Shown: piece after piece, positions 1 to 64,000 of the stretch
Numbering within the stretch: the stretch's first letter is position 1
Layout: the number at the start of each line of letters is the position of its first letter
DNA from: Candidatus Zymogenaceae bacterium
GTDB lineage: Bacteria; Desulfobacterota; Zymogenia; Zymogenales; Zymogenaceae
NCBI GenBank assembly: GCA_016931225.1
Contig: JAFGFE010000010.1
Location: 62,001 to 126,000 of the forward strand
Direction of reading: 5' to 3'
DNA: 64,000 nt
The notes under the pieces: model-generated
Database searches by the model: none
Told to the model about the DNA's origin: nothing
What the model saw: only the letters and a program-made list of their open reading frames with translations
Program-made: the position numbers and the translations under genes

Positions 1-384
1 TTGAGCGCCGCCTTCGTTCCTGAAATCCCTGCTGTTCATGTTGAGGAGATCGACGAAAATCTCCATCTCACTGATGGTGAGGTCGTGCTTGAAGGTCAAT
101 TCACTGATATTTTTTAGAGTGAGCTCTTGAAAGAGCTTTTCTTGTATCTCGGCGTCTCCGCCTATGGGAATGTCGTTGTATTTCAGGTTTTTCTTGCCGA
201 CCGTGAGACGAAATTCGTTTTCCTCATCTAAAAAAGAGCGGAAAACATGGTAGGTATTCACCAGTATGTTTTTTCTGGTGGGGTGTCCGGGTGGATACAT
301 AAAACCGCTGCGCTGCGCCTTCATCAGTTCAACCAGTAGCGCTTCAACATGCGGATTGTGAGGAGTTGTGTTATCAACTACCAT
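1..384 (-). CDS. Hypothetical protein, N-terminal part (runs off the left edge)
   Basis: This frame is open from an ATG at 384 to the window edge, giving 128 residues with no stop. It begins MVVDNTTPHNPHVEALL and contains a segment reading roughly 'YPPGHPTRKNIL', a 'LTVGKKNLKYNDIPIGGD' stretch and a short acidic helical region near the end. This arrangement (a bundle with a 'YPPGHP' motif, then a statement-like 'G.x.L.Y...P.G' hairpin) resembles the N-terminal region of multidomain deltaproteobacterial proteins that carry HEAT, HDOD or HD-GYP domains later, but the diagnostic part lies outside the window. No clear ribosome binding site precedes the ATG. The function cannot be assigned. Confidence 0.6.
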   Translation of the reverse strand, partial: MVVDNTTPHNPHVEALLVELMKAQRSGFMYPPGHPTRKNILVNTYHVFRSFLDEENEFRLTVGKKNLKYNDIPIGGDAEIQEKLFQELTLKNISELTFKHDLTISEMEIFVDLLNMNSRDFRNEGGAQ

Positions 385-478
385 TGGGCCTGCTTGTATA
401 GAGTAACAGGTGGAAAGTATAAGATCGGTATTTTTATATAACGCCTTTCTTCGATTTTTTATCGTATATCAGTACCCG

Positions 479-1447
479 TCAGGCGCTTCGTTCAATGATA
501 TAATCGGCTATGCCTATCAGGGCCTGTTTCTCTTCCGAATCCATGAGATACGAAAGTTCTTTTTTTGCGTCATCCACGTAATGAGCGGCCCTCTTAAGGG
601 AAAAATCAATCCCGCCGTTTTTACGGACCAACCGGGCGATTTCCCTGAATTCGTCGTCTGAAAGGGTGTTCGCGTAAAACAACCCGGTCACATACGCGCG
701 CTCCTCATCGTTCATCCTGCTCAGGGCGTATATCAACGGAAGCGTCGGTTTTCGTTCGGTAAAATCGATTCCGACCGGTTTCCCAAGATCGCTCGACCTG
801 GAGACATAATCGAGAACGTCGTCGACGATCTGAAACGCCATTCCCAGTCCCTCGCCGAAGCGGACGATTCTTTCTTCGTCCTCCTCGGTTGCATCGCCGA
901 GGATGGTCCCGATACGACATGCGGCCGAAATCAATATGGCGGTTTTGTTATAAATGACCTTCAGATACTCTTGTTCGCTAATGTCTATTCTATCCCCAAG
1001 ACTGATCTGGAACATCTCTCCTTCCGACATCTTCTTGGTGGTTTCCGATACGATCTGAAGAATCCTGAGACTGCCGGAATCCACCATGATGGAAAAGGCC
1101 TGAGAGATCAGAAAATCGCCCACAAGAATACTCGCCTCGTTCCCCCACAGTCGGTTGACCGACTGCACACCCCGACGCATGTCGGCTTTATCCACCACGT
1201 CGTCATGAAGCAGTGTGGCCGCGTGTATCAGTTCAATTACCCCCGCAAGGGGAAGATACTGGTGGCGATCACCGTGAAAGAGGCGCGCGCATAATATCAA
1301 CAGCGACGGGCGAAAGCGCTTCCCGCCGGAGGAGAAGAGATGACGGCCGATTTTTGGAATCAACGTGACATCCGATGCGAGATTGTCTGCCAGTTCCGAC
1401 TCCAGGGCCTTCAGATCATCTTCTATAACTGAAAATGTTTCTGTCAT
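479..1447 (-). CDS. Long-chain polyprenyl diphosphate synthase
   Basis: Trans-isoprenyl diphosphate synthase of 322 residues, the usual length. It condenses isopentenyl diphosphate onto an allylic primer to give the side chain of quinones or the lipid carrier. The substrate-binding GGKRFRP is at about 41-47, the first aspartate-rich motif (DDVVD) at 82-86 and the second (DDVLD) at 209-213. The residues just before the first motif are small (Ala-Ala-Thr-Leu-Leu-His), without the bulky aromatic that stops the chain in short-chain enzymes, so a C30-C50 product of the HepT/IspB type is likely. It lies 9 bp downstream of ssb on the same strand and may be cotranscribed. The exact chain length cannot be read from sequence. 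Confidence 0.9.
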   Translation of the reverse strand: MTETFSVIEDDLKALESELADNLASDVTLIPKIGRHLFSSGGKRFRPSLLILCARLFHGDRHQYLPLAGVIELIHAATLLHDDVVDKADMRRGVQSVNRLWGNEASILVGDFLISQAFSIMVDSGSLRILQIVSETTKKMSEGEMFQISLGDRIDISEQEYLKVIYNKTAILISAACRIGTILGDATEEDEERIVRFGEGLGMAFQIVDDVLDYVSRSSDLGKPVGIDFTERKPTLPLIYALSRMNDEERAYVTGLFYANTLSDDEFREIARLVRKNGGIDFSLKRAAHYVDDAKKELSYLMDSEEKQALIGIADYIIERSA

Positions 1448-1456
1448 GAGCGGGTG

Positions 1457-1912
1457 TTAGAAGGGGATATCGTCGTCGTCGGGTGGACCCGGAGTGCCGG
1501 ACGGTGGTCCGCTTCTTCTGTCCTGGTTGTAATAATCATTTGAGTCCGAATAACCATCCGACGGCCGTGCCCCCGGGCCGCTTCCGCTCAGCATGACCAT
1601 CTCCCTGGCGACGATCTCCGTGGTATATCGCTTGTTGCCGTCCCGGTCGTCCCACGACCGTGTCTGTATTCTCCCCTCTATGTAAACCTGCTTGCCCTTG
1701 GAAAGGTATTCTCCGCAGATTTCTCCCAGTTTGCCCCATGCCACAACCCGGTGCCATTCGGTGCGTTCCTGCTTTTCGCCGGAGGAGCGATCGGTCCATC
1801 GTTCGTTTGTGGCGATGTTGAACGTCGTGACGGCCGTGCCGTTGGCCGTGTATCGCACCTCTGGGTCCGCCCCCAAATTTCCAACCAGGATGGCTTTGTT
1901 TACTCCGCTCAC
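1457..1912 (-). CDS. ssb: Single-stranded DNA-binding protein
   Basis: A 151-residue SSB that coats single-stranded DNA in replication, recombination and repair. The N-terminal OB-fold reads [21 protein letters not shown], followed by the typical '[31 protein letters not shown]' type core, a Gly/Pro/Asp-rich linker and the acidic tip DDDDIPF, which docks partner proteins. The start codon is GTG, preceded by a GGATAG-like binding site. It is divergent from recJ across 272 bp; SSB tips are known to recruit RecJ, so the neighbourhood is functionally sensible. Confidence 0.95.
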
Positions 1913-2148
1913 GGTCTATCCAATACTATGTATGCAGAAAAAAATGAATTGATTGGTCTTATATAAATCGATCAACGGCCTATACACAATCGGACACAAA
2001 CTGACTCACCCCCGTGGGGTGATGTAACAGCTGTATAGCCCGGTGCTCGTTTCTTTTTCCCACCGAAACCGGTCCATATAAGTAAAATTTATTGTATCAT
2101 GTACGATATCCAAGTCAAGTTTTTAAAACGCACAAAAGCCCATCACGC

Positions 2149-2177
2149 TTGACAGGTAGTGCCGCATTGCCTATAAT
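2149..2177 (+). promoter_or_regulatory. Consensus sigma70-type promoter of recJ
   Basis: TTGACA (2149-2154), a 17-nt spacer and TATAAT (2172-2177), both perfect consensus. The -10 box ends only 7 nt before the recJ ATG at 2185, so transcription should begin at or next to the start codon. Confidence 0.8.
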
Positions 2178-2184
2178 TATTTAA

Positions 2185-3918
2185 ATGAACAATTCATCAA
2201 TATCGGATGCCCGTTGGGACACGCTGACGACAAATGACGCGGCGGTTTTTGATCTTGTATCCGCCCTGAGTCGGATATACTCCCTTTCCATTTCGCCGAT
2301 AACCGCCTCTCTCCTGGTGAACCGAGGATTTAACGATCCCGATAATGTATATCGGTTCCTTTACCCCGATCTCTCCCATATGCCCGATCCCTTTCTGATG
2401 GTGGATATGGATCGAGCGGTTTCCGGAGTGATGGATGCCGTCGTGTCCGGAAAACGCATATGGGTATACGGCGATTACGACGTGGACGGCATTACGTCGG
2501 TGTCCATTATTGTCCTCTTTTTCCGCTCCCTGGGTGTCGACGTTTCGTATTACATCCCGGACCGCGTGTCCGAGGGATACGGCTTGAATGAAGACGCCGT
2601 CAGGCATATCGCCGGTCGGGGGGCCGAACTCATCATCACCGTCGACTGCGGCATATCGAATCACCGGGAAATCGAACTAGCCAAAAACCTCGGGATTTCG
2701 GTCGTTGTGACCGATCATCACGAAGTTCCCGATGTACTCCCCGACGCCCTGGCGGTGCTGGACCCGAAACGGCCCGATTGCCGATTTCCCCACGACAACC
2801 TCGCCGGCGTGGGCATCGCATATAACCTGCTGGTCGCCCTGAGGATGCGCATGAGGGACGAGGGGACGTTTGATGATCTCCCGAACCTGAAACGCTATCT
2901 TGACCTGGTGGCCCTGGGAACGGTGGCGGATATTGTTCCCCTGGTAGGGGAAAACCGTCTCTTTGTGAAATACGGGTTGATGGAGCTCAATGAGACCGAC
3001 AGGCCCGGAATCGTGGCACTGAAGGAGATCGCGGGGATAAAGGATGTGGGGACCACGGAAATCAGCTTTCGTATTGCGCCCCGGATTAACGCATCGGGCC
3101 GGGTCGGCAGCGCCGACCAGAGCGTCCGTCTTATGACAACCGAAGACCCGGCCGAAGCCCTCGCCATCGCCCGTGATCTGGATCGTGATAACCGAACGCG
3201 CCAGGAAATGGAGGAGCAGGTGCTCCGCCAGGCTCTGGAGGCTATAGACCATGAAACGCTCGATGGACACTGCTCCATCGTGCTGGCGTCGGAACAGTGG
3301 CATCCGGGAGTTGTGGGGATCGTCGCGTCCCGTCTGGTCGATCGATTCTACCGACCCATTATCATGATGTCTCTCTCCGACGGAATCGCCAAGGGATCGG
3401 CCCGCAGCATTCACGGGTTTCATCTCTATCAGGGGCTGACGAAGCTGGAAGAGCTCCTCATCGGATTCGGGGGACATCAATACGCCGCGGGATTGTCCAT
3501 GGAAAAGGGGAATATCTCGGAATTTCGGGACAGATTTGACGCGGTTGTTCGGGAGATGACCTGTGACGAGGATTTCATCCCCACCGTGAAGATCGATGCT
3601 GAGATCGTTCTCTCCGATATCCACAAACGAAACCTACTGCACGAAATCAAGCTGATGATGCCCTTCGGCGCGGGAAATCCGGAACCGCAGTTCCTCACCC
3701 GGTGCCTCATGGTAAAGGAGGCCCGGATCGTGGGGAGAAATCACCTGAGAATGGTGTTCAAGGATGACAAGATGAACTGGGACGCCATCGCCTTCGGACA
3801 GGGCCGGCTTCTCAATAATCCCATTGATACCGTGGACGCGGTTTTCGCCATTCGCGAAAACCGATGGAACCGAAGCGGCTCCTGCGAGTTGCATATAAAG
3901 GATATTCGTGTGGAATAG
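2185..3918 (+). CDS. recJ: Single-stranded-DNA-specific exonuclease RecJ
   Basis: 5'-3' exonuclease on single-stranded DNA used in recombination and mismatch repair; 577 residues, normal for the family. It is a DHH phosphoesterase: motif I reads YGDYDVDG at about residues 95-102, the DHH triad is at about 176-178 (VTDHHE), and the DHHA1 glycine-rich motif (GGHQYAAG) lies at about 430-437, followed by the C-terminal OB domain. The N-terminus (SLSISPITASLLVNRGF) matches where RecJ proteins normally begin, so the ATG at 2185 is chosen although no Shine-Dalgarno precedes it. Divergently transcribed from ssb. Confidence 0.95.
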   Translation: MNNSSISDARWDTLTTNDAAVFDLVSALSRIYSLSISPITASLLVNRGFNDPDNVYRFLYPDLSHMPDPFLMVDMDRAVSGVMDAVVSGKRIWVYGDYDVDGITSVSIIVLFFRSLGVDVSYYIPDRVSEGYGLNEDAVRHIAGRGAELIITVDCGISNHREIELAKNLGISVVVTDHHEVPDVLPDALAVLDPKRPDCRFPHDNLAGVGIAYNLLVALRMRMRDEGTFDDLPNLKRYLDLVALGTVADIVPLVGENRLFVKYGLMELNETDRPGIVALKEIAGIKDVGTTEISFRIAPRINASGRVGSADQSVRLMTTEDPAEALAIARDLDRDNRTRQEMEEQVLRQALEAIDHETLDGHCSIVLASEQWHPGVVGIVASRLVDRFYRPIIMMSLSDGIAKGSARSIHGFHLYQGLTKLEELLIGFGGHQYAAGLSMEKGNISEFRDRFDAVVREMTCDEDFIPTVKIDAEIVLSDIHKRNLLHEIKLMMPFGAGNPEPQFLTRCLMVKEARIVGRNHLRMVFKDDKMNWDAIAFGQGRLLNNPIDTVDAVFAIRENRWNRSGSCELHIKDIRVE

Positions 3919-3944
3919 GTCGGGGCCGGAGTCTGCCTTTTGTG

Positions 3945-4700
3945 TTATGCTCCGACGCTGGCCAGCGCTCGAGTCCGGTCGATGAAATCGTTCCTGACCA
4001 GGTATTCAAGGGTGTCCCCGGAAAGGATCATTCGATTCTGGTCGGTGCGGGCCGCCCGTGTTCCCGCCTCTAAAAACGCATTAATCGCCTGATGTCTATC
4101 ACCCAGCGCATGATACATGATTCCCCGCATCTGGCATTTCGCCGCATACACCGCCTCCCGAACGGGACCGTCCGGCGCCTGATATACGGACAGCCCTCGG
4201 CGGTAGAGGGGCAGGGGGTTGAGCCCCCTGGCGTTTTCGGCTTTCCCCAGCAGGAACCACGCCCGGACGTCCCGGTTTCCTTCCGGTATCGATTCGATGT
4301 GCCGCAGGCTCTCTTCCAGTCGATGCGTGTTCATCAGGCACAGCGCCAGATCGAATACGATGTCGATACGCCCGGGATTCCCGGAAAGCGAGGCTTCGAA
4401 GTGCCGGGAGGCCTCGGCAAAGCGACCCCGCTCCATTTCAATGAATCCAACGGCGTCGTGGGCGATCGCGTTGTCAGGATCACGGGCGATGATCCTGTTG
4501 AAATATTCTATGCTCTCGTTCGTGCGTCCCAGCTCATACAGGAGCAACCCTGCGTGTCCCCAGGCGGGGGGATTGTCAGGCTCATGCTCCAGCATTTTCA
4601 TGAAATAGTCCAATGAGCGCTGAAAAAACGCCATGCGGTGGGCGTACTCGTCCGTTGTGCAAAAGCTGTGCGGTGGTTCGGTGATTTTCGAAATGGTCAT
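3945..4700 (-). CDS. TPR-repeat protein
   Basis: A 251-residue protein built from tetratricopeptide-like repeats (for example 'AWGHAGLLLYELGRTNESIEYFNRIIARDPDN' spread over consecutive helices, then 'AHDAVGFIEMERGRFAEASRHFEASL'). Such repeats usually mediate protein-protein contacts; no enzymatic domain or signal peptide is visible. The frame is open upstream to 4787, but a strong promoter on the same strand (4741-4769) predicts transcription starting near 4734, so the ATG at 4700 is preferred. It ends 26 bp from the convergent recJ stop. Its partner is unknown. Confidence 0.75.
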   Translation of the reverse strand: MTISKITEPPHSFCTTDEYAHRMAFFQRSLDYFMKMLEHEPDNPPAWGHAGLLLYELGRTNESIEYFNRIIARDPDNAIAHDAVGFIEMERGRFAEASRHFEASLSGNPGRIDIVFDLALCLMNTHRLEESLRHIESIPEGNRDVRAWFLLGKAENARGLNPLPLYRRGLSVYQAPDGPVREAVYAAKCQMRGIMYHALGDRHQAINAFLEAGTRAARTDQNRMILSGDTLEYLVRNDFIDRTRALASVGA

Positions 4701-4740
4701 AACGTCATATATGCAAAAGTGCCGTTCCCATGAAGCGATA

Positions 4741-4769
4741 ATTGTATATCGTATATGCTCGAGTGTCAA
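4741..4769 (-). promoter_or_regulatory. Sigma70-type promoter of the TPR gene
   Basis: Read on the minus strand: TTGACA (4764-4769), a 17-nt spacer and TACAAT (4741-4746). The predicted transcription start near 4734 rules out the longer version of the downstream gene. Confidence 0.7.
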
Positions 4770-4861
4770 AGGATTTGGAGTCATCAAGGAAAACCATTTT
4801 ACTTGCGTTGAGTCTCTTTTGATGATAGAAACAGAAACGGTTTTTATAGGCGATTGATAGA

Positions 4862-5242
4862 ATGATAGAGTTGAATTTTGAGAAGTTTCATGGTCTGGTG
4901 CCGGTGGTGATACAGGATCATGCCGATGGACAGGTTCTCATGGTCGGATTTATGAACCGGGAAGCCTGGGAGCGAACCCTTGCCGAGGGGGAGGTGGTTT
5001 ATTACAGCCGCTCCAGAGACGGTATGTGGAAAAAGGGGGAAACCTCCGGGAACGTCCAGAAGGTAAAAAATATTTTCGTCGATTGCGATGAAGACACCCT
5101 GCTGATTACCGTGGACCAGGTCGGCGGCGCCGCGTGCCATACCGGATACCGCACCTGTTTTTATCGAAGGGTGGTCGATGGGGAGATGGTTGAAGAGGGC
5201 ACGCGCGTGTTTGATCCCGATGAGGTGTACAAGAAGAGCTGA
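4862..5242 (+). CDS. hisI: Phosphoribosyl-AMP cyclohydrolase
   Basis: Opens the adenine ring of phosphoribosyl-AMP, the third step of histidine biosynthesis, in the cytoplasm. At 126 residues it is a stand-alone cyclohydrolase without the HisE pyrophosphohydrolase domain. Diagnostic motifs are [16 protein letters not shown] (about 58-73), the metal-binding DCDEDT segment, and [13 protein letters not shown] with the two zinc-binding cysteines. No other histidine gene is adjacent; a PHP-type histidinol-phosphatase-like gene lies far away near 43 kb. A GC-rich hairpin without a T-run (5257-5278) follows the stop. Confidence 0.93.
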
Positions 5243-5559
5243 TGTGTGTCGTCACCGGGCGCCCGATCTCGAGCGCCCGCATAAAGAGCAGGCTCTGTGA
5301 AGGAAAAAAGCCGATATAAGGAGTATGTCTGTTTTCACCGGCGGGAAGCGACGTGTCGCACAGGTCATGGAGCGGTAGAGGGATCTTTCAGGGAACAGTT
5401 TTCGTCTTTTATGCAAGATGTTACGTGGTTGAAGAAAGACCGTACAGTATGGTATATATCGATTAAAGTGCAGGAAGAACCGATGACAACCGCCGCCGGG
5501 AACAGGTGGCTTTCATTCACAATTCACGACGGGTATTCATATCTATCGTGGAGTATCTC

Positions 5560-6147
5560 ATGAGTGAATCGGAGAAGACCGTCACCAACATCTCAATCAG
5601 GGCAACCTACGACTCTCTTGGAGATGTCCTGGGTCCCCGGGCCCGAGACATGATATTCAGGAACGCCGGCATGGGGCGTGTGCTGGAAAGCGTTCCCGAT
5701 TATACCTGGGAGAAGAATTATACAAACGCCGAACTGGTGATGTTGTACTACAAGACGGTTGATCTGGTGGGAGTGGTGGGAGCCCAGGGGATTCTCCGGC
5801 AGATGGGATACACAAACGCCGAAAAGACCGACCAGGTTCTGCGGATACTCGATCAATTCACTGACCTGTCGCCCAAAGAGCTGTTGTATAAAGGGTTTGA
5901 ATTGCTCAAAACCGCCATTAACCGGGGAGACGTGGAAAACGGGATCGGCGATGTCCCGCAATTCAACGTACACGACTGCACGATGTGTCGTGGTGTCGTC
6001 AGCAGAAAGCCGTACTGCTCTCCATATGCCGGCGCGCTCCAGTATTTTACCGATCGAGCCTTCGGCAGGGGAGAATACCTGGTGATCGAAACCAAGTGCA
6101 AGGCGAAGGGAGACGATACCTGCCTGTTTGAACTGAGACAGAGATAG
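5560..6147 (+). CDS. V4R (4-vinyl reductase) domain protein
   Basis: A 195-residue protein with a C-terminal V4R domain, a predicted small-molecule-binding module found in transcription factors and in bacteriochlorophyll and phenol metabolism. The domain signature is a Cys-rich segment (CTMCRG, then YCSPYAG) followed by VIETKCKAKGDDTCLFEL. The N-terminal half resembles heme-NO-binding/V4R-type helical regions (MIFRNAGMGRVLE, YTNAELVMLYYKTVDLVG). The ATG at 5560 is chosen because GTGGAG stands 7 nt upstream; the frame is open further upstream without a better signal. The bound ligand is unknown. It could be a sensor for the downstream racemase-like gene, but that is only proximity. Confidence 0.75.
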   Translation: MSESEKTVTNISIRATYDSLGDVLGPRARDMIFRNAGMGRVLESVPDYTWEKNYTNAELVMLYYKTVDLVGVVGAQGILRQMGYTNAEKTDQVLRILDQFTDLSPKELLYKGFELLKTAINRGDVENGIGDVPQFNVHDCTMCRGVVSRKPYCSPYAGALQYFTDRAFGRGEYLVIETKCKAKGDDTCLFELRQR

Positions 6148-6257
6148 TCTCGTCTCACGATTTCACAGCCGACATCCCGCCGTATTGGATACAACGGTGC
6201 GTCTCTTGCGGGGATAACAGACGGGAGAATTTCATACAGCATGGAGCGCCGCCGATC

Positions 6258-7490
6258 ATGAAGGTGAACCTGCCCGAACTGCTTTGGTACGGTAACCGGA
6301 CCCTCACCATCGATCTTCCCGACGACTGGGACGTGACCCTGCATCCCATGCGGGGGGCCGAGTCCCCTCCCCTTTCCACCGACGACATGAGGCGGGCGCT
6401 GACCTCGCCGTGCGGTTCCCCCCGGCTTCTTGATCTGGCCCGGGGAAAGCGGACCGCCGTCATCGTCTTCGATGACATCACCCGCCCCACCCGGGTGGGG
6501 GAGATCGCACCGCTTGTTATCGAGGAGCTGATAGCCGGGGGCATCGATGAGGGGGAGATCACCTTCGTCTGCGCCCTGGGAAACCACGGCGCCCATACCT
6601 CCCACGAATTCAGAAAGAAGCTCAGCCCGGATATTCTGGAGCGCTTTCGCGTCTTCAACCACAACGCCTATGAACACTGTGTGCTCAAAGGGGAGACGTC
6701 CCGGGGGACGAAGGTACTCATCAACCGGGAGGTGGCGGAGGCGGACCTGGTCGTGGGCATCGGCTGCGTGACGGCCCACGCCAACACCGGCTTTTCCGGG
6801 GGAGGAAAGATCATGCTCCCCGGTGTGTCCCATATAGACAGCGCCGCCCACTATCACATCCAGGTCCACGGTATCGCTCCCGAGACCTGCGGCCTGGGCC
6901 GGTTTGACGGGAATGTCATGGAGGCGGACATCCGGGAGGCGGCGCGCTTGGCGGGGCTGGACTTCAAGGTGGATGTCCTGGTCAACGGCAGGGGAGAGAC
7001 GGCGGTCTTTTTTTGCGGAGACGTTCTGGCACAGCATGATAAGGCGGTAGAACAGGCCAAAAGCTTCTACGCCCTTGATCCCGCGCCGGAAGATCGCGAT
7101 GTCATCATCTCCAACGCATTTATCAAGGCGAACGAATTATTCATCGCCGTGGCCCTGGGGGACCAGGCGCTTCGGGGTCGTCCGGGCACCGTGGTGGTCG
7201 TCGCCAACGCCCCCGAGGGACAGATTCCCCACTATTTCCAGCGCAGCTTCGGCCGGAATTACGGCGGCAGGCATTACCCCATCGCCCGGATTCGGGAAGG
7301 GCTTGATGTTATCCTGGTGGCGCCCCATTACGACAGGACCTTCACCGACTGGATTGAAAACCGGGAGGTGGTCAAGAGGGTGGCTTCGTGGGAGGAGGCG
7401 CGGCGTCTCCTGGAGGCGTCGCACGGTTCCGGCACCCGGGTGGGGGTGATTCCCAACGGCACCATTTCATATATTGATGCCGGCGTATAA
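6258..7490 (+). CDS. LarA-family nickel-dependent racemase-like protein (DUF2088)
   Basis: A 410-residue member of the lactate racemase LarA superfamily, enzymes that racemize or epimerize 2-hydroxy acids with a nickel-pincer nucleotide cofactor. The DDITRPTR motif is at about 72-79. Residues H174, K184 and H200 (in VTAH, SGGGK and AAHYH) coincide in number and context with the LarA residues that act as catalytic base, pincer-lysine and nickel ligand; a GNHGAH motif at 109-113 supplies the other histidine region. Cofactor-synthesis genes larB, larC and larE are not present nearby. The substrate is unknown; many paralogs act on acids other than lactate. Confidence 0.8.
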   Translation: MKVNLPELLWYGNRTLTIDLPDDWDVTLHPMRGAESPPLSTDDMRRALTSPCGSPRLLDLARGKRTAVIVFDDITRPTRVGEIAPLVIEELIAGGIDEGEITFVCALGNHGAHTSHEFRKKLSPDILERFRVFNHNAYEHCVLKGETSRGTKVLINREVAEADLVVGIGCVTAHANTGFSGGGKIMLPGVSHIDSAAHYHIQVHGIAPETCGLGRFDGNVMEADIREAARLAGLDFKVDVLVNGRGETAVFFCGDVLAQHDKAVEQAKSFYALDPAPEDRDVIISNAFIKANELFIAVALGDQALRGRPGTVVVVANAPEGQIPHYFQRSFGRNYGGRHYPIARIREGLDVILVAPHYDRTFTDWIENREVVKRVASWEEARRLLEASHGSGTRVGVIPNGTISYIDAGV

Positions 7491-7619
7491 TCCGGGGAGG
7501 TCGTGGTCCCCTCCATTGTTTCCCTCGGGACGCGAACGGTGGACGCCTCAAAGTCTCTCAGATGCGTGCATGCGCCGGGACCGCACATCCGCCTGTTTTT
7601 TCCCCGCCGATCGCCCGAT

Positions 7620-9047
7620 CTACGGGTCCGTCGAGATAAATGTCAGTTTGATAATCCGCTCGGTCTTCTCGGTGACATGAAAACGACGATCCACCGTGAA
7701 TCCCACCACCCATACGGGAGTCTCACCGCAGGCGACGATGGGGATGGAATCCCTCTGGGATCGTTCTATCTTCCGATCGATGAAGTAGTCCTTTATTTTT
7801 TTTGAGCCGCCGCCGCCCCCCGGGCTGATGCGGTCGCCGGGAAGTCGGGCGCGGACGGAGAGGGGGGCGGAGAGCAGGTCGGCGTCCAGATAGGCGAAAT
7901 CACTCCCCCGGGCGATACGGGAATCGGGCCCGTCGGGCGAAGACTCCTGGCGTTCGTGTGTGTCCCGCTCTCGCTCCAAAAATTCCGCCGTAATCGTCGC
8001 CTTCCAGCCGTCGAGGGCGGTCCTGCCGGGAACAGCGATCTGTACCGTTCCTTTTGGATCACATTCGGGGCCGCCGGATGTGATTGTAAGATTGTTATAT
8101 GTCCTGACGGCCTTCAGTCCGCCTGGAAGATCGATGGAGCGCTCTCCTCGGGAGGGGCCGGAGATCAGACGGCAGACGGCGTTGATGTGGGTGTCACCAA
8201 TGCGAAGCGGCTTCTTCCGATAGCCCTGTGCGCTGTAGATGAGCTTTTTGACAACCTCTTTTTTTATGCCGTCCGGCAGCTCGTCCACCTCCCCGATCGA
8301 TAGCGTCACCCCGGGACGTACCCTGGCCTCCGCTTTTACGTCCACCGATTCATACATCTTTCGAAGCCGGCCGATCGCACCTGCGATGTTCTCCTGCGCA
8401 CCGGGATTAATCTTGAGGAGCGCCGGGATGATCTCGCTTCTGATGCGGTTTCGGGTGTATGTGGGGGAAATGTTGGACGAATCCTCCACCCACGGGATTC
8501 CCCGCTTTCGGAGAAAATCTTCTATTTCGTAACGCGTCACGTCGATCAGCGGGCGGGTATAGGGTGGATCGTACGGACTGATGCCCGAGAGCCCCTGGGG
8601 TCCGGATCCGGTGACGAGGCGCATCAAAAAAGTCTCCACGTTATCGTCCCTGGTATGGCCGGTAGCGATCTTGGAGGCGCCTGAAAATTCGAGTGTTTTT
8701 CTGAAGAAGGCGTTCCGGACGTTCCTCCCCGCCTCCTGGATGCTTATCCCGTCCCTCCGGGCGATTTCCTTTACATTGACGTGGGTTACATGAACGTTGA
8801 GCCCGAGAAATCGAGCCAAGGCGACGGCGTGTTTTTCGTCCCTTTTGGATTCAGCGCCGCGCAGGCCGTGGTTTACATGGGCCGCCTCCACACGGATGTC
8901 GTATTCCTCTTGAAGATGCGTGAGGATGGTCAAGAGCGCCGTGGAGTCCGCCCCGCCGGAGATCGCCGTGATCACGACATCGCCGGGTACAAGCATTCCA
9001 TGGCTGTCTATCGATTCCCTGACGATGTTGATGACATCCTGTTTCAT
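7620..9047 (-). CDS. tilS: tRNA(Ile)-lysidine synthase
   Basis: Ligates lysine to C34 of the CAU-anticodon tRNA-Ile, converting its decoding from AUG to AUA; an essential cytoplasmic ATP-pyrophosphatase. With the ATG at 9047 it has 475 residues. The PP-loop SGGADS is at 30-35, followed by HVNHGLRG and the ATGHTRDDNVETFLMRL segment, and the C-terminal TilS domain is recognisable (RLPGDRISPGG, then KKIKDYFIDRKI). The frame is open further upstream, but the region before 9047 carries an extended -10 promoter (TGGTATACT on the minus strand; hexamer at 9054-9059), so the longer version is unlikely. No Shine-Dalgarno is visible. Confidence 0.93.
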   Translation of the reverse strand: MKQDVINIVRESIDSHGMLVPGDVVITAISGGADSTALLTILTHLQEEYDIRVEAAHVNHGLRGAESKRDEKHAVALARFLGLNVHVTHVNVKEIARRDGISIQEAGRNVRNAFFRKTLEFSGASKIATGHTRDDNVETFLMRLVTGSGPQGLSGISPYDPPYTRPLIDVTRYEIEDFLRKRGIPWVEDSSNISPTYTRNRIRSEIIPALLKINPGAQENIAGAIGRLRKMYESVDVKAEARVRPGVTLSIGEVDELPDGIKKEVVKKLIYSAQGYRKKPLRIGDTHINAVCRLISGPSRGERSIDLPGGLKAVRTYNNLTITSGGPECDPKGTVQIAVPGRTALDGWKATITAEFLERERDTHERQESSPDGPDSRIARGSDFAYLDADLLSAPLSVRARLPGDRISPGGGGGSKKIKDYFIDRKIERSQRDSIPIVACGETPVWVVGFTVDRRFHVTEKTERIIKLTFISTDP

Positions 9048-9053
9048 GGCCGT

Positions 9054-9059
9054 AGTATA
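9054..9059 (-). promoter_or_regulatory. Extended -10 promoter element of tilS
   Basis: On the minus strand TATACT (9054-9059) is preceded by TGG, an extended -10 arrangement, with no good -35 box. Only 6 nt separate it from the tilS ATG, so the transcript would be leaderless or nearly so. Confidence 0.5.
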
Positions 9060-9315
9060 CCACAATGAAGATGGGAATACATCCCGACTGACCGGGAGTT
9101 TACTATAAATACGTCGGGATGTGTGTAAAAAACAATCTCTCGATCGTTCAACACCGTTTACGTCGAGAAGCCACATCGTCGACCGGGATGGTATGGTCTT
9201 CCATACGCCGGTATGTGCCGTGTTTCGAGAATGGTCGGGAAAAGGGCGGTCGCACCTGTTCTAAAACGTTGACGGCACGCGATGCTACTCATACCAACAT
9301 GATAAAACAATAAAG

Positions 9316-9354
9316 ATGCAAAATATTTTACGTTTTGTGTATAATATTTTGCAT
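9316..9354. repeat. Perfect 12-bp AT-rich inverted repeat upstream of the tandem paralog pair
   Basis: ATGCAAAATATT (9316-9327) and AATATTTTGCAT (9343-9354) are exact reverse complements around a 15-nt centre that includes a TATAAT hexamer (9340-9345). It lies in the gene-free stretch 9048-9602 between tilS and the divergent small genes. It could be an operator around a promoter or a hairpin; it lacks the GC stem and T-run of a standard terminator. Confidence 0.6.
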
Positions 9355-9602
9355 TTCTAAGTATTTGTAATCGCTGTATTATTCGGAAATGAGCGAAAAA
9401 GGGTATTCGGAAGCACGTTGTTTTTCATAAAAAAACGCACCCGGGTGGGGAGACCGGAGGATGGACGGTAACATATTGAAAATAATAGAAATATATGCCA
9501 TTGAAAAAGCGGGATCAAAACGATTATGGCACGCAGATTGCTTATGGAGTATGTAGAGGTCATTACAGTATCATCTCTGGACGGCAATGAAAGGAAGAAA
9601 AA

Positions 9603-10001
9603 ATGGCACGAGAAATGATAACAAAGAACGATTACTATATGTTCGAAGTTGACCCCGCTATCAACCGGCTTTTCATCACAATGAAGGGCTTCTGGGAGAA
9701 TGCGGGAGTCGTCCCAAACTATCTGACGGATGTAGATCCGGCTCTCGACAAGCTCAGCCACGGTTTCACGAATCTTGTGGACGTAACCCAGCTGAAAAAT
9801 CCTCCCAAAGATGTCAGAGACCTCTTTGAGAGTATACAGAAAAAATTTATTTCCAGGGGAATGTCCAAGAACGCGGAGGTTGTCAGTTCGGCGTTTGTTG
9901 AGGTAAACCTGGATGAAGTCGCGTCTCACTCCGGAATGTCTGCGGTACTTCGACAGTTCAAAAGCATGGCGGAAGCCCTCGCATGGCTGGACGAAAAATA
10001 A
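9603..10001 (+). CDS. Small STAS/SpoIIAA-like protein, first of a tandem pair
   Basis: A 132-residue soluble protein without signal peptide, cysteine motifs or membrane segments. The pattern 'YYMFEVDPAINRLFIT' at about 11-26, then 'GFTNLVDVTQLK', and a C-terminal helix ending 'LRQFKSMAEALAWLDE' is reminiscent of the SpoIIAA-like (STAS/SEC14-type) fold, in which an 'EALAWL' helix closes the domain; this fold assignment is a judgment by eye. AGGAAG precedes the ATG at good spacing. The next gene is a close paralog. No function can be given. Confidence 0.75.
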   Translation: MAREMITKNDYYMFEVDPAINRLFITMKGFWENAGVVPNYLTDVDPALDKLSHGFTNLVDVTQLKNPPKDVRDLFESIQKKFISRGMSKNAEVVSSAFVEVNLDEVASHSGMSAVLRQFKSMAEALAWLDEK

Positions 10002-10181
10002 ACACGGTTACTGTACATGGGGCTGTTCTTTGGGCGAATGATGCAACCTGCCCTTTTGATTGTACAAGAAAATCGTCGAGAGCTTCCGTTGTGTAGCATG
10101 CCGGCCTTATGGTTGGAGGGTATCTCTCACAAAGGGGATATATGAATAAATTACTTGTACTTTTTCAAAAGGACTGAAACA

Positions 10182-10577
10182 ATGGCACGAGAGACGATCG
10201 CAAAAACCGATAATTATCTGTTTGAAGTTGATCCGGACATCAATCGACTCTTCATCACGCTGATGGGTTTCTGGGAGAATGTGAATGTCGTACCAAACCT
10301 TATGACGGATATTGATAAAGCGTTGGATAAGGTACGTCCCGGTTTTACGAACCTGGTGGACACCACCCAGTTCAAAACGCCGCCGAAGGAAGTCATGGAA
10401 GCGTTCGGCAGGGTGCAGCAGAGGATTATGGCCAGAGGGATATCAAAGAACGCGGAGGTCGTCAGCTCGGCCTTTGTTGAGCTGAATCTCGAAGAAGTTG
10501 CGTCTCAATCCGATTTGTCAAAAGTCTTGCGGCAGTTCAAGAGCATGGCGGAAGCCCTCTCGTGGCTGGATGAATGA
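10182..10577 (+). CDS. Small STAS/SpoIIAA-like protein, second of a tandem pair
   Basis: A 131-residue paralog of the preceding gene, alignable without gaps; counted by eye about 91 of 131 positions are identical, highest in FEVDP, NRLFIT, GFTNLVD, SKNAEVVSSAFVE and VLRQFKSMAEAL. The ATG at 10182 is chosen because it aligns with the paralog's MARE start and follows AAAAGGA; the frame is open 27 nt further upstream. The 180-bp gap between the copies and their divergence suggest an old duplication with each copy keeping its own translation signal. It is followed by a strong terminator at 10689-10720. Confidence 0.75.
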   Translation: MARETIAKTDNYLFEVDPDINRLFITLMGFWENVNVVPNLMTDIDKALDKVRPGFTNLVDTTQFKTPPKEVMEAFGRVQQRIMARGISKNAEVVSSAFVELNLEEVASQSDLSKVLRQFKSMAEALSWLDE

Positions 10578-10688
10578 CACCTGTATCTGTTGCAACAAAC
10601 GTGACTGCGATGATTTGTGCACTTGGAAGCGGAACCTGAACCTCATGATATAACTCACGCTCATACACACCTTCATATTCACGCGGAA

Positions 10689-10720
10689 GGGGGGTCGAGA
10701 AATCGGCCCCCCGTTTTTTT
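10689..10720 (+). terminator. Rho-independent terminator after the tandem pair
   Basis: A GC-rich stem (GGGGGGTCGA with TCGGCCCCCC, GAAA tetraloop) is followed by G and seven T residues (10714-10720). Confidence 0.9.
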
Positions 10721-10768
10721 ATCGATAGCGTCCATTACCTTCCAAGGAGAGGGTGGGATGCTTTTTTT

Positions 10769-10798
10769 TTGTGAAAACGGTTCAAGACGTGTTATAAT
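10769..10798 (+). promoter_or_regulatory. Predicted promoter of purB
   Basis: TTGTGA (10769-10774), an 18-nt spacer and a perfect TATAAT (10793-10798). It would give a leader of about 40 nt before the purB ATG. No riboswitch-like structure is evident in that leader. Confidence 0.6.
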
Positions 10799-10846
10799 CC
10801 ATATTTCCCGTGCGATGCATGTTAACCGGTTTTCAAGGCGTTATCG

Positions 10847-12148
10847 ATGATCCCCCGCTATACCCGCCCCAAGATGGGAGCCGTCTGGACCGATGAGAGA
10901 AAATTCGACACCTGGCTCGCCATAGAAATCGCCGCCTGCGAGGCATGGACGGAATTGGGGAAAATCCCCACAGACGATCTTGCCGTCATCAAGAAAAAGG
11001 CGAAGTTTAACACCGAGGAAATCCTTGAAATCGAAGAGACGACCAAACACGACGTCATCGCCTTTTTGACGAACGTCGCCGGATATGTGGGGCCGTCCTC
11101 ACGCTTCATCCACATGGGTCTGACGTCGTCGGACATCCTTGATACATCCCTGGCCCTGCTCTTGTGCGAAGCCGCTGACATTATACTGGAAGACATCGAT
11201 GAACTGCTGGCGGTCCTCAAAAGGAGGGCGTACGAATTCAAGGACACCATCACGATAGGCCGATCCCACGGCATCCACGCAGAACCGATATCCTTTGGAC
11301 ACAAGCTCGCCATCTGGTACGACGAGATGAAGAGAAACCGGGCGCGCCTGGAGGACGCGAAGGAATCTGTGCGCACCGGTAAGCTTTCGGGAGTGGTGGG
11401 GAGCTTCGCCACGGGAGACCCCCGACTGGAGGAGCTGGTCATGGCGTCTTTGGGACTGAAGCCCGCTCCCGCCTCCACCCAGGTCGTCCAGCGGGATCGG
11501 CACGCGCAGTTTTTCACCACCCTGGCGATTATCGCATCAAGCATCGAGAAGTTCGCAGTAGAAATACGCCATCTTCAGCGCACCGAGGTGCTGGAGGCCC
11601 AGGAATACTTTGCAGTGGGGCAGAAGGGATCGTCGGCCATGCCCCACAAGAGAAACCCGATCCTCACCGAAAACCTGACGGGCCTTGCCAGGATTGTGCG
11701 GGCCAATGCTCTCGCGGCCCTGGAAAACGTGGCCATGTGGCACGAGCGGGACATCAGCCATTCATCGGTGGAGCGGGTTATCGCACCGGATTCCACGATC
11801 CTCGTGGATTTTATGCTGGGACGCATCACGGGCGTCATCGACACGCTTGTGGTCCGTCCTGATAACATGATGAAAAACCTCCGGCTGACCGGAGGGCTGA
11901 TCTTTTCCCAAAGGCTGTTGCTTTCCCTCATAGACAAGGGGATGATCCGGGAGGACGCCTACGCCGTGGTCCAGCGGTTGGCGGCGATCGCCTGGGATGA
12001 GGGGAAGAATTTCATGGACCTGGTCCGGACCGATGATACCATTGCCGATCACCTCTCCTCGAAGGAGTTGGAGGAGGTATTCGATCCGGTGTGGTACATC
12101 CGCCATACCGATACGATTTTTTCCCGGGTCTTCGGAGACTCACAGTAA
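10847..12148 (+). CDS. purB: Adenylosuccinate lyase
   Basis: Cleaves fumarate from SAICAR and from adenylosuccinate, two steps of purine synthesis. It has 433 residues and the fumarase/aspartase superfamily signature SSAMPHKRNP at about 262-271, plus the SHGIHAEP and TSSDILDTSLAL motifs of the active site, all in the expected order. The N-terminus (MIPRYTRPKMGAVWTDE) is typical of the short bacterial PurB type. AAGG precedes the ATG at reasonable spacing. It is followed 79 bp later by purF in the same direction. Confidence 0.96.
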   Translation: MIPRYTRPKMGAVWTDERKFDTWLAIEIAACEAWTELGKIPTDDLAVIKKKAKFNTEEILEIEETTKHDVIAFLTNVAGYVGPSSRFIHMGLTSSDILDTSLALLLCEAADIILEDIDELLAVLKRRAYEFKDTITIGRSHGIHAEPISFGHKLAIWYDEMKRNRARLEDAKESVRTGKLSGVVGSFATGDPRLEELVMASLGLKPAPASTQVVQRDRHAQFFTTLAIIASSIEKFAVEIRHLQRTEVLEAQEYFAVGQKGSSAMPHKRNPILTENLTGLARIVRANALAALENVAMWHERDISHSSVERVIAPDSTILVDFMLGRITGVIDTLVVRPDNMMKNLRLTGGLIFSQRLLLSLIDKGMIREDAYAVVQRLAAIAWDEGKNFMDLVRTDDTIADHLSSKELEEVFDPVWYIRHTDTIFSRVFGDSQ

Positions 12149-12227
12149 AACAACGGATCCGGCGTCATCCGACGCCCTGCATGATTGCCGTGTAAAGCGG
12201 TATGAGGAATGAGAAGGGACATGTAAT

Positions 12228-13667
12228 GTGAACACACACAATCCCGACAAATTCGGCGAGGAATGCGGCGTTGTCGGTGTGTACGGCAGGACCGAGGCCA
12301 GCAATCTTGCCTACCTGAGCCTGTACGCCCTTCAGCACCGGGGGCAGGAGAGCGCGGGCATCGTCACGATGGATAATTCCAGCTGCTACGTTCACAAGGG
12401 CATGGGTCTGGTGAACGACATTTTCGACGAGGATACCCTGGAGTCCCTCCCGGGACACATGGCGATCGGCCACGTGCGTTACTCTACGTATGGATCCTCA
12501 ACCCTGGAAAACGCCCAGCCCTTTGTGGTCAACAGCTACCGGGGCGCTCTGGCCGTGGCCCACAACGGTAATCTCGTCAATGCCTCCCGCATACGGCGGG
12601 ATCTTGAAGAGGGCGGGTCGATTTTTCAGTCCACCATGGATACCGAGGTGATCGTACACCTCATGGCCGCCTCCAAGAAGGACGCGTTGGTCGACCGGCT
12701 CATCGATGCGTTGGGCAAGGTCAGCGGCTCCTATTCCCTGGTGATGCTCACCGAGGGGAAGCTTCTGGCCGCCCGGGATCCCCGGGGGTTCAGACCCCTG
12801 GTGTTGGGAAAGCTCGGGGATGACTTCGTGGTGGCCTCGGAGACATGCGCCCTGGACCTGATTAACGCCTCCTATCTTCGGGACGTGGCGCCGGGGGAGA
12901 TCATCCTCTTTGATCACGACGGTATGCATTCCTACATGGCCCTCCCGAAGAAAAAGCCCGCCTTCTGCATCTTTGAATATATTTACTTCGCCCGTCCGGA
13001 CAGCATGGTGTTCGGGCAGAATGTCTACACCATCAGGAAATCCTTCGGGGAACAGCTCGCAAAGGAGGACGATATCGAGGCGGATCTGGTCATTCCGGTG
13101 CCGGACTCAGGCGTGCCCGCGGCCATCGGATACGCCCAGGCGGCGAATCTCCCCTTCGAGTTTGGGCTCATCAGGAACCATTATGTGGGCAGAACCTTCA
13201 TTGAGCCCAGCAGCGGCATTCGTCACTTCGGCGTCAAGATAAAGCTGAATCCGGTCAAAGGGGTCCTCGCCGGAAAGCGGGTCGTCGTCATCGATGATTC
13301 CATCGTCCGGGGGACCACGTCCCAGAAGATCATCGGCATGATCAGAAACGCCGGCGCAAAGGAAATCCACATGCGCATCAGCTCTCCCCCCACCACTCAC
13401 TCCTGTTTTTACGGTATAGACACCCCCACCAGGGAGGAACTGATCGCCTCGTGTCATGAATGCGTCGAGATCGCCAGATTCATCGGCGTTGACACCCTCA
13501 AGTATCTCACCCTGGAGGGGCTGATGCATCGGGCGAAGGGGACGGGCCTCACGTTTTGCAACGCATGTTTTTCCGGCGACTACCCGGTCTTCGTCGACGA
13601 ATCGACCGAGGAGGTCAATCAACTGGTGTTGTTTCCGAGACGGCCCCGGGCGACGGGGGGGTTGTAA
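12228..13667 (+). CDS. purF: Amidophosphoribosyltransferase
   Basis: Commits PRPP to purine synthesis by transferring glutamine-derived ammonia. The start is GTG, preceded by GAGAAGGGA. The 479-residue protein begins with a 12-residue propeptide before the catalytic nucleophile Cys13 ([10 protein letters not shown]), continues as a class II glutaminase ([10 protein letters not shown]), and carries the PRPP-binding signature [13 protein letters not shown] at about 362-374. A C-terminal [10 protein letters not shown] segment indicates the [4Fe-4S]-containing Bacillus-type enzyme, consistent with an anaerobe. The downstream GTPase-like gene begins at the next base after its stop. Confidence 0.96.
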
Positions 13668-15044
13668 ATGAGGGAGGTCAACCTCCTTGACACGTCCATC
13701 GATCTGAAGATCGTCCTGGCGGGGCCTCCCAGGGCCGGAAAAACCGGGATACTGCGCCGCCTCTACAAACAGACAGACAAGCGATTTCGCTCCACCCTCA
13801 CCAGTTATGTCGATCCCGACGGCGATACTCTTTATTTTGATCATCTTCGCATTGTGTACGGACGCGCCGGAAACAGGTGGATCAATATCGACGTGTACAC
13901 GGCCCCGGGTTCACCGGAGTTGGTTCATCGACGCCGGCAGACCCTGATGCTGGCGGATTTGGTGGTGTTCGTGTCCGGCGCGGACGGCATCCCCCGGCAT
14001 GACGCCGAAGCGGTGTTTCAGGAAATCACGCGGCACCTGACCGCGGATACTCTCAGAACGAACAGCTTTCCAATCCTTTTCCTTTGTACCGACGGCGATG
14101 GAGTGGTGATTCAGCCCCCGTCACGGCGTACAGACATTCGTCGGTCATGTGATATTAAAGAGAAATGCTGTGTCATCCCGGGGGGACGTGACGTCTGGTG
14201 TGCCATGCACGAGGCGGTGAATATGGCACTGGAGGGGAGGGGTATCACCCGATATCGTCGGTACGAGGTGGAAAACATGCGTTTCCGATGGATTGGCGCG
14301 ACCGAGCGGGTGCTGGATGACAGGCGTTCCCCGCTATCCACGGACTGCGATTCCGGGCGGGACGGTCTTGCGTTTTCCTCATCGGGAAACATCGTACGAA
14401 TCGATCCCGCACGGCCCGAGTTTTTCAGGATTCTCGCTGATACGTTCGACAGAAGGGGGAGCCTTCATCTCGCGAACAAGTATCACAACAGGGCAAGAAG
14501 CCTGATGCGCATCGAGGGAGGGGGCATTGTCACCAGGGTGGTGTCTGGGGAGGCGAAAAATCCGATGACCGCCCGGGACAGAAACCGCGCTCTGACCATG
14601 ACAAGGGAGTTTATCGCCAAGTGTGATATCCGGCGGGCGATGAGGGCCCTCAGGATGGTTTCCGCCGGTGCTCCGGAGACGTATGAAACACTGATGGTCA
14701 TCAAATACCTGGCGTGGATAAAGATCCGTTCCGGCAGGGGCGAGACCGGCCTGAACTCGCTGGCCCGATTGGCCGGCCGATTCATGGGAATGGGATACCA
14801 TCATGAGGCGGCGGCCCTGTTTCGTCGTGTGCTCCGTACGCGGCCGGGAAGCCTCGAATGTCTTCTGGGAGCATCTATGGCGATGGAGGGGATGGGACGT
14901 ATCGTGGATTCACTCGCCTATCTGTTTTCGGCCCGTCGTGTCATGGATGACGGCAAAATCCGGGTGGGACGGTCGGACGTTGATAAAAAAATCGACGAGA
15001 TCGAAAGGCTCGTTCATACACGATCGATCGCCCGCCAGGGCTGA
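13668..15044 (+). CDS. Degenerate MglA-like GTPase domain fused to a helical-repeat region
   Basis: A 458-residue protein starting directly after the purF stop, so probably translationally coupled. Residues 12-180 look like a small Ras-like GTPase: P-loop AGPPRAGKT at 18-26, a beta strand with DVYTAPG where switch II (DxxG) should be, and LADLVVFVSGAD. The NKxD guanine-specificity motif is not recognisable (the corresponding strand ends LFLCTDGDG), so nucleotide specificity is doubtful. After about residue 250 the sequence becomes TPR-like helical pairs (YHHEAAALFRRVLRTRPGSLECLLGAS). The combination suggests a signalling or polarity adaptor; the function is unknown. Confidence 0.7.
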   Translation: MREVNLLDTSIDLKIVLAGPPRAGKTGILRRLYKQTDKRFRSTLTSYVDPDGDTLYFDHLRIVYGRAGNRWINIDVYTAPGSPELVHRRRQTLMLADLVVFVSGADGIPRHDAEAVFQEITRHLTADTLRTNSFPILFLCTDGDGVVIQPPSRRTDIRRSCDIKEKCCVIPGGRDVWCAMHEAVNMALEGRGITRYRRYEVENMRFRWIGATERVLDDRRSPLSTDCDSGRDGLAFSSSGNIVRIDPARPEFFRILADTFDRRGSLHLANKYHNRARSLMRIEGGGIVTRVVSGEAKNPMTARDRNRALTMTREFIAKCDIRRAMRALRMVSAGAPETYETLMVIKYLAWIKIRSGRGETGLNSLARLAGRFMGMGYHHEAAALFRRVLRTRPGSLECLLGASMAMEGMGRIVDSLAYLFSARRVMDDGKIRVGRSDVDKKIDEIERLVHTRSIARQG

Positions 15045-15340
15045 TTGTTCTCCGACCGGCTCGGGCCGGGATATATAGGTAAATATCGACGCCCGATCGG
15101 CACCGAGGATGTTCGCCGCCCCTCGGGAGGCGGGGTGATTCGTGGCGTCGTCGATCCGGTCGATATCAGGTACGGGGGATGGTGGGTTGGCGGGTGGATG
15201 CTGATTCCCATACGATCGGGACGACTCGGCCCCGGACGGATGTTGGGTGAGTGAAGAGCACAAGACACCGCAGGAGCAACACGATATCGGCCATCGGAAA
15301 GGCGGCCGATGTGCATTTTAAGTATATGGGAAAGCGGGGA
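15045..15340. other. Gene-free stretch between convergent genes
   Basis: No convincing gene, RNA or strong terminator is seen here. A weak stem (ATCGGCC at 15286-15292 with GGCCGAT at 15304-15310) lies close to the end of the opposing gene and could help terminate transcription. Confidence 0.4.
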
Positions 15341-15808
15341 TCAATCCCTCGGTTCTATCTTGAACTCCCTGCCGCCGGTGCCCCGTCCGGTGATGGTAAA
15401 TTTTACTCCCAGGGCTGAGAGGGTTCCCAGACCGCCGGTAAAGGCAAGCAGTATCCCCCCCGCTATGAGCAGCCCCAGCTTGCTTGTCGGCTCGGGGTCC
15501 AGGATCGCCGCGGCCACCATGGCCACGCCTGCACCGGAAAGCCCTATTCCCACCAAGACAGATGCGATGGTCTTCCAGGGGAGGCCCGCCTTGCCCTTGG
15601 CTGCGCGGATCAGGTTCACCGCAGATTCCAGATCCTGCTGCGTGATACCGATTCCGGCGTCGTCGACGAAGATGAACGGCACCTTCTCCTTGTAGTGGTT
15701 CAGCGCCTTATGCAGCCAGTCTTCCTCGCTTGTGCGCACGGTGGCGTCCACCGCCGTGCGAGTGACGATGGATGTGTCGGTTTTTTTTCTTTTGAATAGT
15801 GATTTCAT
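15341..15808 (-). CDS. Small two-helix membrane protein
   Basis: With the ATG at 15808 the product has 155 residues. It opens with a very basic segment (MKSLFKRKKTD), has a soluble part of about 75 residues (LHKALNHYKEKVPFIFVDDAG), then two hydrophobic segments at about 83-106 and 111-135 rich in Gly and Ala, and ends in a short polar tail (FTITGRGTGGREFKIEPRD). This suggests an inner-membrane protein with both ends in the cytoplasm. No family is recognised. The frame extends upstream to 15889, but that part looks non-coding. Confidence 0.65.
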   Translation of the reverse strand: MKSLFKRKKTDTSIVTRTAVDATVRTSEEDWLHKALNHYKEKVPFIFVDDAGIGITQQDLESAVNLIRAAKGKAGLPWKTIASVLVGIGLSGAGVAMVAAAILDPEPTSKLGLLIAGGILLAFTGGLGTLSALGVKFTITGRGTGGREFKIEPRD

Positions 15809-16231
15809 TCCACATACATCATACAGAAACGGGACGAAATTGTCAATCGTGCTGCATTGGGTGTATGTACGTGTCGGAACGGGCCGCAAGCCGGCGGGGG
15901 TGAGGGAGCCGAAAATGATACTTGTTCATGAAGGCGTCCCGCTTCCGGACGAGGCTGATGGAAGGCAAGAGATATATCGTCGGCTGCATCGATTGTGTAC
16001 CGGAGGTGCAGTCTGATGTGTTTCGGAGGTGCCACGGAGTTCGCTGGGGTTGAAGGGAGAAAAAATTCTGGACAATCGGAAAAAAAGGAGGTAATATTAC
16101 TAGTTTTAAAGGCAAATATATCGAGAAATGACTTGAAATCAAGAAAACCCATGATTATGTTATAAAGTGTATTGAAGTGAAGCGATATACTGATAGTACT
16201 GTACACCATGAAATGACTGGAGGTGTTTTGA
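15809..16231. other. Intergenic region with a possible promoter for the zinc-ribbon gene
   Basis: No gene is supported between the divergent genes. A plausible plus-strand promoter is TTGAAA (16133-16138), 17 nt, TATGTT (16156-16161), giving a leader of about 65 nt. Confidence 0.4.
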
Positions 16232-16540
16232 GTGCCGATCTATGAATATGAGTGTCAGCAGTGCGGTGAAGTCACCGAGGTAATGCAGCGGATAACCGAA
16301 GATCCCCTCACCACGTGTGAAATATGCGGCGGACCGATCAAGCGTCTGATTTCAAATACCAGTTTCGTTCTGAAGGGTACCGGCTGGTACGCCACCGACT
16401 ACGCCGGAAAAAGTAACGGGGCCAACGGTTCCGGCGGGAAACGGAGCACGGAGACGAACCTGTCCGGTTCTTCGGACAAGAAGGAAACCGGCACCGAGAA
16501 AACGAAAAGTGCGGAAAAATCCACCCCCGCATCGGAATAA
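16232..16540 (+). CDS. FmdB-family zinc-ribbon regulatory protein
   Basis: The product has 102 residues and starts at GTG, with CTGGAGG about 8 nt upstream. The first 45 residues are the FmdB/CxxC zinc ribbon: [14 protein letters not shown], then [15 protein letters not shown], with two CxxC pairs that should bind one zinc. The [14 protein letters not shown] segment is also typical of the family. The tail is low-complexity, rich in Ser, Thr, Lys and Glu, and probably disordered. Family members were linked to regulation of formamidase/amidase expression, but most have no known role. It precedes the beta-oxidation operon with a 357-bp gap. Confidence 0.85.
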
Positions 16541-16711
16541 ACGACGTTATACTCCCCTCACACACACTGCCTTTCTTCGCATTCCGGAGAGTCCACGCAC
16601 CGTGTTCCGACGATGAGAGAGTCATTGAAAACGGTGTTTTTTTATTACAAACATACACGATCGTTGATCCTTAATTGTTTTTTGCTCCCCCTTTCTTTCT
16701 CTAAAAAAGGC

Positions 16712-16740
16712 TTGCTTTTTCAAAAAAATGAATGTACACT
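16712..16740 (+). promoter_or_regulatory. Predicted promoter of the thiolase operon
   Basis: TTGCTT (16712-16717), a 17-nt spacer and TACACT (16735-16740). The -10 hexamer occupies the centre of the palindromic operator at 16728-16747, so a bound repressor would block RNA polymerase. The remainder of the 16541-16897 gap shows no gene. Confidence 0.55.
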
Positions 16741-16747
16741 CATTCAT
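16728..16747. promoter_or_regulatory. Palindromic operator (TetR-type) upstream of the thiolase operon
   Basis: ATGAATGTACACTCATTCAT has perfect 7-bp arms (ATGAATG/CATTCAT) separated by 6 nt. The half-site pattern TGAATG-N6-CATTCA resembles operators of TetR-family fatty-acid-degradation repressors such as Bacillus FadR. A near-identical site precedes the acyl-CoA dehydrogenase at 41042-41059, and both sites are followed by AAAGCGG. Confidence 0.65.
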
Positions 16748-16897
16748 TAAAGCGGTTTTCGGAAGCGGTTTTTTTCTTTTATTCCAGTAGGTTATGTTGA
16801 TGCGTGTGATGGTGACACATGCGAAACAACCGAAGAAATTGTATGTAGAAAACCGATCCCGTATTGCATCTCAATAACAACCAATCAGGAGGATACC

Positions 16898-18091
16898 ATG
16901 GCTCAAAAGACACGAGAAGTGGTAATGGTTGACGGTATCAGGACGGCCTTCGGTCGCGCCGGCGAAAAGGGATATTTTTGGGATACCCGGGCCGACGACC
17001 TGGTCACCAAGGTCATCGACGAGTTGCTTGTGAGAAACCCGAAAGTAACCCCGGACCTTATCGAGGACAACATATGGGGCGCCACTACCCAGTGGGGAGA
17101 CCAGGGCATCACGATGGGCCGGACCACCGTGCTCACCAGTAACCTGCCCGTCGAAACGGCGGGCTGCTCGATAGACCGCATGTGCGCCGGCGGCATGAGC
17201 GCCATGACCTACGCGGCGGGGCAGATTGCCATGGGCGCCGCCGACATTATTCTGGCGGGCGGCGTGGAGCACATGGGGCATCACCCCATGGGCGACGGGG
17301 CGGACCCGAACCCGCGGCTTTTCCAGGAAAAGATCGTCTCCGTAGACGATATCAACATGGGCAAGACCGCCGAGAACCTGCACGACATGTTCCCTGATAT
17401 ATCAAAGGAGATATGCGACGAATACGCCCTGCTTTGTCAGCAGAAGGCGAAAAAGGCCCTGGACAACGGGAAAATGGCCGAGATGATGGTTCCCATGACC
17501 GTCTATACGAAAGAGGGTTGGATGGTGGCCGACTACGATATGCAACCCAGGCCGGAGACCACCATGGAGGGTCTCGCCGGACTCAAGACCCCCTTCAGGG
17601 AGGGCGGCCGGGTGACCGCCGGAAACTCCTCGGGACTCAACGACGGCGCGAGCGGCGCGCTCTTAATGTCGCTGGACAAGGCCAAGGAGCTCGGGTATAC
17701 GCCTGCCATGAAGGTTATCGGCTGGGCGTTTGCGGGCGTTCCCCCCAGAATTATGGGATACGGGCCGATTCCGGCCACGCACCGGGCGCTTGAAAAATAC
17801 AAGATGAAGTTCGACGACTTCGGGCTGATCGAGCTCAACGAGGCCTTCGCCGTGCAGGCCATCGCCTTCATGAATGAATTCGGGATGAAGGTACCGGACG
17901 ATCCGCGCTTGAATATCTACGGTGGCGCCATCGCCTTCGGCCATCCGCTGGCCACATCGGGCATTCGGCTGATGATACACCTGATGCACGCCTTCCGTGA
18001 GCGGCCGGACGTAAAATACGGCATGACCACCATGTGCGTGGGGCTGGGCCAGGGTGGAACGGTTCTCTGGGAGAATCTCCTGGCGAAGTAG
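16898..18091 (+). CDS. Acetyl-CoA acyltransferase (thiolase)
   Basis: A 397-residue thiolase II that cleaves 3-ketoacyl-CoA to acetyl-CoA in beta-oxidation, or runs backwards to condense acetyl-CoA. The acyl-accepting Cys96 lies in SIDRMCAGGMSAM, the catalytic His349 in GGAIAFGHPLATSG, and the second Cys380 in TTMCVGLGQGG. A strong AGGAGG site precedes the ATG. The FadJ-like gene follows 38 bp later; together they form the usual two-subunit multienzyme. FadI/FadA-type naming is likely, but chain-length preference cannot be read. Confidence 0.95.
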   Translation: MAQKTREVVMVDGIRTAFGRAGEKGYFWDTRADDLVTKVIDELLVRNPKVTPDLIEDNIWGATTQWGDQGITMGRTTVLTSNLPVETAGCSIDRMCAGGMSAMTYAAGQIAMGAADIILAGGVEHMGHHPMGDGADPNPRLFQEKIVSVDDINMGKTAENLHDMFPDISKEICDEYALLCQQKAKKALDNGKMAEMMVPMTVYTKEGWMVADYDMQPRPETTMEGLAGLKTPFREGGRVTAGNSSGLNDGASGALLMSLDKAKELGYTPAMKVIGWAFAGVPPRIMGYGPIPATHRALEKYKMKFDDFGLIELNEAFAVQAIAFMNEFGMKVPDDPRLNIYGGAIAFGHPLATSGIRLMIHLMHAFRERPDVKYGMTTMCVGLGQGGTVLWENLLAK

Positions 18092-18128
18092 CGGATCATT
18101 CAATGCCGAATTATCAGGAGGGAATAAA

Positions 18129-20168
18129 ATGGCATACCAAGAATTAGTAACCGATTTTCGCGTCACGTTCAATAATTCCCGGGCGGGCAAAATCGCCATC
18201 ATCACCATGGATAATGGCGAGCCCTATACCAAACCCAATACTTTTGGTACAGGCGGCCTGGCAGCCCTCTCCAGTGCGGTGGACGCCGTCGAAGCCGAGA
18301 AGGGTGTGAAAGGCGTGATGCTGGTGGGGAAACCCTTTATATTTGCCGTGGGCGCGGACCTGGACGGCACCCAGGATATCACGACGTTTGACGAGGGATA
18401 CCAGATAGGCAAGACCGGACACGACGCCATGAAACGGCTGATGGGCCTCAAGGTCCCGACGCTGGCGGCCATAAACGGGGCGGTCATGGGCGGTGGGTTG
18501 GAAATCGCCCTCTACTGTGATTACCGCACCATCTCCGACGCCGTGCCGATTGTGGCTTTGCCTGAGTGCTTTTTGGGGCTGGTGCCCGGATGGGGCGGAA
18601 CACAATTGCTCCCCCGGCTCATCGGGCCGGAGAAGGCGATACAGGTCATCATCACCAATCCCCTGAACCGCAACAAGATGCTCAAAGCGACCGATACCCA
18701 CGAGCTGGGCATCGCCGATTGGATTCTGCCCAACGGCCGATTCTACGACATGTCCTTTGAGAAGCTGGTCGATATCGTCGACGGGAAAGAGAAGCTCAAG
18801 CGGGAAAAACCGGACTGGTCGAAGTTCGATGAACTCTATGACGCCACAAAGGCGTCCATCGACGCCCAGGTCCACGGCGCGGCCCTTGCCCCTTACCGGG
18901 CGCTGGACCTCATCAAGGGCGCGAAGGACTGGGAGTTGGACAAGGGATTCGACGAAGAGAGCAAGGCGCTGGGGGACCTGATCATCAGCGATCAGTGCCG
19001 GGCCGGCGTGTACAGCTTCGATCTGGTGCAGCGCCGGGCCAAGAAGCCGGTGGGTGTGCCCGAAGTGCCGCCCGCCAAGATCAAGAAGATCGGCGTCATC
19101 GGGGCGGGTCTGATGGGCGCCCAGATTGCCAGCCTCTTTCTGCAGCGCTATGAATGTCCCATCGTCATGAAGGACATCAAGCAGGAGTTCGTCGACAAGG
19201 GCTTGTCCTATGTGCACGGCCAGATCGACAAGTGGGCGAGCAAGGGCCGCATCAGCGAGGGCAAGGGCATCTGGTTGAAGTCCCTGGTGCAGGGGACCCT
19301 GGACTACAAGGACTTCGCGGACTGTAACTACGTCATCGAAGCGGTCCTGGAGGAGCTGCCGCTGAAGAAGAAGGTCTTCGGTGAGGTGGAGGAATTCATC
19401 GCCGAAGACACCATCCTCGCCACCAACACCTCGTCCCTCTCCATCACAAAAATGGCGGAGGACCTCAAAAAGCCGGGGCGCGTGGTGGGCTTTCACTTCT
19501 TCAACCCGGTGGCGGTCATGCCGCTCCTTGAGATCGTCAAGGGCGAAAAGACCGACGATGTGACCATCGCCACGGCGTTCGCCATGGGTAAAAAGATAAA
19601 GAAGACCTCCATCCTGATGAAAGACTCCCCGGCGTTCCTGGTCAATCGGCTTCTGACCCGCTGGATGGCGGAGATCATGAAGATCGTGGATGAATCCAAG
19701 AACGACTTCAAACAGATTGACGACTTCTGCGTGAGCCTGGGTTTCCCCATGACACCGTTCAGCCTTCTGGCCCTGGTGGGCCCGGCGGTGGCCCTGCACG
19801 TGGCGGAGACCCTCAAGAATGCTTTCGGAGACCGGTTCTACATCTCCGAGGGACTCAAGAAGATGGTGGAGCTCAAGAAGCCGGGCGTGTACGACTGGGA
19901 GGGCAACGTGGACCCGGAGGTGGCCTCCGGTTGGCCCCGGGGCAACAAGGAGTTTGCCAAGGATGAAGTGATCGACCGGTTCCTGACCGTTCTGACCGAG
20001 GAATGCCGAATGATCCTCGATGAGGGCGTGGTCTCCGACGCCAAGGATATCGACACCTGCATGATCATGGGCGCCGGATGGCCCTTCTTCATGGGCGGTG
20101 TCACCAAGTATCTCGATCAAAAGGGATACTCGAAGAAGGTGACCGGAAAGCCGCTTGCTTCCTCGTAG
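18129..20168 (+). CDS. Fused enoyl-CoA hydratase / 3-hydroxyacyl-CoA dehydrogenase (FadJ/FadB-like)
   Basis: A 679-residue bifunctional enzyme that hydrates enoyl-CoA and oxidises the resulting 3-hydroxyacyl-CoA with NAD. The N-terminal crotonase domain shows the oxyanion-hole motif GGGLEIAL and the second glutamate in LPECFLGLVPGWGGTQ, so both catalytic Glu residues are kept. The dehydrogenase domain begins with the Rossmann motif GVIGAGLMGAQIA at about 322-334, followed by TNTSSLSI and the HFFNPVAVMPLLEIV signature. AGGAGG stands 8 nt before the ATG at 18129; an upstream extension overlapping the thiolase gene is rejected. A strong terminator follows. Confidence 0.95.
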   Translation: MAYQELVTDFRVTFNNSRAGKIAIITMDNGEPYTKPNTFGTGGLAALSSAVDAVEAEKGVKGVMLVGKPFIFAVGADLDGTQDITTFDEGYQIGKTGHDAMKRLMGLKVPTLAAINGAVMGGGLEIALYCDYRTISDAVPIVALPECFLGLVPGWGGTQLLPRLIGPEKAIQVIITNPLNRNKMLKATDTHELGIADWILPNGRFYDMSFEKLVDIVDGKEKLKREKPDWSKFDELYDATKASIDAQVHGAALAPYRALDLIKGAKDWELDKGFDEESKALGDLIISDQCRAGVYSFDLVQRRAKKPVGVPEVPPAKIKKIGVIGAGLMGAQIASLFLQRYECPIVMKDIKQEFVDKGLSYVHGQIDKWASKGRISEGKGIWLKSLVQGTLDYKDFADCNYVIEAVLEELPLKKKVFGEVEEFIAEDTILATNTSSLSITKMAEDLKKPGRVVGFHFFNPVAVMPLLEIVKGEKTDDVTIATAFAMGKKIKKTSILMKDSPAFLVNRLLTRWMAEIMKIVDESKNDFKQIDDFCVSLGFPMTPFSLLALVGPAVALHVAETLKNAFGDRFYISEGLKKMVELKKPGVYDWEGNVDPEVASGWPRGNKEFAKDEVIDRFLTVLTEECRMILDEGVVSDAKDIDTCMIMGAGWPFFMGGVTKYLDQKGYSKKVTGKPLASS

Positions 20169-20192
20169 GGGCGAAAGGGTACCGTTTCCATA

Positions 20193-20230
20193 CCGGGGCG
20201 GGGGGATCATTCCCCCTTCCCCGGTTTTTT
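20193..20230 (+). terminator. Rho-independent terminator of the thiolase/FadJ operon
   Basis: Two nested stems (CCGGGG/CCCCGG outside, GGGGGA/TCCCCC inside, TCAT loop) followed by six T residues (20225-20230). Confidence 0.92.
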
Positions 20231-20300
20231 ATTGTGTGTGGATACAGTGGTTGTATCGAAATGGATCGCCCCAAACTTCATTTCGGTGTATACTGAACAT

Positions 20301-20606
20301 ATGAAAATCCTCAAGGTCTGTTATATTCAGCTCGTCGAAAACCCGATGATTCACATCATGACCGATGAGCTCGACATCGGAAAGTATTACTATTACAACA
20401 TCAGGACCTGTGCGTGGAATTTCCCGGACGTCTCCCCTGAGGTAATCATTGGCGCCGAGAGATTCCTGGGAGTATCGAATTTCGATGAGCTGATGAAATT
20501 TCGAGGGCGGAAGCTCTCTGACGAGGCGGAGGACTCTCGGGATCGGCTGACTCAGGCCATTCGGGACATGGCCGACGGAGGGGGTGCGATCACGGGCGAA
20601 TCGTAG
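20301..20606 (+). CDS. Small hypothetical protein
   Basis: The product has 101 residues, starting MKILKVCYIQLVENPMIHIM. It has a hydrophobic beta-like N-terminus, a tyrosine-rich patch (KYYYYN) at about 28-33 and a charged helical C-terminus. No family is recognised. There is no Shine-Dalgarno; a TATACT hexamer (20289-20294) ends 6 nt before the ATG, the same geometry seen at recJ and tilS. A bidirectional terminator follows at 20650-20677, which supports it being an expressed unit. Confidence 0.5.
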   Translation: MKILKVCYIQLVENPMIHIMTDELDIGKYYYYNIRTCAWNFPDVSPEVIIGAERFLGVSNFDELMKFRGRKLSDEAEDSRDRLTQAIRDMADGGGAITGES

Positions 20607-20649
20607 GGAACAGGCAAAAGAAGCCGCCTCTATGCGGTCACATAAAGAA

Positions 20650-20680
20650 AAATCCCGGAGGATATCCCCCGGGATTTCTT
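20650..20680. terminator. Bidirectional terminator between convergent genes
   Basis: AAATCCCGG (20650-20658) pairs with CCGGGATTT (20669-20677) around an inner GGATATCC, flanked by T-rich sequence in both directions. Confidence 0.8.
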
Positions 20681-20717
20681 TTGGTCTGCCGCACGATATT
20701 CCGCCGGCTGGAATCGC

Positions 20718-22973
20718 TCACTCAGGCGTCTTGAGGGAGGGCGGTTCGATGAAGCTTTCGTTGTCCTCCGGGTATTCGTCCCGGGGTTGTACCAGCTCTC
20801 CGATGAAGAGGGACGAGTTTTTCACGAAGAATACGGTGCCCAGGTCGCTGGCGAGGGTTTCCAGGCGACTCGCGTATCTTCCCTCCGTGCCCGGCTCCGG
20901 GGTGGCCAGGCCGAACATCACCACGTCGGCGTTCTTGCTCTGTTCGTGGATGACGTCGGTGACGCTCTTGTTTCGGGGGCGGAGGATGACGTGGGGCTCG
21001 GCCTCGATGCGGATCTCTGGAATGAGTCTGTTCAGATAGGTCTCGGTGTCCGCTTTCATCTGTTTGTTGTTCGCGATGCTCATGATGCGGATCTCCGCCC
21101 CCCGCCATTCCGGATTCCGGGTCAGGAGGTACGCAAGGAGCAGCATCAGATCGCCGTTTCGCTCCAGACCGCCCCACCAAACGTGCACCGAGGGCCGTGT
21201 CCCCTCCCGGGGAAAGAGATACTTCGGCTTGATGCGGCCGATAATGAAGGACTTGTTGAGCATCTCGAGCTGCTGCATGATTTTGAGAAACTGGGAGAGA
21301 CGTTTTCTCTCCGAGGGCCAGCCCAGCAGGATCATGTTGCTCTGCAGCCCCGCAAGGCCATTGGCCTGGGTGACGTTTACGATGCCGTCCACCACGTCGT
21401 TGACTACGTGTATCTCCGGAAAGACCACCAGTCCCTCGTTATCCAGGGTCTTCTGCATCACCTCCCGGGTTCCCATCAGGTCTATTTTTATATCGGATAT
21501 TTTCCCCTCAATGAGCTCGCAGACCGACACCACGCCCCGTCCCTGGCTGAACCAGTTACCGAACCGTACCAGGTCCAGATGCTCTATCATGTCCGAGACG
21601 AAGACCAAAACGTGAGGACGCCAGTTTCGGGCGCTCATGGGACGGCGGGCCAGGAGAATCAACGCCCAGCGGATGGCGGTTTCATAGAATCCCCGCCGGG
21701 CGTCGCCCCATCCGGCCTGCTGTTCCCGCTGGGAGAGAAATATCCAGATGAGAAGCTCCACGGAGATGGCGATGACCCCCGCCGCCGGGCTGATGAGGAA
21801 GATCACCCCGAGGCACCCCAGCCCACCCAGCAGGTTTATGATCCAGGGGATGCGGAACTTCGGCCGCCACGATGGATCGCCGCTGAGGGTCTCGATGGCC
21901 GCAGCGATGTTCATCACGCCGTAGGTCGTCAGAAAAAATACGGTCACCACCGCCGCCACGGTGTTGAGGTTGCCCAGAAACACGGCGCCCAGGGCGATAA
22001 TCATGGAGAGGATGAGGCCTAAAAACAGCTTTGTGTTTTCGCTGATATCCCTGGTGCGTCTCCTCAGGCTCATCCGATCGTTGGCCAGGGCCTGGAGTGT
22101 TCGGGGCGCGCCCAGCATGGAGCCGACCGCCGATGAAAAGATGGCGCCCCATAATCCCGGCAAAACCAACCAGGGTCCCAGGACGGCGATATCGGTCCAG
22201 ACCAGGGGATTGTTTCTCAGGTCTCCCTTCCCCGCGCCCAAAAGCAGCAGCACCGGGATGAAAAGGTACACCGAGAATCCGGTGAGCACCGCGAGGATCG
22301 ATCCCCGGGGTATGGACCTGACCGGATTCTTCAGATCGCCGGAGAGTCCCAGACCCGCCATGACGCCGGTGACCGCCGGGAAGAATATGGCGAACGCGGC
22401 CCAGAAGGGGACGTCTCCACTGGGGGGCGGTGTGGGCACCGGCCGGCTCCACGCGTGGATGACCACCCCCAAAATAAGGGCCAGAAGCGACATGCCGATC
22501 AGGGCGAGTACCGGGATCTGGGATCTCAGCGCGACCTTCGGCCCCAGCATGGAGAGACACCCCACCATGAGAACGATCACAAAGGCCGCCGGCTCGATGG
22601 GAATATCCGGCCAGACGATGACGAGGGATTCGGCAAGGCCGTATGAGTAGAGGGTGACCGAGAACGACTGCGACAAAAAGAGAGGCAGACCGACGGCGCC
22701 GCCGATCTCCAGGCCCAGGCTCCGGGAAATGATATAGTAGGCTCCGCCCACCCCCACCCGGATGTTTGTGGATATGGATGAAAACGACAGCGTGGTGATA
22801 AGGGTGATGGCGTTGGCCAGGGTGACGATGACGAGGGTCCGGGAAAGGCCCATGTGTCCCACCAGCCAGCCTGAGCGGAGGTACATGATGACGCCAAGGA
22901 TGGTCAGGATCGTGGGGAGATATACGCCGAGAAATGTACCCAGCTTGAGTTCCTGTGTCCGTTCCGTCGCCAT
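20718..22973 (-). CDS. Cation-chloride cotransporter-like permease (SLC12/APC superfamily)
   Basis: A 751-residue polytopic membrane protein. The N-terminal signature LGTFLGVYLPTILTILGVIMYLRSGWLVG and the following FSSISTNIRVGVGGAYYIISRSLG are characteristic of the cation-chloride cotransporter branch of the amino acid-polyamine-organocation superfamily. About 12 hydrophobic segments fill residues 15-430. The C-terminal 310 residues are soluble and resemble the cytosolic SLC12 domain (VNVTQANGLAGLQSNMILLGWP, then WWGGLERNGDLMLLLAYLL). Bacterial members are poorly characterised and may move K, Na and Cl or amino acids. It has no operon partner. Confidence 0.85.
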   Translation of the reverse strand: MATERTQELKLGTFLGVYLPTILTILGVIMYLRSGWLVGHMGLSRTLVIVTLANAITLITTLSFSSISTNIRVGVGGAYYIISRSLGLEIGGAVGLPLFLSQSFSVTLYSYGLAESLVIVWPDIPIEPAAFVIVLMVGCLSMLGPKVALRSQIPVLALIGMSLLALILGVVIHAWSRPVPTPPPSGDVPFWAAFAIFFPAVTGVMAGLGLSGDLKNPVRSIPRGSILAVLTGFSVYLFIPVLLLLGAGKGDLRNNPLVWTDIAVLGPWLVLPGLWGAIFSSAVGSMLGAPRTLQALANDRMSLRRRTRDISENTKLFLGLILSMIIALGAVFLGNLNTVAAVVTVFFLTTYGVMNIAAAIETLSGDPSWRPKFRIPWIINLLGGLGCLGVIFLISPAAGVIAISVELLIWIFLSQREQQAGWGDARRGFYETAIRWALILLARRPMSARNWRPHVLVFVSDMIEHLDLVRFGNWFSQGRGVVSVCELIEGKISDIKIDLMGTREVMQKTLDNEGLVVFPEIHVVNDVVDGIVNVTQANGLAGLQSNMILLGWPSERKRLSQFLKIMQQLEMLNKSFIIGRIKPKYLFPREGTRPSVHVWWGGLERNGDLMLLLAYLLTRNPEWRGAEIRIMSIANNKQMKADTETYLNRLIPEIRIEAEPHVILRPRNKSVTDVIHEQSKNADVVMFGLATPEPGTEGRYASRLETLASDLGTVFFVKNSSLFIGELVQPRDEYPEDNESFIEPPSLKTPE

Positions 22974-23152
22974 GAGGGATACGTGTGCCTGTATTCAGGT
23001 AAAGAGATATGTAATTAATAAGCCATTTTTTAGCCCATATCATACCATACCCGGAAGTAGAGATAGTGAAATTTCGGAGTTAACTGTTCGTTTTTTTTGA
23101 GTGAAAGCATCCCGGCTGCTTCGGAAACGCTCTGAAATTCTGTCGAATTGAC

Positions 23153-23181
23153 TTGAACCGCTATCTGCGAAGTGATATAGA
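23153..23181 (+). promoter_or_regulatory. Predicted promoter of the lysine degradation cluster
   Basis: TTGAAC (23153-23158), 17 nt and TATAGA (23176-23181). The leader to the kdd ATG is about 48 nt, too short for a lysine riboswitch. Confidence 0.5.
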
Positions 23182-23235
23182 ATAGTGATTACCTACAAAA
23201 AAACAGCTCTGACATCGAATGAGGAGAGAAACGCT

Positions 23236-24273
23236 ATGGCAATGGGAGATAAATACGGCGCGCATCGCGTCGTCAAGCCGAAGGGGGTGCTTCCCCAGGC
23301 GGCGGATGTCATTGACAACACGATGAAGCTCTATGACAATGAAATTCTGGTGGATGTCCAGACCCTTAATATTGACTCCGCGTCCTTCACCCAGATAAAA
23401 CAGGAAGCCGGGGGCGATAAGAAAAAAATAGCGGACATCATCCTCAAGACGGTCGAGACCAGGGGCAAGCAGCACAATCCGGTCACCGGCTCCGGAGGAA
23501 TGTTCATCGGTACCGTGAACGATGTGGGCAAGGCCATTCGGAATACCGCCGGGGTGAAACCGGGGGACGCCATCGCATCACTGGTATCTCTGTCGCTGAC
23601 GCCGCTTTCCATCGATGCGATTCTCGAGATCAAGGACGATCGGGACCAGGTGGACGTGTCGGCCCAGGCGATTCTATTCGAGCGAACCGTCTTTGCGAAG
23701 CTGCCGGAGGATATGCCGAGGTCGGTTGCCCTGGCGGTGCTGGATGTGGCCGGCGCCGCCGCCCAGACGGCGAAACTCGTACGACCCGGGGATACGGTTT
23801 TCATTATCGGGGCCGGGGGAAAGAGCGGGATGCTGTGCGCCTACGAGGCGAAAAAACGGGCGGGCATCACAGGGAAAGTCATCGGCACCGGTCACTCCGA
23901 CGCCAGCACCAGACGCATCTCACAGCTCGGCTTCTGCGACCACGTGATCCAGGTGGACGCCTCCAATCCCCTGGAGGTGGAGAAGGCGGTGGGTGAACTG
24001 ACCGAGGGAGAGATGGCGGACATCACCATCAACTGCGTCAATATCCCCAATACCGAGATGGGATCGATTTTGGCCACGAAAGAGACCGGTCTCATCTACT
24101 TCTTCTCCATGGCCTCGAGCTTCACCAAGGCGGCTTTGGGCGCCGAGGGGATCGGTTCGGACGCGGTGATGCTCATAGGAAACGGATATACCAAGGATCA
24201 CGCGGAGATATCCCTGAATCTTCTCCGGGAGAGCCCGGCCCTCATGGATGTATTTGTGTCGTTGTATGGGTAG
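23236..24273 (+). CDS. kdd: L-erythro-3,5-diaminohexanoate dehydrogenase
   Basis: Oxidatively deaminates 3,5-diaminohexanoate to 5-amino-3-oxohexanoate with NAD(P), the third step of clostridial-type lysine fermentation. The 345-residue protein begins MAMGDKYGAHRVVKPKGVLPQ, has a Rossmann motif VFIIGAGGKSGMLCAYEAKKR at about 180-200 and a DHVIQVDASNPLEVEKAV segment, all matching Kdd proteins. The ATG at 23236 follows GGAGAG; an upstream extension to 23185 has no support. Its place directly before kamB, kamD and kamE confirms the identification. The kamB-like start overlaps its stop by 8 bp. Confidence 0.9.
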   Translation: MAMGDKYGAHRVVKPKGVLPQAADVIDNTMKLYDNEILVDVQTLNIDSASFTQIKQEAGGDKKKIADIILKTVETRGKQHNPVTGSGGMFIGTVNDVGKAIRNTAGVKPGDAIASLVSLSLTPLSIDAILEIKDDRDQVDVSAQAILFERTVFAKLPEDMPRSVALAVLDVAGAAAQTAKLVRPGDTVFIIGAGGKSGMLCAYEAKKRAGITGKVIGTGHSDASTRRISQLGFCDHVIQVDASNPLEVEKAVGELTEGEMADITINCVNIPNTEMGSILATKETGLIYFFSMASSFTKAALGAEGIGSDAVMLIGNGYTKDHAEISLNLLRESPALMDVFVSLYG

Positions 24274-25309
24274 TGGCGGCTCCATTGCCGAATTGATTCT
24301 CACAGGCGGCTATCGGGTCGTCTCGGTGGTGGGACTTGCGAAAAACAGCGGAAAGACCACGACGCTCAACCGGATTATCGGAGATGTGGCCCCCCGGAAT
24401 GTCTCGCTGGGTCTGACATCTACGGGCAGGGACGGCGAGGCCGTCGACGCCCTGCTTCATACCAGAAAGCCGAGAATTGAAATCGGGCCGGGCGTTGTCT
24501 TTACCGGCGTTCTGGGAGACCTGGCCGGGGACGAGGAGGTCAGGGCGGGCGTGGAGGTGCTCAGGACCACCGAGCACACGACGGCCCTGGGCGGCGTGAT
24601 CGTCGCCCGGGCGAACAGGAACGTTCGGGTGGTGCTCGTGGGGCCGTCAACCGTCTCCGGGATGGCCCGGCTGATATCCTCGCTTTTGGACGAGGATCGG
24701 TGCACCCTGGTGCTGGTGGACGGCTCGATGGACCGCCTGGCGGCGGCGGGGTCGGGCGTCAGTGACGGGGTGGTGCTGGCCGTCGGCGCCGTTATGGGGC
24801 CGGATATGGAAGGTGTGGTGGAAAAGACCGCCCATGCCGTGGGGCTGTTGACAACGGGAAGGACGGCCGTTACGCCTCCTGATGATACGGCGGATAAAAG
24901 AATCGTCGCCTTAAGCATAAATGGGATCCAGTGGGAAACCAAGTGCGGCACCCTGGTGTCCGACCGTGCATGGGCGATACAGCGTTTGGAAGGGGGGGGC
25001 GGGTATCTTTTTACCACGGGCGCCGTCACCGACGAGACGCTGGAGGAACTGATTCGGCGGAGGTTGTTTCCGGAGTTGATCGTAAGGGACGCCACCCGCC
25101 TCTTTATCTCTCGGCGACAGAAGGAGCGGTGGGAGGGGGGCGGCGGGCGATTGGCCGTCCTTTTTCCCCTTTGTCTGATCGCCGTAACGGTGAATCCCGA
25201 AAATCCGGAGGGGAGGGGGTTTGACGGGCGTGAGTTTCTCCGGGCCATGCGGGAAAGGCTCGTTGGGGTGGAGGTGTTTGACGTGATGGAGCATCGAAGC
25301 GACTCATGA
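24266..25309 (+). CDS. kamB: KamB-like P-loop reactivase of lysine 5,6-aminomutase
   Basis: A 347-residue P-loop protein with Walker A motif VVGLAKNSGKTTTLNRII at about 20-37 and the following GLTSTGRDGE. These motifs and the position between kdd and kamD match KamB, proposed to reactivate the B12-dependent lysine 5,6-aminomutase using ATP. The usual partner KamC (MutS-like) is not in the cluster. The ATG at 24266 overlaps the kdd stop; an in-frame ATG at 24248 is an alternative. Late in the protein there is an unassigned segment with RRQKERWEGGGGRLAVLFPL. The role is inferred from family and context. Confidence 0.72.
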   Translation: MGSGGSIAELILTGGYRVVSVVGLAKNSGKTTTLNRIIGDVAPRNVSLGLTSTGRDGEAVDALLHTRKPRIEIGPGVVFTGVLGDLAGDEEVRAGVEVLRTTEHTTALGGVIVARANRNVRVVLVGPSTVSGMARLISSLLDEDRCTLVLVDGSMDRLAAAGSGVSDGVVLAVGAVMGPDMEGVVEKTAHAVGLLTTGRTAVTPPDDTADKRIVALSINGIQWETKCGTLVSDRAWAIQRLEGGGGYLFTTGAVTDETLEELIRRRLFPELIVRDATRLFISRRQKERWEGGGGRLAVLFPLCLIAVTVNPENPEGRGFDGREFLRAMRERLVGVEVFDVMEHRSDS

Positions 25310-26856
25310 CGCAGAAACTCAACATAGACCGGGGTATTGTGAGGGAATGCCGCGCCCTGGCGGAACATATCACGAATGATCTCATGGGATACATCCGTTC
25401 CCACACCACCGACAGCGTGGAGCGGAGCGTCGTGCGTCTTCTGGGTATCGATGGGGCGGATAAATCCGGCACCCCCTATCCAAATGTTTTTGTGGAGGCG
25501 GTGTCGAGGGGGAGGGGTCTCGCCTCCGGCGCGGCGGGGTTTCTCGCGGACGTGATGCTTACTACCGGGCTCGGTCCCGATGACGCGGCCCGGGCGGTGG
25601 CGAAAAAGGAAATATCCCCGGATACGGTCCCCCGTTCCGATGACGACGGGCGGGAGGCGGTGTTGAAACCCCTGGTAGACGGCGCGATGGGACGTATCGA
25701 GGAGAACAGGGAGCACCGGGAGCGGATAAAGCGGGACCATCCCTTGAGTGATGCGCCCCTCCTCTACGTGATTGTGGCCACAGGAAATATCCACGAGGAC
25801 GTGGTACAGGCGGTGAGCGCCGCGGAAATGGGGGCGGACTGCATCGCCGTAATCCGCTCCACCGCCCAATCGCTGTTGGATTATGTTCCCTACGGCCCGA
25901 CGACGGAGGGATTCGGCGGCACCTACGCCACCCAGGAGAACTTCCGCATCATGCGTGCGGCCCTGGATGAGACAGCGCAAAAAATCGGGCGCTACGTCTA
26001 TCTGGTCAATTACGCGTCGGGTTTGTGTATGCCGGAAATCTCGGTGATGGGCGCCTTCGAGCGGCTTGATATGCTGCTCAACGACTCCATGTACGGCATC
26101 ATCTTTCGGGATATCAACCCCTACCGGACCTTCGTCGATCAGCATTTTTCCCGGATGATAAACGCCCGGGCGGATATCATCATCAACACCGGAGAGGACA
26201 ACTACCTGACCACGGCGGATGCGTTTGAAGCGGCCCACACGGTCCTGGCCAGCGATATCATCAACGAGCAGTTCGCCCTTCACTCGCATCTTATGCCTCG
26301 ACAGATGGGCCTCGGCCACGCCTTCGAGATCGACCCGGAGAAAGAAGACGGCTTTTTACTGGAGATGGCCCAGGCCCTGCTCATCCGGGAGATATTCCCC
26401 GACGCCCCCATCAAATACATGCCCCCCACGAAGCACGTCACCGGGAACATCTTCCAGACGCATCTGGTGGACATGCTCTTCAACGTCTGCTCGGTGATGA
26501 CCGGCCAAACCATCCACCTCGTGGGGATGCTCACCGAGGCCATTCACACCCCCTTCGTCGGGGATCGATACCTGAGCATCAAGGGCGCCCGGTACGCCCG
26601 CAGCAACCTCAAAAGGCTGGGGCAAGAAATCCAGTTTGTCGATGATGGTATCATCCAGCGTCGCGCCCGGGAGGTGCTGAAAAACGCCCACGACATGCTT
26701 GGGGAAATCGCCGACATAGGCCTTCTTTCGGCGCTGGAGCGGGGGATGTTCGCCGATATCAAACGGCCTCCCGACGGCGGTAAGGGGAAAGACGGAGTCG
26801 TCAAGAAGGCCCCGGATTATTTCAATCCCTTCGAGACGCTCCTGGAGGAATCGTGA
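25306..26856 (+). CDS. kamD: Lysine 5,6-aminomutase alpha subunit
   Basis: The large subunit of the adenosylcobalamin- and PLP-dependent enzyme that moves the terminal amino group of beta-lysine (or D-lysine) from C6 to C5. It has 516 residues, the expected size, beginning MTQKLNIDRGIVRECRALAE and containing SGTPYPNVFVEAV, YGPTTEGFGGTYATQENFR and MPPTKHVTGNIFQTH, conserved in KamD proteins. The ATG overlaps the previous stop by 4 bp, indicating translational coupling. kamE follows immediately. Confidence 0.95.
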   Translation: MTQKLNIDRGIVRECRALAEHITNDLMGYIRSHTTDSVERSVVRLLGIDGADKSGTPYPNVFVEAVSRGRGLASGAAGFLADVMLTTGLGPDDAARAVAKKEISPDTVPRSDDDGREAVLKPLVDGAMGRIEENREHRERIKRDHPLSDAPLLYVIVATGNIHEDVVQAVSAAEMGADCIAVIRSTAQSLLDYVPYGPTTEGFGGTYATQENFRIMRAALDETAQKIGRYVYLVNYASGLCMPEISVMGAFERLDMLLNDSMYGIIFRDINPYRTFVDQHFSRMINARADIIINTGEDNYLTTADAFEAAHTVLASDIINEQFALHSHLMPRQMGLGHAFEIDPEKEDGFLLEMAQALLIREIFPDAPIKYMPPTKHVTGNIFQTHLVDMLFNVCSVMTGQTIHLVGMLTEAIHTPFVGDRYLSIKGARYARSNLKRLGQEIQFVDDGIIQRRAREVLKNAHDMLGEIADIGLLSALERGMFADIKRPPDGGKGKDGVVKKAPDYFNPFETLLEES

Positions 26857-26858
26857 CC

Positions 26859-27626
26859 ATGTCCGGGAAAAAACATCGATTCATCACCCCCTATGGAGAC
26901 AGCGTTGGTGACGGCGCCGTGCAGCTCTCCTTTACCCTGCCGGGGGTCACCGGAGAGACGGCGAGGGAGGCGGCCCGACGGCTGGCGGCCAAGATGGGCG
27001 TCGACGACGCGTACGTCAGCGCCTGCGAGGACATCGGCTCCGGCATGAGCTTTATCGTGCTCTACGGCAGGACGAAACACTCGATCGACGCCGGCGAGAT
27101 CGAGAAGTATCTTGCCGACAGAAGGGCGACGCCGGAAGATGTGCCGGGGATGAAAATCATCGATGCAATGATCAAAGAGAAGCTGGGGCGGCACATCGTG
27201 GTGCTTGGGGCGTGCATAGAAAGCGACGCCCACACCGTCGGCATCGACGCCATCATGAATATGAAGGGGTACGCCGGGGATTACGGGCTTGAGCGCTACA
27301 CGAACATCGATGCCGTCAATCTGGGCGCCCAGGTTTCCATCGAAGAGCTGGTCAGACGGGCCGTGGAGCGGAATGCCGATGTCCTGTTGATTTCCCAGGT
27401 GGTGACCCAGAAGAACGTCCACATTAAAAATCTCACTCGTCTGGTGGAGCTTCTGGAGGCGGAAGGCGTGCGGGATCGGCTCATCCTGGTGGTGGGCGGG
27501 CCGCGGATTTCCCCGGAGCTTGCCAAGGAACTGGGGTACGACGCCGGGTTCGGCAAGGAGACCCTCCCCCGACACGTGGCGTATTTCATCCTCAACAAAC
27601 TCCTGGAGTCGGAGAAGATATCATGA
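26859..27626 (+). CDS. kamE: Lysine 5,6-aminomutase beta subunit (cobalamin- and PLP-binding)
   Basis: The small subunit, 255 residues. The cobalamin-binding DxHxxG motif is at 123-128 (ESDAHTVGID), and the PLP Schiff-base lysine should be Lys136 in IMNMKGYAGDYGLERY, the equivalent of Lys144-beta in the clostridial enzyme. The rest forms the Rossmann-like B12 domain (ADVLLISQVVTQKNVH, LILVVGGPRIS). GGAGG sits 10 nt before the ATG at 26859; a GTG at 26853 is too close to it. Its stop overlaps the aminotransferase start. Confidence 0.95.
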   Translation: MSGKKHRFITPYGDSVGDGAVQLSFTLPGVTGETAREAARRLAAKMGVDDAYVSACEDIGSGMSFIVLYGRTKHSIDAGEIEKYLADRRATPEDVPGMKIIDAMIKEKLGRHIVVLGACIESDAHTVGIDAIMNMKGYAGDYGLERYTNIDAVNLGAQVSIEELVRRAVERNADVLLISQVVTQKNVHIKNLTRLVELLEAEGVRDRLILVVGGPRISPELAKELGYDAGFGKETLPRHVAYFILNKLLESEKIS

Positions 27627-28747
27627 AGGTGACGCTGTTTTCCCTGGAGCGGTTCTACGTCGATTACGAATTCAACGTGGGCACGAACATCAGCGCCTCC
27701 TGCGGCGCCGAGACCACCACAGCCGACTTACTGGCCCTGGCGGGGGACGAGGCGAAAGAACACTACCTCTCCCTGGGGCTTGACTATCGGGAAAACAGGG
27801 GCGACGAAAGACTGCGGGATCTCATCTCCCGTGAGTATGACCGGCTCTTAGCCGACGACATCCAGGTGACGGCAGGCGGATCTGAGGCGATTTATCTTCT
27901 GATGCACACCCAGCTCAATCCGGGTGATCGAATCATTGTTGAAACCCCCATCTACCAATCGCTCTTCCAGGTGGCCGAGGATATGGGGGTGGAGACAGCG
28001 AGGCTTCCCCTGGCCGCCGAGGAGGGATTTGTCCCGGACCCAAACCGGCTGGAAAAGCTGCTTGAGGAAAAACGGACGAAGATGGTGATCGTCAATCACC
28101 CCCACAGCCCCACCGGATCGGTCCTGACGAAACAGCTGCTTATGGAACTGGGCGCCCTTACGGAAAAACACGGGGCGCTCCTGGTGTCCGACGAGGTGTA
28201 CTGGGGGGTCTTCTACGATCCGGCGGACCGTATCCCGCATGCTGCTGATCTCTTCGAGAACGCGGTGACCATCGGGGACATGACCAAGCCCTACGGCCTG
28301 GGCGGACTCCGGGTGGGGTGGCTGGCCTCCCGTCGTCAAGACATCCTCGATGCCGCCTCGATCATGAAGGACTACACAACCATGTGCGCCTCCGCACCGA
28401 GCGAATATCTCTCTATCCTGGCCCTTGAGCACCGGGACGAGATTATTAAAAAAAATACGGACATCGCCCAGAAGAATATCTCCCGTTTCGACGATCTGGT
28501 GACGGCGGTAGGGGGAATGCTCTCATGGATACCGCCCCGGGGCGGTTATACCGGCTTTGTGAGGCTTGATGTGCCGGGCCGGGACGTGCGGGGATTCTGC
28601 ATCGATCTGATAGATAAAAAAGATGTGCTGTTGCTTCCCGGAGACGTCTTCGGCGATTCGCGTCGCTTCCGCGTCGGGGTGGGCACACGGGAAGATGTCT
28701 TTGTGAGAGGGATTGCGTGTATGGCTGAATATCTTCAGGAATTGTAA
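27623..28747 (+). CDS. Class I/II PLP-dependent aminotransferase
   Basis: A fold-type I aminotransferase of 374 residues. Recognisable features are YRENRGDERLRDLIS, the TAGGSEAIYLLMHTQLNPGD loop, NHPHSPTGSVL (substrate-arginine/PLP region), SDEVYWGVFYD and the PLP lysine in MTKPYGLGGLRVGWLAS at about 221. The start overlaps the kamE stop by 4 bp, so it belongs to the operon. It is not one of the standard lysine fermentation enzymes. It might act on lysine, a pathway diamino acid or alanine/glutamate to dispose of amino groups; the substrate cannot be told from sequence. Confidence 0.85.
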   Translation: MKVTLFSLERFYVDYEFNVGTNISASCGAETTTADLLALAGDEAKEHYLSLGLDYRENRGDERLRDLISREYDRLLADDIQVTAGGSEAIYLLMHTQLNPGDRIIVETPIYQSLFQVAEDMGVETARLPLAAEEGFVPDPNRLEKLLEEKRTKMVIVNHPHSPTGSVLTKQLLMELGALTEKHGALLVSDEVYWGVFYDPADRIPHAADLFENAVTIGDMTKPYGLGGLRVGWLASRRQDILDAASIMKDYTTMCASAPSEYLSILALEHRDEIIKKNTDIAQKNISRFDDLVTAVGGMLSWIPPRGGYTGFVRLDVPGRDVRGFCIDLIDKKDVLLLPGDVFGDSRRFRVGVGTREDVFVRGIACMAEYLQEL

Positions 28748-28762
28748 AGGGGAAGACACGAA

Positions 28763-29482
28763 ATGAACGAATTAATGAATCACGCGTGGGAGTTGTTGAG
28801 CGGAATGGGGGTGGCCCTGCACGGTTTCGGGTTGATCTTCATTAAGTACATGCCGCTGTTTTGGAAGGCGACACTGATGACGGTGGAAATCTCGGCGCTT
28901 TCCATTATGTTCGGGTTCCTCATCGGCCTTTTTTCGGCATTGGGGAAAATGTCTCACAACAAGCTGATAAGCATTCCCTCTAAATTTTATGTATGGTTCT
29001 TTCGGGCCACGCCGCTGTTGGTTCAGATATTTCTCATCTACTTCGGGTTGCCGCAGTTCGGCATCAGACTTTCTCCGTTCGTCGCGGGCGTCATCGCCAT
29101 GAGCATAAATGCGGGCGCGTATTATGCGGAAATCATCAGGGCGGGCATCCAGTCGGTGCACCATGGTCAGATGGAGGCGGCGCGATCCCTCGGGATGAGT
29201 TATCCCCTATCGATGCGGCGCATCATTCTTCCTCAGGCGATAAAGGTCATCGTTCCCCCGTTCGGCAACGAATCGATCATCCTGATAAAGGACACATCGC
29301 TTCTTTCCACCATAACCATCCTTGAAGTGACGCTTATGGCCCAGCGTCTCATCAGTTCCACCTGGAAACCATTTGAGCTATACCTGATAGCGGCTTTCTA
29401 TTATGCGGTCATTACCTCAGTACTGAATTTTTTCCTCCACCGCTACGAGAAAAAGCTTGCAATCTCTCAAAGAAGGGGATAA
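28763..29482 (+). CDS. Polar amino acid ABC transporter permease
   Basis: A 239-residue inner-membrane permease of the HisM/GlnP type with about five hydrophobic segments. The conserved cytoplasmic coupling loop reads QMEAARSLGMSYPLSMRRIILPQAIKV, and the RATPLLVQIFLIYFGLPQFG segment is typical. GGGGAAG precedes the ATG; it starts 15 bp after the aminotransferase. With the binding protein and ATPase downstream it should import a cationic or polar amino acid, by context most likely lysine. One permease gene is present, so a homodimer is expected. Confidence 0.92.
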   Translation: MNELMNHAWELLSGMGVALHGFGLIFIKYMPLFWKATLMTVEISALSIMFGFLIGLFSALGKMSHNKLISIPSKFYVWFFRATPLLVQIFLIYFGLPQFGIRLSPFVAGVIAMSINAGAYYAEIIRAGIQSVHHGQMEAARSLGMSYPLSMRRIILPQAIKVIVPPFGNESIILIKDTSLLSTITILEVTLMAQRLISSTWKPFELYLIAAFYYAVITSVLNFFLHRYEKKLAISQRRG

Positions 29483-29550
29483 TATCCGGCCAGGTGGGCA
29501 TGGGTAACAGCCCAAAATCTTAATAATAACAGTTGATTAGGAGGTTTGGT

Positions 29551-30300
29551 ATGAAAAAGATTTTTATTGTGCTCACAGTATTATTACTTACGCTGGGAAT
29601 GGTCGCCGGCGTGAATGCACAGGAAGTAGAGAAAGAGACATTGGTCATCGCCGTTACCGCCGGAAGCCCTCCCTTTAGTTTCGTTGATGCCGATACGGGG
29701 GATGAGGTCGGTTTTGACGTCGACTATGCCAAAGAGGTGGCCGAGCGGATCGGTATGGAGCCGGAGATATTGATGGTCGAATGGGCGGGGATTCTTCCCG
29801 GTCTTTTGGCGGGGAAATACGACATGATCATCGGAAGCATGGCGATTACCGAAGAACGGCAGGAACAGGCGAATTTTTCGATACCCTACTATGTGTCCGG
29901 AGCCCAGTTGATCGTCAGAGCAGATGATGATTCCATCATGAGCCTCGAAGACCTGGTGGGCAAGAAAGTCGGTGTAACCCTCGGGACCACCTATGAGGAG
30001 AAGGCGAATGAGGTCGAGGGCGTGGAAGTGATGACCTACAAGACCGAAATGGATCAGCTCCTTGACCTGGTGAACGGCAATATCGATGCGGTCATTACCG
30101 ACAAGTACATCGGCGCGTATACCATCCAGGAATCCGGGCTGGATCTCAAGCTGGTCGGCGATCTTATTTACGAGGAAACCATGGGTATCCCGGTACGCAA
30201 GGAAGACACCGATCTTCTGGAGAAGTTGAACGCGGCCGTTGAAGAAATTACCAATGACGGAACTCTCGAAGAATTGGGTTCCAAGTGGTTTGGAATTTAA
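29551..30300 (+). CDS. Periplasmic amino acid-binding protein of the ABC transporter
   Basis: A 249-residue solute-binding protein (SBP family 3). The signal peptide is clear: MKKIFIVLTVLLLTLGMVAGVNAQ, with a probable cleavage after NAQ near residue 24. The mature part has the family pattern LVIAVTAGSPPFSFVD, GFDVDYAKEVAERIG, IIGSMAITEERQEQANFSIPYY and GKKVGVTLGTTYEE. An excellent AGGAGG precedes the ATG at 29551. A strong terminator follows at once, so this product can be made in excess over the downstream ATPase. Confidence 0.93.
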   Translation: MKKIFIVLTVLLLTLGMVAGVNAQEVEKETLVIAVTAGSPPFSFVDADTGDEVGFDVDYAKEVAERIGMEPEILMVEWAGILPGLLAGKYDMIIGSMAITEERQEQANFSIPYYVSGAQLIVRADDDSIMSLEDLVGKKVGVTLGTTYEEKANEVEGVEVMTYKTEMDQLLDLVNGNIDAVITDKYIGAYTIQESGLDLKLVGDLIYEETMGIPVRKEDTDLLEKLNAAVEEITNDGTLEELGSKWFGI

Positions 30301-30329
30301 TGCCTGGCATACCGCGGCATTTGTATCAA

Positions 30330-30353
30330 GGGCGGCCTGTGCCGCCCTTTTTT
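30330..30353 (+). terminator. Rho-independent terminator after the binding-protein gene
   Basis: GGGCGGC (30330-30336), CTGT loop, GCCGCCC (30341-30347), then six T residues (30348-30353). It lies inside the transporter gene set, between the binding protein and the ATPase. Confidence 0.92.
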
Positions 30354-30412
30354 GTTCTTGCCACGCTTGCGGATATGTGATGTAATCCATGTGTAATTTT
30401 AGTGGCGATTCG

Positions 30413-31180
30413 ATGACAAAAAAAAGCTCACAGACGGTATTGAAGGTAGTTGATCTGCACAAACGATTCGGCGATCTGCATGTTCTCAGGGGAATCAACA
30501 CGGAAGTGTGGAAAGGGGAGGTGCTGGTGATCATCGGTCCCAGCGGTTCCGGCAAGAGCACTTTTTTGAGGTGTATTAACATGCTGGATGAGCCGACGGA
30601 CGGGGAAATCTATATGGATGGCGTGCTGATTAATGATCACGCATTGTCGAAAAAAGATTTTCAGCGACACATCAACAGCGTCAGGACCCGGATGGGAATG
30701 GTATTCCAGCAGTTCAATCTCTTTCCGCACATGACGGCCCTTGACAACGTGCTCGAGGCGCCGGTACGCGTCCTCAAGATGGGGAAGGCGAAAGCCAGGG
30801 CGGTCGGCAAGGAACTCCTGGAGCGGGTGGGGTTGGGAGACAAGGCGGACGTGTATCCCGAATCCCTCTCCGGCGGGCAAAAACAGCGCGTGGCCATCGC
30901 TCGTGCGCTGGCCATGCAGCCGGAAGTCATGTTGTTTGACGAGGTGACCTCGGCTTTGGACCCCGAACTTGTCGGCGGCGTGCTAAAAGTGATGAAGTCC
31001 CTTGCCGAGGAAGGCATGACGATGATCGTTGTGACCCATGAGATGGGGTTTGCCCGGGAAGTGGGGGATCGGCTGATATTTATGGATGAGGGCGTGATCG
31101 TTGAGGAAGGCGCTCCGACAGACGTGCTCGCCAATCCGAGAGAAGGCAGAACAAAAAACTTTTTAAGAGAAGTCCTGTAA
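30413..31180 (+). CDS. Polar amino acid ABC transporter ATPase (GlnQ-like)
   Basis: The 255-residue ATP-binding subunit. Walker A is GPSGSGKST at about 44-52, the Q-loop lies in [11 protein letters not shown], the ABC signature is [15 protein letters not shown] at about 157, Walker B is [12 protein letters not shown], and the H-loop is VVTHEMGFA. The ATG at 30413 is preferred to one at 30389, though neither has a convincing ribosome binding site. It is separated from the binding-protein gene by a terminator, so it depends on read-through or on a promoter not identified here. Confidence 0.92.
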
Positions 31181-31228
31181 AAGAACGGGACGCCTGTTTT
31201 ATATGATGAAAATATATGCTCATATTCG

Positions 31229-31633
31229 ATGTCACATGTGAATGAATATCCAGAATCCATGATTCGCCTGCGTATGAGCGGCGCCGATGCACACTACGGC
31301 GGCGGCCTGGTGGACGGTGCCCGGATATTGGCCCTGTTCGGCGATGTGGCGACGGAGCTTCTGATCATTACCGACGGCGACGAGGGGTTGTTTCTCCGTT
31401 ATGACGAGGTGGAGTTTCTTGCCCCGGTATACGAAGGGGATTACATCGAGGCGGTGGGCCGCGTCGTTGAGACGGGGAAGACGTCTCGAAAGATGGAGTT
31501 CGAGGCCAGAAAAGTTGTCGCCGCCCGGCGGGATATCGCCGATTCCGCGGCGGATGTGCTCACAGAACCCGTGACGGTGGTTCGGGCCCGTGGTGTGTGT
31601 GTGACGCCCGAGGAGCTGCAAAGGAAAAAATAG
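31229..31633 (+). CDS. kal: 3-aminobutyryl-CoA ammonia-lyase
   Basis: Removes ammonia from 3-aminobutyryl-CoA to give crotonyl-CoA in lysine fermentation. The 134-residue hot-dog-fold protein contains [22 protein letters not shown] at about 11-32, [22 protein letters not shown] and [15 protein letters not shown], all characteristic of Kal. No clear ribosome binding site is seen before the ATG at 31229; an internal ATG at 31259 (MIRLRMSG) would give a protein closer to some family members. It lies 25 bp before the class III aminotransferase. Confidence 0.9.
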
Positions 31634-31658
31634 CTCAGAGATATAAAGAGGTAGACTG

Positions 31659-33041
31659 ATGGCATACATGAATTTCGAACTGACGCCCAAAAAGACAGAT
31701 AAAATCGAGACCGCCCATCGCACCATTGTAACGGACATCCCGGTGCCGGAAACCCTGCCGCTCCTTGAGGACCTTCGTGCCTTCGAGCCCCTTTCCATGA
31801 GTGGCCAGCCCCTGGTGGTCTGGGATCGGGCGGAGGGATTCACCGTCTCCGACGCCTACGGCAACAAGTGGATTGATTTTTCCTCGGGCGTCCTGGTGGC
31901 GAATTGCGGACACCTTCGCCCGGAGATGAAGGCGGCCCTCATCGACCAGATAGAAAGCGGGATGATTCACTCCTACTGCTTTCCCAACGAACCGAGGGCG
32001 AAGCTGGTCCGGCGCCTGGTGGAGCTCGCTCCTCCGGGGCTTGACAAGGTGTTCCTGGTGACCACCGGGGCCGAAGCCACCGAAAACGCCATCAAACTGG
32101 TGAGGACCCACGGCATGAGGACCGTAGGGCCGGAGAAAAACATCATTGTCACCTTCGAGGGCGCCTTTCACGGCAGGACGTTGGGCTCCCAGCTTGCCGG
32201 AGGAATTCCGGCGCTCAAGGACTGGATCGGAAAGCTGGATCCCACGTTCGTACAGGTGCCGTTTCCCGACGGCTATCGGTTTGAGAACACCGATTTTTCG
32301 GTCTTTACCGATTCCCTGAAAAAACAGGGCGTTACAAAGGATCGGGTCTGCGGCGTGATGATGGAATCGTATCAGGGCGGGATCGCCGGGTTCTATCCCG
32401 ACGAGTACATGCACAAGCTCCGTGCGTGGTGCGACGATGCCGGGGCCTTGTTGATCGACGACGAGGTACAGGCCGGATTCGGGCGCAGCGGCAGGTTCTT
32501 TTCCATCGAGCATTACAAAATCGTGCCGGACATCATCTGCTGCGGCAAGGGGATGAGCGGGGGGCTTCCCATCGCCGCGGTCATCGGCAGCTCCCGATTC
32601 ATGGACTATTACGGCCCTGGGGAGATGACCTCCACCCACAGCGCCAATCCTCTGACCTGTCGGTCGGCGCTCACCAGCATCGACATCCTGGAAAAGGAGG
32701 GGCTGGTGGAAAATTCCCGGCTCCTGGGCGAGATACTCCACGAAAAACTGAGGGGATTGCAAAATGACCATCCCGACATAATCGGCAGGGTGAATGGCCG
32801 GGGCCTGGTGGCGGCGCTGCTCATGGTGAAGCCGAACACGAAGGAGCCTTTTCACGAGCTGGCCTTTCGGACCGTCGAACATTCGGTGCAAAAGGGCCTG
32901 ATGATGTATGCCCCTCTGGGACCGGGAGGCGGCACGGTCAAGATGAATCCGCCGCTGATGATCACGGAAGAGGCGCTCAAGGAGGGGATTTCTGTGTTGG
33001 CCGAGGCGGTTGCCCAGGCCCGAAACGACATGAATGTATGA
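31659..33041 (+). CDS. Class III (omega) PLP-dependent aminotransferase
   Basis: A 460-residue fold-type I class III aminotransferase, the family of 4-aminobutyrate, ornithine and lysine epsilon-aminotransferases. The FSSGVLVANCGH, VTTGAEATENAIKLVR, FEGAFHGRTLGSQLAGG and LLIDDEVQAGFGRSG motifs are intact, and the PLP lysine is in IICCGKGMSGGLP at about 290. AAGAGG precedes the ATG. Placed between kal and kamA, it might transaminate the omega-amino group of lysine, beta-lysine or a pathway intermediate, offering a side route from the standard pathway; this is inference. Confidence 0.87.
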   Translation: MAYMNFELTPKKTDKIETAHRTIVTDIPVPETLPLLEDLRAFEPLSMSGQPLVVWDRAEGFTVSDAYGNKWIDFSSGVLVANCGHLRPEMKAALIDQIESGMIHSYCFPNEPRAKLVRRLVELAPPGLDKVFLVTTGAEATENAIKLVRTHGMRTVGPEKNIIVTFEGAFHGRTLGSQLAGGIPALKDWIGKLDPTFVQVPFPDGYRFENTDFSVFTDSLKKQGVTKDRVCGVMMESYQGGIAGFYPDEYMHKLRAWCDDAGALLIDDEVQAGFGRSGRFFSIEHYKIVPDIICCGKGMSGGLPIAAVIGSSRFMDYYGPGEMTSTHSANPLTCRSALTSIDILEKEGLVENSRLLGEILHEKLRGLQNDHPDIIGRVNGRGLVAALLMVKPNTKEPFHELAFRTVEHSVQKGLMMYAPLGPGGGTVKMNPPLMITEEALKEGISVLAEAVAQARNDMNV

Positions 33042-33072
33042 CGGGTCGGTATTTTTTCTGTGAGGTAGTGCG

Positions 33073-34362
33073 ATGAAATATTTTTCAGAACAGAGAGATT
33101 ACCGGGATATATCTCTGTATTCCAACGTGAGCGAGGCTGACTGGAACGACTGGCGGTGGCAGGTGAAAAACCGTATTTCAAGCCTCGACGATTTGAAAAA
33201 GGTGATAGCTCTTTCCGAAGAGGAAGAGCGGGGAATAGAAAAGACCCTCAGCCGCTTCCGTATGGCGATCTCACCCTACTATGCAACCCTTATGGATGCG
33301 GAAGATCCGAAGTGCCCGATTCGCAGGCAGGCCGTGCCCGATATACACGAGACGGTGAAGGTGCCCGAGGATATGGAAGACCCGCTGAGCGAGGACGAGG
33401 ATTCCCCGGTGGCGGGCCTGACCCATCGCTATCCCGATCGGGTGCTCTTTCAGGTGACCGACCAGTGTACCATGTACTGTCGTCACTGCACCAGGAGGCG
33501 GATGGTGGGGGTCAACGACCGGATGCGGTCCAAAAAGGAGCTGGCGGCGGATATCAAGTACATCGCCGAGACACCGGAGGTGCGGGACGTGCTCCTTTCC
33601 GGGGGGGATCCCCTGACCATGTCCGACGACCAGCTTGAATGGATCCTGTCCGAGCTTCGAAAGATCCCCCATGTCGAGATCATCCGCATCGGCTCCCGAA
33701 CACCGGTGGTGCTGCCCCATCGTATCACGCCGGAATTGGTGGCCATGCTGGAGAAGTATCATCCGATCTGGTTCAACACCCACTTCAATCACCCCAAGGA
33801 GGTAACATCGGAATCCTCGGCGGCCTGCGACCGTCTGAGCCGGGGGGGGATCCCCATCGGCAACCAGTCCGTGCTGCTTCGGGGCGTCAATGACTGCATC
33901 CACGTGATGAAAAAACTGCTCCATGAGCTGTTGAAAATCCGGGTGCGTCCCTATTACCTGTACCAGTGCGATCTGTCGGTGGGCATCGAGCATTTTCGCA
34001 CCTCCATCGGCGCCGGCATCGAAATCATGGAGCGGCTCCGGGGACATACCAGCGGGATGGCCATTCCCACTTTCGTGGTGGACGCCCCCGGCGGCGGAGG
34101 AAAGATCCCCCTGATGCCCCAGTATATGATCAGCAGGAGCGATCACAAGATCATCCTGAGAAACTACGAGGGATTTGTCAGCGCCTATACGGAGCCGGAC
34201 ATCGTCCAGGAGCCGTGCAAAATCTGCGAGGAGATGAAGAAGAAGGGGGCGATGAGCATCGGTATCGAAAAGCTCTTCACCGGAGAGGCCGCCACCCTCA
34301 AGCCGGTGGACTCGGTGCGGGAGAAGAGAAAAGAGCGGATGAAGCGGGAGTTCCACGCGTAA
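33073..34362 (+). CDS. kamA: Lysine 2,3-aminomutase (radical SAM)
   Basis: Converts L-lysine to L-beta-lysine with [4Fe-4S], SAM and PLP, the entry step of the pathway. The radical SAM motif is C132-TMY-C136-RH-C139 within VTDQCTMYCRHCTRRRMVG. LSGGDPLTM is the SAM-binding segment, and the C-terminal PLP-binding lysine lies in DAPGGGGKIPLMP. The length (429) fits the lysine-specific enzyme, and the C-terminal CKICEEM resembles the cysteines that bind zinc in KamA. GAGGT precedes the ATG. Confidence 0.95.
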   Translation: MKYFSEQRDYRDISLYSNVSEADWNDWRWQVKNRISSLDDLKKVIALSEEEERGIEKTLSRFRMAISPYYATLMDAEDPKCPIRRQAVPDIHETVKVPEDMEDPLSEDEDSPVAGLTHRYPDRVLFQVTDQCTMYCRHCTRRRMVGVNDRMRSKKELAADIKYIAETPEVRDVLLSGGDPLTMSDDQLEWILSELRKIPHVEIIRIGSRTPVVLPHRITPELVAMLEKYHPIWFNTHFNHPKEVTSESSAACDRLSRGGIPIGNQSVLLRGVNDCIHVMKKLLHELLKIRVRPYYLYQCDLSVGIEHFRTSIGAGIEIMERLRGHTSGMAIPTFVVDAPGGGGKIPLMPQYMISRSDHKIILRNYEGFVSAYTEPDIVQEPCKICEEMKKKGAMSIGIEKLFTGEAATLKPVDSVREKRKERMKREFHA

Positions 34363-34432
34363 TACAAAGCGACATACACCGGGGACGGCCGGACCCGCCC
34401 CCGGATCGGTTTAAATTTTCACGATACGGTCT

Positions 34433-35842
34433 ATGACATCATCTCATGACGAGAGCCTCGACGCTCTCTTTTATCCCCAAAACGTCGCGGTGGTGGGTGC
34501 GTCGGATAATCCCGGAAAGCTCGGGTTCCACGCCCTGGCGGCGGCGGTGTCCGGTGGGCTTGCGGGTAAGGTATTCGCCGTTTCCCCGAGCCTTGCGGGC
34601 CGGGAGGTGATGGGTGTGACCGGCTTTGGCTCCGTCTCTGACCTTCCCGAGGACGTCCAGGTATTCGTCTTTTCCATTCCCCACAAAAAAATCCCCGACG
34701 CCCTCACCAATGCGGCGAAGAAGGGCGCCAGGGCCGCGGTCATCTTCGCCGGTGGCTTTAAGGAAATCGGCGATGACGGAGCCCGACTCCAGGCCGAGCT
34801 CAGGGAGACGGCCGACCGCCTCGGGATCGTCATTGTGGGCCCCAACTGCGTGGGGTGCCTCAACACCGTCCACGGCCTCAACGCCACGTTCGCGGCGCCC
34901 CTGTCGGCGACAAAGAAGGGGCGCATCTCGGTGGCGAGCCAGAGCGGCGGCACCGGTTCGGCCATCCTCACCGCCATGATGGACAACAACGTGGGCGTGG
35001 CCAAGTTCATCAGCGTGGGAAACCGGGTCAATCTCGACTTCCCCCGGCTGGTCACCTACCTGGGAGACGACGACGATACCGACGTCATCTGCCTGTTCGT
35101 GGAGGGGATGGACGACGGTCGGGCATTCCTGGAGGCCGCCAGAAGAGTGACCCCCAAAAAGCCGGTGCTGGTTTATCAGGCCGGGTTCACTGAGACCACC
35201 CGGCGGCTGGCGGCGTCTCACACCGGCTCCATGAGCGCCTCCGAGGATATCTACCGGGCCGCCTACCGACAGGCAGGTATCCTCTTCGTGGGGGATTACG
35301 AGGAGCTGGTGGACACCGCCAAGGCGTTAGAGAGCCTCCCCTCACTTGCCGGTCCCGGCTTCGCCATCTTCACCCACACCGCCGGACCCGCCCTAATCTG
35401 CGCCCAGCATATCGAGGGGGCGGGGGGTGTGCTGCCGGATTTCACCGGTGATCACAAGGAGATCATCAAAACCTTCGCACCGCCCCTGACCGTCCCGACC
35501 AATCCCCTGGATATGTTCGCCGAGGCCTGGTTTCGAACGGACATGTACACGAAGGCCCTGGATATGGCCCTCTCCCAGCCTGATATCCATGGCGCCATTG
35601 CCTGCTACAGCGGCGGGTCGGAGATGGGCATCAGTTTTCCCGCGGGCGAATACGCCCGGATCGCGAAAAAGCACGGGAAGCCGGCGCTGCTCTGCCTGAT
35701 GGCCCCGTATGCGCACAAGGACGAGCGGGCGGCGGCGGACGACGCCGGTGCGCCGACGTTCAACTCCCCCCACAAGGCGGGACGCACCGCCGCCAACCTG
35801 ATACATCTCTGGCGGATGAGGGAGGGGATGAGCGGGAGGTGA
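34433..35842 (+). CDS. ADP-forming acyl-CoA synthetase, alpha (CoA-binding/ligase) part
   Basis: A 469-residue protein made of a CoA-binding Rossmann domain (NVAVVGASDNPGKLGFHAL at about 17) and a succinyl-CoA-ligase-like domain (GPNCVGCLNT, VASQSGGTGSAILTAM). The AASHTGSMSASEDIY segment holds the expected phosphohistidine. Such subunits, with an ATP-grasp beta subunit, make ATP from acyl-CoA in anaerobes. No beta subunit is fused or adjacent, so it must be encoded elsewhere or the protein does something else. As the last gene after kamA it could recover energy from acyl-CoA formed in lysine fermentation. Confidence 0.8.
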   Translation: MTSSHDESLDALFYPQNVAVVGASDNPGKLGFHALAAAVSGGLAGKVFAVSPSLAGREVMGVTGFGSVSDLPEDVQVFVFSIPHKKIPDALTNAAKKGARAAVIFAGGFKEIGDDGARLQAELRETADRLGIVIVGPNCVGCLNTVHGLNATFAAPLSATKKGRISVASQSGGTGSAILTAMMDNNVGVAKFISVGNRVNLDFPRLVTYLGDDDDTDVICLFVEGMDDGRAFLEAARRVTPKKPVLVYQAGFTETTRRLAASHTGSMSASEDIYRAAYRQAGILFVGDYEELVDTAKALESLPSLAGPGFAIFTHTAGPALICAQHIEGAGGVLPDFTGDHKEIIKTFAPPLTVPTNPLDMFAEAWFRTDMYTKALDMALSQPDIHGAIACYSGGSEMGISFPAGEYARIAKKHGKPALLCLMAPYAHKDERAAADDAGAPTFNSPHKAGRTAANLIHLWRMREGMSGR

Positions 35843-35950
35843 TAACGCAGATTTTTGCTATTATGATAAAGCTCAAGGGATTCGGTTATTTTCCGTAGAT
35901 ATTTTTCATGCACCCAAAATGTGCATATTCTATTGGAATACCCCGCCAAC

Positions 35951-35983
35951 AAAAAAAGCAGGATACGTCGATGTGACGCATCC
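35951..35983 (-). terminator. Terminator of the two-CW gene
   Basis: On the minus strand an 8-bp stem (35976-35983 with 35961-35968, one G-T pair) is followed by TGC and seven T residues (35951-35957). Confidence 0.7.
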
Positions 35984-36012
35984 GGCCTGGAGGCGGTTCC
36001 TAAAAGGATACG

Positions 36013-36282
36013 TTATCGCAAGCTGAAATCCGCCGCCTCCTCCTTCTTGACCAGTTGATAAAAATCGCACTGCATGCATTCGGGGAGCTTCTGGGCGAAT
36101 CTGCCCTGAACCTTCCCCCTGCAGTAGGTGCCGGCGACGATCCAGCAGGATCGTCCCGCGTGGAGGCCGCCGTTACTGCCGCTGCCATTGGTCGCCGCCG
36201 GGCACACGCCCATATCACCCGCGTGTTCACCTCCCGGCTCCCGGCCACATTTTTCGAATTCCCAGCAATTTACCTTCTTCAT
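36013..36282 (-). CDS. Two-CW domain cysteine-rich small protein
   Basis: An 89-residue protein with the two-CW pattern: an N-terminal NCWEFEKCGREPGG and a second RSCWIVAGTYCRGKVQG, followed by CMQCDFYQLV. Seven or more conserved cysteines suggest metal or Fe-S binding. Such proteins are frequent in Desulfobacterota and sometimes occur as domains in signalling proteins; the function is unknown. The ATG at 36282 follows AAAGGAA at good spacing, which decides against a longer frame beginning at 36354. Confidence 0.8.
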   Translation of the reverse strand: MKKVNCWEFEKCGREPGGEHAGDMGVCPAATNGSGSNGGLHAGRSCWIVAGTYCRGKVQGRFAQKLPECMQCDFYQLVKKEEAADFSLR

Positions 36283-36661
36283 ATCTATTCCTTTCAGAGT
36301 GAGAAAAGTGATGTGCCAATGGCTACAATCTCTTTCTATATGCTTAATTAGCAATCAGTGTGCCAGTTTATATATACATAATCTTATTGAAAAATACGAC
36401 TATTCAGACATATGAGTATTCTACGATTTGGCACTTGTGAGTATTCCTTGTTGATAGTGTACTCATTATGTAATGATTTAAGGAGTACTGTTGCACGATA
36501 CGTTCTTATACGGAAATCTCGGCCGCACGGGATTCTTGCAGGTGCAAAAGCAGTTTGCATGCCGTTTTCGGCTGGATAGAAAAAAGTGGACGGGGTATGC
36601 ACGGCCGTGTTTGGAAACGGCCTGCTCCCCGGCGGGTGTGTCTATTTGTATGGTGTGTGTG
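36283..36661. other. Gene-free stretch
   Basis: AT-rich up to about 36480. A plus-strand open frame starting at 36491 continues antisense to the next gene and is not considered real. No RNA gene or clear promoter is identified. Confidence 0.4.
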
Positions 36662-37486
36662 CTACCAGAGCACCGAGAGGCAGGTCAGGGCGCCGTCGGC
36701 TCGGGCGTATTGGGAAACATCCACCTCTACGGCGGCGAATCCCGCCCGATCGAGCATCGTAAGGGTATCGGGGCACCCGGCGGGAACAATGACGGTTCCG
36801 TTGACGACCAGGACGTTGCCGGCGGCGGATTCACCCGGGGGCACCGTGATTGTTCTGACGGAATCTCCGGAAAAGTGAGGCAGGATGTCTTCCGTGCCGA
36901 TGATGGTATCGAAAGAGACGGGGGTGACGACGGTGGTGAGGTGAAGCGAGCCGGCCACAGGAATAAACCGGGCACGGCACCCCCGCTCTTCGGCCCGGGC
37001 CGCCAGCCACTCGCCGCCAGCCTCGTTCGTTCGGCCGGATAACCCGATGTAGTAGCATTCACCCAGCCGCAGTATGTCCCCCCCGTCCACCGTTCCCGGT
37101 CCCTCGGGCATGGGAATGATCGTAAGCTCCGGGGCGAGCTCCGCAAACGCCCGGGCGACGCTGTCCGTCTCCCCCCGGCGTGAGGAGGCCCCGGGGCGGG
37201 TGATGGCGACGGCGCCGGGGAGCACCACCGCCGTGTCCTCGATAAACACGCCGTCCGGATAGTCCGGCTCGGGGGGGAGGATGTGGACGTCAACGCCCAG
37301 GGAGGAGAGGGCCGATATGTACGCCTCGTGCTGGGCGAGGGCCTCTTCCGGATCTATTCCCCCGGCGGTGTCGTTCATGCTGAGAGCCCGGGTCAGCTCC
37401 GGCCCCGGCCTGCGGACCAGCGCCCGGGTGTAGTGGTATGAGAGAAGGGGGTGATATTTTGTATTGGAAGGTCTCATATCGCTCAT
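36662..37486 (-). CDS. Dimethylargininase/arginine-deiminase-like amidinotransferase-fold hydrolase
   Basis: A 274-residue guanidino-group-modifying enzyme of the DDAH type, which hydrolyses methylated arginines or related guanidines to citrulline-like products. Conserved features are YPDGVFIEDTAVVL (substrate carboxylate/Asp-Glu), GTVDGGDILR, the catalytic His in VAGSLHLTTVV, and the nucleophilic Cys269 near the C-terminus (DGALTCLSVLW). The frame is open to 37522, but MSDMRPS at 37486 is preferred, with GGA upstream. The true substrate is uncertain: bacterial DDAH-like proteins also act on other amidines. Confidence 0.82.
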   Translation of the reverse strand: MSDMRPSNTKYHPLLSYHYTRALVRRPGPELTRALSMNDTAGGIDPEEALAQHEAYISALSSLGVDVHILPPEPDYPDGVFIEDTAVVLPGAVAITRPGASSRRGETDSVARAFAELAPELTIIPMPEGPGTVDGGDILRLGECYYIGLSGRTNEAGGEWLAARAEERGCRARFIPVAGSLHLTTVVTPVSFDTIIGTEDILPHFSGDSVRTITVPPGESAAGNVLVVNGTVIVPAGCPDTLTMLDRAGFAAVEVDVSQYARADGALTCLSVLW

Positions 37487-37559
37487 GTCGTTTTCCAAAA
37501 TAGGCGTAAAAAAACGGCGCATGTCGCCGATTACATGATAATCGATTTCCTCCGGCTCA

Positions 37560-38225
37560 TTACACCGGGGCGTTTCGCTCTCCGAAGTAGACGCAGAGAT
37601 CAGTCACGGGGCACTTCTCACACAGCGGTTTTTTCGCCTTGCATATCTTTCGCCCGTGGAAGATCAGGAGATATGAAAGCTGAGACCACCGGTCCTCCGG
37701 GGTGATGGCCCTCAGGTCCATCTCTACCCTATCCGCATTCTTTTTATCGGAAAGCCCCAGTCTTCCCGACAGGCGAAGCACGTGGGTATCCACAATAATC
37801 CCCGGCATTTTAAATGCGCACGACCGCACCAGGTTTGCGGTTTTTCTGCCGATGCCGGGGAGGCTCACCAGGTCCTCCATGGTGTCCGGTATACTTCCGT
37901 CGAACCGCTCGACCAGGGCAATGGTACAGTCCTTGATGGCCTTCGCCTTGTTACGATAAAAACCGGTGGGATGCACCTCCTCCTCCAGGGTCTCAATGTC
38001 GGCCTGGGCATAGTCGGAGGCGAGGGTGTATTTTTGAAACAGTTTCTCGGTCACCGTGTTGACACGTTCATCGGTGCACTGTGCCGAAAGGATAGATGCA
38101 ATGAGCAGCTCCAGGGGGGTGGAGAAGTTCAGAGCGCAGCCCGCTTCCGGGTGAGCAATGTCCAGGAAACCGTATATATCCTGGACTTTCTTTTCGAGAT
38201 TCTGTGCGGTATTTTGTGCAGACAT
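37560..38225 (-). CDS. nth: Endonuclease III (DNA glycosylase/AP lyase)
   Basis: Removes oxidised pyrimidines and nicks the abasic site in base excision repair. The 221-residue protein contains the helix-hairpin-helix LVSLPGIGRKTANLV, the catalytic lysine/aspartate context (SAQCTDERVN early, VDTHVLRL late) and the [4Fe-4S] ligands C-X6-C-X2-C-X5-C in CKAKKPLCEKCPVTDLC. The start at 38225 is chosen over the ATG at 38240 because the promoter -10 box ends only 3 nt before the latter; GGAA precedes 38225. Confidence 0.94.
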   Translation of the reverse strand: MSAQNTAQNLEKKVQDIYGFLDIAHPEAGCALNFSTPLELLIASILSAQCTDERVNTVTEKLFQKYTLASDYAQADIETLEEEVHPTGFYRNKAKAIKDCTIALVERFDGSIPDTMEDLVSLPGIGRKTANLVRSCAFKMPGIIVDTHVLRLSGRLGLSDKKNADRVEMDLRAITPEDRWSQLSYLLIFHGRKICKAKKPLCEKCPVTDLCVYFGERNAPV

Positions 38226-38243
38226 GACGTTCAATTCCATGTC

Positions 38244-38272
38244 ATTGTAGCACTCTGGATGGTGCTTTGCAA
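38244..38272 (-). promoter_or_regulatory. Predicted promoter of nth
   Basis: On the minus strand TTGCAA (38267-38272), a 17-nt spacer and TACAAT (38244-38249). The predicted transcript start near 38237 lies after the first in-frame ATG and before the chosen one. Confidence 0.6.
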
Positions 38273-38373
38273 GTTTTATACGGACAATTTAGCGGGCGTG
38301 TTTTCATCCCGTGAAGGAAGGGTGGTGCGATTCTTTGGGGTTACGGTCCCGGCGGAAAAAAAACGGGGCTGTG

Positions 38374-38404
38374 AAAAAGCGGAAGGCTTAAAAAAGCCTT
38401 CCGC
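38374..38404 (-). terminator. Rho-independent terminator of dnaK
   Basis: GCGGAAGGC and GCCTTCCGC (38379-38387 and 38396-38404) form a perfect 9-bp stem; on the minus strand it is followed by five T residues (38374-38378). It separates dnaK from nth. Confidence 0.88.
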
Positions 38405-38429
38405 CTGTTTCATGTGTGTGTTTCTCGGA

Positions 38430-40349
38430 TTATCCCGCTTCGGAGAATTCCGCGTCAATGACGTCGTCGTCGGATGAACCGTCCGATCCGTATGTGGCGA
38501 AGTCGTTGTGGTCAGATCCCTGTGGGCCGCCGCTTGAGGACGCTTCCTGGGAGCTTTTCTGGTAGAGCCGCTCGGCCAGGGCGTGTCCCGCTCCCTTCAA
38601 CGCCTCCACCGCCGCCTCGATTCTTGAAATATCCTGGGCCTTGAGGGCTTCTTTCGCCTCGGCGATCGCCTTCTCCACCTCGGTAACATCGGCATCGGTG
38701 AGGGCGGAACGGTTTTCGTTGACACTCTTCTCGGTCTGGTAGATCAGCATGTCCGCCTCGTTTCGGACCTCCACCTCCCGGCGCCGCTTTCTGTCTTCCT
38801 CGCTGTGGGATTCGGCCTCTTTGACCATCCGGTTCACTTCATCTTCCGCGAGACCTGAAGATGCGGTGATGGTGATCGCCTGGGATTTGCCGGTTGCCAT
38901 ATCCTTCGCCGATACGTTGACGATGCCGTTGGCGTCGATATCGAACGTCACCTCGATCTGCGGTATGCCCCGAGGTGCCGGAGTGATGCCGGAAAGCTGG
39001 AATTTGCCCAGGGTCCTGTTGTCCCCTGCCATTTCCCGCTCACCCTGAAGCACATGGATGTCCACCGCGGGCTGGTTGTCCTCGGCGGTGGAGAAAACCT
39101 GGCTCTTCTTGGTGGGGATGGTGGTGTTTCGCTCGATGAGCTTCGTCATGACGCTTCCCAGGGTTTCGATGCCCAAGGAAAGCGGCGTCACGTCCAGAAG
39201 CAGCACGTCTTTTACGTCTCCCGAGAGCACGCCCCCCTGTATGGCGGCGCCCAACGCCACCACCTCGTCCGGGTTGACGCCCTTGTGGGGGTCCTTGCCG
39301 AAGAGTCTTTTCACCTCTTCCTGAACCCGGGGGATGCGGGTGGAGCCGCCCACCAGGAGCACCTCGTCGATATCGGAAGCCGACAATCCCGCGTCCTTGA
39401 TGGCCTGCTTTACCGGCCCGACCGTCCGCTCGATGATGGGAGCCGCCAGGGCCTCGAACTTGGCCCGGGTCAGCTTCATGGTCAGGTGTTTGGGGCCCGA
39501 TGCGTCGGCGGTAATGAAGGGGAGGTTCATCTCCGTCTCCATGGCCGAGGACAGCTCTATCTTGGCCTTTTCCGCCGCTTCCCGGAGCCGCTGAAGGGCC
39601 ATCTTGTCGCCGGACAGGTCGATGCCTTGGTCCTTTTTGAACTCTGCGGTCATGTACGAGATCAGGGCCTGGTCGATGTTGTCGCCGCCCAGGTGGGTGT
39701 CGCCGTTGGTGGAGAGCACCTCCACCACGTCATCGCCCACCTCCAGGATGGAGATGTCGAAGGTGCCGCCGCCGAAGTCGAACACGGCGATTTTTTCGTC
39801 GCTCTTTCTCTCCATGCCGTAGGCCAGGGCCGCCGCCGTGGGCTCGTTGATGATCCGGCCGACATTCAAGCCCGCGATCTTCCCGGCGTCCTTGGTGGCC
39901 TGTCGCTGGCTGTCGTTGAAATATGCGGGAACGGTGATGACCGCGTCGGTCACCTTCTCGCCCAGATAATCCTCAGCCGCCTTCTTGAGCTTCTTGAGGA
40001 TGAGTGCGGAGATTTCCGGCGGGGCGTACTTCTTGTCGTTGACACCGATGCGTACGTCTCCGTTTGCGGCCTTTTCAACGGCATAGGGGACCATGGAGAT
40101 TTCCTCGGCCACCTCATCAAATCGACGACCCATAAACCGCTTGACGGAATATATGGTTCGTTCTGGGTTCGTGACCGCCTGTCGTTTGGCGGCCTGTCCT
40201 ACAAGCTGGGAGTTGTCGTCGGTAAACGCCACCACCGACGGAGTCGTACGGTTTCCCTCTTCATTGATGATGACCTTCGGCTCGCCTCCCTCAATGACGG
40301 ACACTACTGAATTGGTGGTGCCCAAATCGATTCCTATTGTCTTTGCCAT
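38430..40349 (-). CDS. dnaK: Chaperone DnaK (Hsp70)
   Basis: ATP-driven folding chaperone, 639 residues. The nucleotide-binding domain begins [18 protein letters not shown] and carries the [26 protein letters not shown] and [14 protein letters not shown] motifs and [17 protein letters not shown]; the linker is [16 protein letters not shown], followed by the substrate-binding domain and a Gly/Ser-rich lid tail. AGAGGT precedes the ATG. The usual partners grpE and dnaJ are not adjacent, so the gene stands alone with its own promoter and terminator. Confidence 0.98.
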
Positions 40350-40390
40350 ATGTTTGTACCTCTCTTTCTTGTTTTTTTCTTACTGAGCTT

Positions 40391-40418
40391 AAGATAATCA
40401 TGGATCGGGAAAAATCAA
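40391..40418 (-). promoter_or_regulatory. Predicted promoter of dnaK
   Basis: On the minus strand TTGATT (40413-40418), 16 nt and TATCTT (40391-40396). A CTTGATT...CCATGAT arrangement in the same stretch also weakly resembles a heat-shock sigma-factor promoter. No CIRCE element is seen. Confidence 0.45.
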
Positions 40419-41006
40419 GGGGGGAGGGGAGGTGGGTAAGGGAGGGAGACGTTTCCGGGTGTCGACGAAAAAAGTGGAACGGTGCGTACTGAAAGGGGGC
40501 GAAAATAGTCAAAAAGTGGGATGACGGTCGATCATAGGCGCCGTTTTTCTGGAAAATAGCGTGCGGAAGGGCGTTTTAAGGAGAAAAAAGGTTCGTCGTG
40601 GACCCATCGGGACCGAATGCGGGTGAGAGAATCCCCCGAATTTCATGTGGATCCCACCGCCCGAAGATCGGCGGCTTACAGGAGGGATTGTCGGGACAGA
40701 ACGTGAATAACTCCGTGTAAAAAAAGGCGCCCCCGATCCTTTCCTCCTGTGATGTGGTGTATCTCTTTCGGATATCTCATCACGGGAACGAACCTACTGA
40801 CGGGATCGCCCGCGATCGTTTAAGAATATTTCGGCGGCGATGTATCACGGCGTGAGTCTATACGACGTATTGGTATAGAAATCCTCGACAAGGAAACAGG
40901 GCGGTCGTCATACGGCTCTGTCGAGAGGACAACATCCCGAGAGATCTCCCCGGTGTGAGCCTCATCTTTGCCGTCGGGACACCGTGGGACGGTGTTACGA
41001 TTTTTA
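40419..41006. other. Gene-free stretch of about 590 bp
   Basis: Between divergent dnaK and the acyl-CoA dehydrogenase promoter. Short open frames here have no ribosome binding site or recognisable product. No tRNA, repeat array or clear hairpin terminator was recognised. Confidence 0.4.
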
Positions 41007-41034
41007 TTGACAAACATTTCAGAAGTGGTATTTT
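41007..41034 (+). promoter_or_regulatory. Predicted promoter of the acyl-CoA dehydrogenase gene
   Basis: A perfect TTGACA (41007-41012), 16 nt and TATTTT (41029-41034). The expected transcription start falls at about 41041, at the edge of the palindromic operator. Confidence 0.6.
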
Positions 41035-41041
41035 AATACTT

Positions 41042-41059
41042 TGAGTGAACGCTCATTCA
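41042..41059. promoter_or_regulatory. Palindromic operator (TetR-type) upstream of the acyl-CoA dehydrogenase
   Basis: TGAGTGAACGCTCATTCA follows the pattern TGARTG-N6-CATTCA. It shares CTCATTCATT and a following AAAGCGG with the site upstream of the thiolase operon (16728-16747), suggesting one repressor for both loci. Confidence 0.6.
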
Positions 41060-41121
41060 TTTCAAAGCGGCAAAAAATCCGTTTCCAATAATAATTCCAA
41101 TATATAAAGGAGGTTGTTCCT

Positions 41122-42996
41122 ATGGCCAATCTGCTGGTTGATATGAGGGATCAGGCCTTTACTCTCTATGAGATGCTTGATATTGAACGACTTGTTACAT
41201 ATCCCCGCTTCGCCGATTATTCAAAAGATATGTTTGACATGGTTTTAAACGAGGCGGAGAAGATGGCTGTCAACGATGTGTTTCCCACAAACGAACTGGG
41301 AGACAAGAACCCGTCTGAATTCGTTGACGGTGTGGTCAAGGTCCCCAAGGAAGTGCACGCCGTCTATAAAAAGTACACCGAGGGAGGCTGGCTGACGGTT
41401 GCCGACGACATTGAGGTGGGCGGTCAGGGTTTCCCGGAGATAGTCAACGCCGCCGCCAAGGAGCTCTTCTGCGCGGCGAACTTTGCGTTCATGATGTTCC
41501 CCGGATTGGGACACGGCGCCGCCAAGCTGATTGAAATATACGGCACCGAGGAGCAGAAGCGAAAGTACATGGACCGGATGTACACCGGCGAATGGGGCGG
41601 TACGATGTGCCTGACCGAGCCGGGCGCGGGTTCCGACGTGGGGGCGCTCACCACCATCGCGAAGCCCATCGGAGACGGGACATACAAGATTACCGGCACC
41701 AAGATATTCATCTCCGCCGGCGATCAGGATATCACCGACAATATCATTCACCCGGTTCTCGCCCGCATCGAGGGGGCTCCCGTGGGAACCAAGGGAATCT
41801 CCATCTTCCTGGTGCCCAAATATCGCGTGAATGACGACGGAAGCCTGGGCAAGTTGAACGACATCAGCGTGGGCAACATCGAGCACAAGATGGGTATCAA
41901 GCTGAGCCCCACCTGTACCCTGAACTTCGGCGACAACGACGACTGCATCGGCGAGCTTCTGGGCGAGGAAAACAAGGGTATGCGCGTCATGTTCAACATG
42001 ATGAACGAGGCCAGGCTGGGTGTGGGCATCCAGGGGCTGGGTCACGCCACCGCCGCCTACATCCACGCCGTTAACTACGCCAGGGAGCGGCTCCAGGGCG
42101 CGGACCTCGCCAATTTCAGGAATCCCGAAGCGCCCCGGGTCCCGATCATCAATCATCCCGACGTCAGGCGCATGCTCCTGTGGATGAAGGGCCACGTGGA
42201 AGGCCTCAGGGCGCTAATGTACTGGATCGCCTTCTGTGACGACATGGCCAAGGCCGCGGAGGATGAGGCGGAAAAAGAGAAGTACCACGGCTTCGTGGAG
42301 CTGATGACCCCCATCTGCAAGTCCTGGGGAAGCGATATGGGCTTTCGAGTCACCGAGTACGCCATCCAGGTGTACGGCGGCTACGGCTATATCAACGAGT
42401 ATCCGGTGGAGCAGTTCATGCGGGATTGCAAGATTGCGTCCATCTATGAAGGAACCAACGGCATCCAGGCCATGGACCTGGTGGCCCGGAAACTGGGTCA
42501 GAGCAAGGGCGCGAACTTCATGAATCTCCTCACCCTCATCGGCGAGACGGTGGAGAAATGTAAGGGCATCGCCGTCCTGAAAGACTCCGCCCTTGAGTTG
42601 GAAAGGGCAAAGAACACACTGGCGGAAATCGGAGGATTCTTCGCCCAGTGCGGCGCCGAGGGCAAATTCCTGGTGCCTATCGGAAACGCCATGCCCTTCC
42701 TGGAGCTGATGAGCAACGTCACCCTGGGGTGGCTGCTGCTCTGGCAGGCGGGGATCTCCCAGGAGAAGCTCGAGGCAGTCAAGAAGGACAAGGGAGTGAC
42801 CGACGATGACTGGGCCGGCCTTGCGGCGCTCTACAAGGACAGCAAGGACGCGGCATACTACCAGGGCAAAGTGGCGTCGGCGAAGTACTACGCCGCCTAC
42901 GTGTTGCCCCACGTGGAGGCCACCGCCAAGGCCATCAAGAAGGAAGACGCGAGCATCATGGAAATCGCCGAAACGGCCTTCGCCTCCATCCAATAA
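41122..42996 (+). CDS. Acyl-CoA dehydrogenase
   Basis: A 624-residue flavoenzyme that introduces the alpha-beta double bond into acyl-CoA, or reduces enoyl-CoA with a suitable partner. It carries MCLTEPGAGSDVGALTT (FAD/substrate region), the QVYGGYGYINEYPVEQFMRDCKIASIYEGTNGIQ signature spread over the C-terminal core, and the catalytic base Glu443 in YEGT. It is longer than short-chain enzymes because of an extra C-terminal domain of about 130 residues, as in the long FadE-like group. An ideal AAAGGAGG precedes the ATG. It is monocistronic, with a terminator at 43040. Confidence 0.95.
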   Translation: MANLLVDMRDQAFTLYEMLDIERLVTYPRFADYSKDMFDMVLNEAEKMAVNDVFPTNELGDKNPSEFVDGVVKVPKEVHAVYKKYTEGGWLTVADDIEVGGQGFPEIVNAAAKELFCAANFAFMMFPGLGHGAAKLIEIYGTEEQKRKYMDRMYTGEWGGTMCLTEPGAGSDVGALTTIAKPIGDGTYKITGTKIFISAGDQDITDNIIHPVLARIEGAPVGTKGISIFLVPKYRVNDDGSLGKLNDISVGNIEHKMGIKLSPTCTLNFGDNDDCIGELLGEENKGMRVMFNMMNEARLGVGIQGLGHATAAYIHAVNYARERLQGADLANFRNPEAPRVPIINHPDVRRMLLWMKGHVEGLRALMYWIAFCDDMAKAAEDEAEKEKYHGFVELMTPICKSWGSDMGFRVTEYAIQVYGGYGYINEYPVEQFMRDCKIASIYEGTNGIQAMDLVARKLGQSKGANFMNLLTLIGETVEKCKGIAVLKDSALELERAKNTLAEIGGFFAQCGAEGKFLVPIGNAMPFLELMSNVTLGWLLLWQAGISQEKLEAVKKDKGVTDDDWAGLAALYKDSKDAAYYQGKVASAKYYAAYVLPHVEATAKAIKKEDASIMEIAETAFASIQ

Positions 42997-43039
42997 CCGC
43001 CGGACGCACACCGCTTGCTTGAAAAGCGATGCTGAGAAT

Positions 43040-43074
43040 AGAGGCCCTCTTCCCGGGAAGGGGGCCTCTGTTTT
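43040..43074 (+). terminator. Terminator of the acyl-CoA dehydrogenase gene
   Basis: A long hairpin (AGAGGCCC/GGGCCTCT outside, CTTCCC/GGGAAG inside) followed by G and four T residues. Confidence 0.8.
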
Positions 43075-43176
43075 GATGGTGCAAAGAGAGCGGGTTCACG
43101 ACGTTTTTCTCCCCGGACTCACCGCAATGATGGTACAATCAGCAGACTTACCCGGACATACATGCAGAGTGTAGAC

Positions 43177-43986
43177 ATGATCGATATCCATACCCACACA
43201 ATTTTCGGCGACGGCAAGGACACGCCCGAGGAAATGGCCGCCGCCGCCTTCGATAAGGGCGTGACCGTCTTCGGCTGCTCCGAGCATTTTCCCCGCCCCG
43301 AATCCTACGACTACCCCACCGAGGGGTTCAACCACGAGGCCCTGGCGTCTGGGTGGTTCGATTACGTGTCATCGGTGGCCCGGGCAAAAAGGGCCTGGGA
43401 GGGGAGGATGACACTCCTCTTCGGGACGGAGGTGGACTACCTCCCTGCCGAGCGTCCGCGCATCGAGGCGGAGCTTTCGGCCTATCGCTTCGATTATCTC
43501 ATCGGCAGCGTTCACATGATAGACACCTGGGGGTTCGATTATAACAAGTCCGAATGGGAGGGGAAGGATGTGGACGCCATATATGAGACCTATTATGACA
43601 TCATGGAGGAGATGGTCGCCACACGGCTTTTCGATATCGTGGGGCACCTGGACCTGGTCAAGGTGTTTTCACCCTTTCATCCGCCGAAGCGGGATCACAC
43701 ACAAAGGGCCAGGATCCTCCTCCGCTCTATTAAAAAACTGGATATGACGGTGGAGATAAACACCGGCGCCCTCAGAAAACCCGTGGGAGAGCTGTCCCCC
43801 TCGCCGGAGCTTATCCGGGAGGCGGTGGAGCTTGCCATTCCCCTGACGGTTACCTCCGACGCCCATCGGACCGATGACATCGCCTATGGTTTTGATGGGG
43901 TGTATCGGATGCTTCGGGAGCTGGGCGTGCGTGAGACGATATATTACGTCGATCGCGAGCCGTTCGTCGTGCCGCTTCCCGGATAG
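43177..43986 (+). CDS. PHP-domain phosphatase, histidinol-phosphatase type
   Basis: A 269-residue PHP metallophosphoesterase, similar to HisK/HisJ-type histidinol-phosphatases. The metal-binding residues are visible: MIDIHTHT at the start, SEHFP, LLFGTEVDY, IGSVHMID, GHLDLVKV and the late TSDAHR. The ATG at 43177 puts the first motif at the N-terminus as in relatives, with GAGTG upstream; 43162 is possible. No histidine gene is adjacent, so the substrate may be histidinol phosphate or another phosphate ester. Confidence 0.82.
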   Translation: MIDIHTHTIFGDGKDTPEEMAAAAFDKGVTVFGCSEHFPRPESYDYPTEGFNHEALASGWFDYVSSVARAKRAWEGRMTLLFGTEVDYLPAERPRIEAELSAYRFDYLIGSVHMIDTWGFDYNKSEWEGKDVDAIYETYYDIMEEMVATRLFDIVGHLDLVKVFSPFHPPKRDHTQRARILLRSIKKLDMTVEINTGALRKPVGELSPSPELIREAVELAIPLTVTSDAHRTDDIAYGFDGVYRMLRELGVRETIYYVDREPFVVPLPG

Positions 43987-44044
43987 AATCCCCCAGATGA
44001 TGCGGCCCTCTCATCCCCGATTCCGATGAACCAATACCCGTCAA

Positions 44045-44722
44045 TCAGTCCAACTCCTGCATGGATTCGTGGAATTCCTTGATGATTCGGACGATGTTGT
44101 CCAGGTCGTCCTCCACTTTGATGATCTCCAGATCCCTTTCCATAATCATGTCCGATTCCAGGAGCCGCTCGTGAATCCACCGGGCAAGTCCCTCCCAGTA
44201 GTCGCTCCCCACCAGGATGACCGGGAAGGGCTTGATCTTGTGGGTCTGGATGAGGGTAATTGCCTCGAAGAGCTCGTCCAGGGTGCCGAATCCTCCGGGG
44301 AGCACCACATAGGCCATGGAGTATTTGATGAACATGACCTTGCGGCAGAAGAAATAGCGGAAATCGAGCTTGATGTTGGAGTATTCGTTGGGGTCCTGCT
44401 CCATGGGAAGCTGGATGTTTAAACCCACTGAATACCCCCCGCCCTCGGCGGCGCCCCTGTTGGCCGCCTCCATGATGCCCGGTCCTCCGCCGGTGATGAT
44501 GGAAAAGCCGGCGTCCGTCAGTTTCCTGGCGATGGTCCGGGCCGTCTCGTAGCGGGGATCCTCCGGCTTCACCCGGGCGGAGCCGAAAATGGAGACCGCG
44601 GGCATCACGTCAGGGAGAGTTTCGAATCCATCGACGAACTCCGACATGATGCGAAACATCCGCCAGGAGTCCTTCGCCGTAATGGCATCGATGATATATT
44701 GTTTTTCCACGTGATTCGTCAT
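44045..44722 (-). CDS. LOG-family (TIGR00730) Rossmann-fold nucleotide hydrolase
   Basis: A 225-residue protein of the LOG family, known for cleaving nucleoside 5'-monophosphates to the base and ribose 5-phosphate, as in cytokinin activation. The hallmark motifs are SIFGSARVKP, ITGGGPGIMEAANRGA (about 78-93) and the catalytic LPGGFGTLDELFEAIT at about 135-150. An AGGCG-like site precedes the ATG. It is convergent with the PHP gene, 58 bp away. The natural substrate in bacteria of this type is not known. Confidence 0.88.
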   Translation of the reverse strand: MTNHVEKQYIIDAITAKDSWRMFRIMSEFVDGFETLPDVMPAVSIFGSARVKPEDPRYETARTIARKLTDAGFSIITGGGPGIMEAANRGAAEGGGYSVGLNIQLPMEQDPNEYSNIKLDFRYFFCRKVMFIKYSMAYVVLPGGFGTLDELFEAITLIQTHKIKPFPVILVGSDYWEGLARWIHERLLESDMIMERDLEIIKVEDDLDNIVRIIKEFHESMQELD

Positions 44723-44892
44723 GAGCGTTTTCGCCTGTGTGTTTTAATGAATGACCGATATTATCCGGTAACCGAGGGGCGGATCGTCCGTCCCGGCCCC
44801 GGTGCTTAAAAAATGTGCGTGAACCGGGGCATTGTAACAAAAGGGGCGATCGGCTGTCAATAAATCGCTTGATGGATGTATGCCGTTGATTG

Positions 44893-44921
44893 TTGACAAA
44901 CGCCCCCGACTGTTTTAGGAT
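44893..44921 (+). promoter_or_regulatory. Promoter of the small membrane zinc-ribbon gene
   Basis: A perfect TTGACA (44893-44898), a 17-nt spacer and TAGGAT (44916-44921). The -10 box ends 6 nt before the ATG at 44928. Confidence 0.6.
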
Positions 44922-44927
44922 GGTAGT

Positions 44928-45326
44928 ATGTACGGAGAACCGCAAGCAACGAAATTCTCCCCCCTGGCGATTATCGGCATGATATTCGCCATTTTCCTCG
45001 TGTTATTCGGATTTCTCAATCTTTATTCCCTGGCCTCTCCCAGCGCCACCAACACCGTGGGGCGTATTATCGTCGCCCTCATCTGCTTCGCCATCGGCGG
45101 AGGCATCATCTTCGCAGTCATCAAGCGGGCCTTCGCGAAGCCGGAGAAGATGGAGGTCATTCAGAAGATCGATCTCACCGGCGACGTGGCGGCCAAGGAG
45201 TTGACCTGCAAAAGCTGCGGGGCGATCCTGGATGACAAGAGCGTGTCGGTCCAGGCGGGCGCGGTGTTCATCTCCTGTCCCTATTGCCACAGCTCCTATC
45301 AACTCACCGAAGACCCGAAGTGGTAG
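44928..45326 (+). CDS. Small membrane protein with a C-terminal zinc ribbon
   Basis: A 132-residue protein with two transmembrane segments (about 11-36 and 45-69) and a C-terminal cytoplasmic domain containing CKSCG (about 93-97) and CPYCH (about 117-121), the four cysteines of a zinc ribbon. A short basic stretch (KRAFAKPEKM) links the two. No family is recognised. There is no Shine-Dalgarno, and the promoter is so close that a leaderless transcript is likely. Confidence 0.72.
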   Translation: MYGEPQATKFSPLAIIGMIFAIFLVLFGFLNLYSLASPSATNTVGRIIVALICFAIGGGIIFAVIKRAFAKPEKMEVIQKIDLTGDVAAKELTCKSCGAILDDKSVSVQAGAVFISCPYCHSSYQLTEDPKW

Positions 45327-45623
45327 CGATCCCATTTCAGACCATAACATATCCACGTGAAATCCCAGAGACCGCGGGCGGACCCCCGGAGATCCGCAGT
45401 AATGCCGTATCGGCATCAAACGGCTGTTCGGCCGTGGCTTTGGATGGTCAAACAAAACGAATTAATATAAAATAGAATGCGACACACGATCGATGGAAAA
45501 CAGGAGTGCGCCGATATGTGACGCAGATTGAGAAAAACAGATTTACACGTCGGGCTGAAAAAGTATAATATAACAAGATATAAAACATATATTCGAATAT
45601 CGACTGCAAAGGGGGGAGACAAG
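45327..45623. other. Gene-free stretch upstream of the Cys-Ala tail protein
   Basis: AT-rich in its second half and likely to hold the promoter of the following operon; no unambiguous -35/-10 pair was identified. The downstream frame is open back to 45528, but the ribosome binding site places the start at 45624. Confidence 0.4.
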
Positions 45624-47315
45624 ATGCACAGGTGGATCGACACGAGAGGGTACAGATCGGCCCGAAAAGCCCTTTTTATCCTGTCGGCGGTGTTATTTGG
45701 TGCGGTCCTCATGCCGGGAGCGGCGACAACGGCCCGGGCTCAGGATTACGCATTCACGGTGCCCCAGAATTATTCGGACGTCTATATCAATACCGACGGC
45801 TCCGTCACCATCCGCTATCAATTGACTTTTTATTGCGAACCGGGCGCTCACGCCATAGATATCGTGGATATCGGGCTTCCTAACGAGAACTACGTTATCT
45901 CCACCGCCCGGGCCTGGACCGACACGGGAGAGATCACGTCCATCTACCCCTCGGAGTACATCGACATCGGCGTCGAGGTCCACCTGGGATCCGCCGCCAT
46001 CTATCCGGGCCAGACCGGCACCCTCTATTTTGAGATACAGAACGACAAGATGGTCTGGTACGACGACGACCAGCCGGACACCCACGCCTCGGTGGAGTTC
46101 TCCCCCACCTGGTACGGCTCCGCCTTCACCTCCGGGGTCACAGACCTGAGCGTCAGCATCCACTTTCCCGAGGGGGTGGGGCCGGACGAGACCATCTATC
46201 ACTACCGGGAGTTCGACAACTGGTACTACGACGATCAGGGACGCATCGCCTTCAACTGGCGTGATACCGAGGCGAAGCCCTCCAAGCAGTACATGTTCGG
46301 GGTCTCGTTCCCTCTGGAGTACGTCGGTGTCGTATACGAACCCTACCACGAGCCGATACTGGTAGCCTTTCTCAAGGTGATCGGGAGCTTTGTCGCCGCC
46401 GTCTTTTTTCTCATCGTCAACCCCTTTACGTTATTCCTGTTCTTTATGATCGGTCTGCCGATCATCAGCGTCATCCAGTCCAAGAGGAGGAAACTGAAAT
46501 ATTTCCCGCCGTCGGCGGCCGTGGAGGGGGTGGGCATCAAGCGGGGCCTGACCGCCCCGGAGGCGGCGATGGTGCTGGAGCAGCCGCTCAACAAGGTGAT
46601 CACGATGATGCTCTTCGGCCTGATGAAGAAGGGATACGTCAGGACCGAGGGGAACGGGACGCCGAAGATTTTCGAGATCAAAAACATTGAGAAACCGGAT
46701 CTCAGGGATTATGAGAAGGAATTTCTGGCGTGCCTCAAAGAGGACGGGACGCTGGATACGGCCAAGCTGAAAAAGGCGATGATCGCCATGATCAAGGCCA
46801 CCAACAAGAAGATCAAGGGCTTTTCCAGAAGAGAGACGAAGGATTATTACGCAAACATCGTCGATCTGGCGTGGCGGCACGTGACCTCCGCTAAAACCCC
46901 GGAGCTGTTGGGCGAGGAGTGGAGCGACAAGCTCGAGTGGATCCTGATGGACAAGAAGTATGGAGAGCGTATGGAGGAGACATTCACCGGCAGGGATATC
47001 ATCATCCCCCGCTGGTATGATACTTACTGGGGATCTCATAGTTCCACGCCCCGAAGCGCGGCGTCCAGGGCCGGCGGCTCCGGGCTGCCGAAGGTCTCCG
47101 GCGCGGATCTCGCCAATAACTTCATCACCGGCGTGGAGAGCTTCTCCGGCAAGCTCGTCTCCAACGTGGAGACCTTCGTCAGCTCCGTCACCGAAACGAC
47201 AAATCCGGCGCCGAAAAGCTCCGGCGGCGGATACAGAGGCGGCGGGGGCGGCGGGTGCGCCTGTGCCTGCGCCTGTGCCGGGTGCGCCTGTGCCTGTGCG
47301 GGAGGAGGGAGATAG
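45624..47315 (+). CDS. Exported/membrane protein (DUF2207-like) with C-terminal Gly-rich run and Cys-Ala repeat tail
   Basis: With the ATG at 45624 (GGGGGGAG upstream) the product has 563 residues. A basic N-terminus and hydrophobic helix ending ATTARAQ form a signal peptide. Residues 42-240 are a beta-rich domain (VYINTDGSVTIRYQLTFYC) like the extracellular part of DUF2207 proteins. About 245-285 is strongly hydrophobic (one long or two short membrane helices), followed by a basic stop and a helical soluble region. The end is striking: a glycine run, then CACACACAGCACACA (545-559) and GGGR. The seven alternating cysteines and the radical SAM gene 3 bp downstream suggest the tail is a modification substrate. 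Confidence 0.8.
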   Translation: MHRWIDTRGYRSARKALFILSAVLFGAVLMPGAATTARAQDYAFTVPQNYSDVYINTDGSVTIRYQLTFYCEPGAHAIDIVDIGLPNENYVISTARAWTDTGEITSIYPSEYIDIGVEVHLGSAAIYPGQTGTLYFEIQNDKMVWYDDDQPDTHASVEFSPTWYGSAFTSGVTDLSVSIHFPEGVGPDETIYHYREFDNWYYDDQGRIAFNWRDTEAKPSKQYMFGVSFPLEYVGVVYEPYHEPILVAFLKVIGSFVAAVFFLIVNPFTLFLFFMIGLPIISVIQSKRRKLKYFPPSAAVEGVGIKRGLTAPEAAMVLEQPLNKVITMMLFGLMKKGYVRTEGNGTPKIFEIKNIEKPDLRDYEKEFLACLKEDGTLDTAKLKKAMIAMIKATNKKIKGFSRRETKDYYANIVDLAWRHVTSAKTPELLGEEWSDKLEWILMDKKYGERMEETFTGRDIIIPRWYDTYWGSHSSTPRSAASRAGGSGLPKVSGADLANNFITGVESFSGKLVSNVETFVSSVTETTNPAPKSSGGGYRGGGGGGCACACACAGCACACAGGGR

Positions 47316-47318
47316 ACC

Positions 47319-48680
47319 ATGAGCATCGTGAGATCATTTGTCGATTTCTTCAAAAAGGAAAAGCCGCTGTCCCCCGGGGTCTATCACCAGCGGGGAGAAT
47401 TCGACCAGGGAGGGCATTACCGGCTTCACCTGCGGGTGGAGGAGGGGGGGAACTCCATCCTCTCCATCGACGCCTCCCGGATACTGCACCTGAACCGAAC
47501 CGCCACCGAATACGCGAAGCTCATCATCGAGGGAAAATCCCGGGACGAGGCGATAAAAACCGTCAGGAAGAGATACCGGGTCGATGGGAAGACGGCTGAA
47601 AAGGACTATGACAGGCTGCTGGAGATCATCGATTCCCTGGTGCATACCGACGATATCTGCCCGGTGTCGTACCTGGATGTGGACCGCATTGAGCCCTTCG
47701 CCACGCCGATTCTCGCCCCTTATCGCATGGACCTGGCGTTGACGTATCGCTGCAACAATAAGTGCGGCCACTGCTATGTGGGGCTGGATCGGAAGGCCGA
47801 TGAGCTGGATACCGAGGCGTGGAGGAATATCCTTAGAAAACTATGGGACATCGGCATCTTCCACGTGGCGTTTACCGGCGGGGAGTCCACCCTGAGGGAC
47901 GACCTGCCGGAGCTGGTGGGGGTCGCCGAAGATTTGGGCATGGTTTCGGGGCTCTTGACCAACGGACGGCGGCTGTCGGACGCGAAGTATCTCCAGCGTC
48001 TGATCGACGAGGGCATCGATTATTTCCAGATCACCCTGGAGTCGTCGGATAAAAAGGTCCACAACGAGATGGTCTGTGCCGAAGCCTTCGATGAGACCGT
48101 GGCCGGCATTAAAAACGCGGCGGCGAGCCCCATCCACACCATCACCAACACCACCATCACCAGTATCAACGCCCATACCCTGGAGGAGACCGTTGCCTTC
48201 GTCAAATCCCTTGGGGTGGACGCGTTCGCTATGAACGGCATCATCTACACCGGCGAGGCGGCGGAGGGCGAGACGGCCGTATCCGAAGACGACCTGCATG
48301 ATATCCTCGTTCGCGTCAGCGACGCCGCCCGGGAGCATGATCTCCGATTTATCTGGTACACCCCCACCCAGTACTGCCGATTCAACCCGATGGATCTGGA
48401 TCTGGGGATGAAACAGTGCACCGCCGGGAGGTTCAACATGTGCATCGAGCCCAACGGAGACGCACTCCCCTGTCAGAGCTACTTCGAGCCGGTGGGCAAT
48501 ATTCTCAGGGATCGGTGGGAGGATATCTGGAACCACCCGCTGCTGGTTGGAATGCGACGTCGCTCGTTCGTGATGGATAAATGTGCGGACTGCGACCTCT
48601 TCTCCCTGTGCGGAGGGGGATGTCCCCTGGAGCGGGATCACGACACGTATCTCTGCGCCGAGAGCATGAGCAGCCCCTAA
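47319..48680 (+). CDS. Radical SAM/SPASM peptide-modifying enzyme with PqqD-like N-terminal domain
   Basis: A 453-residue enzyme coupled to the Cys-Ala tail gene. Residues about 20-110 resemble a PqqD-type RiPP recognition element (SILSIDASRILHLNRTATEY, then a GKSRDEAIKTVRKRY helix). The radical SAM cluster is C145-NNK-C149-GH-C152 and SAM binding is at FTGGESTLRDDLPEL. The C-terminal SPASM domain has cysteines in KQCTAGRFNMCIEPNGDALPC and KCADCDLFSLCGGGC for auxiliary Fe-S clusters. This build is that of enzymes that form thioether or carbon bonds in ribosomal peptides. GGGAG precedes the ATG. The substrate assignment to the upstream tail is inference. Confidence 0.88.
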   Translation: MSIVRSFVDFFKKEKPLSPGVYHQRGEFDQGGHYRLHLRVEEGGNSILSIDASRILHLNRTATEYAKLIIEGKSRDEAIKTVRKRYRVDGKTAEKDYDRLLEIIDSLVHTDDICPVSYLDVDRIEPFATPILAPYRMDLALTYRCNNKCGHCYVGLDRKADELDTEAWRNILRKLWDIGIFHVAFTGGESTLRDDLPELVGVAEDLGMVSGLLTNGRRLSDAKYLQRLIDEGIDYFQITLESSDKKVHNEMVCAEAFDETVAGIKNAAASPIHTITNTTITSINAHTLEETVAFVKSLGVDAFAMNGIIYTGEAAEGETAVSEDDLHDILVRVSDAAREHDLRFIWYTPTQYCRFNPMDLDLGMKQCTAGRFNMCIEPNGDALPCQSYFEPVGNILRDRWEDIWNHPLLVGMRRRSFVMDKCADCDLFSLCGGGCPLERDHDTYLCAESMSSP

Positions 48681-48750
48681 CGGGAGACTCTCTTTCACTG
48701 TATGGTATGTTATATGTTACTATGAACACCGAAAGGAGCGAATTGGAGCC

Positions 48751-49782
48751 ATGTTTCATCCAGATCTATGCGTACAATGCGGAACCTGCCTGAGCCAATG
48801 TCCCACCCTGTCATATCCCGTGGATAAGGCGAAAGAGGAAATCAAAAAACTGATCGACAAAAAGCCGACGCCGGTCACCGCCGAGTGTATCACGTGTGCG
48901 GCCTGCAACACCTTTTGCCCCGAGGGGGCGAATCCCTTCGATCTGATCAACGACCGACAGGAGGAAACCGGCGATTTCAAGGTGGGGGAGCGTTCCATTG
49001 CAATGATGTCCGGCGCGCCGATGATGCCCACCCAGGTGATCGAGGGGGATACAGATAAGCCGACGTTGAGCCTCTGCAGCGTTGGGGGGCTGATACCCGG
49101 CGCCATCGAGGGACGCCTCTTTGAGGGACTGACCATCCTCACAGGCGGGGATTATTTCTGTTACATCGGGTGGATTCATCTGGGCAAACCCTCAATGGTC
49201 CGGGAACACGCGGAAAAGACGGTTCGAAACCTGGCCGCCACGGGTGCTGCGGAGATCGTCTGTTATCACGACGACTGCTATGCGCTCCTGGCGAACAAGG
49301 CACCGGAGATGGGCATAGACGTTCCCTTCAGGCCGATTCACTTCATCGAGTATCTCAGGGACTATGTGAAAGATAACCTGAACGATGTGACGCCCCTGAA
49401 CATGAAGGTCGCCTACCAGCAGCCCTGCGCGTCGCGCTACTCCATGGAGAAAGACCCGATCCTGGACGAGCTGTTCGGATACATCGGGGTGGAGCGGGTG
49501 GAGCGGGAGTACGATCGGGATCGGGCGCTGTGTTGCAGCGGTCCCATGAGGGCGATGGAGAATGTGTCGGACGAGGAGGTATTCGCCTGGCGGAACAAGA
49601 ACGTGGATGACGCGAAAGATCACGGGGCCGAGGCGATGATCTATCTTTGCCCCCTGTGCGCCCTGGCCCTTCGGTATACCGCCAACGAGGCGGGGCTGGA
49701 ATCCTACATGATCGGGAACCTCGTCCGAAAGGCGCTAGGGGAGGAGCTTCCCCTGGGGGGTGTGGGTCAGGCGCCTGTATGA
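48751..49782 (+). CDS. HdrB/CCG-domain Fe-S protein with two ferredoxin-type clusters
   Basis: A 343-residue redox protein. The N-terminus has two [4Fe-4S] motifs, CVQCGTCLSQCPTLS and CITCAACNTFCPEG. Later come CCG-type segments (CYHDDCYALL; QPCASRY; ALCCSGPM; YLCPLCALALRY) of the heterodisulfide reductase/GlpC class, which bind a further, non-canonical cluster. It should pass electrons between a ferredoxin-like donor and a thiol/disulfide or quinone-type partner. It lies 70 bp after the radical SAM gene with its own AAGGAG site, so it may supply electrons to that system, but this is only context. Confidence 0.82.
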   Translation: MFHPDLCVQCGTCLSQCPTLSYPVDKAKEEIKKLIDKKPTPVTAECITCAACNTFCPEGANPFDLINDRQEETGDFKVGERSIAMMSGAPMMPTQVIEGDTDKPTLSLCSVGGLIPGAIEGRLFEGLTILTGGDYFCYIGWIHLGKPSMVREHAEKTVRNLAATGAAEIVCYHDDCYALLANKAPEMGIDVPFRPIHFIEYLRDYVKDNLNDVTPLNMKVAYQQPCASRYSMEKDPILDELFGYIGVERVEREYDRDRALCCSGPMRAMENVSDEEVFAWRNKNVDDAKDHGAEAMIYLCPLCALALRYTANEAGLESYMIGNLVRKALGEELPLGGVGQAPV

Positions 49783-49930
49783 CACGGGCGGCACGGGACG
49801 CCGGAGGGGATCGGGTAATGATCTCATGGAACGGCGGATAGACGTCGGTACAAAGCGATGAGTGACAGGGCGGCACGACGGCCCGGGGCGCCTGAGAGAG
49901 GCGGGGATCGCCCCCTCCTCCCCCGGTCGG

Positions 49931-50257
49931 TCAGTAGATACGCTTTCCGTTCGTTACCTTCCGCTCGGGACCCAGAAGCGCCACACCGCCCTCTCCATCC
50001 ACCCCCAGTATGAGCACCTCGGAAGAGACCCCTGCGATGACCTTGGGGGGGAAGTTGATTACGGCAACCACCTGCCGCCCCGTCAGATCCTCGGGTGTGT
50101 AGAGATCGGTAATCTGTGCGCTGGATGTTTTCTTTCCCAGGGGACCGAAGTCTATGGTCAAGGAATAGGCCGGTTTCTTCGCCCTGGGATTTTGTTCGGC
50201 CTTCAGTATGGTGCCGATGCGCATATCGACTTTTTCGAAATCATCGTAGCGTATCAT
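49931..50257 (-). CDS. csaA: CsaA-like tRNA-binding protein
   Basis: A 108-residue stand-alone OB-fold of the EMAP II/tRNA-binding type, related to CsaA and the C-terminal domain of MetRS. The motifs MIRYDDFEKVDMRIGTILKAE, SSAQITDLYTPEDLTGRQVVAVINFPP and SEVLILGVDGEGGVALLGPE follow the family closely. CsaA of Bacillus has chaperone and export-related activity and binds tRNA; the role here is unknown. AGGAGAT precedes the ATG. It is divergent from the methyltransferase gene. Confidence 0.85.
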   Translation of the reverse strand: MIRYDDFEKVDMRIGTILKAEQNPRAKKPAYSLTIDFGPLGKKTSSAQITDLYTPEDLTGRQVVAVINFPPKVIAGVSSEVLILGVDGEGGVALLGPERKVTNGKRIY

Positions 50258-50370
50258 GAGGATCTCCTTATGTGTATCCCGTCTCGCCCCATCGTTCTAT
50301 CTAACCTATCGGGCCGCGTCTGTCAACACCTATCGAAACATGTTTAAATATTTTTCCACACACCGCCGCC

Positions 50371-51114
50371 ATGGATGATACACTGACCCCCGACGACCGC
50401 TACTACCGCCTCCAGGCGGGATGGACCCGGCCCCATCGAAACGCCCTGTACCGGCGTATCAACCTCTCAGGGCGGCGTCGGGTACTGGATATCGGGTGCG
50501 CCGACGGATTCATTACCGAAGAGATAGCCCGAAAGGCCGACGGCCCGGTTACCGGCATAGACATCGACGCCGACGCCGTTTTTCGGGGGAGGGCCCGCTT
50601 CCCGGAACTGGATCTCAGGGCAGAGGACGCGTGCGGGCTCCCCTTCAAAAAGGGGGAATTCGACGCCGTTATTACGAGCTTCACCCTGATGTGGATCGCG
50701 GATCCCTCCAGGGTCTTGAGGGAGGTGCGGCGGGTGCTGGAGTCGGGGGGTCTGTTTTTGGCCACCGGGGAGCCTGACCACGGCGGGCGTATCGACTGGC
50801 CGAAACAGTGCGATGTGAAACAACCCTGGATCGACGCCCTCTCCCGTCAGGGGGCGGACCCGTTTTTCGGGAGAAAAATGGCGTCTTTGATTTCCGTCTC
50901 GGGCCTCGATGTGGTCGATGTGGGGGTGTTGTCGTCCCTGTGGGGCGGGGAGGAGGGTGAGGGGAGGGAGACCTACCTCGACGATCTGAGGCTTCAGCTT
51001 TCCGATCATGTGCCCGACATCGAGGGGCTCATAGTCGATGAGCGCCGGGCCCAGGATGAAGGCGAGCGGCTCGTCTTTCTTCCCATCTTCTGGGCCGTGG
51101 CGAAAAAGAGGTGA
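50371..51114 (+). CDS. Class I SAM-dependent methyltransferase
   Basis: A 247-residue methyltransferase with motif I VLDIGCADGFITEEIA at about 35-50, the acidic residue ending motif II in GIDIDADAV, DACGLPFKKGEFDAVITSF and LREVRRVLESGGLFLATGEP (motif post-III). This is the UbiE/Methyltransf_11 pattern; such enzymes act on small molecules, lipids or quinone precursors. The C-terminal 70 residues show no known specificity. No clear ribosome binding site; the ATG agrees with the expected domain boundary. Confidence 0.85.
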   Translation: MDDTLTPDDRYYRLQAGWTRPHRNALYRRINLSGRRRVLDIGCADGFITEEIARKADGPVTGIDIDADAVFRGRARFPELDLRAEDACGLPFKKGEFDAVITSFTLMWIADPSRVLREVRRVLESGGLFLATGEPDHGGRIDWPKQCDVKQPWIDALSRQGADPFFGRKMASLISVSGLDVVDVGVLSSLWGGEEGEGRETYLDDLRLQLSDHVPDIEGLIVDERRAQDEGERLVFLPIFWAVAKKR

Positions 51115-51153
51115 CGCTGCGCCGTGCATCCTCCCGTTTTGGGGTGTCCCCGT

Positions 51154-53439
51154 TTACTCTATCCTCGGCCTGATTAAAAGCAAAAGCGCCGGCAGCACCA
51201 GGAGGTCTCCCAGAAGGGCTGTGATCATGGTCAGCCCCGAGAGAAATCCGAAGTAGCTGGTCGGTCTGAAGCTGCCGAACAGCAGCGTCCAGAATCCCAG
51301 AAAAAGAATGAACGACGTGGAGACGATGGCCCGCCCGGAGGTGAAGAGGGCGGTTTTCACGGCATCGGTGTGATCGTTTGATATGTGGTATTCCCGCTTG
51401 TAGCGGTTGAGCAAGTGGATGGTATCGTCCACTGCAATGCCGATGGCGACGGTGGAGATCATGACCGTCGCGGTGTCCAGCTTGATGTGGAAGAGCCCCA
51501 TGGCCCCCATCGTTATTGCGATGGGGATGGAGTTGGGGATGATGGAGATGAGCCCCAGCTTGATCGATCGAAGCTGCAGCGTCAGCAGAGTGAATATCAG
51601 CACGAACGCCAGGGAAAAGGAAAATATCTGGCTTCTGATCAGGTAGTCCACCATGTCCACAAAGAGCGGCACCACCCCCGTCATCCGGCCGGAGAGATGG
51701 GGGGGGAGCTCTTCTGCCAGGTAATCGCCGACGGCGTCCATCAGGACACGACACTCCTTCGATGTCAGCATTCCCGCTCTCCCGCTGACCCTGAGCATCG
51801 AGCCGTCGAAATTGATGAAATAGTCAAGCTCCCCGTCCGGTGAAGATTCATAGAGGAGCAAAAGCTGAGCGACGGCTTCCCGGCTCTCCGGGAGTGTGTA
51901 GTGTGCCGGGTCGTTTTCGAAGTAGGCCATGCTGAGCCTCTTGAGCAAATCCGGCGCGGCGAGGCTTGCCGATAGACTCGGGCGGCTCTCCAGAAATCGC
52001 TGGAAATCCTCGACCGCCTTCATCGTTTCCGGGTCGTGGGCCGTCCCGGGAGGTCCTTCGATGACCACCTCTAAGGGAGAAATATATCCGACCCGCTCTT
52101 CGATGAAGTCATAGGCCTGTCTGAGGGGGTGACGCTCCCGGATGAATTCGATATTCTGGGTTTCCACCGTTATCTTCGTGATGAAAAAGACGGACACACA
52201 GAAGAAGCCCATACCCAGGGCGATGACCGTTCGGGGCCGAGAGGACGCCGCCCGCCAGGAGAGATCGAGCAGTCGGGTAATGGCGACGTTCCGCCCGGTG
52301 GAGCCTTTACTTCGAGGCATCGGGAGGAGGCTGTACCCGATGGGGATGACGGTAATGGTGATCAAAAAGGCGATGAAAATCCCCAGGGCGGTGAAGAGCC
52401 CCGTCTCCCGCACCGGGACCATCTGGCTTGTGGCCAGGGCGGAAAACCCCACGGCGGTGGTGACGGTGGTCATCAGACAGGGGACGCCGATGTGGGTGAT
52501 GGTTTCCGTCAGTATCGACCGTTTCGACTTTTTCGGCTCACCGTTTGTCTCACACCGCTCGAAGTAGTGGTTGATGATGTGGATTGAATCGGCCACCCCG
52601 ATGACCATCACCAGTGTGGGGACCATCGTGGTGACCATGTTTATCTCCACGCCCAATAGGCTGTAGGTCCCCATCACGATGCCGACGCTCAGCCCCACCG
52701 ACAAAAGCGAGAGAACCGCCGCCGACCAACGGCGCATGGTCAGGAATATGGTGAAGATCGTCAGAAACGACGTTATCGGTATGAAGGTTTTCAGGTCGTT
52801 GAAGGTGAGCTCGTTCAGGTCCATCTGGAGGACCGGGATGCCGGCCACATGGATGGTATCGTTCCATGCGGATTCATACCTTCGGGCGATTTCCCTGGAC
52901 CGGGCCACGATCACGTCCCGTTTGGTGTCGACGGCGGCCATATCCGCAAGGTGCGCGATGATGAGGGCGGTGGTTCCGTCTTCGGAGATGATGGTGCCGG
53001 CATACAGCGGGTTTGAATAGATTCTCGATCTGAGCGCCTCTATCTCTTCGGCGGTCCGGGGGACGGTCTCCATCAGGGGGGAGATGAGGATTTCCCCCGG
53101 AGCGCCCCATACATCCACCGAATGGGTGATGCTGACCACCCGGCGGACACCGTCGATATTGTTGAGATCATCGCCGATGTCTTTGATGATCGAAAGGTGT
53201 TCCGGTGTGAATACCGTGTCATCCGCGGCCAGCCCCAGAACGATGAATTCCTCGCCGCCGAAGGTCTCCTGAAATTGATCGAAGGCGACCAGGTTCGGGT
53301 CGTCCTCCACGAACCATATCCTGATCGAGTTGTTGACCTTGAGCTCGCCGATTTTCGGAACGGTCAGGAGTGCGGCACACCCCAGACATGCGAGGATGAG
53401 CCACCGAAACGAGATGATGATCTCTGCGAATCGCTTCAT
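51154..53439 (-). CDS. RND/MMPL superfamily exporter
   Basis: A 761-residue membrane protein with the duplicated RND architecture: an N-terminal helix (IIISFRWLILACLGCAALLTV), a large periplasmic domain, a five- to six-helix bundle containing GVADSIHIINHYFE, a second helix/periplasmic half starting at about 405 and a second bundle with GIAVDDTIHLLNRYKREY. This matches the MMPL/Patched-like branch, which exports lipids or hydrophobic compounds (HpnN, MmpL). The ATG at 53439 lies immediately after the stop of the DUF362 gene, so the two are probably cotranslated. The cargo is unknown. Confidence 0.9.
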   Translation of the reverse strand: MKRFAEIIISFRWLILACLGCAALLTVPKIGELKVNNSIRIWFVEDDPNLVAFDQFQETFGGEEFIVLGLAADDTVFTPEHLSIIKDIGDDLNNIDGVRRVVSITHSVDVWGAPGEILISPLMETVPRTAEEIEALRSRIYSNPLYAGTIISEDGTTALIIAHLADMAAVDTKRDVIVARSREIARRYESAWNDTIHVAGIPVLQMDLNELTFNDLKTFIPITSFLTIFTIFLTMRRWSAAVLSLLSVGLSVGIVMGTYSLLGVEINMVTTMVPTLVMVIGVADSIHIINHYFERCETNGEPKKSKRSILTETITHIGVPCLMTTVTTAVGFSALATSQMVPVRETGLFTALGIFIAFLITITVIPIGYSLLPMPRSKGSTGRNVAITRLLDLSWRAASSRPRTVIALGMGFFCVSVFFITKITVETQNIEFIRERHPLRQAYDFIEERVGYISPLEVVIEGPPGTAHDPETMKAVEDFQRFLESRPSLSASLAAPDLLKRLSMAYFENDPAHYTLPESREAVAQLLLLYESSPDGELDYFINFDGSMLRVSGRAGMLTSKECRVLMDAVGDYLAEELPPHLSGRMTGVVPLFVDMVDYLIRSQIFSFSLAFVLIFTLLTLQLRSIKLGLISIIPNSIPIAITMGAMGLFHIKLDTATVMISTVAIGIAVDDTIHLLNRYKREYHISNDHTDAVKTALFTSGRAIVSTSFILFLGFWTLLFGSFRPTSYFGFLSGLTMITALLGDLLVLPALLLLIRPRIE

Positions 53440-53441
53440 TC

Positions 53442-54611
53442 TCAGGTCCGGGGAAACCAGCCGGTTTTGATGGTGATTGCTCCTTCGGGGCAGATCTCCT
53501 GGCAGCAGAAGCAGCGAATACACCTGTTGTAGTCCATGGACATCTTCCCCGGCGGCCGTTTCTTACCGGACCGGGTGACGGCGGGCATATATCCCGCCTC
53601 CTCCCGGGAGATGGCCCGGGCGGCGCAGATCTCCTCGCAGCGGCCGCACATGACACACAGCTCGTGATCGATAATCGGCCGGGGGGTGAGTATCCGTCGG
53701 ACCACCTTGGTCAGAAAACCGGGCACTCCCGCCGTCAGGGGTCCGGTGGGGGGAAACCTGAAACCCTCCACCGAGACGTCCTCGATCCTCTCGCCCAGCA
53801 CCTGAATGTCCGAGAGCGACGTAATCCCCATCCCCGCCCGCTTCGCCTCCGCCAGGGTGAAGAGGAGCGACGGGTCAAGCCCCACGATTCGACACGCCAC
53901 CGTATCCACCGCCGACGCATCCCGTCCCGCGATCAAAAGCCCCAGGTCCACCGGGTCCCCGCTGCCGGGGCCGTTGCCCTCCATGGCGGTGACGGCGTCC
54001 ATGATCGAGAGGGAAGGGTTCACCAGGTAATGGAGGTCCACGATCATCCTGGCGAACTGCCTCGGCTTGTCGCCTACCCGCAGGTGCCACTGGGTTTTTC
54101 TCCCCCCCACCACGGTGCCGAACATGTTCTTGACGGCGAGGGTCATCACCATCTGGCCGTGTGTCTTCATCTTGGGAAGATTTATAATCTTGTCCACGGA
54201 GAGAATGTCGGTCGCCACCTCGAAGACCTTGAAGGCGCCTTCCGGGTTGCGTATCTCCGTGGAGGTTTCGAACGGCAGAAATTTAACGTCGTACTTTTCC
54301 AGTACCGGCAGCATCCCCCCCTTTTTGAGACACGAGAGGGGTGCGGAATAGGCGGGGCTGTCCCCCACGAGGGGAACGCCGCCGGCCTCCTTCACCAGCC
54401 GGACGGCCGCCTCCAACACGGCCGGGTGGGTGAGGGCGCCGGTCTCCGGCGCCTTGGGGGAGAGGAGATTCGGTTTTAGAAGCACCCGCTCCCCCGGGGA
54501 GACATAGGCGCTCATCGTGCCCACCAGGTCCACGGCCTCTTTCACCTTCTGATAGACCAGCTCGGGCCGGTAATCGTCACAGCGGACGACGGACACCCGC
54601 GTATCGGTCAT
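53442..54611 (-). CDS. DUF362 protein with C-terminal double [4Fe-4S] ferredoxin domain
   Basis: A 389-residue protein. The N-terminal 290 residues are DUF362 (RVLLKPNLLSPKAPETGALTHP, GDSPAYSAPL, NLPKMKTHGQMVMTLAVKNMFG, AGRDASAVDTVACRI), a family of unknown chemistry common in anaerobes. The C-terminus has two ferredoxin motifs, CVMCGRCEEICAARAI and CIRCFCCQEICPEGAI. The ATG at 54611 follows AGAGGACG; a longer start at 54665 is less likely. It is coupled to the downstream RND exporter, so a redox-linked maturation or export role is possible but unproven. Confidence 0.85.
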   Translation of the reverse strand: MTDTRVSVVRCDDYRPELVYQKVKEAVDLVGTMSAYVSPGERVLLKPNLLSPKAPETGALTHPAVLEAAVRLVKEAGGVPLVGDSPAYSAPLSCLKKGGMLPVLEKYDVKFLPFETSTEIRNPEGAFKVFEVATDILSVDKIINLPKMKTHGQMVMTLAVKNMFGTVVGGRKTQWHLRVGDKPRQFARMIVDLHYLVNPSLSIMDAVTAMEGNGPGSGDPVDLGLLIAGRDASAVDTVACRIVGLDPSLLFTLAEAKRAGMGITSLSDIQVLGERIEDVSVEGFRFPPTGPLTAGVPGFLTKVVRRILTPRPIIDHELCVMCGRCEEICAARAISREEAGYMPAVTRSGKKRPPGKMSMDYNRCIRCFCCQEICPEGAITIKTGWFPRT

Positions 54612-54817
54612 GCTTCGTCCTCTCGAAAATGGATCGACATCACGTGAAACGATGTTCGACGACATTGTTTCATCGTATCACGCCGACTCCGACTCGGTCA
54701 ATGCCGAAAGGCACATTCAGACGCAACGCCTTGAATTTCAGACGATCCCGTAAGGCATAACAGACGGAACGTTCGTAATACACGCGGGGAAGGGACGGGC
54801 GACGCCGGAAGTGTCCC

Positions 54818-55690
54818 TCAGGCGAACGCTATGACGAGCACTCCCGCCACCATCAGCGCTCCCGCCGCCATACGCTGGCGGAAATACGGCTCGTCGAAGA
54901 ATATCTTGCCGAAGACGATGCCGAACAGCGGCATCGTCCGCTTGACGGCTATCATGTAGGCCACCTCCACCTGTATGACGGCGATGAAGTGGGCGATGTA
55001 ACTGATCAGGGCGAACAGCCCGATGAGGGAAAGCCACTTCCAGTCATTGATGATACGCCGTCCCGTCTCCCGGGCGCCGGGCCCCATGACGAGCACCACC
55101 GGTATCAGCGCCAGGGAGAGTATCATGAAGTACGTGACGGTGAAGAAGAGGGGGGACGACAGCAGGATCCCCTTTTTCGCCAACACGGAGGTTACGGAAA
55201 ACAACGCCGCAAGAAAGATCATGATGACCGATCCCCGCTCCCTGCCGATGGAGCGGATCGGCTCGAAAAGGCCCTTTCCGATGGTATGGAGGTTGATGGC
55301 ATACGCCCCACCGGTGACGAGAACGATTCCCAAAACCCCCACGAGCGAGACCGTCTCACCCAGAAGAATGAATCCGGTAAGGATGTTGAAGAGTGGGGTC
55401 AGGGCCAGAAACGGCAGCGTCGCCGACAGGGGCGAGCTCCGGATGGCCCAGATATACAGCACCAGGGCGAAGACATCCAGGGGAATGAGCACGGCGACGA
55501 TCGTGACGAACTCCCAGGACAGGGACGGAATCTCGACGAACGGGATGAGAAGCACCAGGAAGGGGAGCGTCCCCCATATCCGCGCCCCCGTCAGGAGCAT
55601 CACCCCCGTTCGGTGGGATATGCCCTTGCACACGGTATCCATGGCCGCAAACGAGACGGCGCTTAACAGCGTAATCGGGAGCCAGAGCAT
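54818..55690 (-). CDS. EamA/DMT-family transporter
   Basis: A 290-residue inner-membrane protein with ten hydrophobic segments arranged as two EamA repeats. The first half contains AIRSSPLSATLPFLALTPLFNILTGFILLGE and the second AYMIAVKRTMPLFGIVFGKIFFDEP, the conserved end-of-repeat signatures of the drug/metabolite transporter superfamily. Members export amino acids, nucleosides or drugs; the substrate is unknown. It begins 3 bp after the YHS-like gene's stop, suggesting cotranscription. Confidence 0.88.
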   Translation of the reverse strand: MLWLPITLLSAVSFAAMDTVCKGISHRTGVMLLTGARIWGTLPFLVLLIPFVEIPSLSWEFVTIVAVLIPLDVFALVLYIWAIRSSPLSATLPFLALTPLFNILTGFILLGETVSLVGVLGIVLVTGGAYAINLHTIGKGLFEPIRSIGRERGSVIMIFLAALFSVTSVLAKKGILLSSPLFFTVTYFMILSLALIPVVLVMGPGARETGRRIINDWKWLSLIGLFALISYIAHFIAVIQVEVAYMIAVKRTMPLFGIVFGKIFFDEPYFRQRMAAGALMVAGVLVIAFA

Positions 55691-55693
55691 AAA

Positions 55694-55975
55694 TCAGGAC
55701 GATCGGTTGGATGAATGGGTGATGCCCTCTTTAAATCGCTGAATGCAGGCGTCGCTGCAGAAGTAATGGGTTTCGCCGTTGATCCTCGCCCGGATCGCAT
55801 CATTTTTGGGCAGGTAGACGCCGCAGGATGGATCCTGTACCATTACGTCGTTTACAGCCCTGCCGTCGGCTCCCATCACTGGTTTGTCCGGTTTCGGTTT
55901 ACGGGGAGAAAAGAGGGACTTCGCAACGTAATAGAGTAAGATAAAAAAGGCGATAATCGCCAGGGTTTTGATCAT
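55694..55975 (-). CDS. Small membrane-anchored YHS/TRASH-like metal-binding protein
   Basis: The protein has 93 residues. A single N-terminal transmembrane helix (MIKTLAIIAFFILLYYVAKSLF) is followed by a basic Pro/Lys linker and a domain reading MVQDPSCGVYLPKNDAIRARINGETHYFCSDACIQRF. The Cys and the FCSDAC pattern are those of YHS/TRASH domains (also PP0621-type proteins), which bind metals. The ATG at 55975 starts the hydrophobic helix directly; the longer frame has no support. It is probably in an operon with the EamA transporter. Confidence 0.8.
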   Translation of the reverse strand: MIKTLAIIAFFILLYYVAKSLFSPRKPKPDKPVMGADGRAVNDVMVQDPSCGVYLPKNDAIRARINGETHYFCSDACIQRFKEGITHSSNRSS

Positions 55976-56215
55976 TGAGGGTACACCTCGGTTGTGCTGT
56001 GAGGGAAAAACTCGAAAAGTGCGGGGGTCTTCCGATCCCATTGCACCCAGAGTTGATGAAAAATATATGAAGTATTACTATATCACGGGGCGGAGATTTT
56101 GTACATTGAGATTCAGAGTAAAAAAAGTAAAAAAAACTCTTGATATTTTTTGACATAAGTATATAATACAAAAAGATATATACTTTTATTAACCATGTAA
56201 CGTGAGGGGGTATGT

Positions 56216-56398
56216 ATGGCTTTTAATGCTCCGAAGAAGTTGACTTGGTGGATCGCCTTTGTACTGCTCCTGGTGGGCGGTATCTTCTGGATCCTCGGTC
56301 TTCTGGGCGTTGTAGAACTTCCCTACAGTATCGACGTCTGGTGTCTGTTGGTATCGGCGGTCCTCTATGCGCTTGGAACCTCACTCAAAGGCTTTTAG
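56216..56398 (+). CDS. Small two-helix membrane protein
   Basis: A 60-residue hydrophobic protein with two transmembrane helices (about 9-31 and 38-56) joined by a short ELPYSID turn and ending in a basic residue near SLKGF. GTGAGGGGG precedes the ATG. Such tiny two-helix proteins are common as accessory subunits or stress proteins; no family is assigned. The AT-rich sequence upstream (56100-56200) plausibly holds its promoter. Confidence 0.7.
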   Translation: MAFNAPKKLTWWIAFVLLLVGGIFWILGLLGVVELPYSIDVWCLLVSAVLYALGTSLKGF

Positions 56399-56686
56399 TG
56401 AAATCATCATCGTGAGAGAGAGACCCTTACCGTAACGCTTCGGGGGATTACCCAAAGCGTTGCGGGTGTCTTCACAAAAATTATCTCATACTGAACCGAG
56501 CGGATCACGATATTTCGTGCTCCGCTTTTTTTCGTGCTGCGTGCACGTTGCACACCGGCCGCAAGACGCCCTTCTTTCTTTGCTTGAAGGGGGGCCGATG
56601 GGCGATCTTCCTGAGATGTTTCCACCTTTCCGACCCCCGCCCCTCGTCCCGGCGACCTGAGGTTCTTCCCTTTTTCATATTTTTCT

Positions 56687-56714
56687 TGACATGAGCGGGA
56701 AAAATGTGTAAATA
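56687..56714 (+). promoter_or_regulatory. Predicted promoter of the tetR gene
   Basis: TTGACA (56687-56692), 16 nt and TAAATA (56709-56714). The -10 region overlaps the left arm of the palindrome at 56708-56740. Confidence 0.55.
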
Positions 56715-56740
56715 AGTTAATACAAAATTCATTTATTTAC
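56708..56740. promoter_or_regulatory. Inverted repeat, probable autoregulatory operator of the TetR regulator
   Basis: GTAAATAAGT (56708-56717) and ATTTATTTAC (56731-56740) are reverse complements except at one position. The site overlaps the -10 box and lies 23 nt before the tetR start, the usual arrangement for self-repression. It differs from the TGARTG-N6-CATTCA operators of the beta-oxidation genes. Confidence 0.55.
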
Positions 56741-56763
56741 TTTTTTCTTACAGTTTTTCCGTC

Positions 56764-57402
56764 ATGAAACGTACCGCCCGGAAAAACGAGATTCTCGACA
56801 CCGCCATTACCCTCTTCGGGAAATTCGGCTACAAAAAAACGAGCCTTTCCGACATCGCCGACGCAGCCGGCGTCACCCCCGCCGCCCTCTATCGCTACGC
56901 CGACGGCAAGGAGGATCTCTATCGCGCCGCCGCGGGGCGGGGATTGCTCCGCTGGCAGGGTGCGGCCTTTGGTGCGGTGGAAACCCTCACGGATCCCATC
57001 GAGCGATTCACGGCCCTTGCCCTGGCGAGCTTTCGATATCTCGCCCGGGACGATGATTTTTCCGCCATGCTCAAGAGCGACCCGACCATCTTTCCCCTCT
57101 TTTCCGGGGATCGTTTCGAAACCGTAAACGACGCCAGCAAGGAGATGATCAAATCCATCCTGGCAGATGGCGTGTCCCAGGGCCTGTTTCGTCCTCTGGA
57201 TCTGGAGCGGATCACACACCTGTTCTTTTCCATTTACAAGATGTTCATCGTCGGCAGCTATATAGAGACAGATCGATTTTCCGATGATGAATTGTTTTCC
57301 GAATCGTTGGATGTTCTGGTTCGGGGGCTTTTGACCGAAACAGGCAGACGGAGATACGAAACAAAATCGGACAGTATCCTGTATGAAGAAAAGGAGGAAT
57401 GA
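56764..57402 (+). CDS. TetR-family transcriptional regulator
   Basis: A 212-residue repressor-type protein. The N-terminal helix-turn-helix reads KNEILDTAITLFGKFGYKKTSLSDIADAAGVTPAALYRYADGKEDLYRA in the usual arrangement (split here by function: helix 1 to about residue 20, HTH about 26-48). The C-terminal ligand-binding domain is divergent, so the effector is unknown. No strong Shine-Dalgarno precedes the ATG. The peptidase gene starts 4 bp after its stop with its ribosome binding site inside the tetR end, so the two are an operon. Confidence 0.9.
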   Translation: MKRTARKNEILDTAITLFGKFGYKKTSLSDIADAAGVTPAALYRYADGKEDLYRAAAGRGLLRWQGAAFGAVETLTDPIERFTALALASFRYLARDDDFSAMLKSDPTIFPLFSGDRFETVNDASKEMIKSILADGVSQGLFRPLDLERITHLFFSIYKMFIVGSYIETDRFSDDELFSESLDVLVRGLLTETGRRRYETKSDSILYEEKEE

Positions 57403-57405
57403 CCC

Positions 57406-58614
57406 ATGATGGTGCATATCAACTTTCCGAAACGTATCGAACAGATACAAAAGGAGCTCAGAGAGAAGAAGATCGATGTGCTGGTGGGGACGCGGCTCAA
57501 GACCATTACCCACTGGTCGGGGGGATTCGTTCCGTGGAGGAGCGCCCTGATCATCCCCGCCGAGGGTCAGCTGACCCTGATCACCCCGCTTCTGGATTCC
57601 GGGCGATTGGCCGATGAAAGCTGGCTGGATAGTGTTGTCGGGTACGGGGCTCTACCCGGAATAGACTTTTTCGATATGATCAAGGCGTTCATCGATCCTA
57701 TCGCGAAGGACGGGGGGACCGTGGGTATTGAGGACGGGACCACCAATTATCTCCCCGAGGGGTACATCACCCATCACGAATACGAGACCCTCAAGGGGAT
57801 GTATCCGAACGCCGAGTTCGTCAACGCGGCGGAGATCACCGATCGGCTCTGTCTGGTCAAGGAGCCCCAGGAGATCAAGCTCATGCGCCAGGCTACGGCC
57901 ATCGTCGACCTGGCCCACGAAGAGGTCAGAAAGTCACTCCGGGTCGGCATGAGCGAGAAGCAGATCGCGGGCATCGCCGAGAAGGTTATGCGGGACGCCG
58001 GTAGTGAATTCGCCTGGACCTTCACCGGCGGACAGGAAATCGCCGCAGGAGAGCGTACCTGGTGGCCCCTGGGAGGATGCACCCCCGCCACCGACCGCCT
58101 GATACAGCTGGGCGAGCCGCTGATGGTGGACCTGCACGGCATGTACGGGCTGTTTTTGGGGGACGTCGCCCATAACTACATCATGGGAAAGCCCACCAAG
58201 GAGCAGCAGGAGACCATCACCGCCTTTACCGAGACCGCCTATAAGGCCTTCGATGAAATGCAGCCCGGAAAGAGCCTCAAGCAGGTGACGCTGAACGTCC
58301 AGGAATTCGTGAACAAGAACGGATGGGCTGAATGGGTCCTTCCCGGCTTCGGTCACGGAATCGGACATTTGGGCAACGAATGGTATCCCTGCGTTGCGGA
58401 GAACCCCTCTCCGGGCAACAACGACCCCGACTACATCCTGGAGCCCGGATATATGCAGATGATGGCGATCGTCTGCAATCGACCGGGGGCGGCCGGTTTT
58501 CGCCTGGAGCGGCCCCTGCTCATCACCGAGACCGGCAACGAGGTGCTCTCCAAGCTGCCCGTCCAGCCGGGCATTATCCCCTGTGACGAGGCCCATACCT
58601 TTCGGGATCGATAA
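57406..58614 (+). CDS. M24-family peptidase (Xaa-Pro dipeptidase/aminopeptidase-like)
   Basis: A 402-residue pita-bread metallopeptidase. The N-terminal creatinase-like domain (about 1-140) is followed by the catalytic domain with the five metal ligands in context: MVDLHGMYGLFLGDVAHN (two Asp), GFGHGIGHLGNEWYP (His) and two late Glu residues, the first in YILEPGYMQMM and the second in ITETGNEVL. Members remove N-terminal residues before proline or hydrolyse related amides, and some act on creatine-like compounds. AAGGAGG lies 10 nt before the ATG. It is cotranscribed with tetR and ends at a strong terminator. Confidence 0.88.
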   Translation: MMVHINFPKRIEQIQKELREKKIDVLVGTRLKTITHWSGGFVPWRSALIIPAEGQLTLITPLLDSGRLADESWLDSVVGYGALPGIDFFDMIKAFIDPIAKDGGTVGIEDGTTNYLPEGYITHHEYETLKGMYPNAEFVNAAEITDRLCLVKEPQEIKLMRQATAIVDLAHEEVRKSLRVGMSEKQIAGIAEKVMRDAGSEFAWTFTGGQEIAAGERTWWPLGGCTPATDRLIQLGEPLMVDLHGMYGLFLGDVAHNYIMGKPTKEQQETITAFTETAYKAFDEMQPGKSLKQVTLNVQEFVNKNGWAEWVLPGFGHGIGHLGNEWYPCVAENPSPGNNDPDYILEPGYMQMMAIVCNRPGAAGFRLERPLLITETGNEVLSKLPVQPGIIPCDEAHTFRDR

Positions 58615-58636
58615 TCACAGGTCGGATGGACCGTAC

Positions 58637-58675
58637 GGGGGCCGCATACGTAACGTGTGCGGCCCCCTTTTGTTT
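58637..58675 (+). terminator. Rho-independent terminator of the tetR-peptidase operon
   Basis: GGGGGCCGCA (58637-58646) pairs with TGCGGCCCCC (58658-58667), followed by TTTTGTTTT. Confidence 0.93.
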
Positions 58676-58746
58676 TAGAGACCCCTTGTCCTTTTGTGGC
58701 TGTGGGTCATCGATCGCTGAGAATCTCGCTTGTTTTTCCAAAAAAG

Positions 58747-58775
58747 TTGACTAAATTCTCGATTTTCATTACAAT
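58747..58775 (+). promoter_or_regulatory. Promoter of tRNA-Sec
   Basis: TTGACT (58747-58752), a 17-nt spacer and TACAAT (58770-58775), placing the start of transcription about 8 nt before the mature tRNA. Confidence 0.75.
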
Positions 58776-58789
58776 AAGCTTTCGGGTGT

Positions 58790-58887
58790 GGAAGTGGATA
58801 GGTCGCTGGTGGGCCTCCCGGACTTCAAATCCGGTGATGGGCGCTAAAACCGCCCATGGTGGGTTCGATTCCCATGCACTTCCGCCA
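58790..58887 (+). tRNA. selC: tRNA-Sec (anticodon TCA)
   Basis: A 98-nt tRNA with encoded CCA (58885-58887). The anticodon stem CCGGA/TCCGG encloses the loop CTTCAAA with anticodon TCA at 58825-58827, reading UGA. A long variable arm (ATGGGCG...CGCCCAT) and a long acceptor (GGAAGTG with CACTTCC) are the hallmarks of bacterial selenocysteine tRNA; the T loop is GTTCGATT. A T-run directly follows the CCA. The organism therefore makes selenoproteins; selA, selB and selD are not in this window. Confidence 0.95.
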
Positions 58888-58918
58888 TTTTTTATCGCGT
58901 ACAATACTCAGAGGTAAT

Positions 58919-59131
58919 ATGTTCGGACTGGGCATTTGGGAACTGCTGATCGTCCTGATTATCATCCTGGTCATCTTCGGGGCGGGAAAACTGCCTGAAA
59001 TCGGCAGCGGACTGGGCAGGGGGATCAAGAACCTGAAAACGTCGCTCAAGGGTGAGGACGAAATCGACGTCACTCCGAAAAAAGAGAAAAAAACCGAAAA
59101 GGTCGAGGAAGAAAAAAAGGAGACTACATAA
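58919..59131 (+). CDS. tatA: Sec-independent protein translocase TatA
   Basis: A 70-residue TatA/E protein that forms the pore of the twin-arginine export system. It begins [29 protein letters not shown], the membrane helix and hinge, followed by the amphipathic helix [15 protein letters not shown] and a charged Lys/Glu tail. AGAGG lies 5 nt before the ATG at 58919. tatC is not nearby. The last 8 bp overlap the end of the convergent gene. Confidence 0.95.
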
Positions 59132-59984
59132 CGGATATACTTCTGTCAAGCAAGTCGCCGGCGGTTTCCTTGATCGTGTCATGGAGTGATTGATCCCGTG
59201 ATACGTCCCTCAGATCCTGCGTTTTCAGGAAGTACAGGAGTACCATGGCAATCCCCACCGGCGTGTACGGATTCTTTATCATGGATATCTTGACGTTGTA
59301 GGATCGAAGCCATTTTTCGCTCTGGAAGATTTCCGTCAATATCATTTCGTTGTTCGGTCTCCTGGAGACCATTTTCAGTACCTCGTGCTCGGTCATTCGC
59401 GGGTTTTCAAGAATATTTCTGATGACCAGGGGATGCGGTTCGTAGATCAGTCGATCCAACAGATCCTTGTTTCGAGAACGGGCAAGGCTGCGCTTCTCTC
59501 CCAGGGTAAGATAATCCATATCACGGTTTTCCACGAAATCATATTTGCTAAACGGCCTCTTTTTCGGCTCCGGACTGACGAACACCACCGACGTCCTATT
59601 GTATCCCCTGTCTCGACACATGACATACAGCTTGAGCAATTGTTGACTCTGCATCTCGGCCATGTCGGAAAAAATATCAATGATGCTCATCAGAAAGTGC
59701 GCCGAGGAGGTGTCTCCCGGCTTGGTTCGAGAAAAGACCTCGTGAATCACCTCGATGATTATCTCTTCGGGCATATGGCTGAATCGATCCTTCAGGCGCA
59801 GCGACCGCATTTTTCTCTCGGGAACGGTTTCCATGCTCCCGACAAGATAATCGGCGAGGTGCCGGACCTTTCGGGTTTTCATGTCGAAGAGAATCGCGAG
59901 CAGTTGGCGATGGAGTTTTTGTCGGTCGGTGTCGGTCCCGGGTGAGCGCCCCGAAAGTTTTTGTCTGTCTGATGTCCGCTTCAT
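59124..59984 (-). CDS. Hypothetical helical-repeat protein
   Basis: A soluble 286-residue protein with ATG at 59984 (a TTG at 60026 is possible). The first 30 residues are polar; the rest is helical with [23 protein letters not shown] and [24 protein letters not shown], which resemble HEAT or leucine-rich-variant repeats of unknown role seen in deltaproteobacterial proteins. The C-terminal [29 protein letters not shown] is also repeat-like. No catalytic motif, signal peptide or membrane helix is seen. The stop overlaps the tatA end. Confidence 0.7.
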
Positions 59985-60118
59985 CGTCTTGACCGGAGGG
60001 TATGTGCCATACTCTTTATCTACCAAAAAAAGGTCGTCGGTGCAAGCATTCGCACGTCCGGGATGGATGATGGGAGAACGAATTCACTCCGATCCCGAAA
60101 ATCGAAAGTAAAAAATAT

Positions 60119-61876
60119 ATGGATACGGTGTATCACTATTGTATCATACTGGGCCTGTTGATGGCGGCGCCGACGCTCTTTCTGGAGCTGTTTTACCTGG
60201 TTTCCTACCGAACCTTCCTGACCATGCTGGTGTCGGATCGGGAGATGATCGCGCGCAAGCGATGGAATCTTTTCCGTCATACAAATGGTGTTTTCATACT
60301 TTGCATCGTCGCAGAGACGACCGTCATCGTCCTGGCGCTTCCTGAATGTGTTTCATCTCCCGTCAGGGCATTGTTCTCCATTGCGTGCATTTTCTTCACC
60401 TTCTTCCCGTATATGCTCCTCCAGGGCCGTATTGATCGATCAATCAGGCACATAGACTATTCCTACGGCGGGTATGTAAAGTTTCAGCTCTTCTTTTTCT
60501 TCTCGAGATTTTCAGCCGTTTTCATCCTGCTGGTATTCCTGCACGTGCCGTTTCTGAAAATAGAAAATCCCTACGATATTTCCGTTTCCCGCATATTTAT
60601 TCTGATTGCGGCGTTAACGCTTTTCGTGCTTGCGGTGTTGTTTCAGACGCGCCTTGTGGGTGCGATGACAAAGATCCTGGTCAGGTCCGACGACGACCCG
60701 CTGACCGAGCGCATCCAAAAAATGGGCGATCGGGCCGGCGTGGGTCGGATACGCCTGTTCATCATGAATACATACGACTATCCCTATTTCAACGCCTTCG
60801 CCGCTCCCTTCGGTATCCTTTATTTCACCCGGCCCCTTCTGGATGAATTGACGGAAGGGGAAGTTCTGGCGGTGGCGGCCCATGAGATCGGGCACTTAAA
60901 GACGATGGCCAGGCGCACCGTCTTCGTATTGATCGTATACGCCCTGATGGCGCTGACGGTATGGGTCTTTTTTCCCCTCGGATATGCGCTGTTCCATCGG
61001 GGGGAATGGGTGTCCCTGGCCGTGATTGTGGGGTTTGTGACGCTGCTGTTGATCATCTTCGGCGCCCGGAGCTGGAGCCGCGTCTATGAACAGAAGGCGG
61101 ACGATATTGCGGCAGAGCTTATCGATGAACCGGAGACCCTGGTGACGGCCCTGGAGCGCATATACGAGATGAACATGATCCCCCGCCGGTTCGATGCACA
61201 TGGATCGGAGCGGGCCAGCCACCCGAGCCTGGAGCGGAGGGTGGCGCATTTGAGGGGAGAGGACCTCCCGAAGCCGAAGAAACTCACCTGTGGAAGGGTG
61301 GTTCTTTTCATTATCGCGGTTCTGGTGGTGACGCTGTTTTTGGTTTCTCGGAATTATTACGGCGATTGGGAAAGCGACTATGATTACCAGGGAAGCTGGG
61401 CCGATCCGATTAGGTCCCACGAGATGAGAATCGAGGAGCATCCGGACGATTACGAAATCCTCAAAGAGGCGGCGATCTTCTATTACTATTACGGGTATGA
61501 CCTGGAGGGGCTGAGGACCGCGGAAAAGGCCGAAGAGCTGGGGGTCGATCATCAACTGCTGCTCGTCAAGGGCGTCATGCAGTATTATCTGGGGCGCCGG
61601 ATCGGGGCGATCGAGTCACTTGAGGAATCCTACCGGATGGGCGGGAACGTGATGGCCCTCAAATGGGCGGCGTATCTTCATGCCATGAGGGGAGACGGCG
61701 AGGCGGCCCGGGAGGCCCTTGATACATGTCGTATGCTGATCCCCTGGGATCCGTACATGGGAGAGTTGGACACATATCTGGACGGCCGGGCGGAGTATAT
61801 TCTGCCCCCCGGATACCTGCTGGTGGGCGAGGGGAAGGCGGGATACCTTCTGTGGTTGTATGAATACGACGAATGA
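60119..61876 (+). CDS. M48-family membrane metallopeptidase with C-terminal TPR-like region
   Basis: A 585-residue integral membrane protease of the HtpX/Ste24 group. The zinc motif HEIGH is at 255-259 and the third ligand is Glu324 in EQKADDIAAELI, followed by SHPSLERRVAHLRGED, all in order. Four to five hydrophobic helices precede the catalytic domain, two more lie between the motif and Glu324, and another (VVLFIIAVLVVTLFLVS) follows it. The final 150 residues look like TPR-type helices (YYYYGYDLEGLRTAEKAEELG), an addition to the core family that may bind substrate or a partner. It probably degrades damaged membrane proteins. Confidence 0.87.
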   Translation: MDTVYHYCIILGLLMAAPTLFLELFYLVSYRTFLTMLVSDREMIARKRWNLFRHTNGVFILCIVAETTVIVLALPECVSSPVRALFSIACIFFTFFPYMLLQGRIDRSIRHIDYSYGGYVKFQLFFFFSRFSAVFILLVFLHVPFLKIENPYDISVSRIFILIAALTLFVLAVLFQTRLVGAMTKILVRSDDDPLTERIQKMGDRAGVGRIRLFIMNTYDYPYFNAFAAPFGILYFTRPLLDELTEGEVLAVAAHEIGHLKTMARRTVFVLIVYALMALTVWVFFPLGYALFHRGEWVSLAVIVGFVTLLLIIFGARSWSRVYEQKADDIAAELIDEPETLVTALERIYEMNMIPRRFDAHGSERASHPSLERRVAHLRGEDLPKPKKLTCGRVVLFIIAVLVVTLFLVSRNYYGDWESDYDYQGSWADPIRSHEMRIEEHPDDYEILKEAAIFYYYYGYDLEGLRTAEKAEELGVDHQLLLVKGVMQYYLGRRIGAIESLEESYRMGGNVMALKWAAYLHAMRGDGEAAREALDTCRMLIPWDPYMGELDTYLDGRAEYILPPGYLLVGEGKAGYLLWLYEYDE

Positions 61877-61908
61877 GGGCCGGCGGCGATTAGAAGCAAG
61901 GGGCGGGT

Positions 61909-62199
61909 TCATTCATCTGACAGGATTTTTTTCACCTCTTGTGCACTCAGCCCTTCGATTTTGACCCGTTTTGTCCGGGACGATTCCCCGGAAACGATGC
62001 TGACCCGGGACGGGGCGATGCCGAGAAGCCGAGAGATGAACTTCGAGACCGCCCGGTTCGCCTTCCCCTCCACCGGGGGCGCCGTGACGGACAGCTTCAG
62101 GGCGCCGTCGTGCACACCGATGACCTCATCTTTCTTCCCTCCGGGCTTCACCCGCACGGAAAAAACAGCCGATCCGTCTTTTTCTGATATCGTCAGCAT
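61909..62199 (-). CDS. YggU/DUF167 family protein
   Basis: A 96-residue member of the YggU family: SVRVKPGGKKDEVIG, LKLSVTAPPVEGKANRAVSKFISRLLGI and VSIVSGESSRTKRVKIEGL are its defining segments. The structure of relatives is known but the function is not. It starts 3 bp after the yggT-like stop; the YggT-YggU pair is a widespread conserved neighbourhood. Confidence 0.9.
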   Translation of the reverse strand: MLTISEKDGSAVFSVRVKPGGKKDEVIGVHDGALKLSVTAPPVEGKANRAVSKFISRLLGIAPSRVSIVSGESSRTKRVKIEGLSAQEVKKILSDE

Positions 62200-62202
62200 C
62201 GC

Positions 62203-62841
62203 CTAAAAGAATGTTGGGTGTATGTAAGTATAGGGGGTGGGAAGGAACATCGCCGCCAGGACAAAGAGCCCCCTGACCACCGTATAGTTTACGGCCAGAA
62301 GGATCAGAACGGCGATGATGGGGGTGATGTCGAATCCGCCGACCGGTGGGATGATACGCTGGATGGGGCGGAGGATCGGATCGACCATGGCGAACAGGGC
62401 AAGAACAATGGGATTGTAGGGATTCGGATTAACCCACGATATGATCGCCCAGACGACGATGATAATAATCAGGAAATGAATCAGCATCCTGAAAAGCGTC
62501 ATCACCGCATAGACGAACATGCCCAGAATGAAAACGGCCTGGAAATTGTCGCCGGAGTCGGCAAACAACAGGAGCGTTCCCACGAGGAAGATCCTGATGA
62601 AGATGATGGCGAAAATCGCCGTTATGGGAGACAGATCTATCCTGCCGGTTGACGGTGTGATGCGACGGGCAAGCGAGAGGACGGGTTCCGTGATCCGGTT
62701 GAGAAACGTGATAAAGGGATTGTGTGGATCCGGATTCACCCAGGATATCAGAGCGCGGATGATGATGATCCAGACATAGACGATTAAAAGAATGTTGATG
62801 ATAATCGCGAGGGTTCTCAAAACGCTGCCGGAATCGACCAT
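62203..62841 (-). CDS. YggT family membrane protein (two YggT repeats)
   Basis: A 212-residue inner-membrane protein with two YggT domains, each built of two hydrophobic helices around ALISWVNPDPHNPFITFLNRITEPVL (first) and AIISWVNPNPYNPIVLALFAMVDPIL (second). YggT proteins have been linked to osmotic-stress tolerance and, in some bacteria, to positioning of division or shape proteins. The ATG at 62841 starts just before the first helix; the frame extends upstream to 62901 without support. Confidence 0.9.
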   Translation of the reverse strand: MVDSGSVLRTLAIIINILLIVYVWIIIIRALISWVNPDPHNPFITFLNRITEPVLSLARRITPSTGRIDLSPITAIFAIIFIRIFLVGTLLLFADSGDNFQAVFILGMFVYAVMTLFRMLIHFLIIIIVVWAIISWVNPNPYNPIVLALFAMVDPILRPIQRIIPPVGGFDITPIIAVLILLAVNYTVVRGLFVLAAMFLPTPYTYIHPTFF

Positions 62842-62983
62842 AAGAAAAGATCCACATAATATGTCAAAAGGGTATACTTCGTGCCGAATGCGGGGAATCA
62901 TCGGGAAACTTTGACAATCCCCACCGGCCGGTATATGATACTACACGAACCCGGGAAATACAAATTTCTTTTTAGAAGAAACC

Positions 62984-64000
62984 ATGCGCGTAATCATCGC
63001 ACATACAGCCGGCTTCTGCATGGGAGTAAGAAGGGCCATGAACAAGGCCTTCATCACCATGAGGCGTGAGGAGGGTCCCATCTACACCCACGGTCCCCTC
63101 ATACATAATCCCCAGGTGGTCAAGCTGCTCAATGAACGGGGCGTGCGCGAAATACACGATGCCTCCGAGGCGTCCGACGGGACAGTCATACTCCGGGCCC
63201 ACGGGATAACCCCCTGGGAGCGGAAGAACCTGAAGCAATCAAACCTCTCAATCGTGGATGCCACCTGCCCCAAGGTGGGGCGCGTTCACGCGGCGGTCAG
63301 GAAGCACCACGCCCAGGGGTATCTCGTGGTGGTGGTGGGGGACCAGGATCACCCGGAAGTGGTGGGTATCGTGGGTCATACCGACGGCACAGGCTTGGTG
63401 GTCAATACGCCCGCCGAGGCCGCCGGGCTTCCCGATGTCGATCGGGTGCTCGTCGTGGCCCAGACCACCTTTGAGGAGGGACGGTTTTCGGAAATTCTCG
63501 ACGCCATCCGCGCCCGCTATCGGGGCCTGGAGGTCAAGGCCATAAACACCATCTGCCAGTCCACCATGCGGCGCCAGGAGGAGGTCAGGCACCTCGCGCA
63601 GCGTGTGGACGCCATGGTGGTGGTGGGAGGCAAAAACAGCGGCAACACCCGGCGGCTTGTGGAGGTAGCGGTGGAATCGGGGGTGCCGGCGTTTCACATC
63701 GAGGACGTCTCCGATCTGGACGCCGATGTCCTGTGCGCTTATGGCACCGTGGGGCTTACCGCGGGGGCGTCCACTCCCAACTGGGTGATAATGGAGGTGG
63801 CGGATCACCTCTCCCACATCGACAGGAAAGAGCGGCGGCCTATCTGGTCACGGGCGGCGTCTATGATGCGGTTTCTCGTGCTGACGAGCATATTCGCCTC
63901 CATCTCCGCCGGGGGTCTGGCCACCGCGGCGGCGGTGCTGATGGGGGTGAACTCCTTTTTTGTCATCCCCCTGATTTCCGGCCTCCTCATATTCACCATG
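62984..64000 (+). CDS. ispH: 4-hydroxy-3-methylbut-2-enyl diphosphate reductase with a membrane extension (runs off the right edge)
   Basis: Catalyses the last step of the MEP isoprenoid pathway using a [4Fe-4S] cluster. The three cluster cysteines are Cys12 (GFCMGVRRAM), Cys95 (VDATCPKV) and Cys191 (NTICQSTMRRQEE); YTHGPLIHNPQVV and AGASTPNWVI complete the fold by residue 270. The frame does not stop there: residues 285-339 form hydrophobic helices (RFLVLTSIFASISAGGLATAAAVLMG) and are still open at the window end. This C-terminal part resembles the start of a UbiA-like prenyltransferase or another membrane domain; which one cannot be decided here. Confidence 0.9.
   Translation, partial: MRVIIAHTAGFCMGVRRAMNKAFITMRREEGPIYTHGPLIHNPQVVKLLNERGVREIHDASEASDGTVILRAHGITPWERKNLKQSNLSIVDATCPKVGRVHAAVRKHHAQGYLVVVVGDQDHPEVVGIVGHTDGTGLVVNTPAEAAGLPDVDRVLVVAQTTFEEGRFSEILDAIRARYRGLEVKAINTICQSTMRRQEEVRHLAQRVDAMVVVGGKNSGNTRRLVEVAVESGVPAFHIEDVSDLDADVLCAYGTVGLTAGASTPNWVIMEVADHLSHIDRKERRPIWSRAASMMRFLVLTSIFASISAGGLATAAAVLMGVNSFFVIPLISGLLIFTM

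Follow-up and report, generated by a model that had tools for sequence, protein, structure and literature searches.

Maturation of peptides by radical SAM enzymes usually yields small secreted peptides or cofactors. In sactipeptide and ranthipeptide systems, the maturases (SkfB, RumMC, CteB, and PapB) combine an RRE with radical SAM and SPASM domains, and a Cys-rich substrate is encoded next door as a short precursor with a cleavable leader, accompanied by a protease and an exporter. Judging by its name, ACGX (TIGR04340) is probably a radical SAM-SPASM enzyme that targets an Ala-Cys repeat; it served as a lead only. Proteins of the DUF2207 and TPM (YgcG) families consist of a signal peptide, a beta ectodomain, transmembrane (TM) segments, and a Gly-rich C-terminus; the tails of ordinary members are Gly-Ser sequences devoid of Cys, and these proteins are not known to have a radical SAM partner. 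The closest published idea concerns TIGR04222 membrane proteins and MNIO (DUF692) enzymes, for which Cys-rich membrane-protein tails were proposed as MNIO substrates (PMC12452194).

The locus analyzed here resembles the TIGR04222/MNIO pair in that a putative peptide-modifying metalloenzyme is encoded alongside a membrane protein whose C-terminal tail is of low complexity (Gly/Ser/Cys). The enzyme, however, is an RRE-radical SAM-SPASM protein instead of an MNIO, the membrane protein is a different one, and the tail is predicted to be cytosolic rather than periplasmic. In addition, the tail is far more conserved than TIGR04222 tails, being identical in bacteria and archaea, and it always co-occurs with the enzyme, whereas MNIO is missing from a third of TIGR04222 genomes (PMC12452194). 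The RRE-radical SAM-SPASM architecture and a Cys-rich candidate substrate encoded next door are shared with the sactipeptide and ranthipeptide systems. Unlike in those systems, the candidate substrate is the C-terminus of a membrane protein of 500-650 aa, the short precursor with its leader, protease, and exporter is not found, methyltransferase and zinc-ribbon partners are conserved, and the enzyme scores far below curated cut-offs. The layout of signal peptide, beta ectodomain, TM region, and Gly-rich C-terminus is held in common with DUF2207 and TPM proteins. No papers on a radical SAM enzyme with a DUF2207, ACGX, or TPM domain were found in the open-access literature, and the tail protein family, the enzyme family, and their pairing were absent from the family libraries and open-access papers searched. 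Because only open-access papers were covered, this absence of reports is weak evidence.

The window, i.e. the whole stretch of 64,000 nucleotides that was analyzed, belongs to a draft genome of 3.7 Mb. Its tail protein has the following parts:

45624..47315, plus strand: tail protein of 563 aa with signal peptide, beta-sandwich ectodomain, TM, winged-helix and helical region, Gly linker, and Cys-Ala tail
45753..46313, plus strand: beta-sandwich ectodomain, residues 44-230, AlphaFold2 pLDDT mostly >90
46347..46484, plus strand: transmembrane segment from hydropathy, residues 242-287, followed by KRRKLK-type charges
46554..46679, plus strand: winged-helix-like segment with EGVGIKRGLTAPEAA motif, residues 311-352, weakly overlapping DUF2207_C
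47256..47312, plus strand: Cys-Ala tail CACACACAGCACACAGGGR, residues 545-563, invariant in 19 homologues except for the number of CA units and covered by the codon test described below

The open reading frame confirmed the membrane protein of 563 residues with seven Cys alternating with Ala that had been reported in an initial annotation. Its translation reads GGGGGG-CACACACAGCACACA-GGGR at the C-terminus, and the last residues, GGGGGGCACACACAGCACACAGGGR, are directly followed by the stop codon. In the AlphaFold2 model, the chain runs from the signal peptide through the ectodomain, TM region, winged-helix-like segment, and helical region into a disordered tail. Foldseek matched the ectodomain model to ribophorin I and to the M1 aminopeptidase N-domain, and searching the PDB by sequence with this protein family gave no match. 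The tail protein was not named by any Pfam or NCBIfam model above cut-off, and TIGR04222 (NCBIfam) did not match it. The initial annotation had called the protein DUF2207-like. For the tail protein itself this likeness is weak: the Pfam model DUF2207_C gave E=0.057 and matched only 2 of 19 homologues, all weakly, type I tail proteins (defined below) fell short of the PF09972 and PF20990 cut-offs, and a PF09972 search of the protein's own genome was without a match. The term does apply to a distant relative, a true DUF2207 protein described below.

As judged by hydropathy, bacterial tail proteins possess a single TM region followed by Arg/Lys, and Lokiarchaeota members possess three TMs. Because one TM with KRR-type charges in the former and three TMs in the latter both predict a C-terminus inside the cell, the tail probably sits in the cytosol, where it would be accessible to a cytosolic enzyme. 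The surface-exposed tail originally envisaged is therefore unlikely. A hairpin reading of the 46-residue hydrophobic stretch of protein P0001 would place the tail of that one protein outside.

The radical SAM/SPASM gene stated to follow three bases downstream was found as described, with its ATG at 47319, 3 bases past the tail-protein stop codon, and with a full set of cluster ligands:

47319..48680, plus strand: RRE-radical SAM-SPASM enzyme, 453 aa
47376..47645, plus strand: PqqD-like RRE, residues 20-109, three strands and three helices (PF05402 above cut-off and AlphaFold2 model)
47751..47774, plus strand: CxxxCxxC radical SAM cluster ligands C145, C149, and C152, invariant in the enzyme alignment
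48375..48656, plus strand: SPASM region with C353, C367-x12-G380-x4-C385, C422-x2-C425-x5-C431-x3-C435, and C446

Pfam assigned Radical_SAM (PF04055, 3e-23), SPASM (PF13186, 3e-10), and PqqD (PF05402, 1.8e-6, residues 47-102). The AlphaFold2 model (pTM 0.83) placed a three-strand, three-helix RRE at the N-terminus, in agreement with the earlier suggestion that the first ~90 residues are a peptide recognition element. The Cys residues of the SPASM region are invariant in the alignment, save C446 (conserved in at least 90%), and obey the SPASM ligand pattern CX9-15GX4C...CX2CX5CX3C...C. From sequence, the conserved Cys set matches what would be expected for a radical SAM cluster and, in addition, two auxiliary clusters with all ligands in place. 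The closest solved structures are peptide maturases, namely PqqE, SkfB, SuiB, and CteB; EpeE was among the weaker structural matches and SbtM-type maturases were among the distant sequence matches. The enzyme stayed below every curated NCBIfam radical SAM cut-off (PqqE, mycofactocin, GeoRSP, ACGX, and StsB), with 120 bits versus 381 for PqqE as the best value, 98 versus 400 for GeoRSP, and 82 versus 400 for ACGX. Second radical SAM-like copies adjoin the active enzyme at L023:2357-3709 and L105:5961-7283 (minus strand). Their frames are intact and their cluster cysteines are lost, and they are possible pseudo-enzyme partner subunits.

Co-occurrence of tail and enzyme was evaluated by searching the DNA pattern (CA)3G(CA)3GG in 228 Asgard and 297 Acidobacteriota genomes. 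It occurred in 15 and 19 of them, respectively, with one copy each, and the reversed pattern was not matched in any of the 525 genomes. All 34 matches were C-termini of a single tail-protein family. The initial annotation had named tails without a radical SAM gene as the case that would speak against the pairing; the enzyme was present in every tail genome tested (19/19 Acidobacteriota and 15/15 Asgard). Its gene lies directly 3' of the tail gene in 30 of the 34 (one partial, at a contig end). Four Asgard genomes (G227, G228, G230, and G231) at first seemed to lack the enzyme, but it was found elsewhere in each of these genomes, on another contig. Among tail-negative Asgard genomes, none of the 11 tested contained the enzyme above 200 bits. 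When Acidobacteriota were searched from the enzyme side, 31 genomes were recovered and 30 had a Cys-Ala-type tail, the exception lying at a contig end. Of 395 genomes from the phylum to which the window belongs, 5 had the enzyme, and the tail was present in all five. Fisher's test of type I tail against any enzyme match gave p 1.3e-19, and for every complete enzyme locus a tail was present somewhere in the same genome.

Conservation of the tail was assessed on homologues recruited via motifs of the protein body and not via the tail. A genome-wide search of this kind led to 20 loci in Zymogenia, WOR-3, Aminicenantes, Acidobacteriota, Fermentibacterota, and Lokiarchaeota. Candidatus Zymogenaceae MAGs are the closest named relatives of the window, and in three relatives from the family, 57% of the body and the entire tail (100%) are shared. 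In a 19-row alignment, body identity to the window protein was 34-58%, the linker preceding the tail was variable Gly/Ser, and every row ended in CACACAGCACACAGGGR. Across homologues, body identity dropped to about 22-40%, whereas the tail was identical save for the number of CA units, of which 3, 4, or 5 precede the Gly and 3 follow it (one 3+4 case). An 11-residue core, GCACACAGGGR, is almost constant from bacterial phyla to Asgard archaea. For 17 tail codons in the 20 loci found without use of the tail, pairwise comparison yielded 1,984 synonymous versus 0 nonsynonymous differences; with tail-pattern loci added (47 loci, a set partly chosen by the pattern) the figures were 11,206 versus 0. 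The codon differences at the 20 loci and the unmatched reversed pattern show that the tail is conserved far beyond chance, and conservation of such a low-complexity sequence implies that the product is precise and that its use in the cell is a core one. No tail was matched in 2.9 million viral contigs, indicating that this is not a phage system. One frayed tail (L026:4405-6321) was rejected as a real variant, as the contig is chimeric: an assembly error inside the repeat has joined it to unrelated GC-rich sequence.

Tails of type I read (CA)3-5-G-(CA)3-GGGR. More distant enzymes accompany other tails, (ACHS)n and CACACVSCACACACA, and each variant tail type corresponds to one clade of the enzyme tree. 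Thus, tail type follows enzyme clade. The type II tail is SCACACVSCACACACAGGGGAGC plus a short extension, and its gene is located after the enzyme gene and before a TPM-domain gene:

L106:9111-9671: TPM-domain (YgcG-like) gene 3' of the type II tail gene
L107:4414-4977, minus strand: TPM-domain (YgcG-like) gene 3' of the type II tail gene

Type III tails are ACHS repeats, in which Ala precedes each Cys, and end in ACVSGGAH or similar. Similarity of type III proteins is weak (25-56 bits for the membrane protein and about 250-330 bits for the enzyme). In two type III genomes the tail is not adjacent to the enzyme but is encoded elsewhere in the genome. ACHS tails resemble the presumed repeat target of ACGX; the low ACGX score of the enzyme was given above. 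A still more distant pair occurs in an Asgard genome, where a true DUF2207 protein, whose cytosolic tail is CGGCGGGGGGGGGCGGCGG (CGGCGG), adjoins a radical SAM-SPASM enzyme without RRE (L074:5309-6271 and 4196-5248, both minus strand). This pair may represent a fourth tail type.

Within type I, distances between enzymes correlated with distances between tail-less protein bodies (Mantel/Spearman 0.70; at most 0.22 in 2,000 permutations), and the body tree recovered eight lineage groups in agreement with the enzyme tree. The initial annotation had raised co-variation of tail length as a check. Length does not follow enzyme number: five leading CA units go with two enzymes at L023 and with the one enzyme found at L046. 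Taken together, co-occurrence, the match of tail type and clade, and the Mantel correlation make it very probable that the enzyme acts on the tail, as the initial annotation had proposed.

CxC motifs bind soft metals, and an unmodified CxC tail could itself bind metal. The tail might accordingly serve as a plain metal or Fe-S ligand, with the enzyme directed elsewhere, e.g. at a tail-bound cofactor. The zinc ribbon of the partner protein would suit such a role, and the methyltransferase could serve a small-molecule cofactor. We consider this improbable: an RRE domain is a mark of peptide substrates, the tail sequence shifts with the enzyme clade, and small-molecule pathway genes are not conserved at these loci.

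The interval 45624-48680 singled out initially encloses tail protein and enzyme but leaves out two conserved partner genes:

44928..45326, plus strand: two-TM protein with C-terminal zinc ribbon, CxxC...CxxC, ending in PKW (Zn_Ribbon_TF, 6.6e-7)
50371..51114, plus strand: class I SAM-dependent methyltransferase (Methyltransf_11, 4.5e-21), a recurrent cassette gene

The zinc-ribbon gene is situated just upstream of the tail gene, as in most type I loci, and four Cys and one Trp are invariant among 12 homologues. The methyltransferase gene of the window is shifted 1.7 kb downstream, and at many other loci it directly adjoins the enzyme gene or overlaps with it. Between enzyme and methyltransferase the window contains a ferredoxin/CCG-domain protein (48751-49782) and a small tRNA-binding (CsaA-like) reading frame (49931-50257, minus strand), for which no counterpart was seen in other loci. 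At many of the examined type I Acidobacteriota loci no methyltransferase was matched, and none stands beside the enzyme at L011, implying no strict requirement for it at this position. In G227, G228, G230, and G231, the methyltransferase gene accompanies the relocated enzyme gene, and the zinc-ribbon gene has stayed beside the tail gene. This split distinguishes a modifying pair (enzyme and methyltransferase) from a membrane pair (tail and zinc-ribbon proteins). In Lokiarchaeota, a conserved SIR2-family gene is found divergently upstream of the cassette (L022:4725-5483, L024:2633-3391, and L025:4727-5485, all minus strand). In a WOR-3 genome, a gene for an SPFH/Band 7 protein with zinc ribbons lies directly upstream (L010:2834-3955), hinting at a membrane-stress context.

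The conserved set comprises the small protein, tail protein, enzyme, and methyltransferase; as noted before, no leader, protease, or exporter is conserved across the loci. This differs from classical RiPP clusters and speaks against a dedicated substrate. The missing protease and exporter also weigh against a tail that is modified and then cleaved off as a small product, as with PQQ or mycofactocin. That the enzyme belongs to the same superfamily as in those systems, that the tail is C-terminal, and that a methyltransferase could tailor the product would agree with such a precursor. A membrane protein of 500 residues with a conserved ectodomain is, however, an unlikely leader, and only a single copy is present per genome; we regard excision as very improbable.

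On balance, and with somewhat better than even confidence, we favor a reading in which Cys-Ala thioethers are formed in place, the methyltransferase adds a second mark, and the tail is kept as a module of a membrane sensor. After insertion of the membrane protein, the beta-sandwich domain would be outside, and both the winged-helix region and the tail would be cytosolic. The enzyme would dock with its PqqD-like domain close to the tail and would use a 5'-deoxyadenosyl radical to alter the Cys-Ala repeats, most likely by forming thioethers between Cys sulfur and Ala alpha-carbon (sactionine type, -2 Da each). The partner methyltransferase would add a second modification. Never excised, the finished tail could act as a compact redox, metal-binding, or rigid signaling module, and tail protein and zinc-ribbon protein would constitute a two-protein membrane sensor.

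The thioether, by analogy, has about an even chance of being the bond formed. It is our first choice because bonds of this kind are made by the closest maturases and because ruminococcin C provides a known example of alanine as the C-alpha acceptor of a thioether (PMC8188230). Alternatively, the enzyme could alter the tail by epimerization (giving a D/L tail, a beta-helix), by converting Cys to a thio-oxazole-type ligand, or by forming carbon-carbon bonds. The strict alternation fits an epimerase, the EpeE and SbtM matches are in favor of such other chemistry, and MNIO, for which Cys-rich membrane tails are proposed substrates, makes Cys-derived heterocycles (PMC12452194). ACHS and VSC tails lack the alternation, the best enzyme matches are cross-linking maturases, and PqqE-type bonds would find neither an aromatic nor a Lys/Glu partner, so that such other chemistry appears unlikely, if less so than an unmodified tail. 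As for the role of a thioether-bearing tail, a membrane-sensor module that responds to redox state or metals is weakly suggested; it is the simplest fit because of the zinc ribbon, the winged helix, and the upstream SPFH/Band 7 gene in WOR-3.

The apparent substrate is thus the permanent end of a membrane protein. We tentatively propose, at somewhat less than even confidence, a family of in-place maturation systems that bacteria share with Asgard archaea. In these, the cytosolic tail of a membrane sensor would be made into an unexcised, thioether-laced module by a radical SAM enzyme together with a methyltransferase, and the tail chemotypes matched to enzyme clades would number at least three (CA, CACACVSC, and ACHS). 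This pairing of tail type and enzyme clade renders substrate recognition directly testable by swaps. If the proposal is true, cells would build covalent prosthetic structures into membrane proteins with RiPP enzymes, and uncharacterized Cys-tailed proteins (with CA, ACHS, and CGG tails) would become open to annotation.
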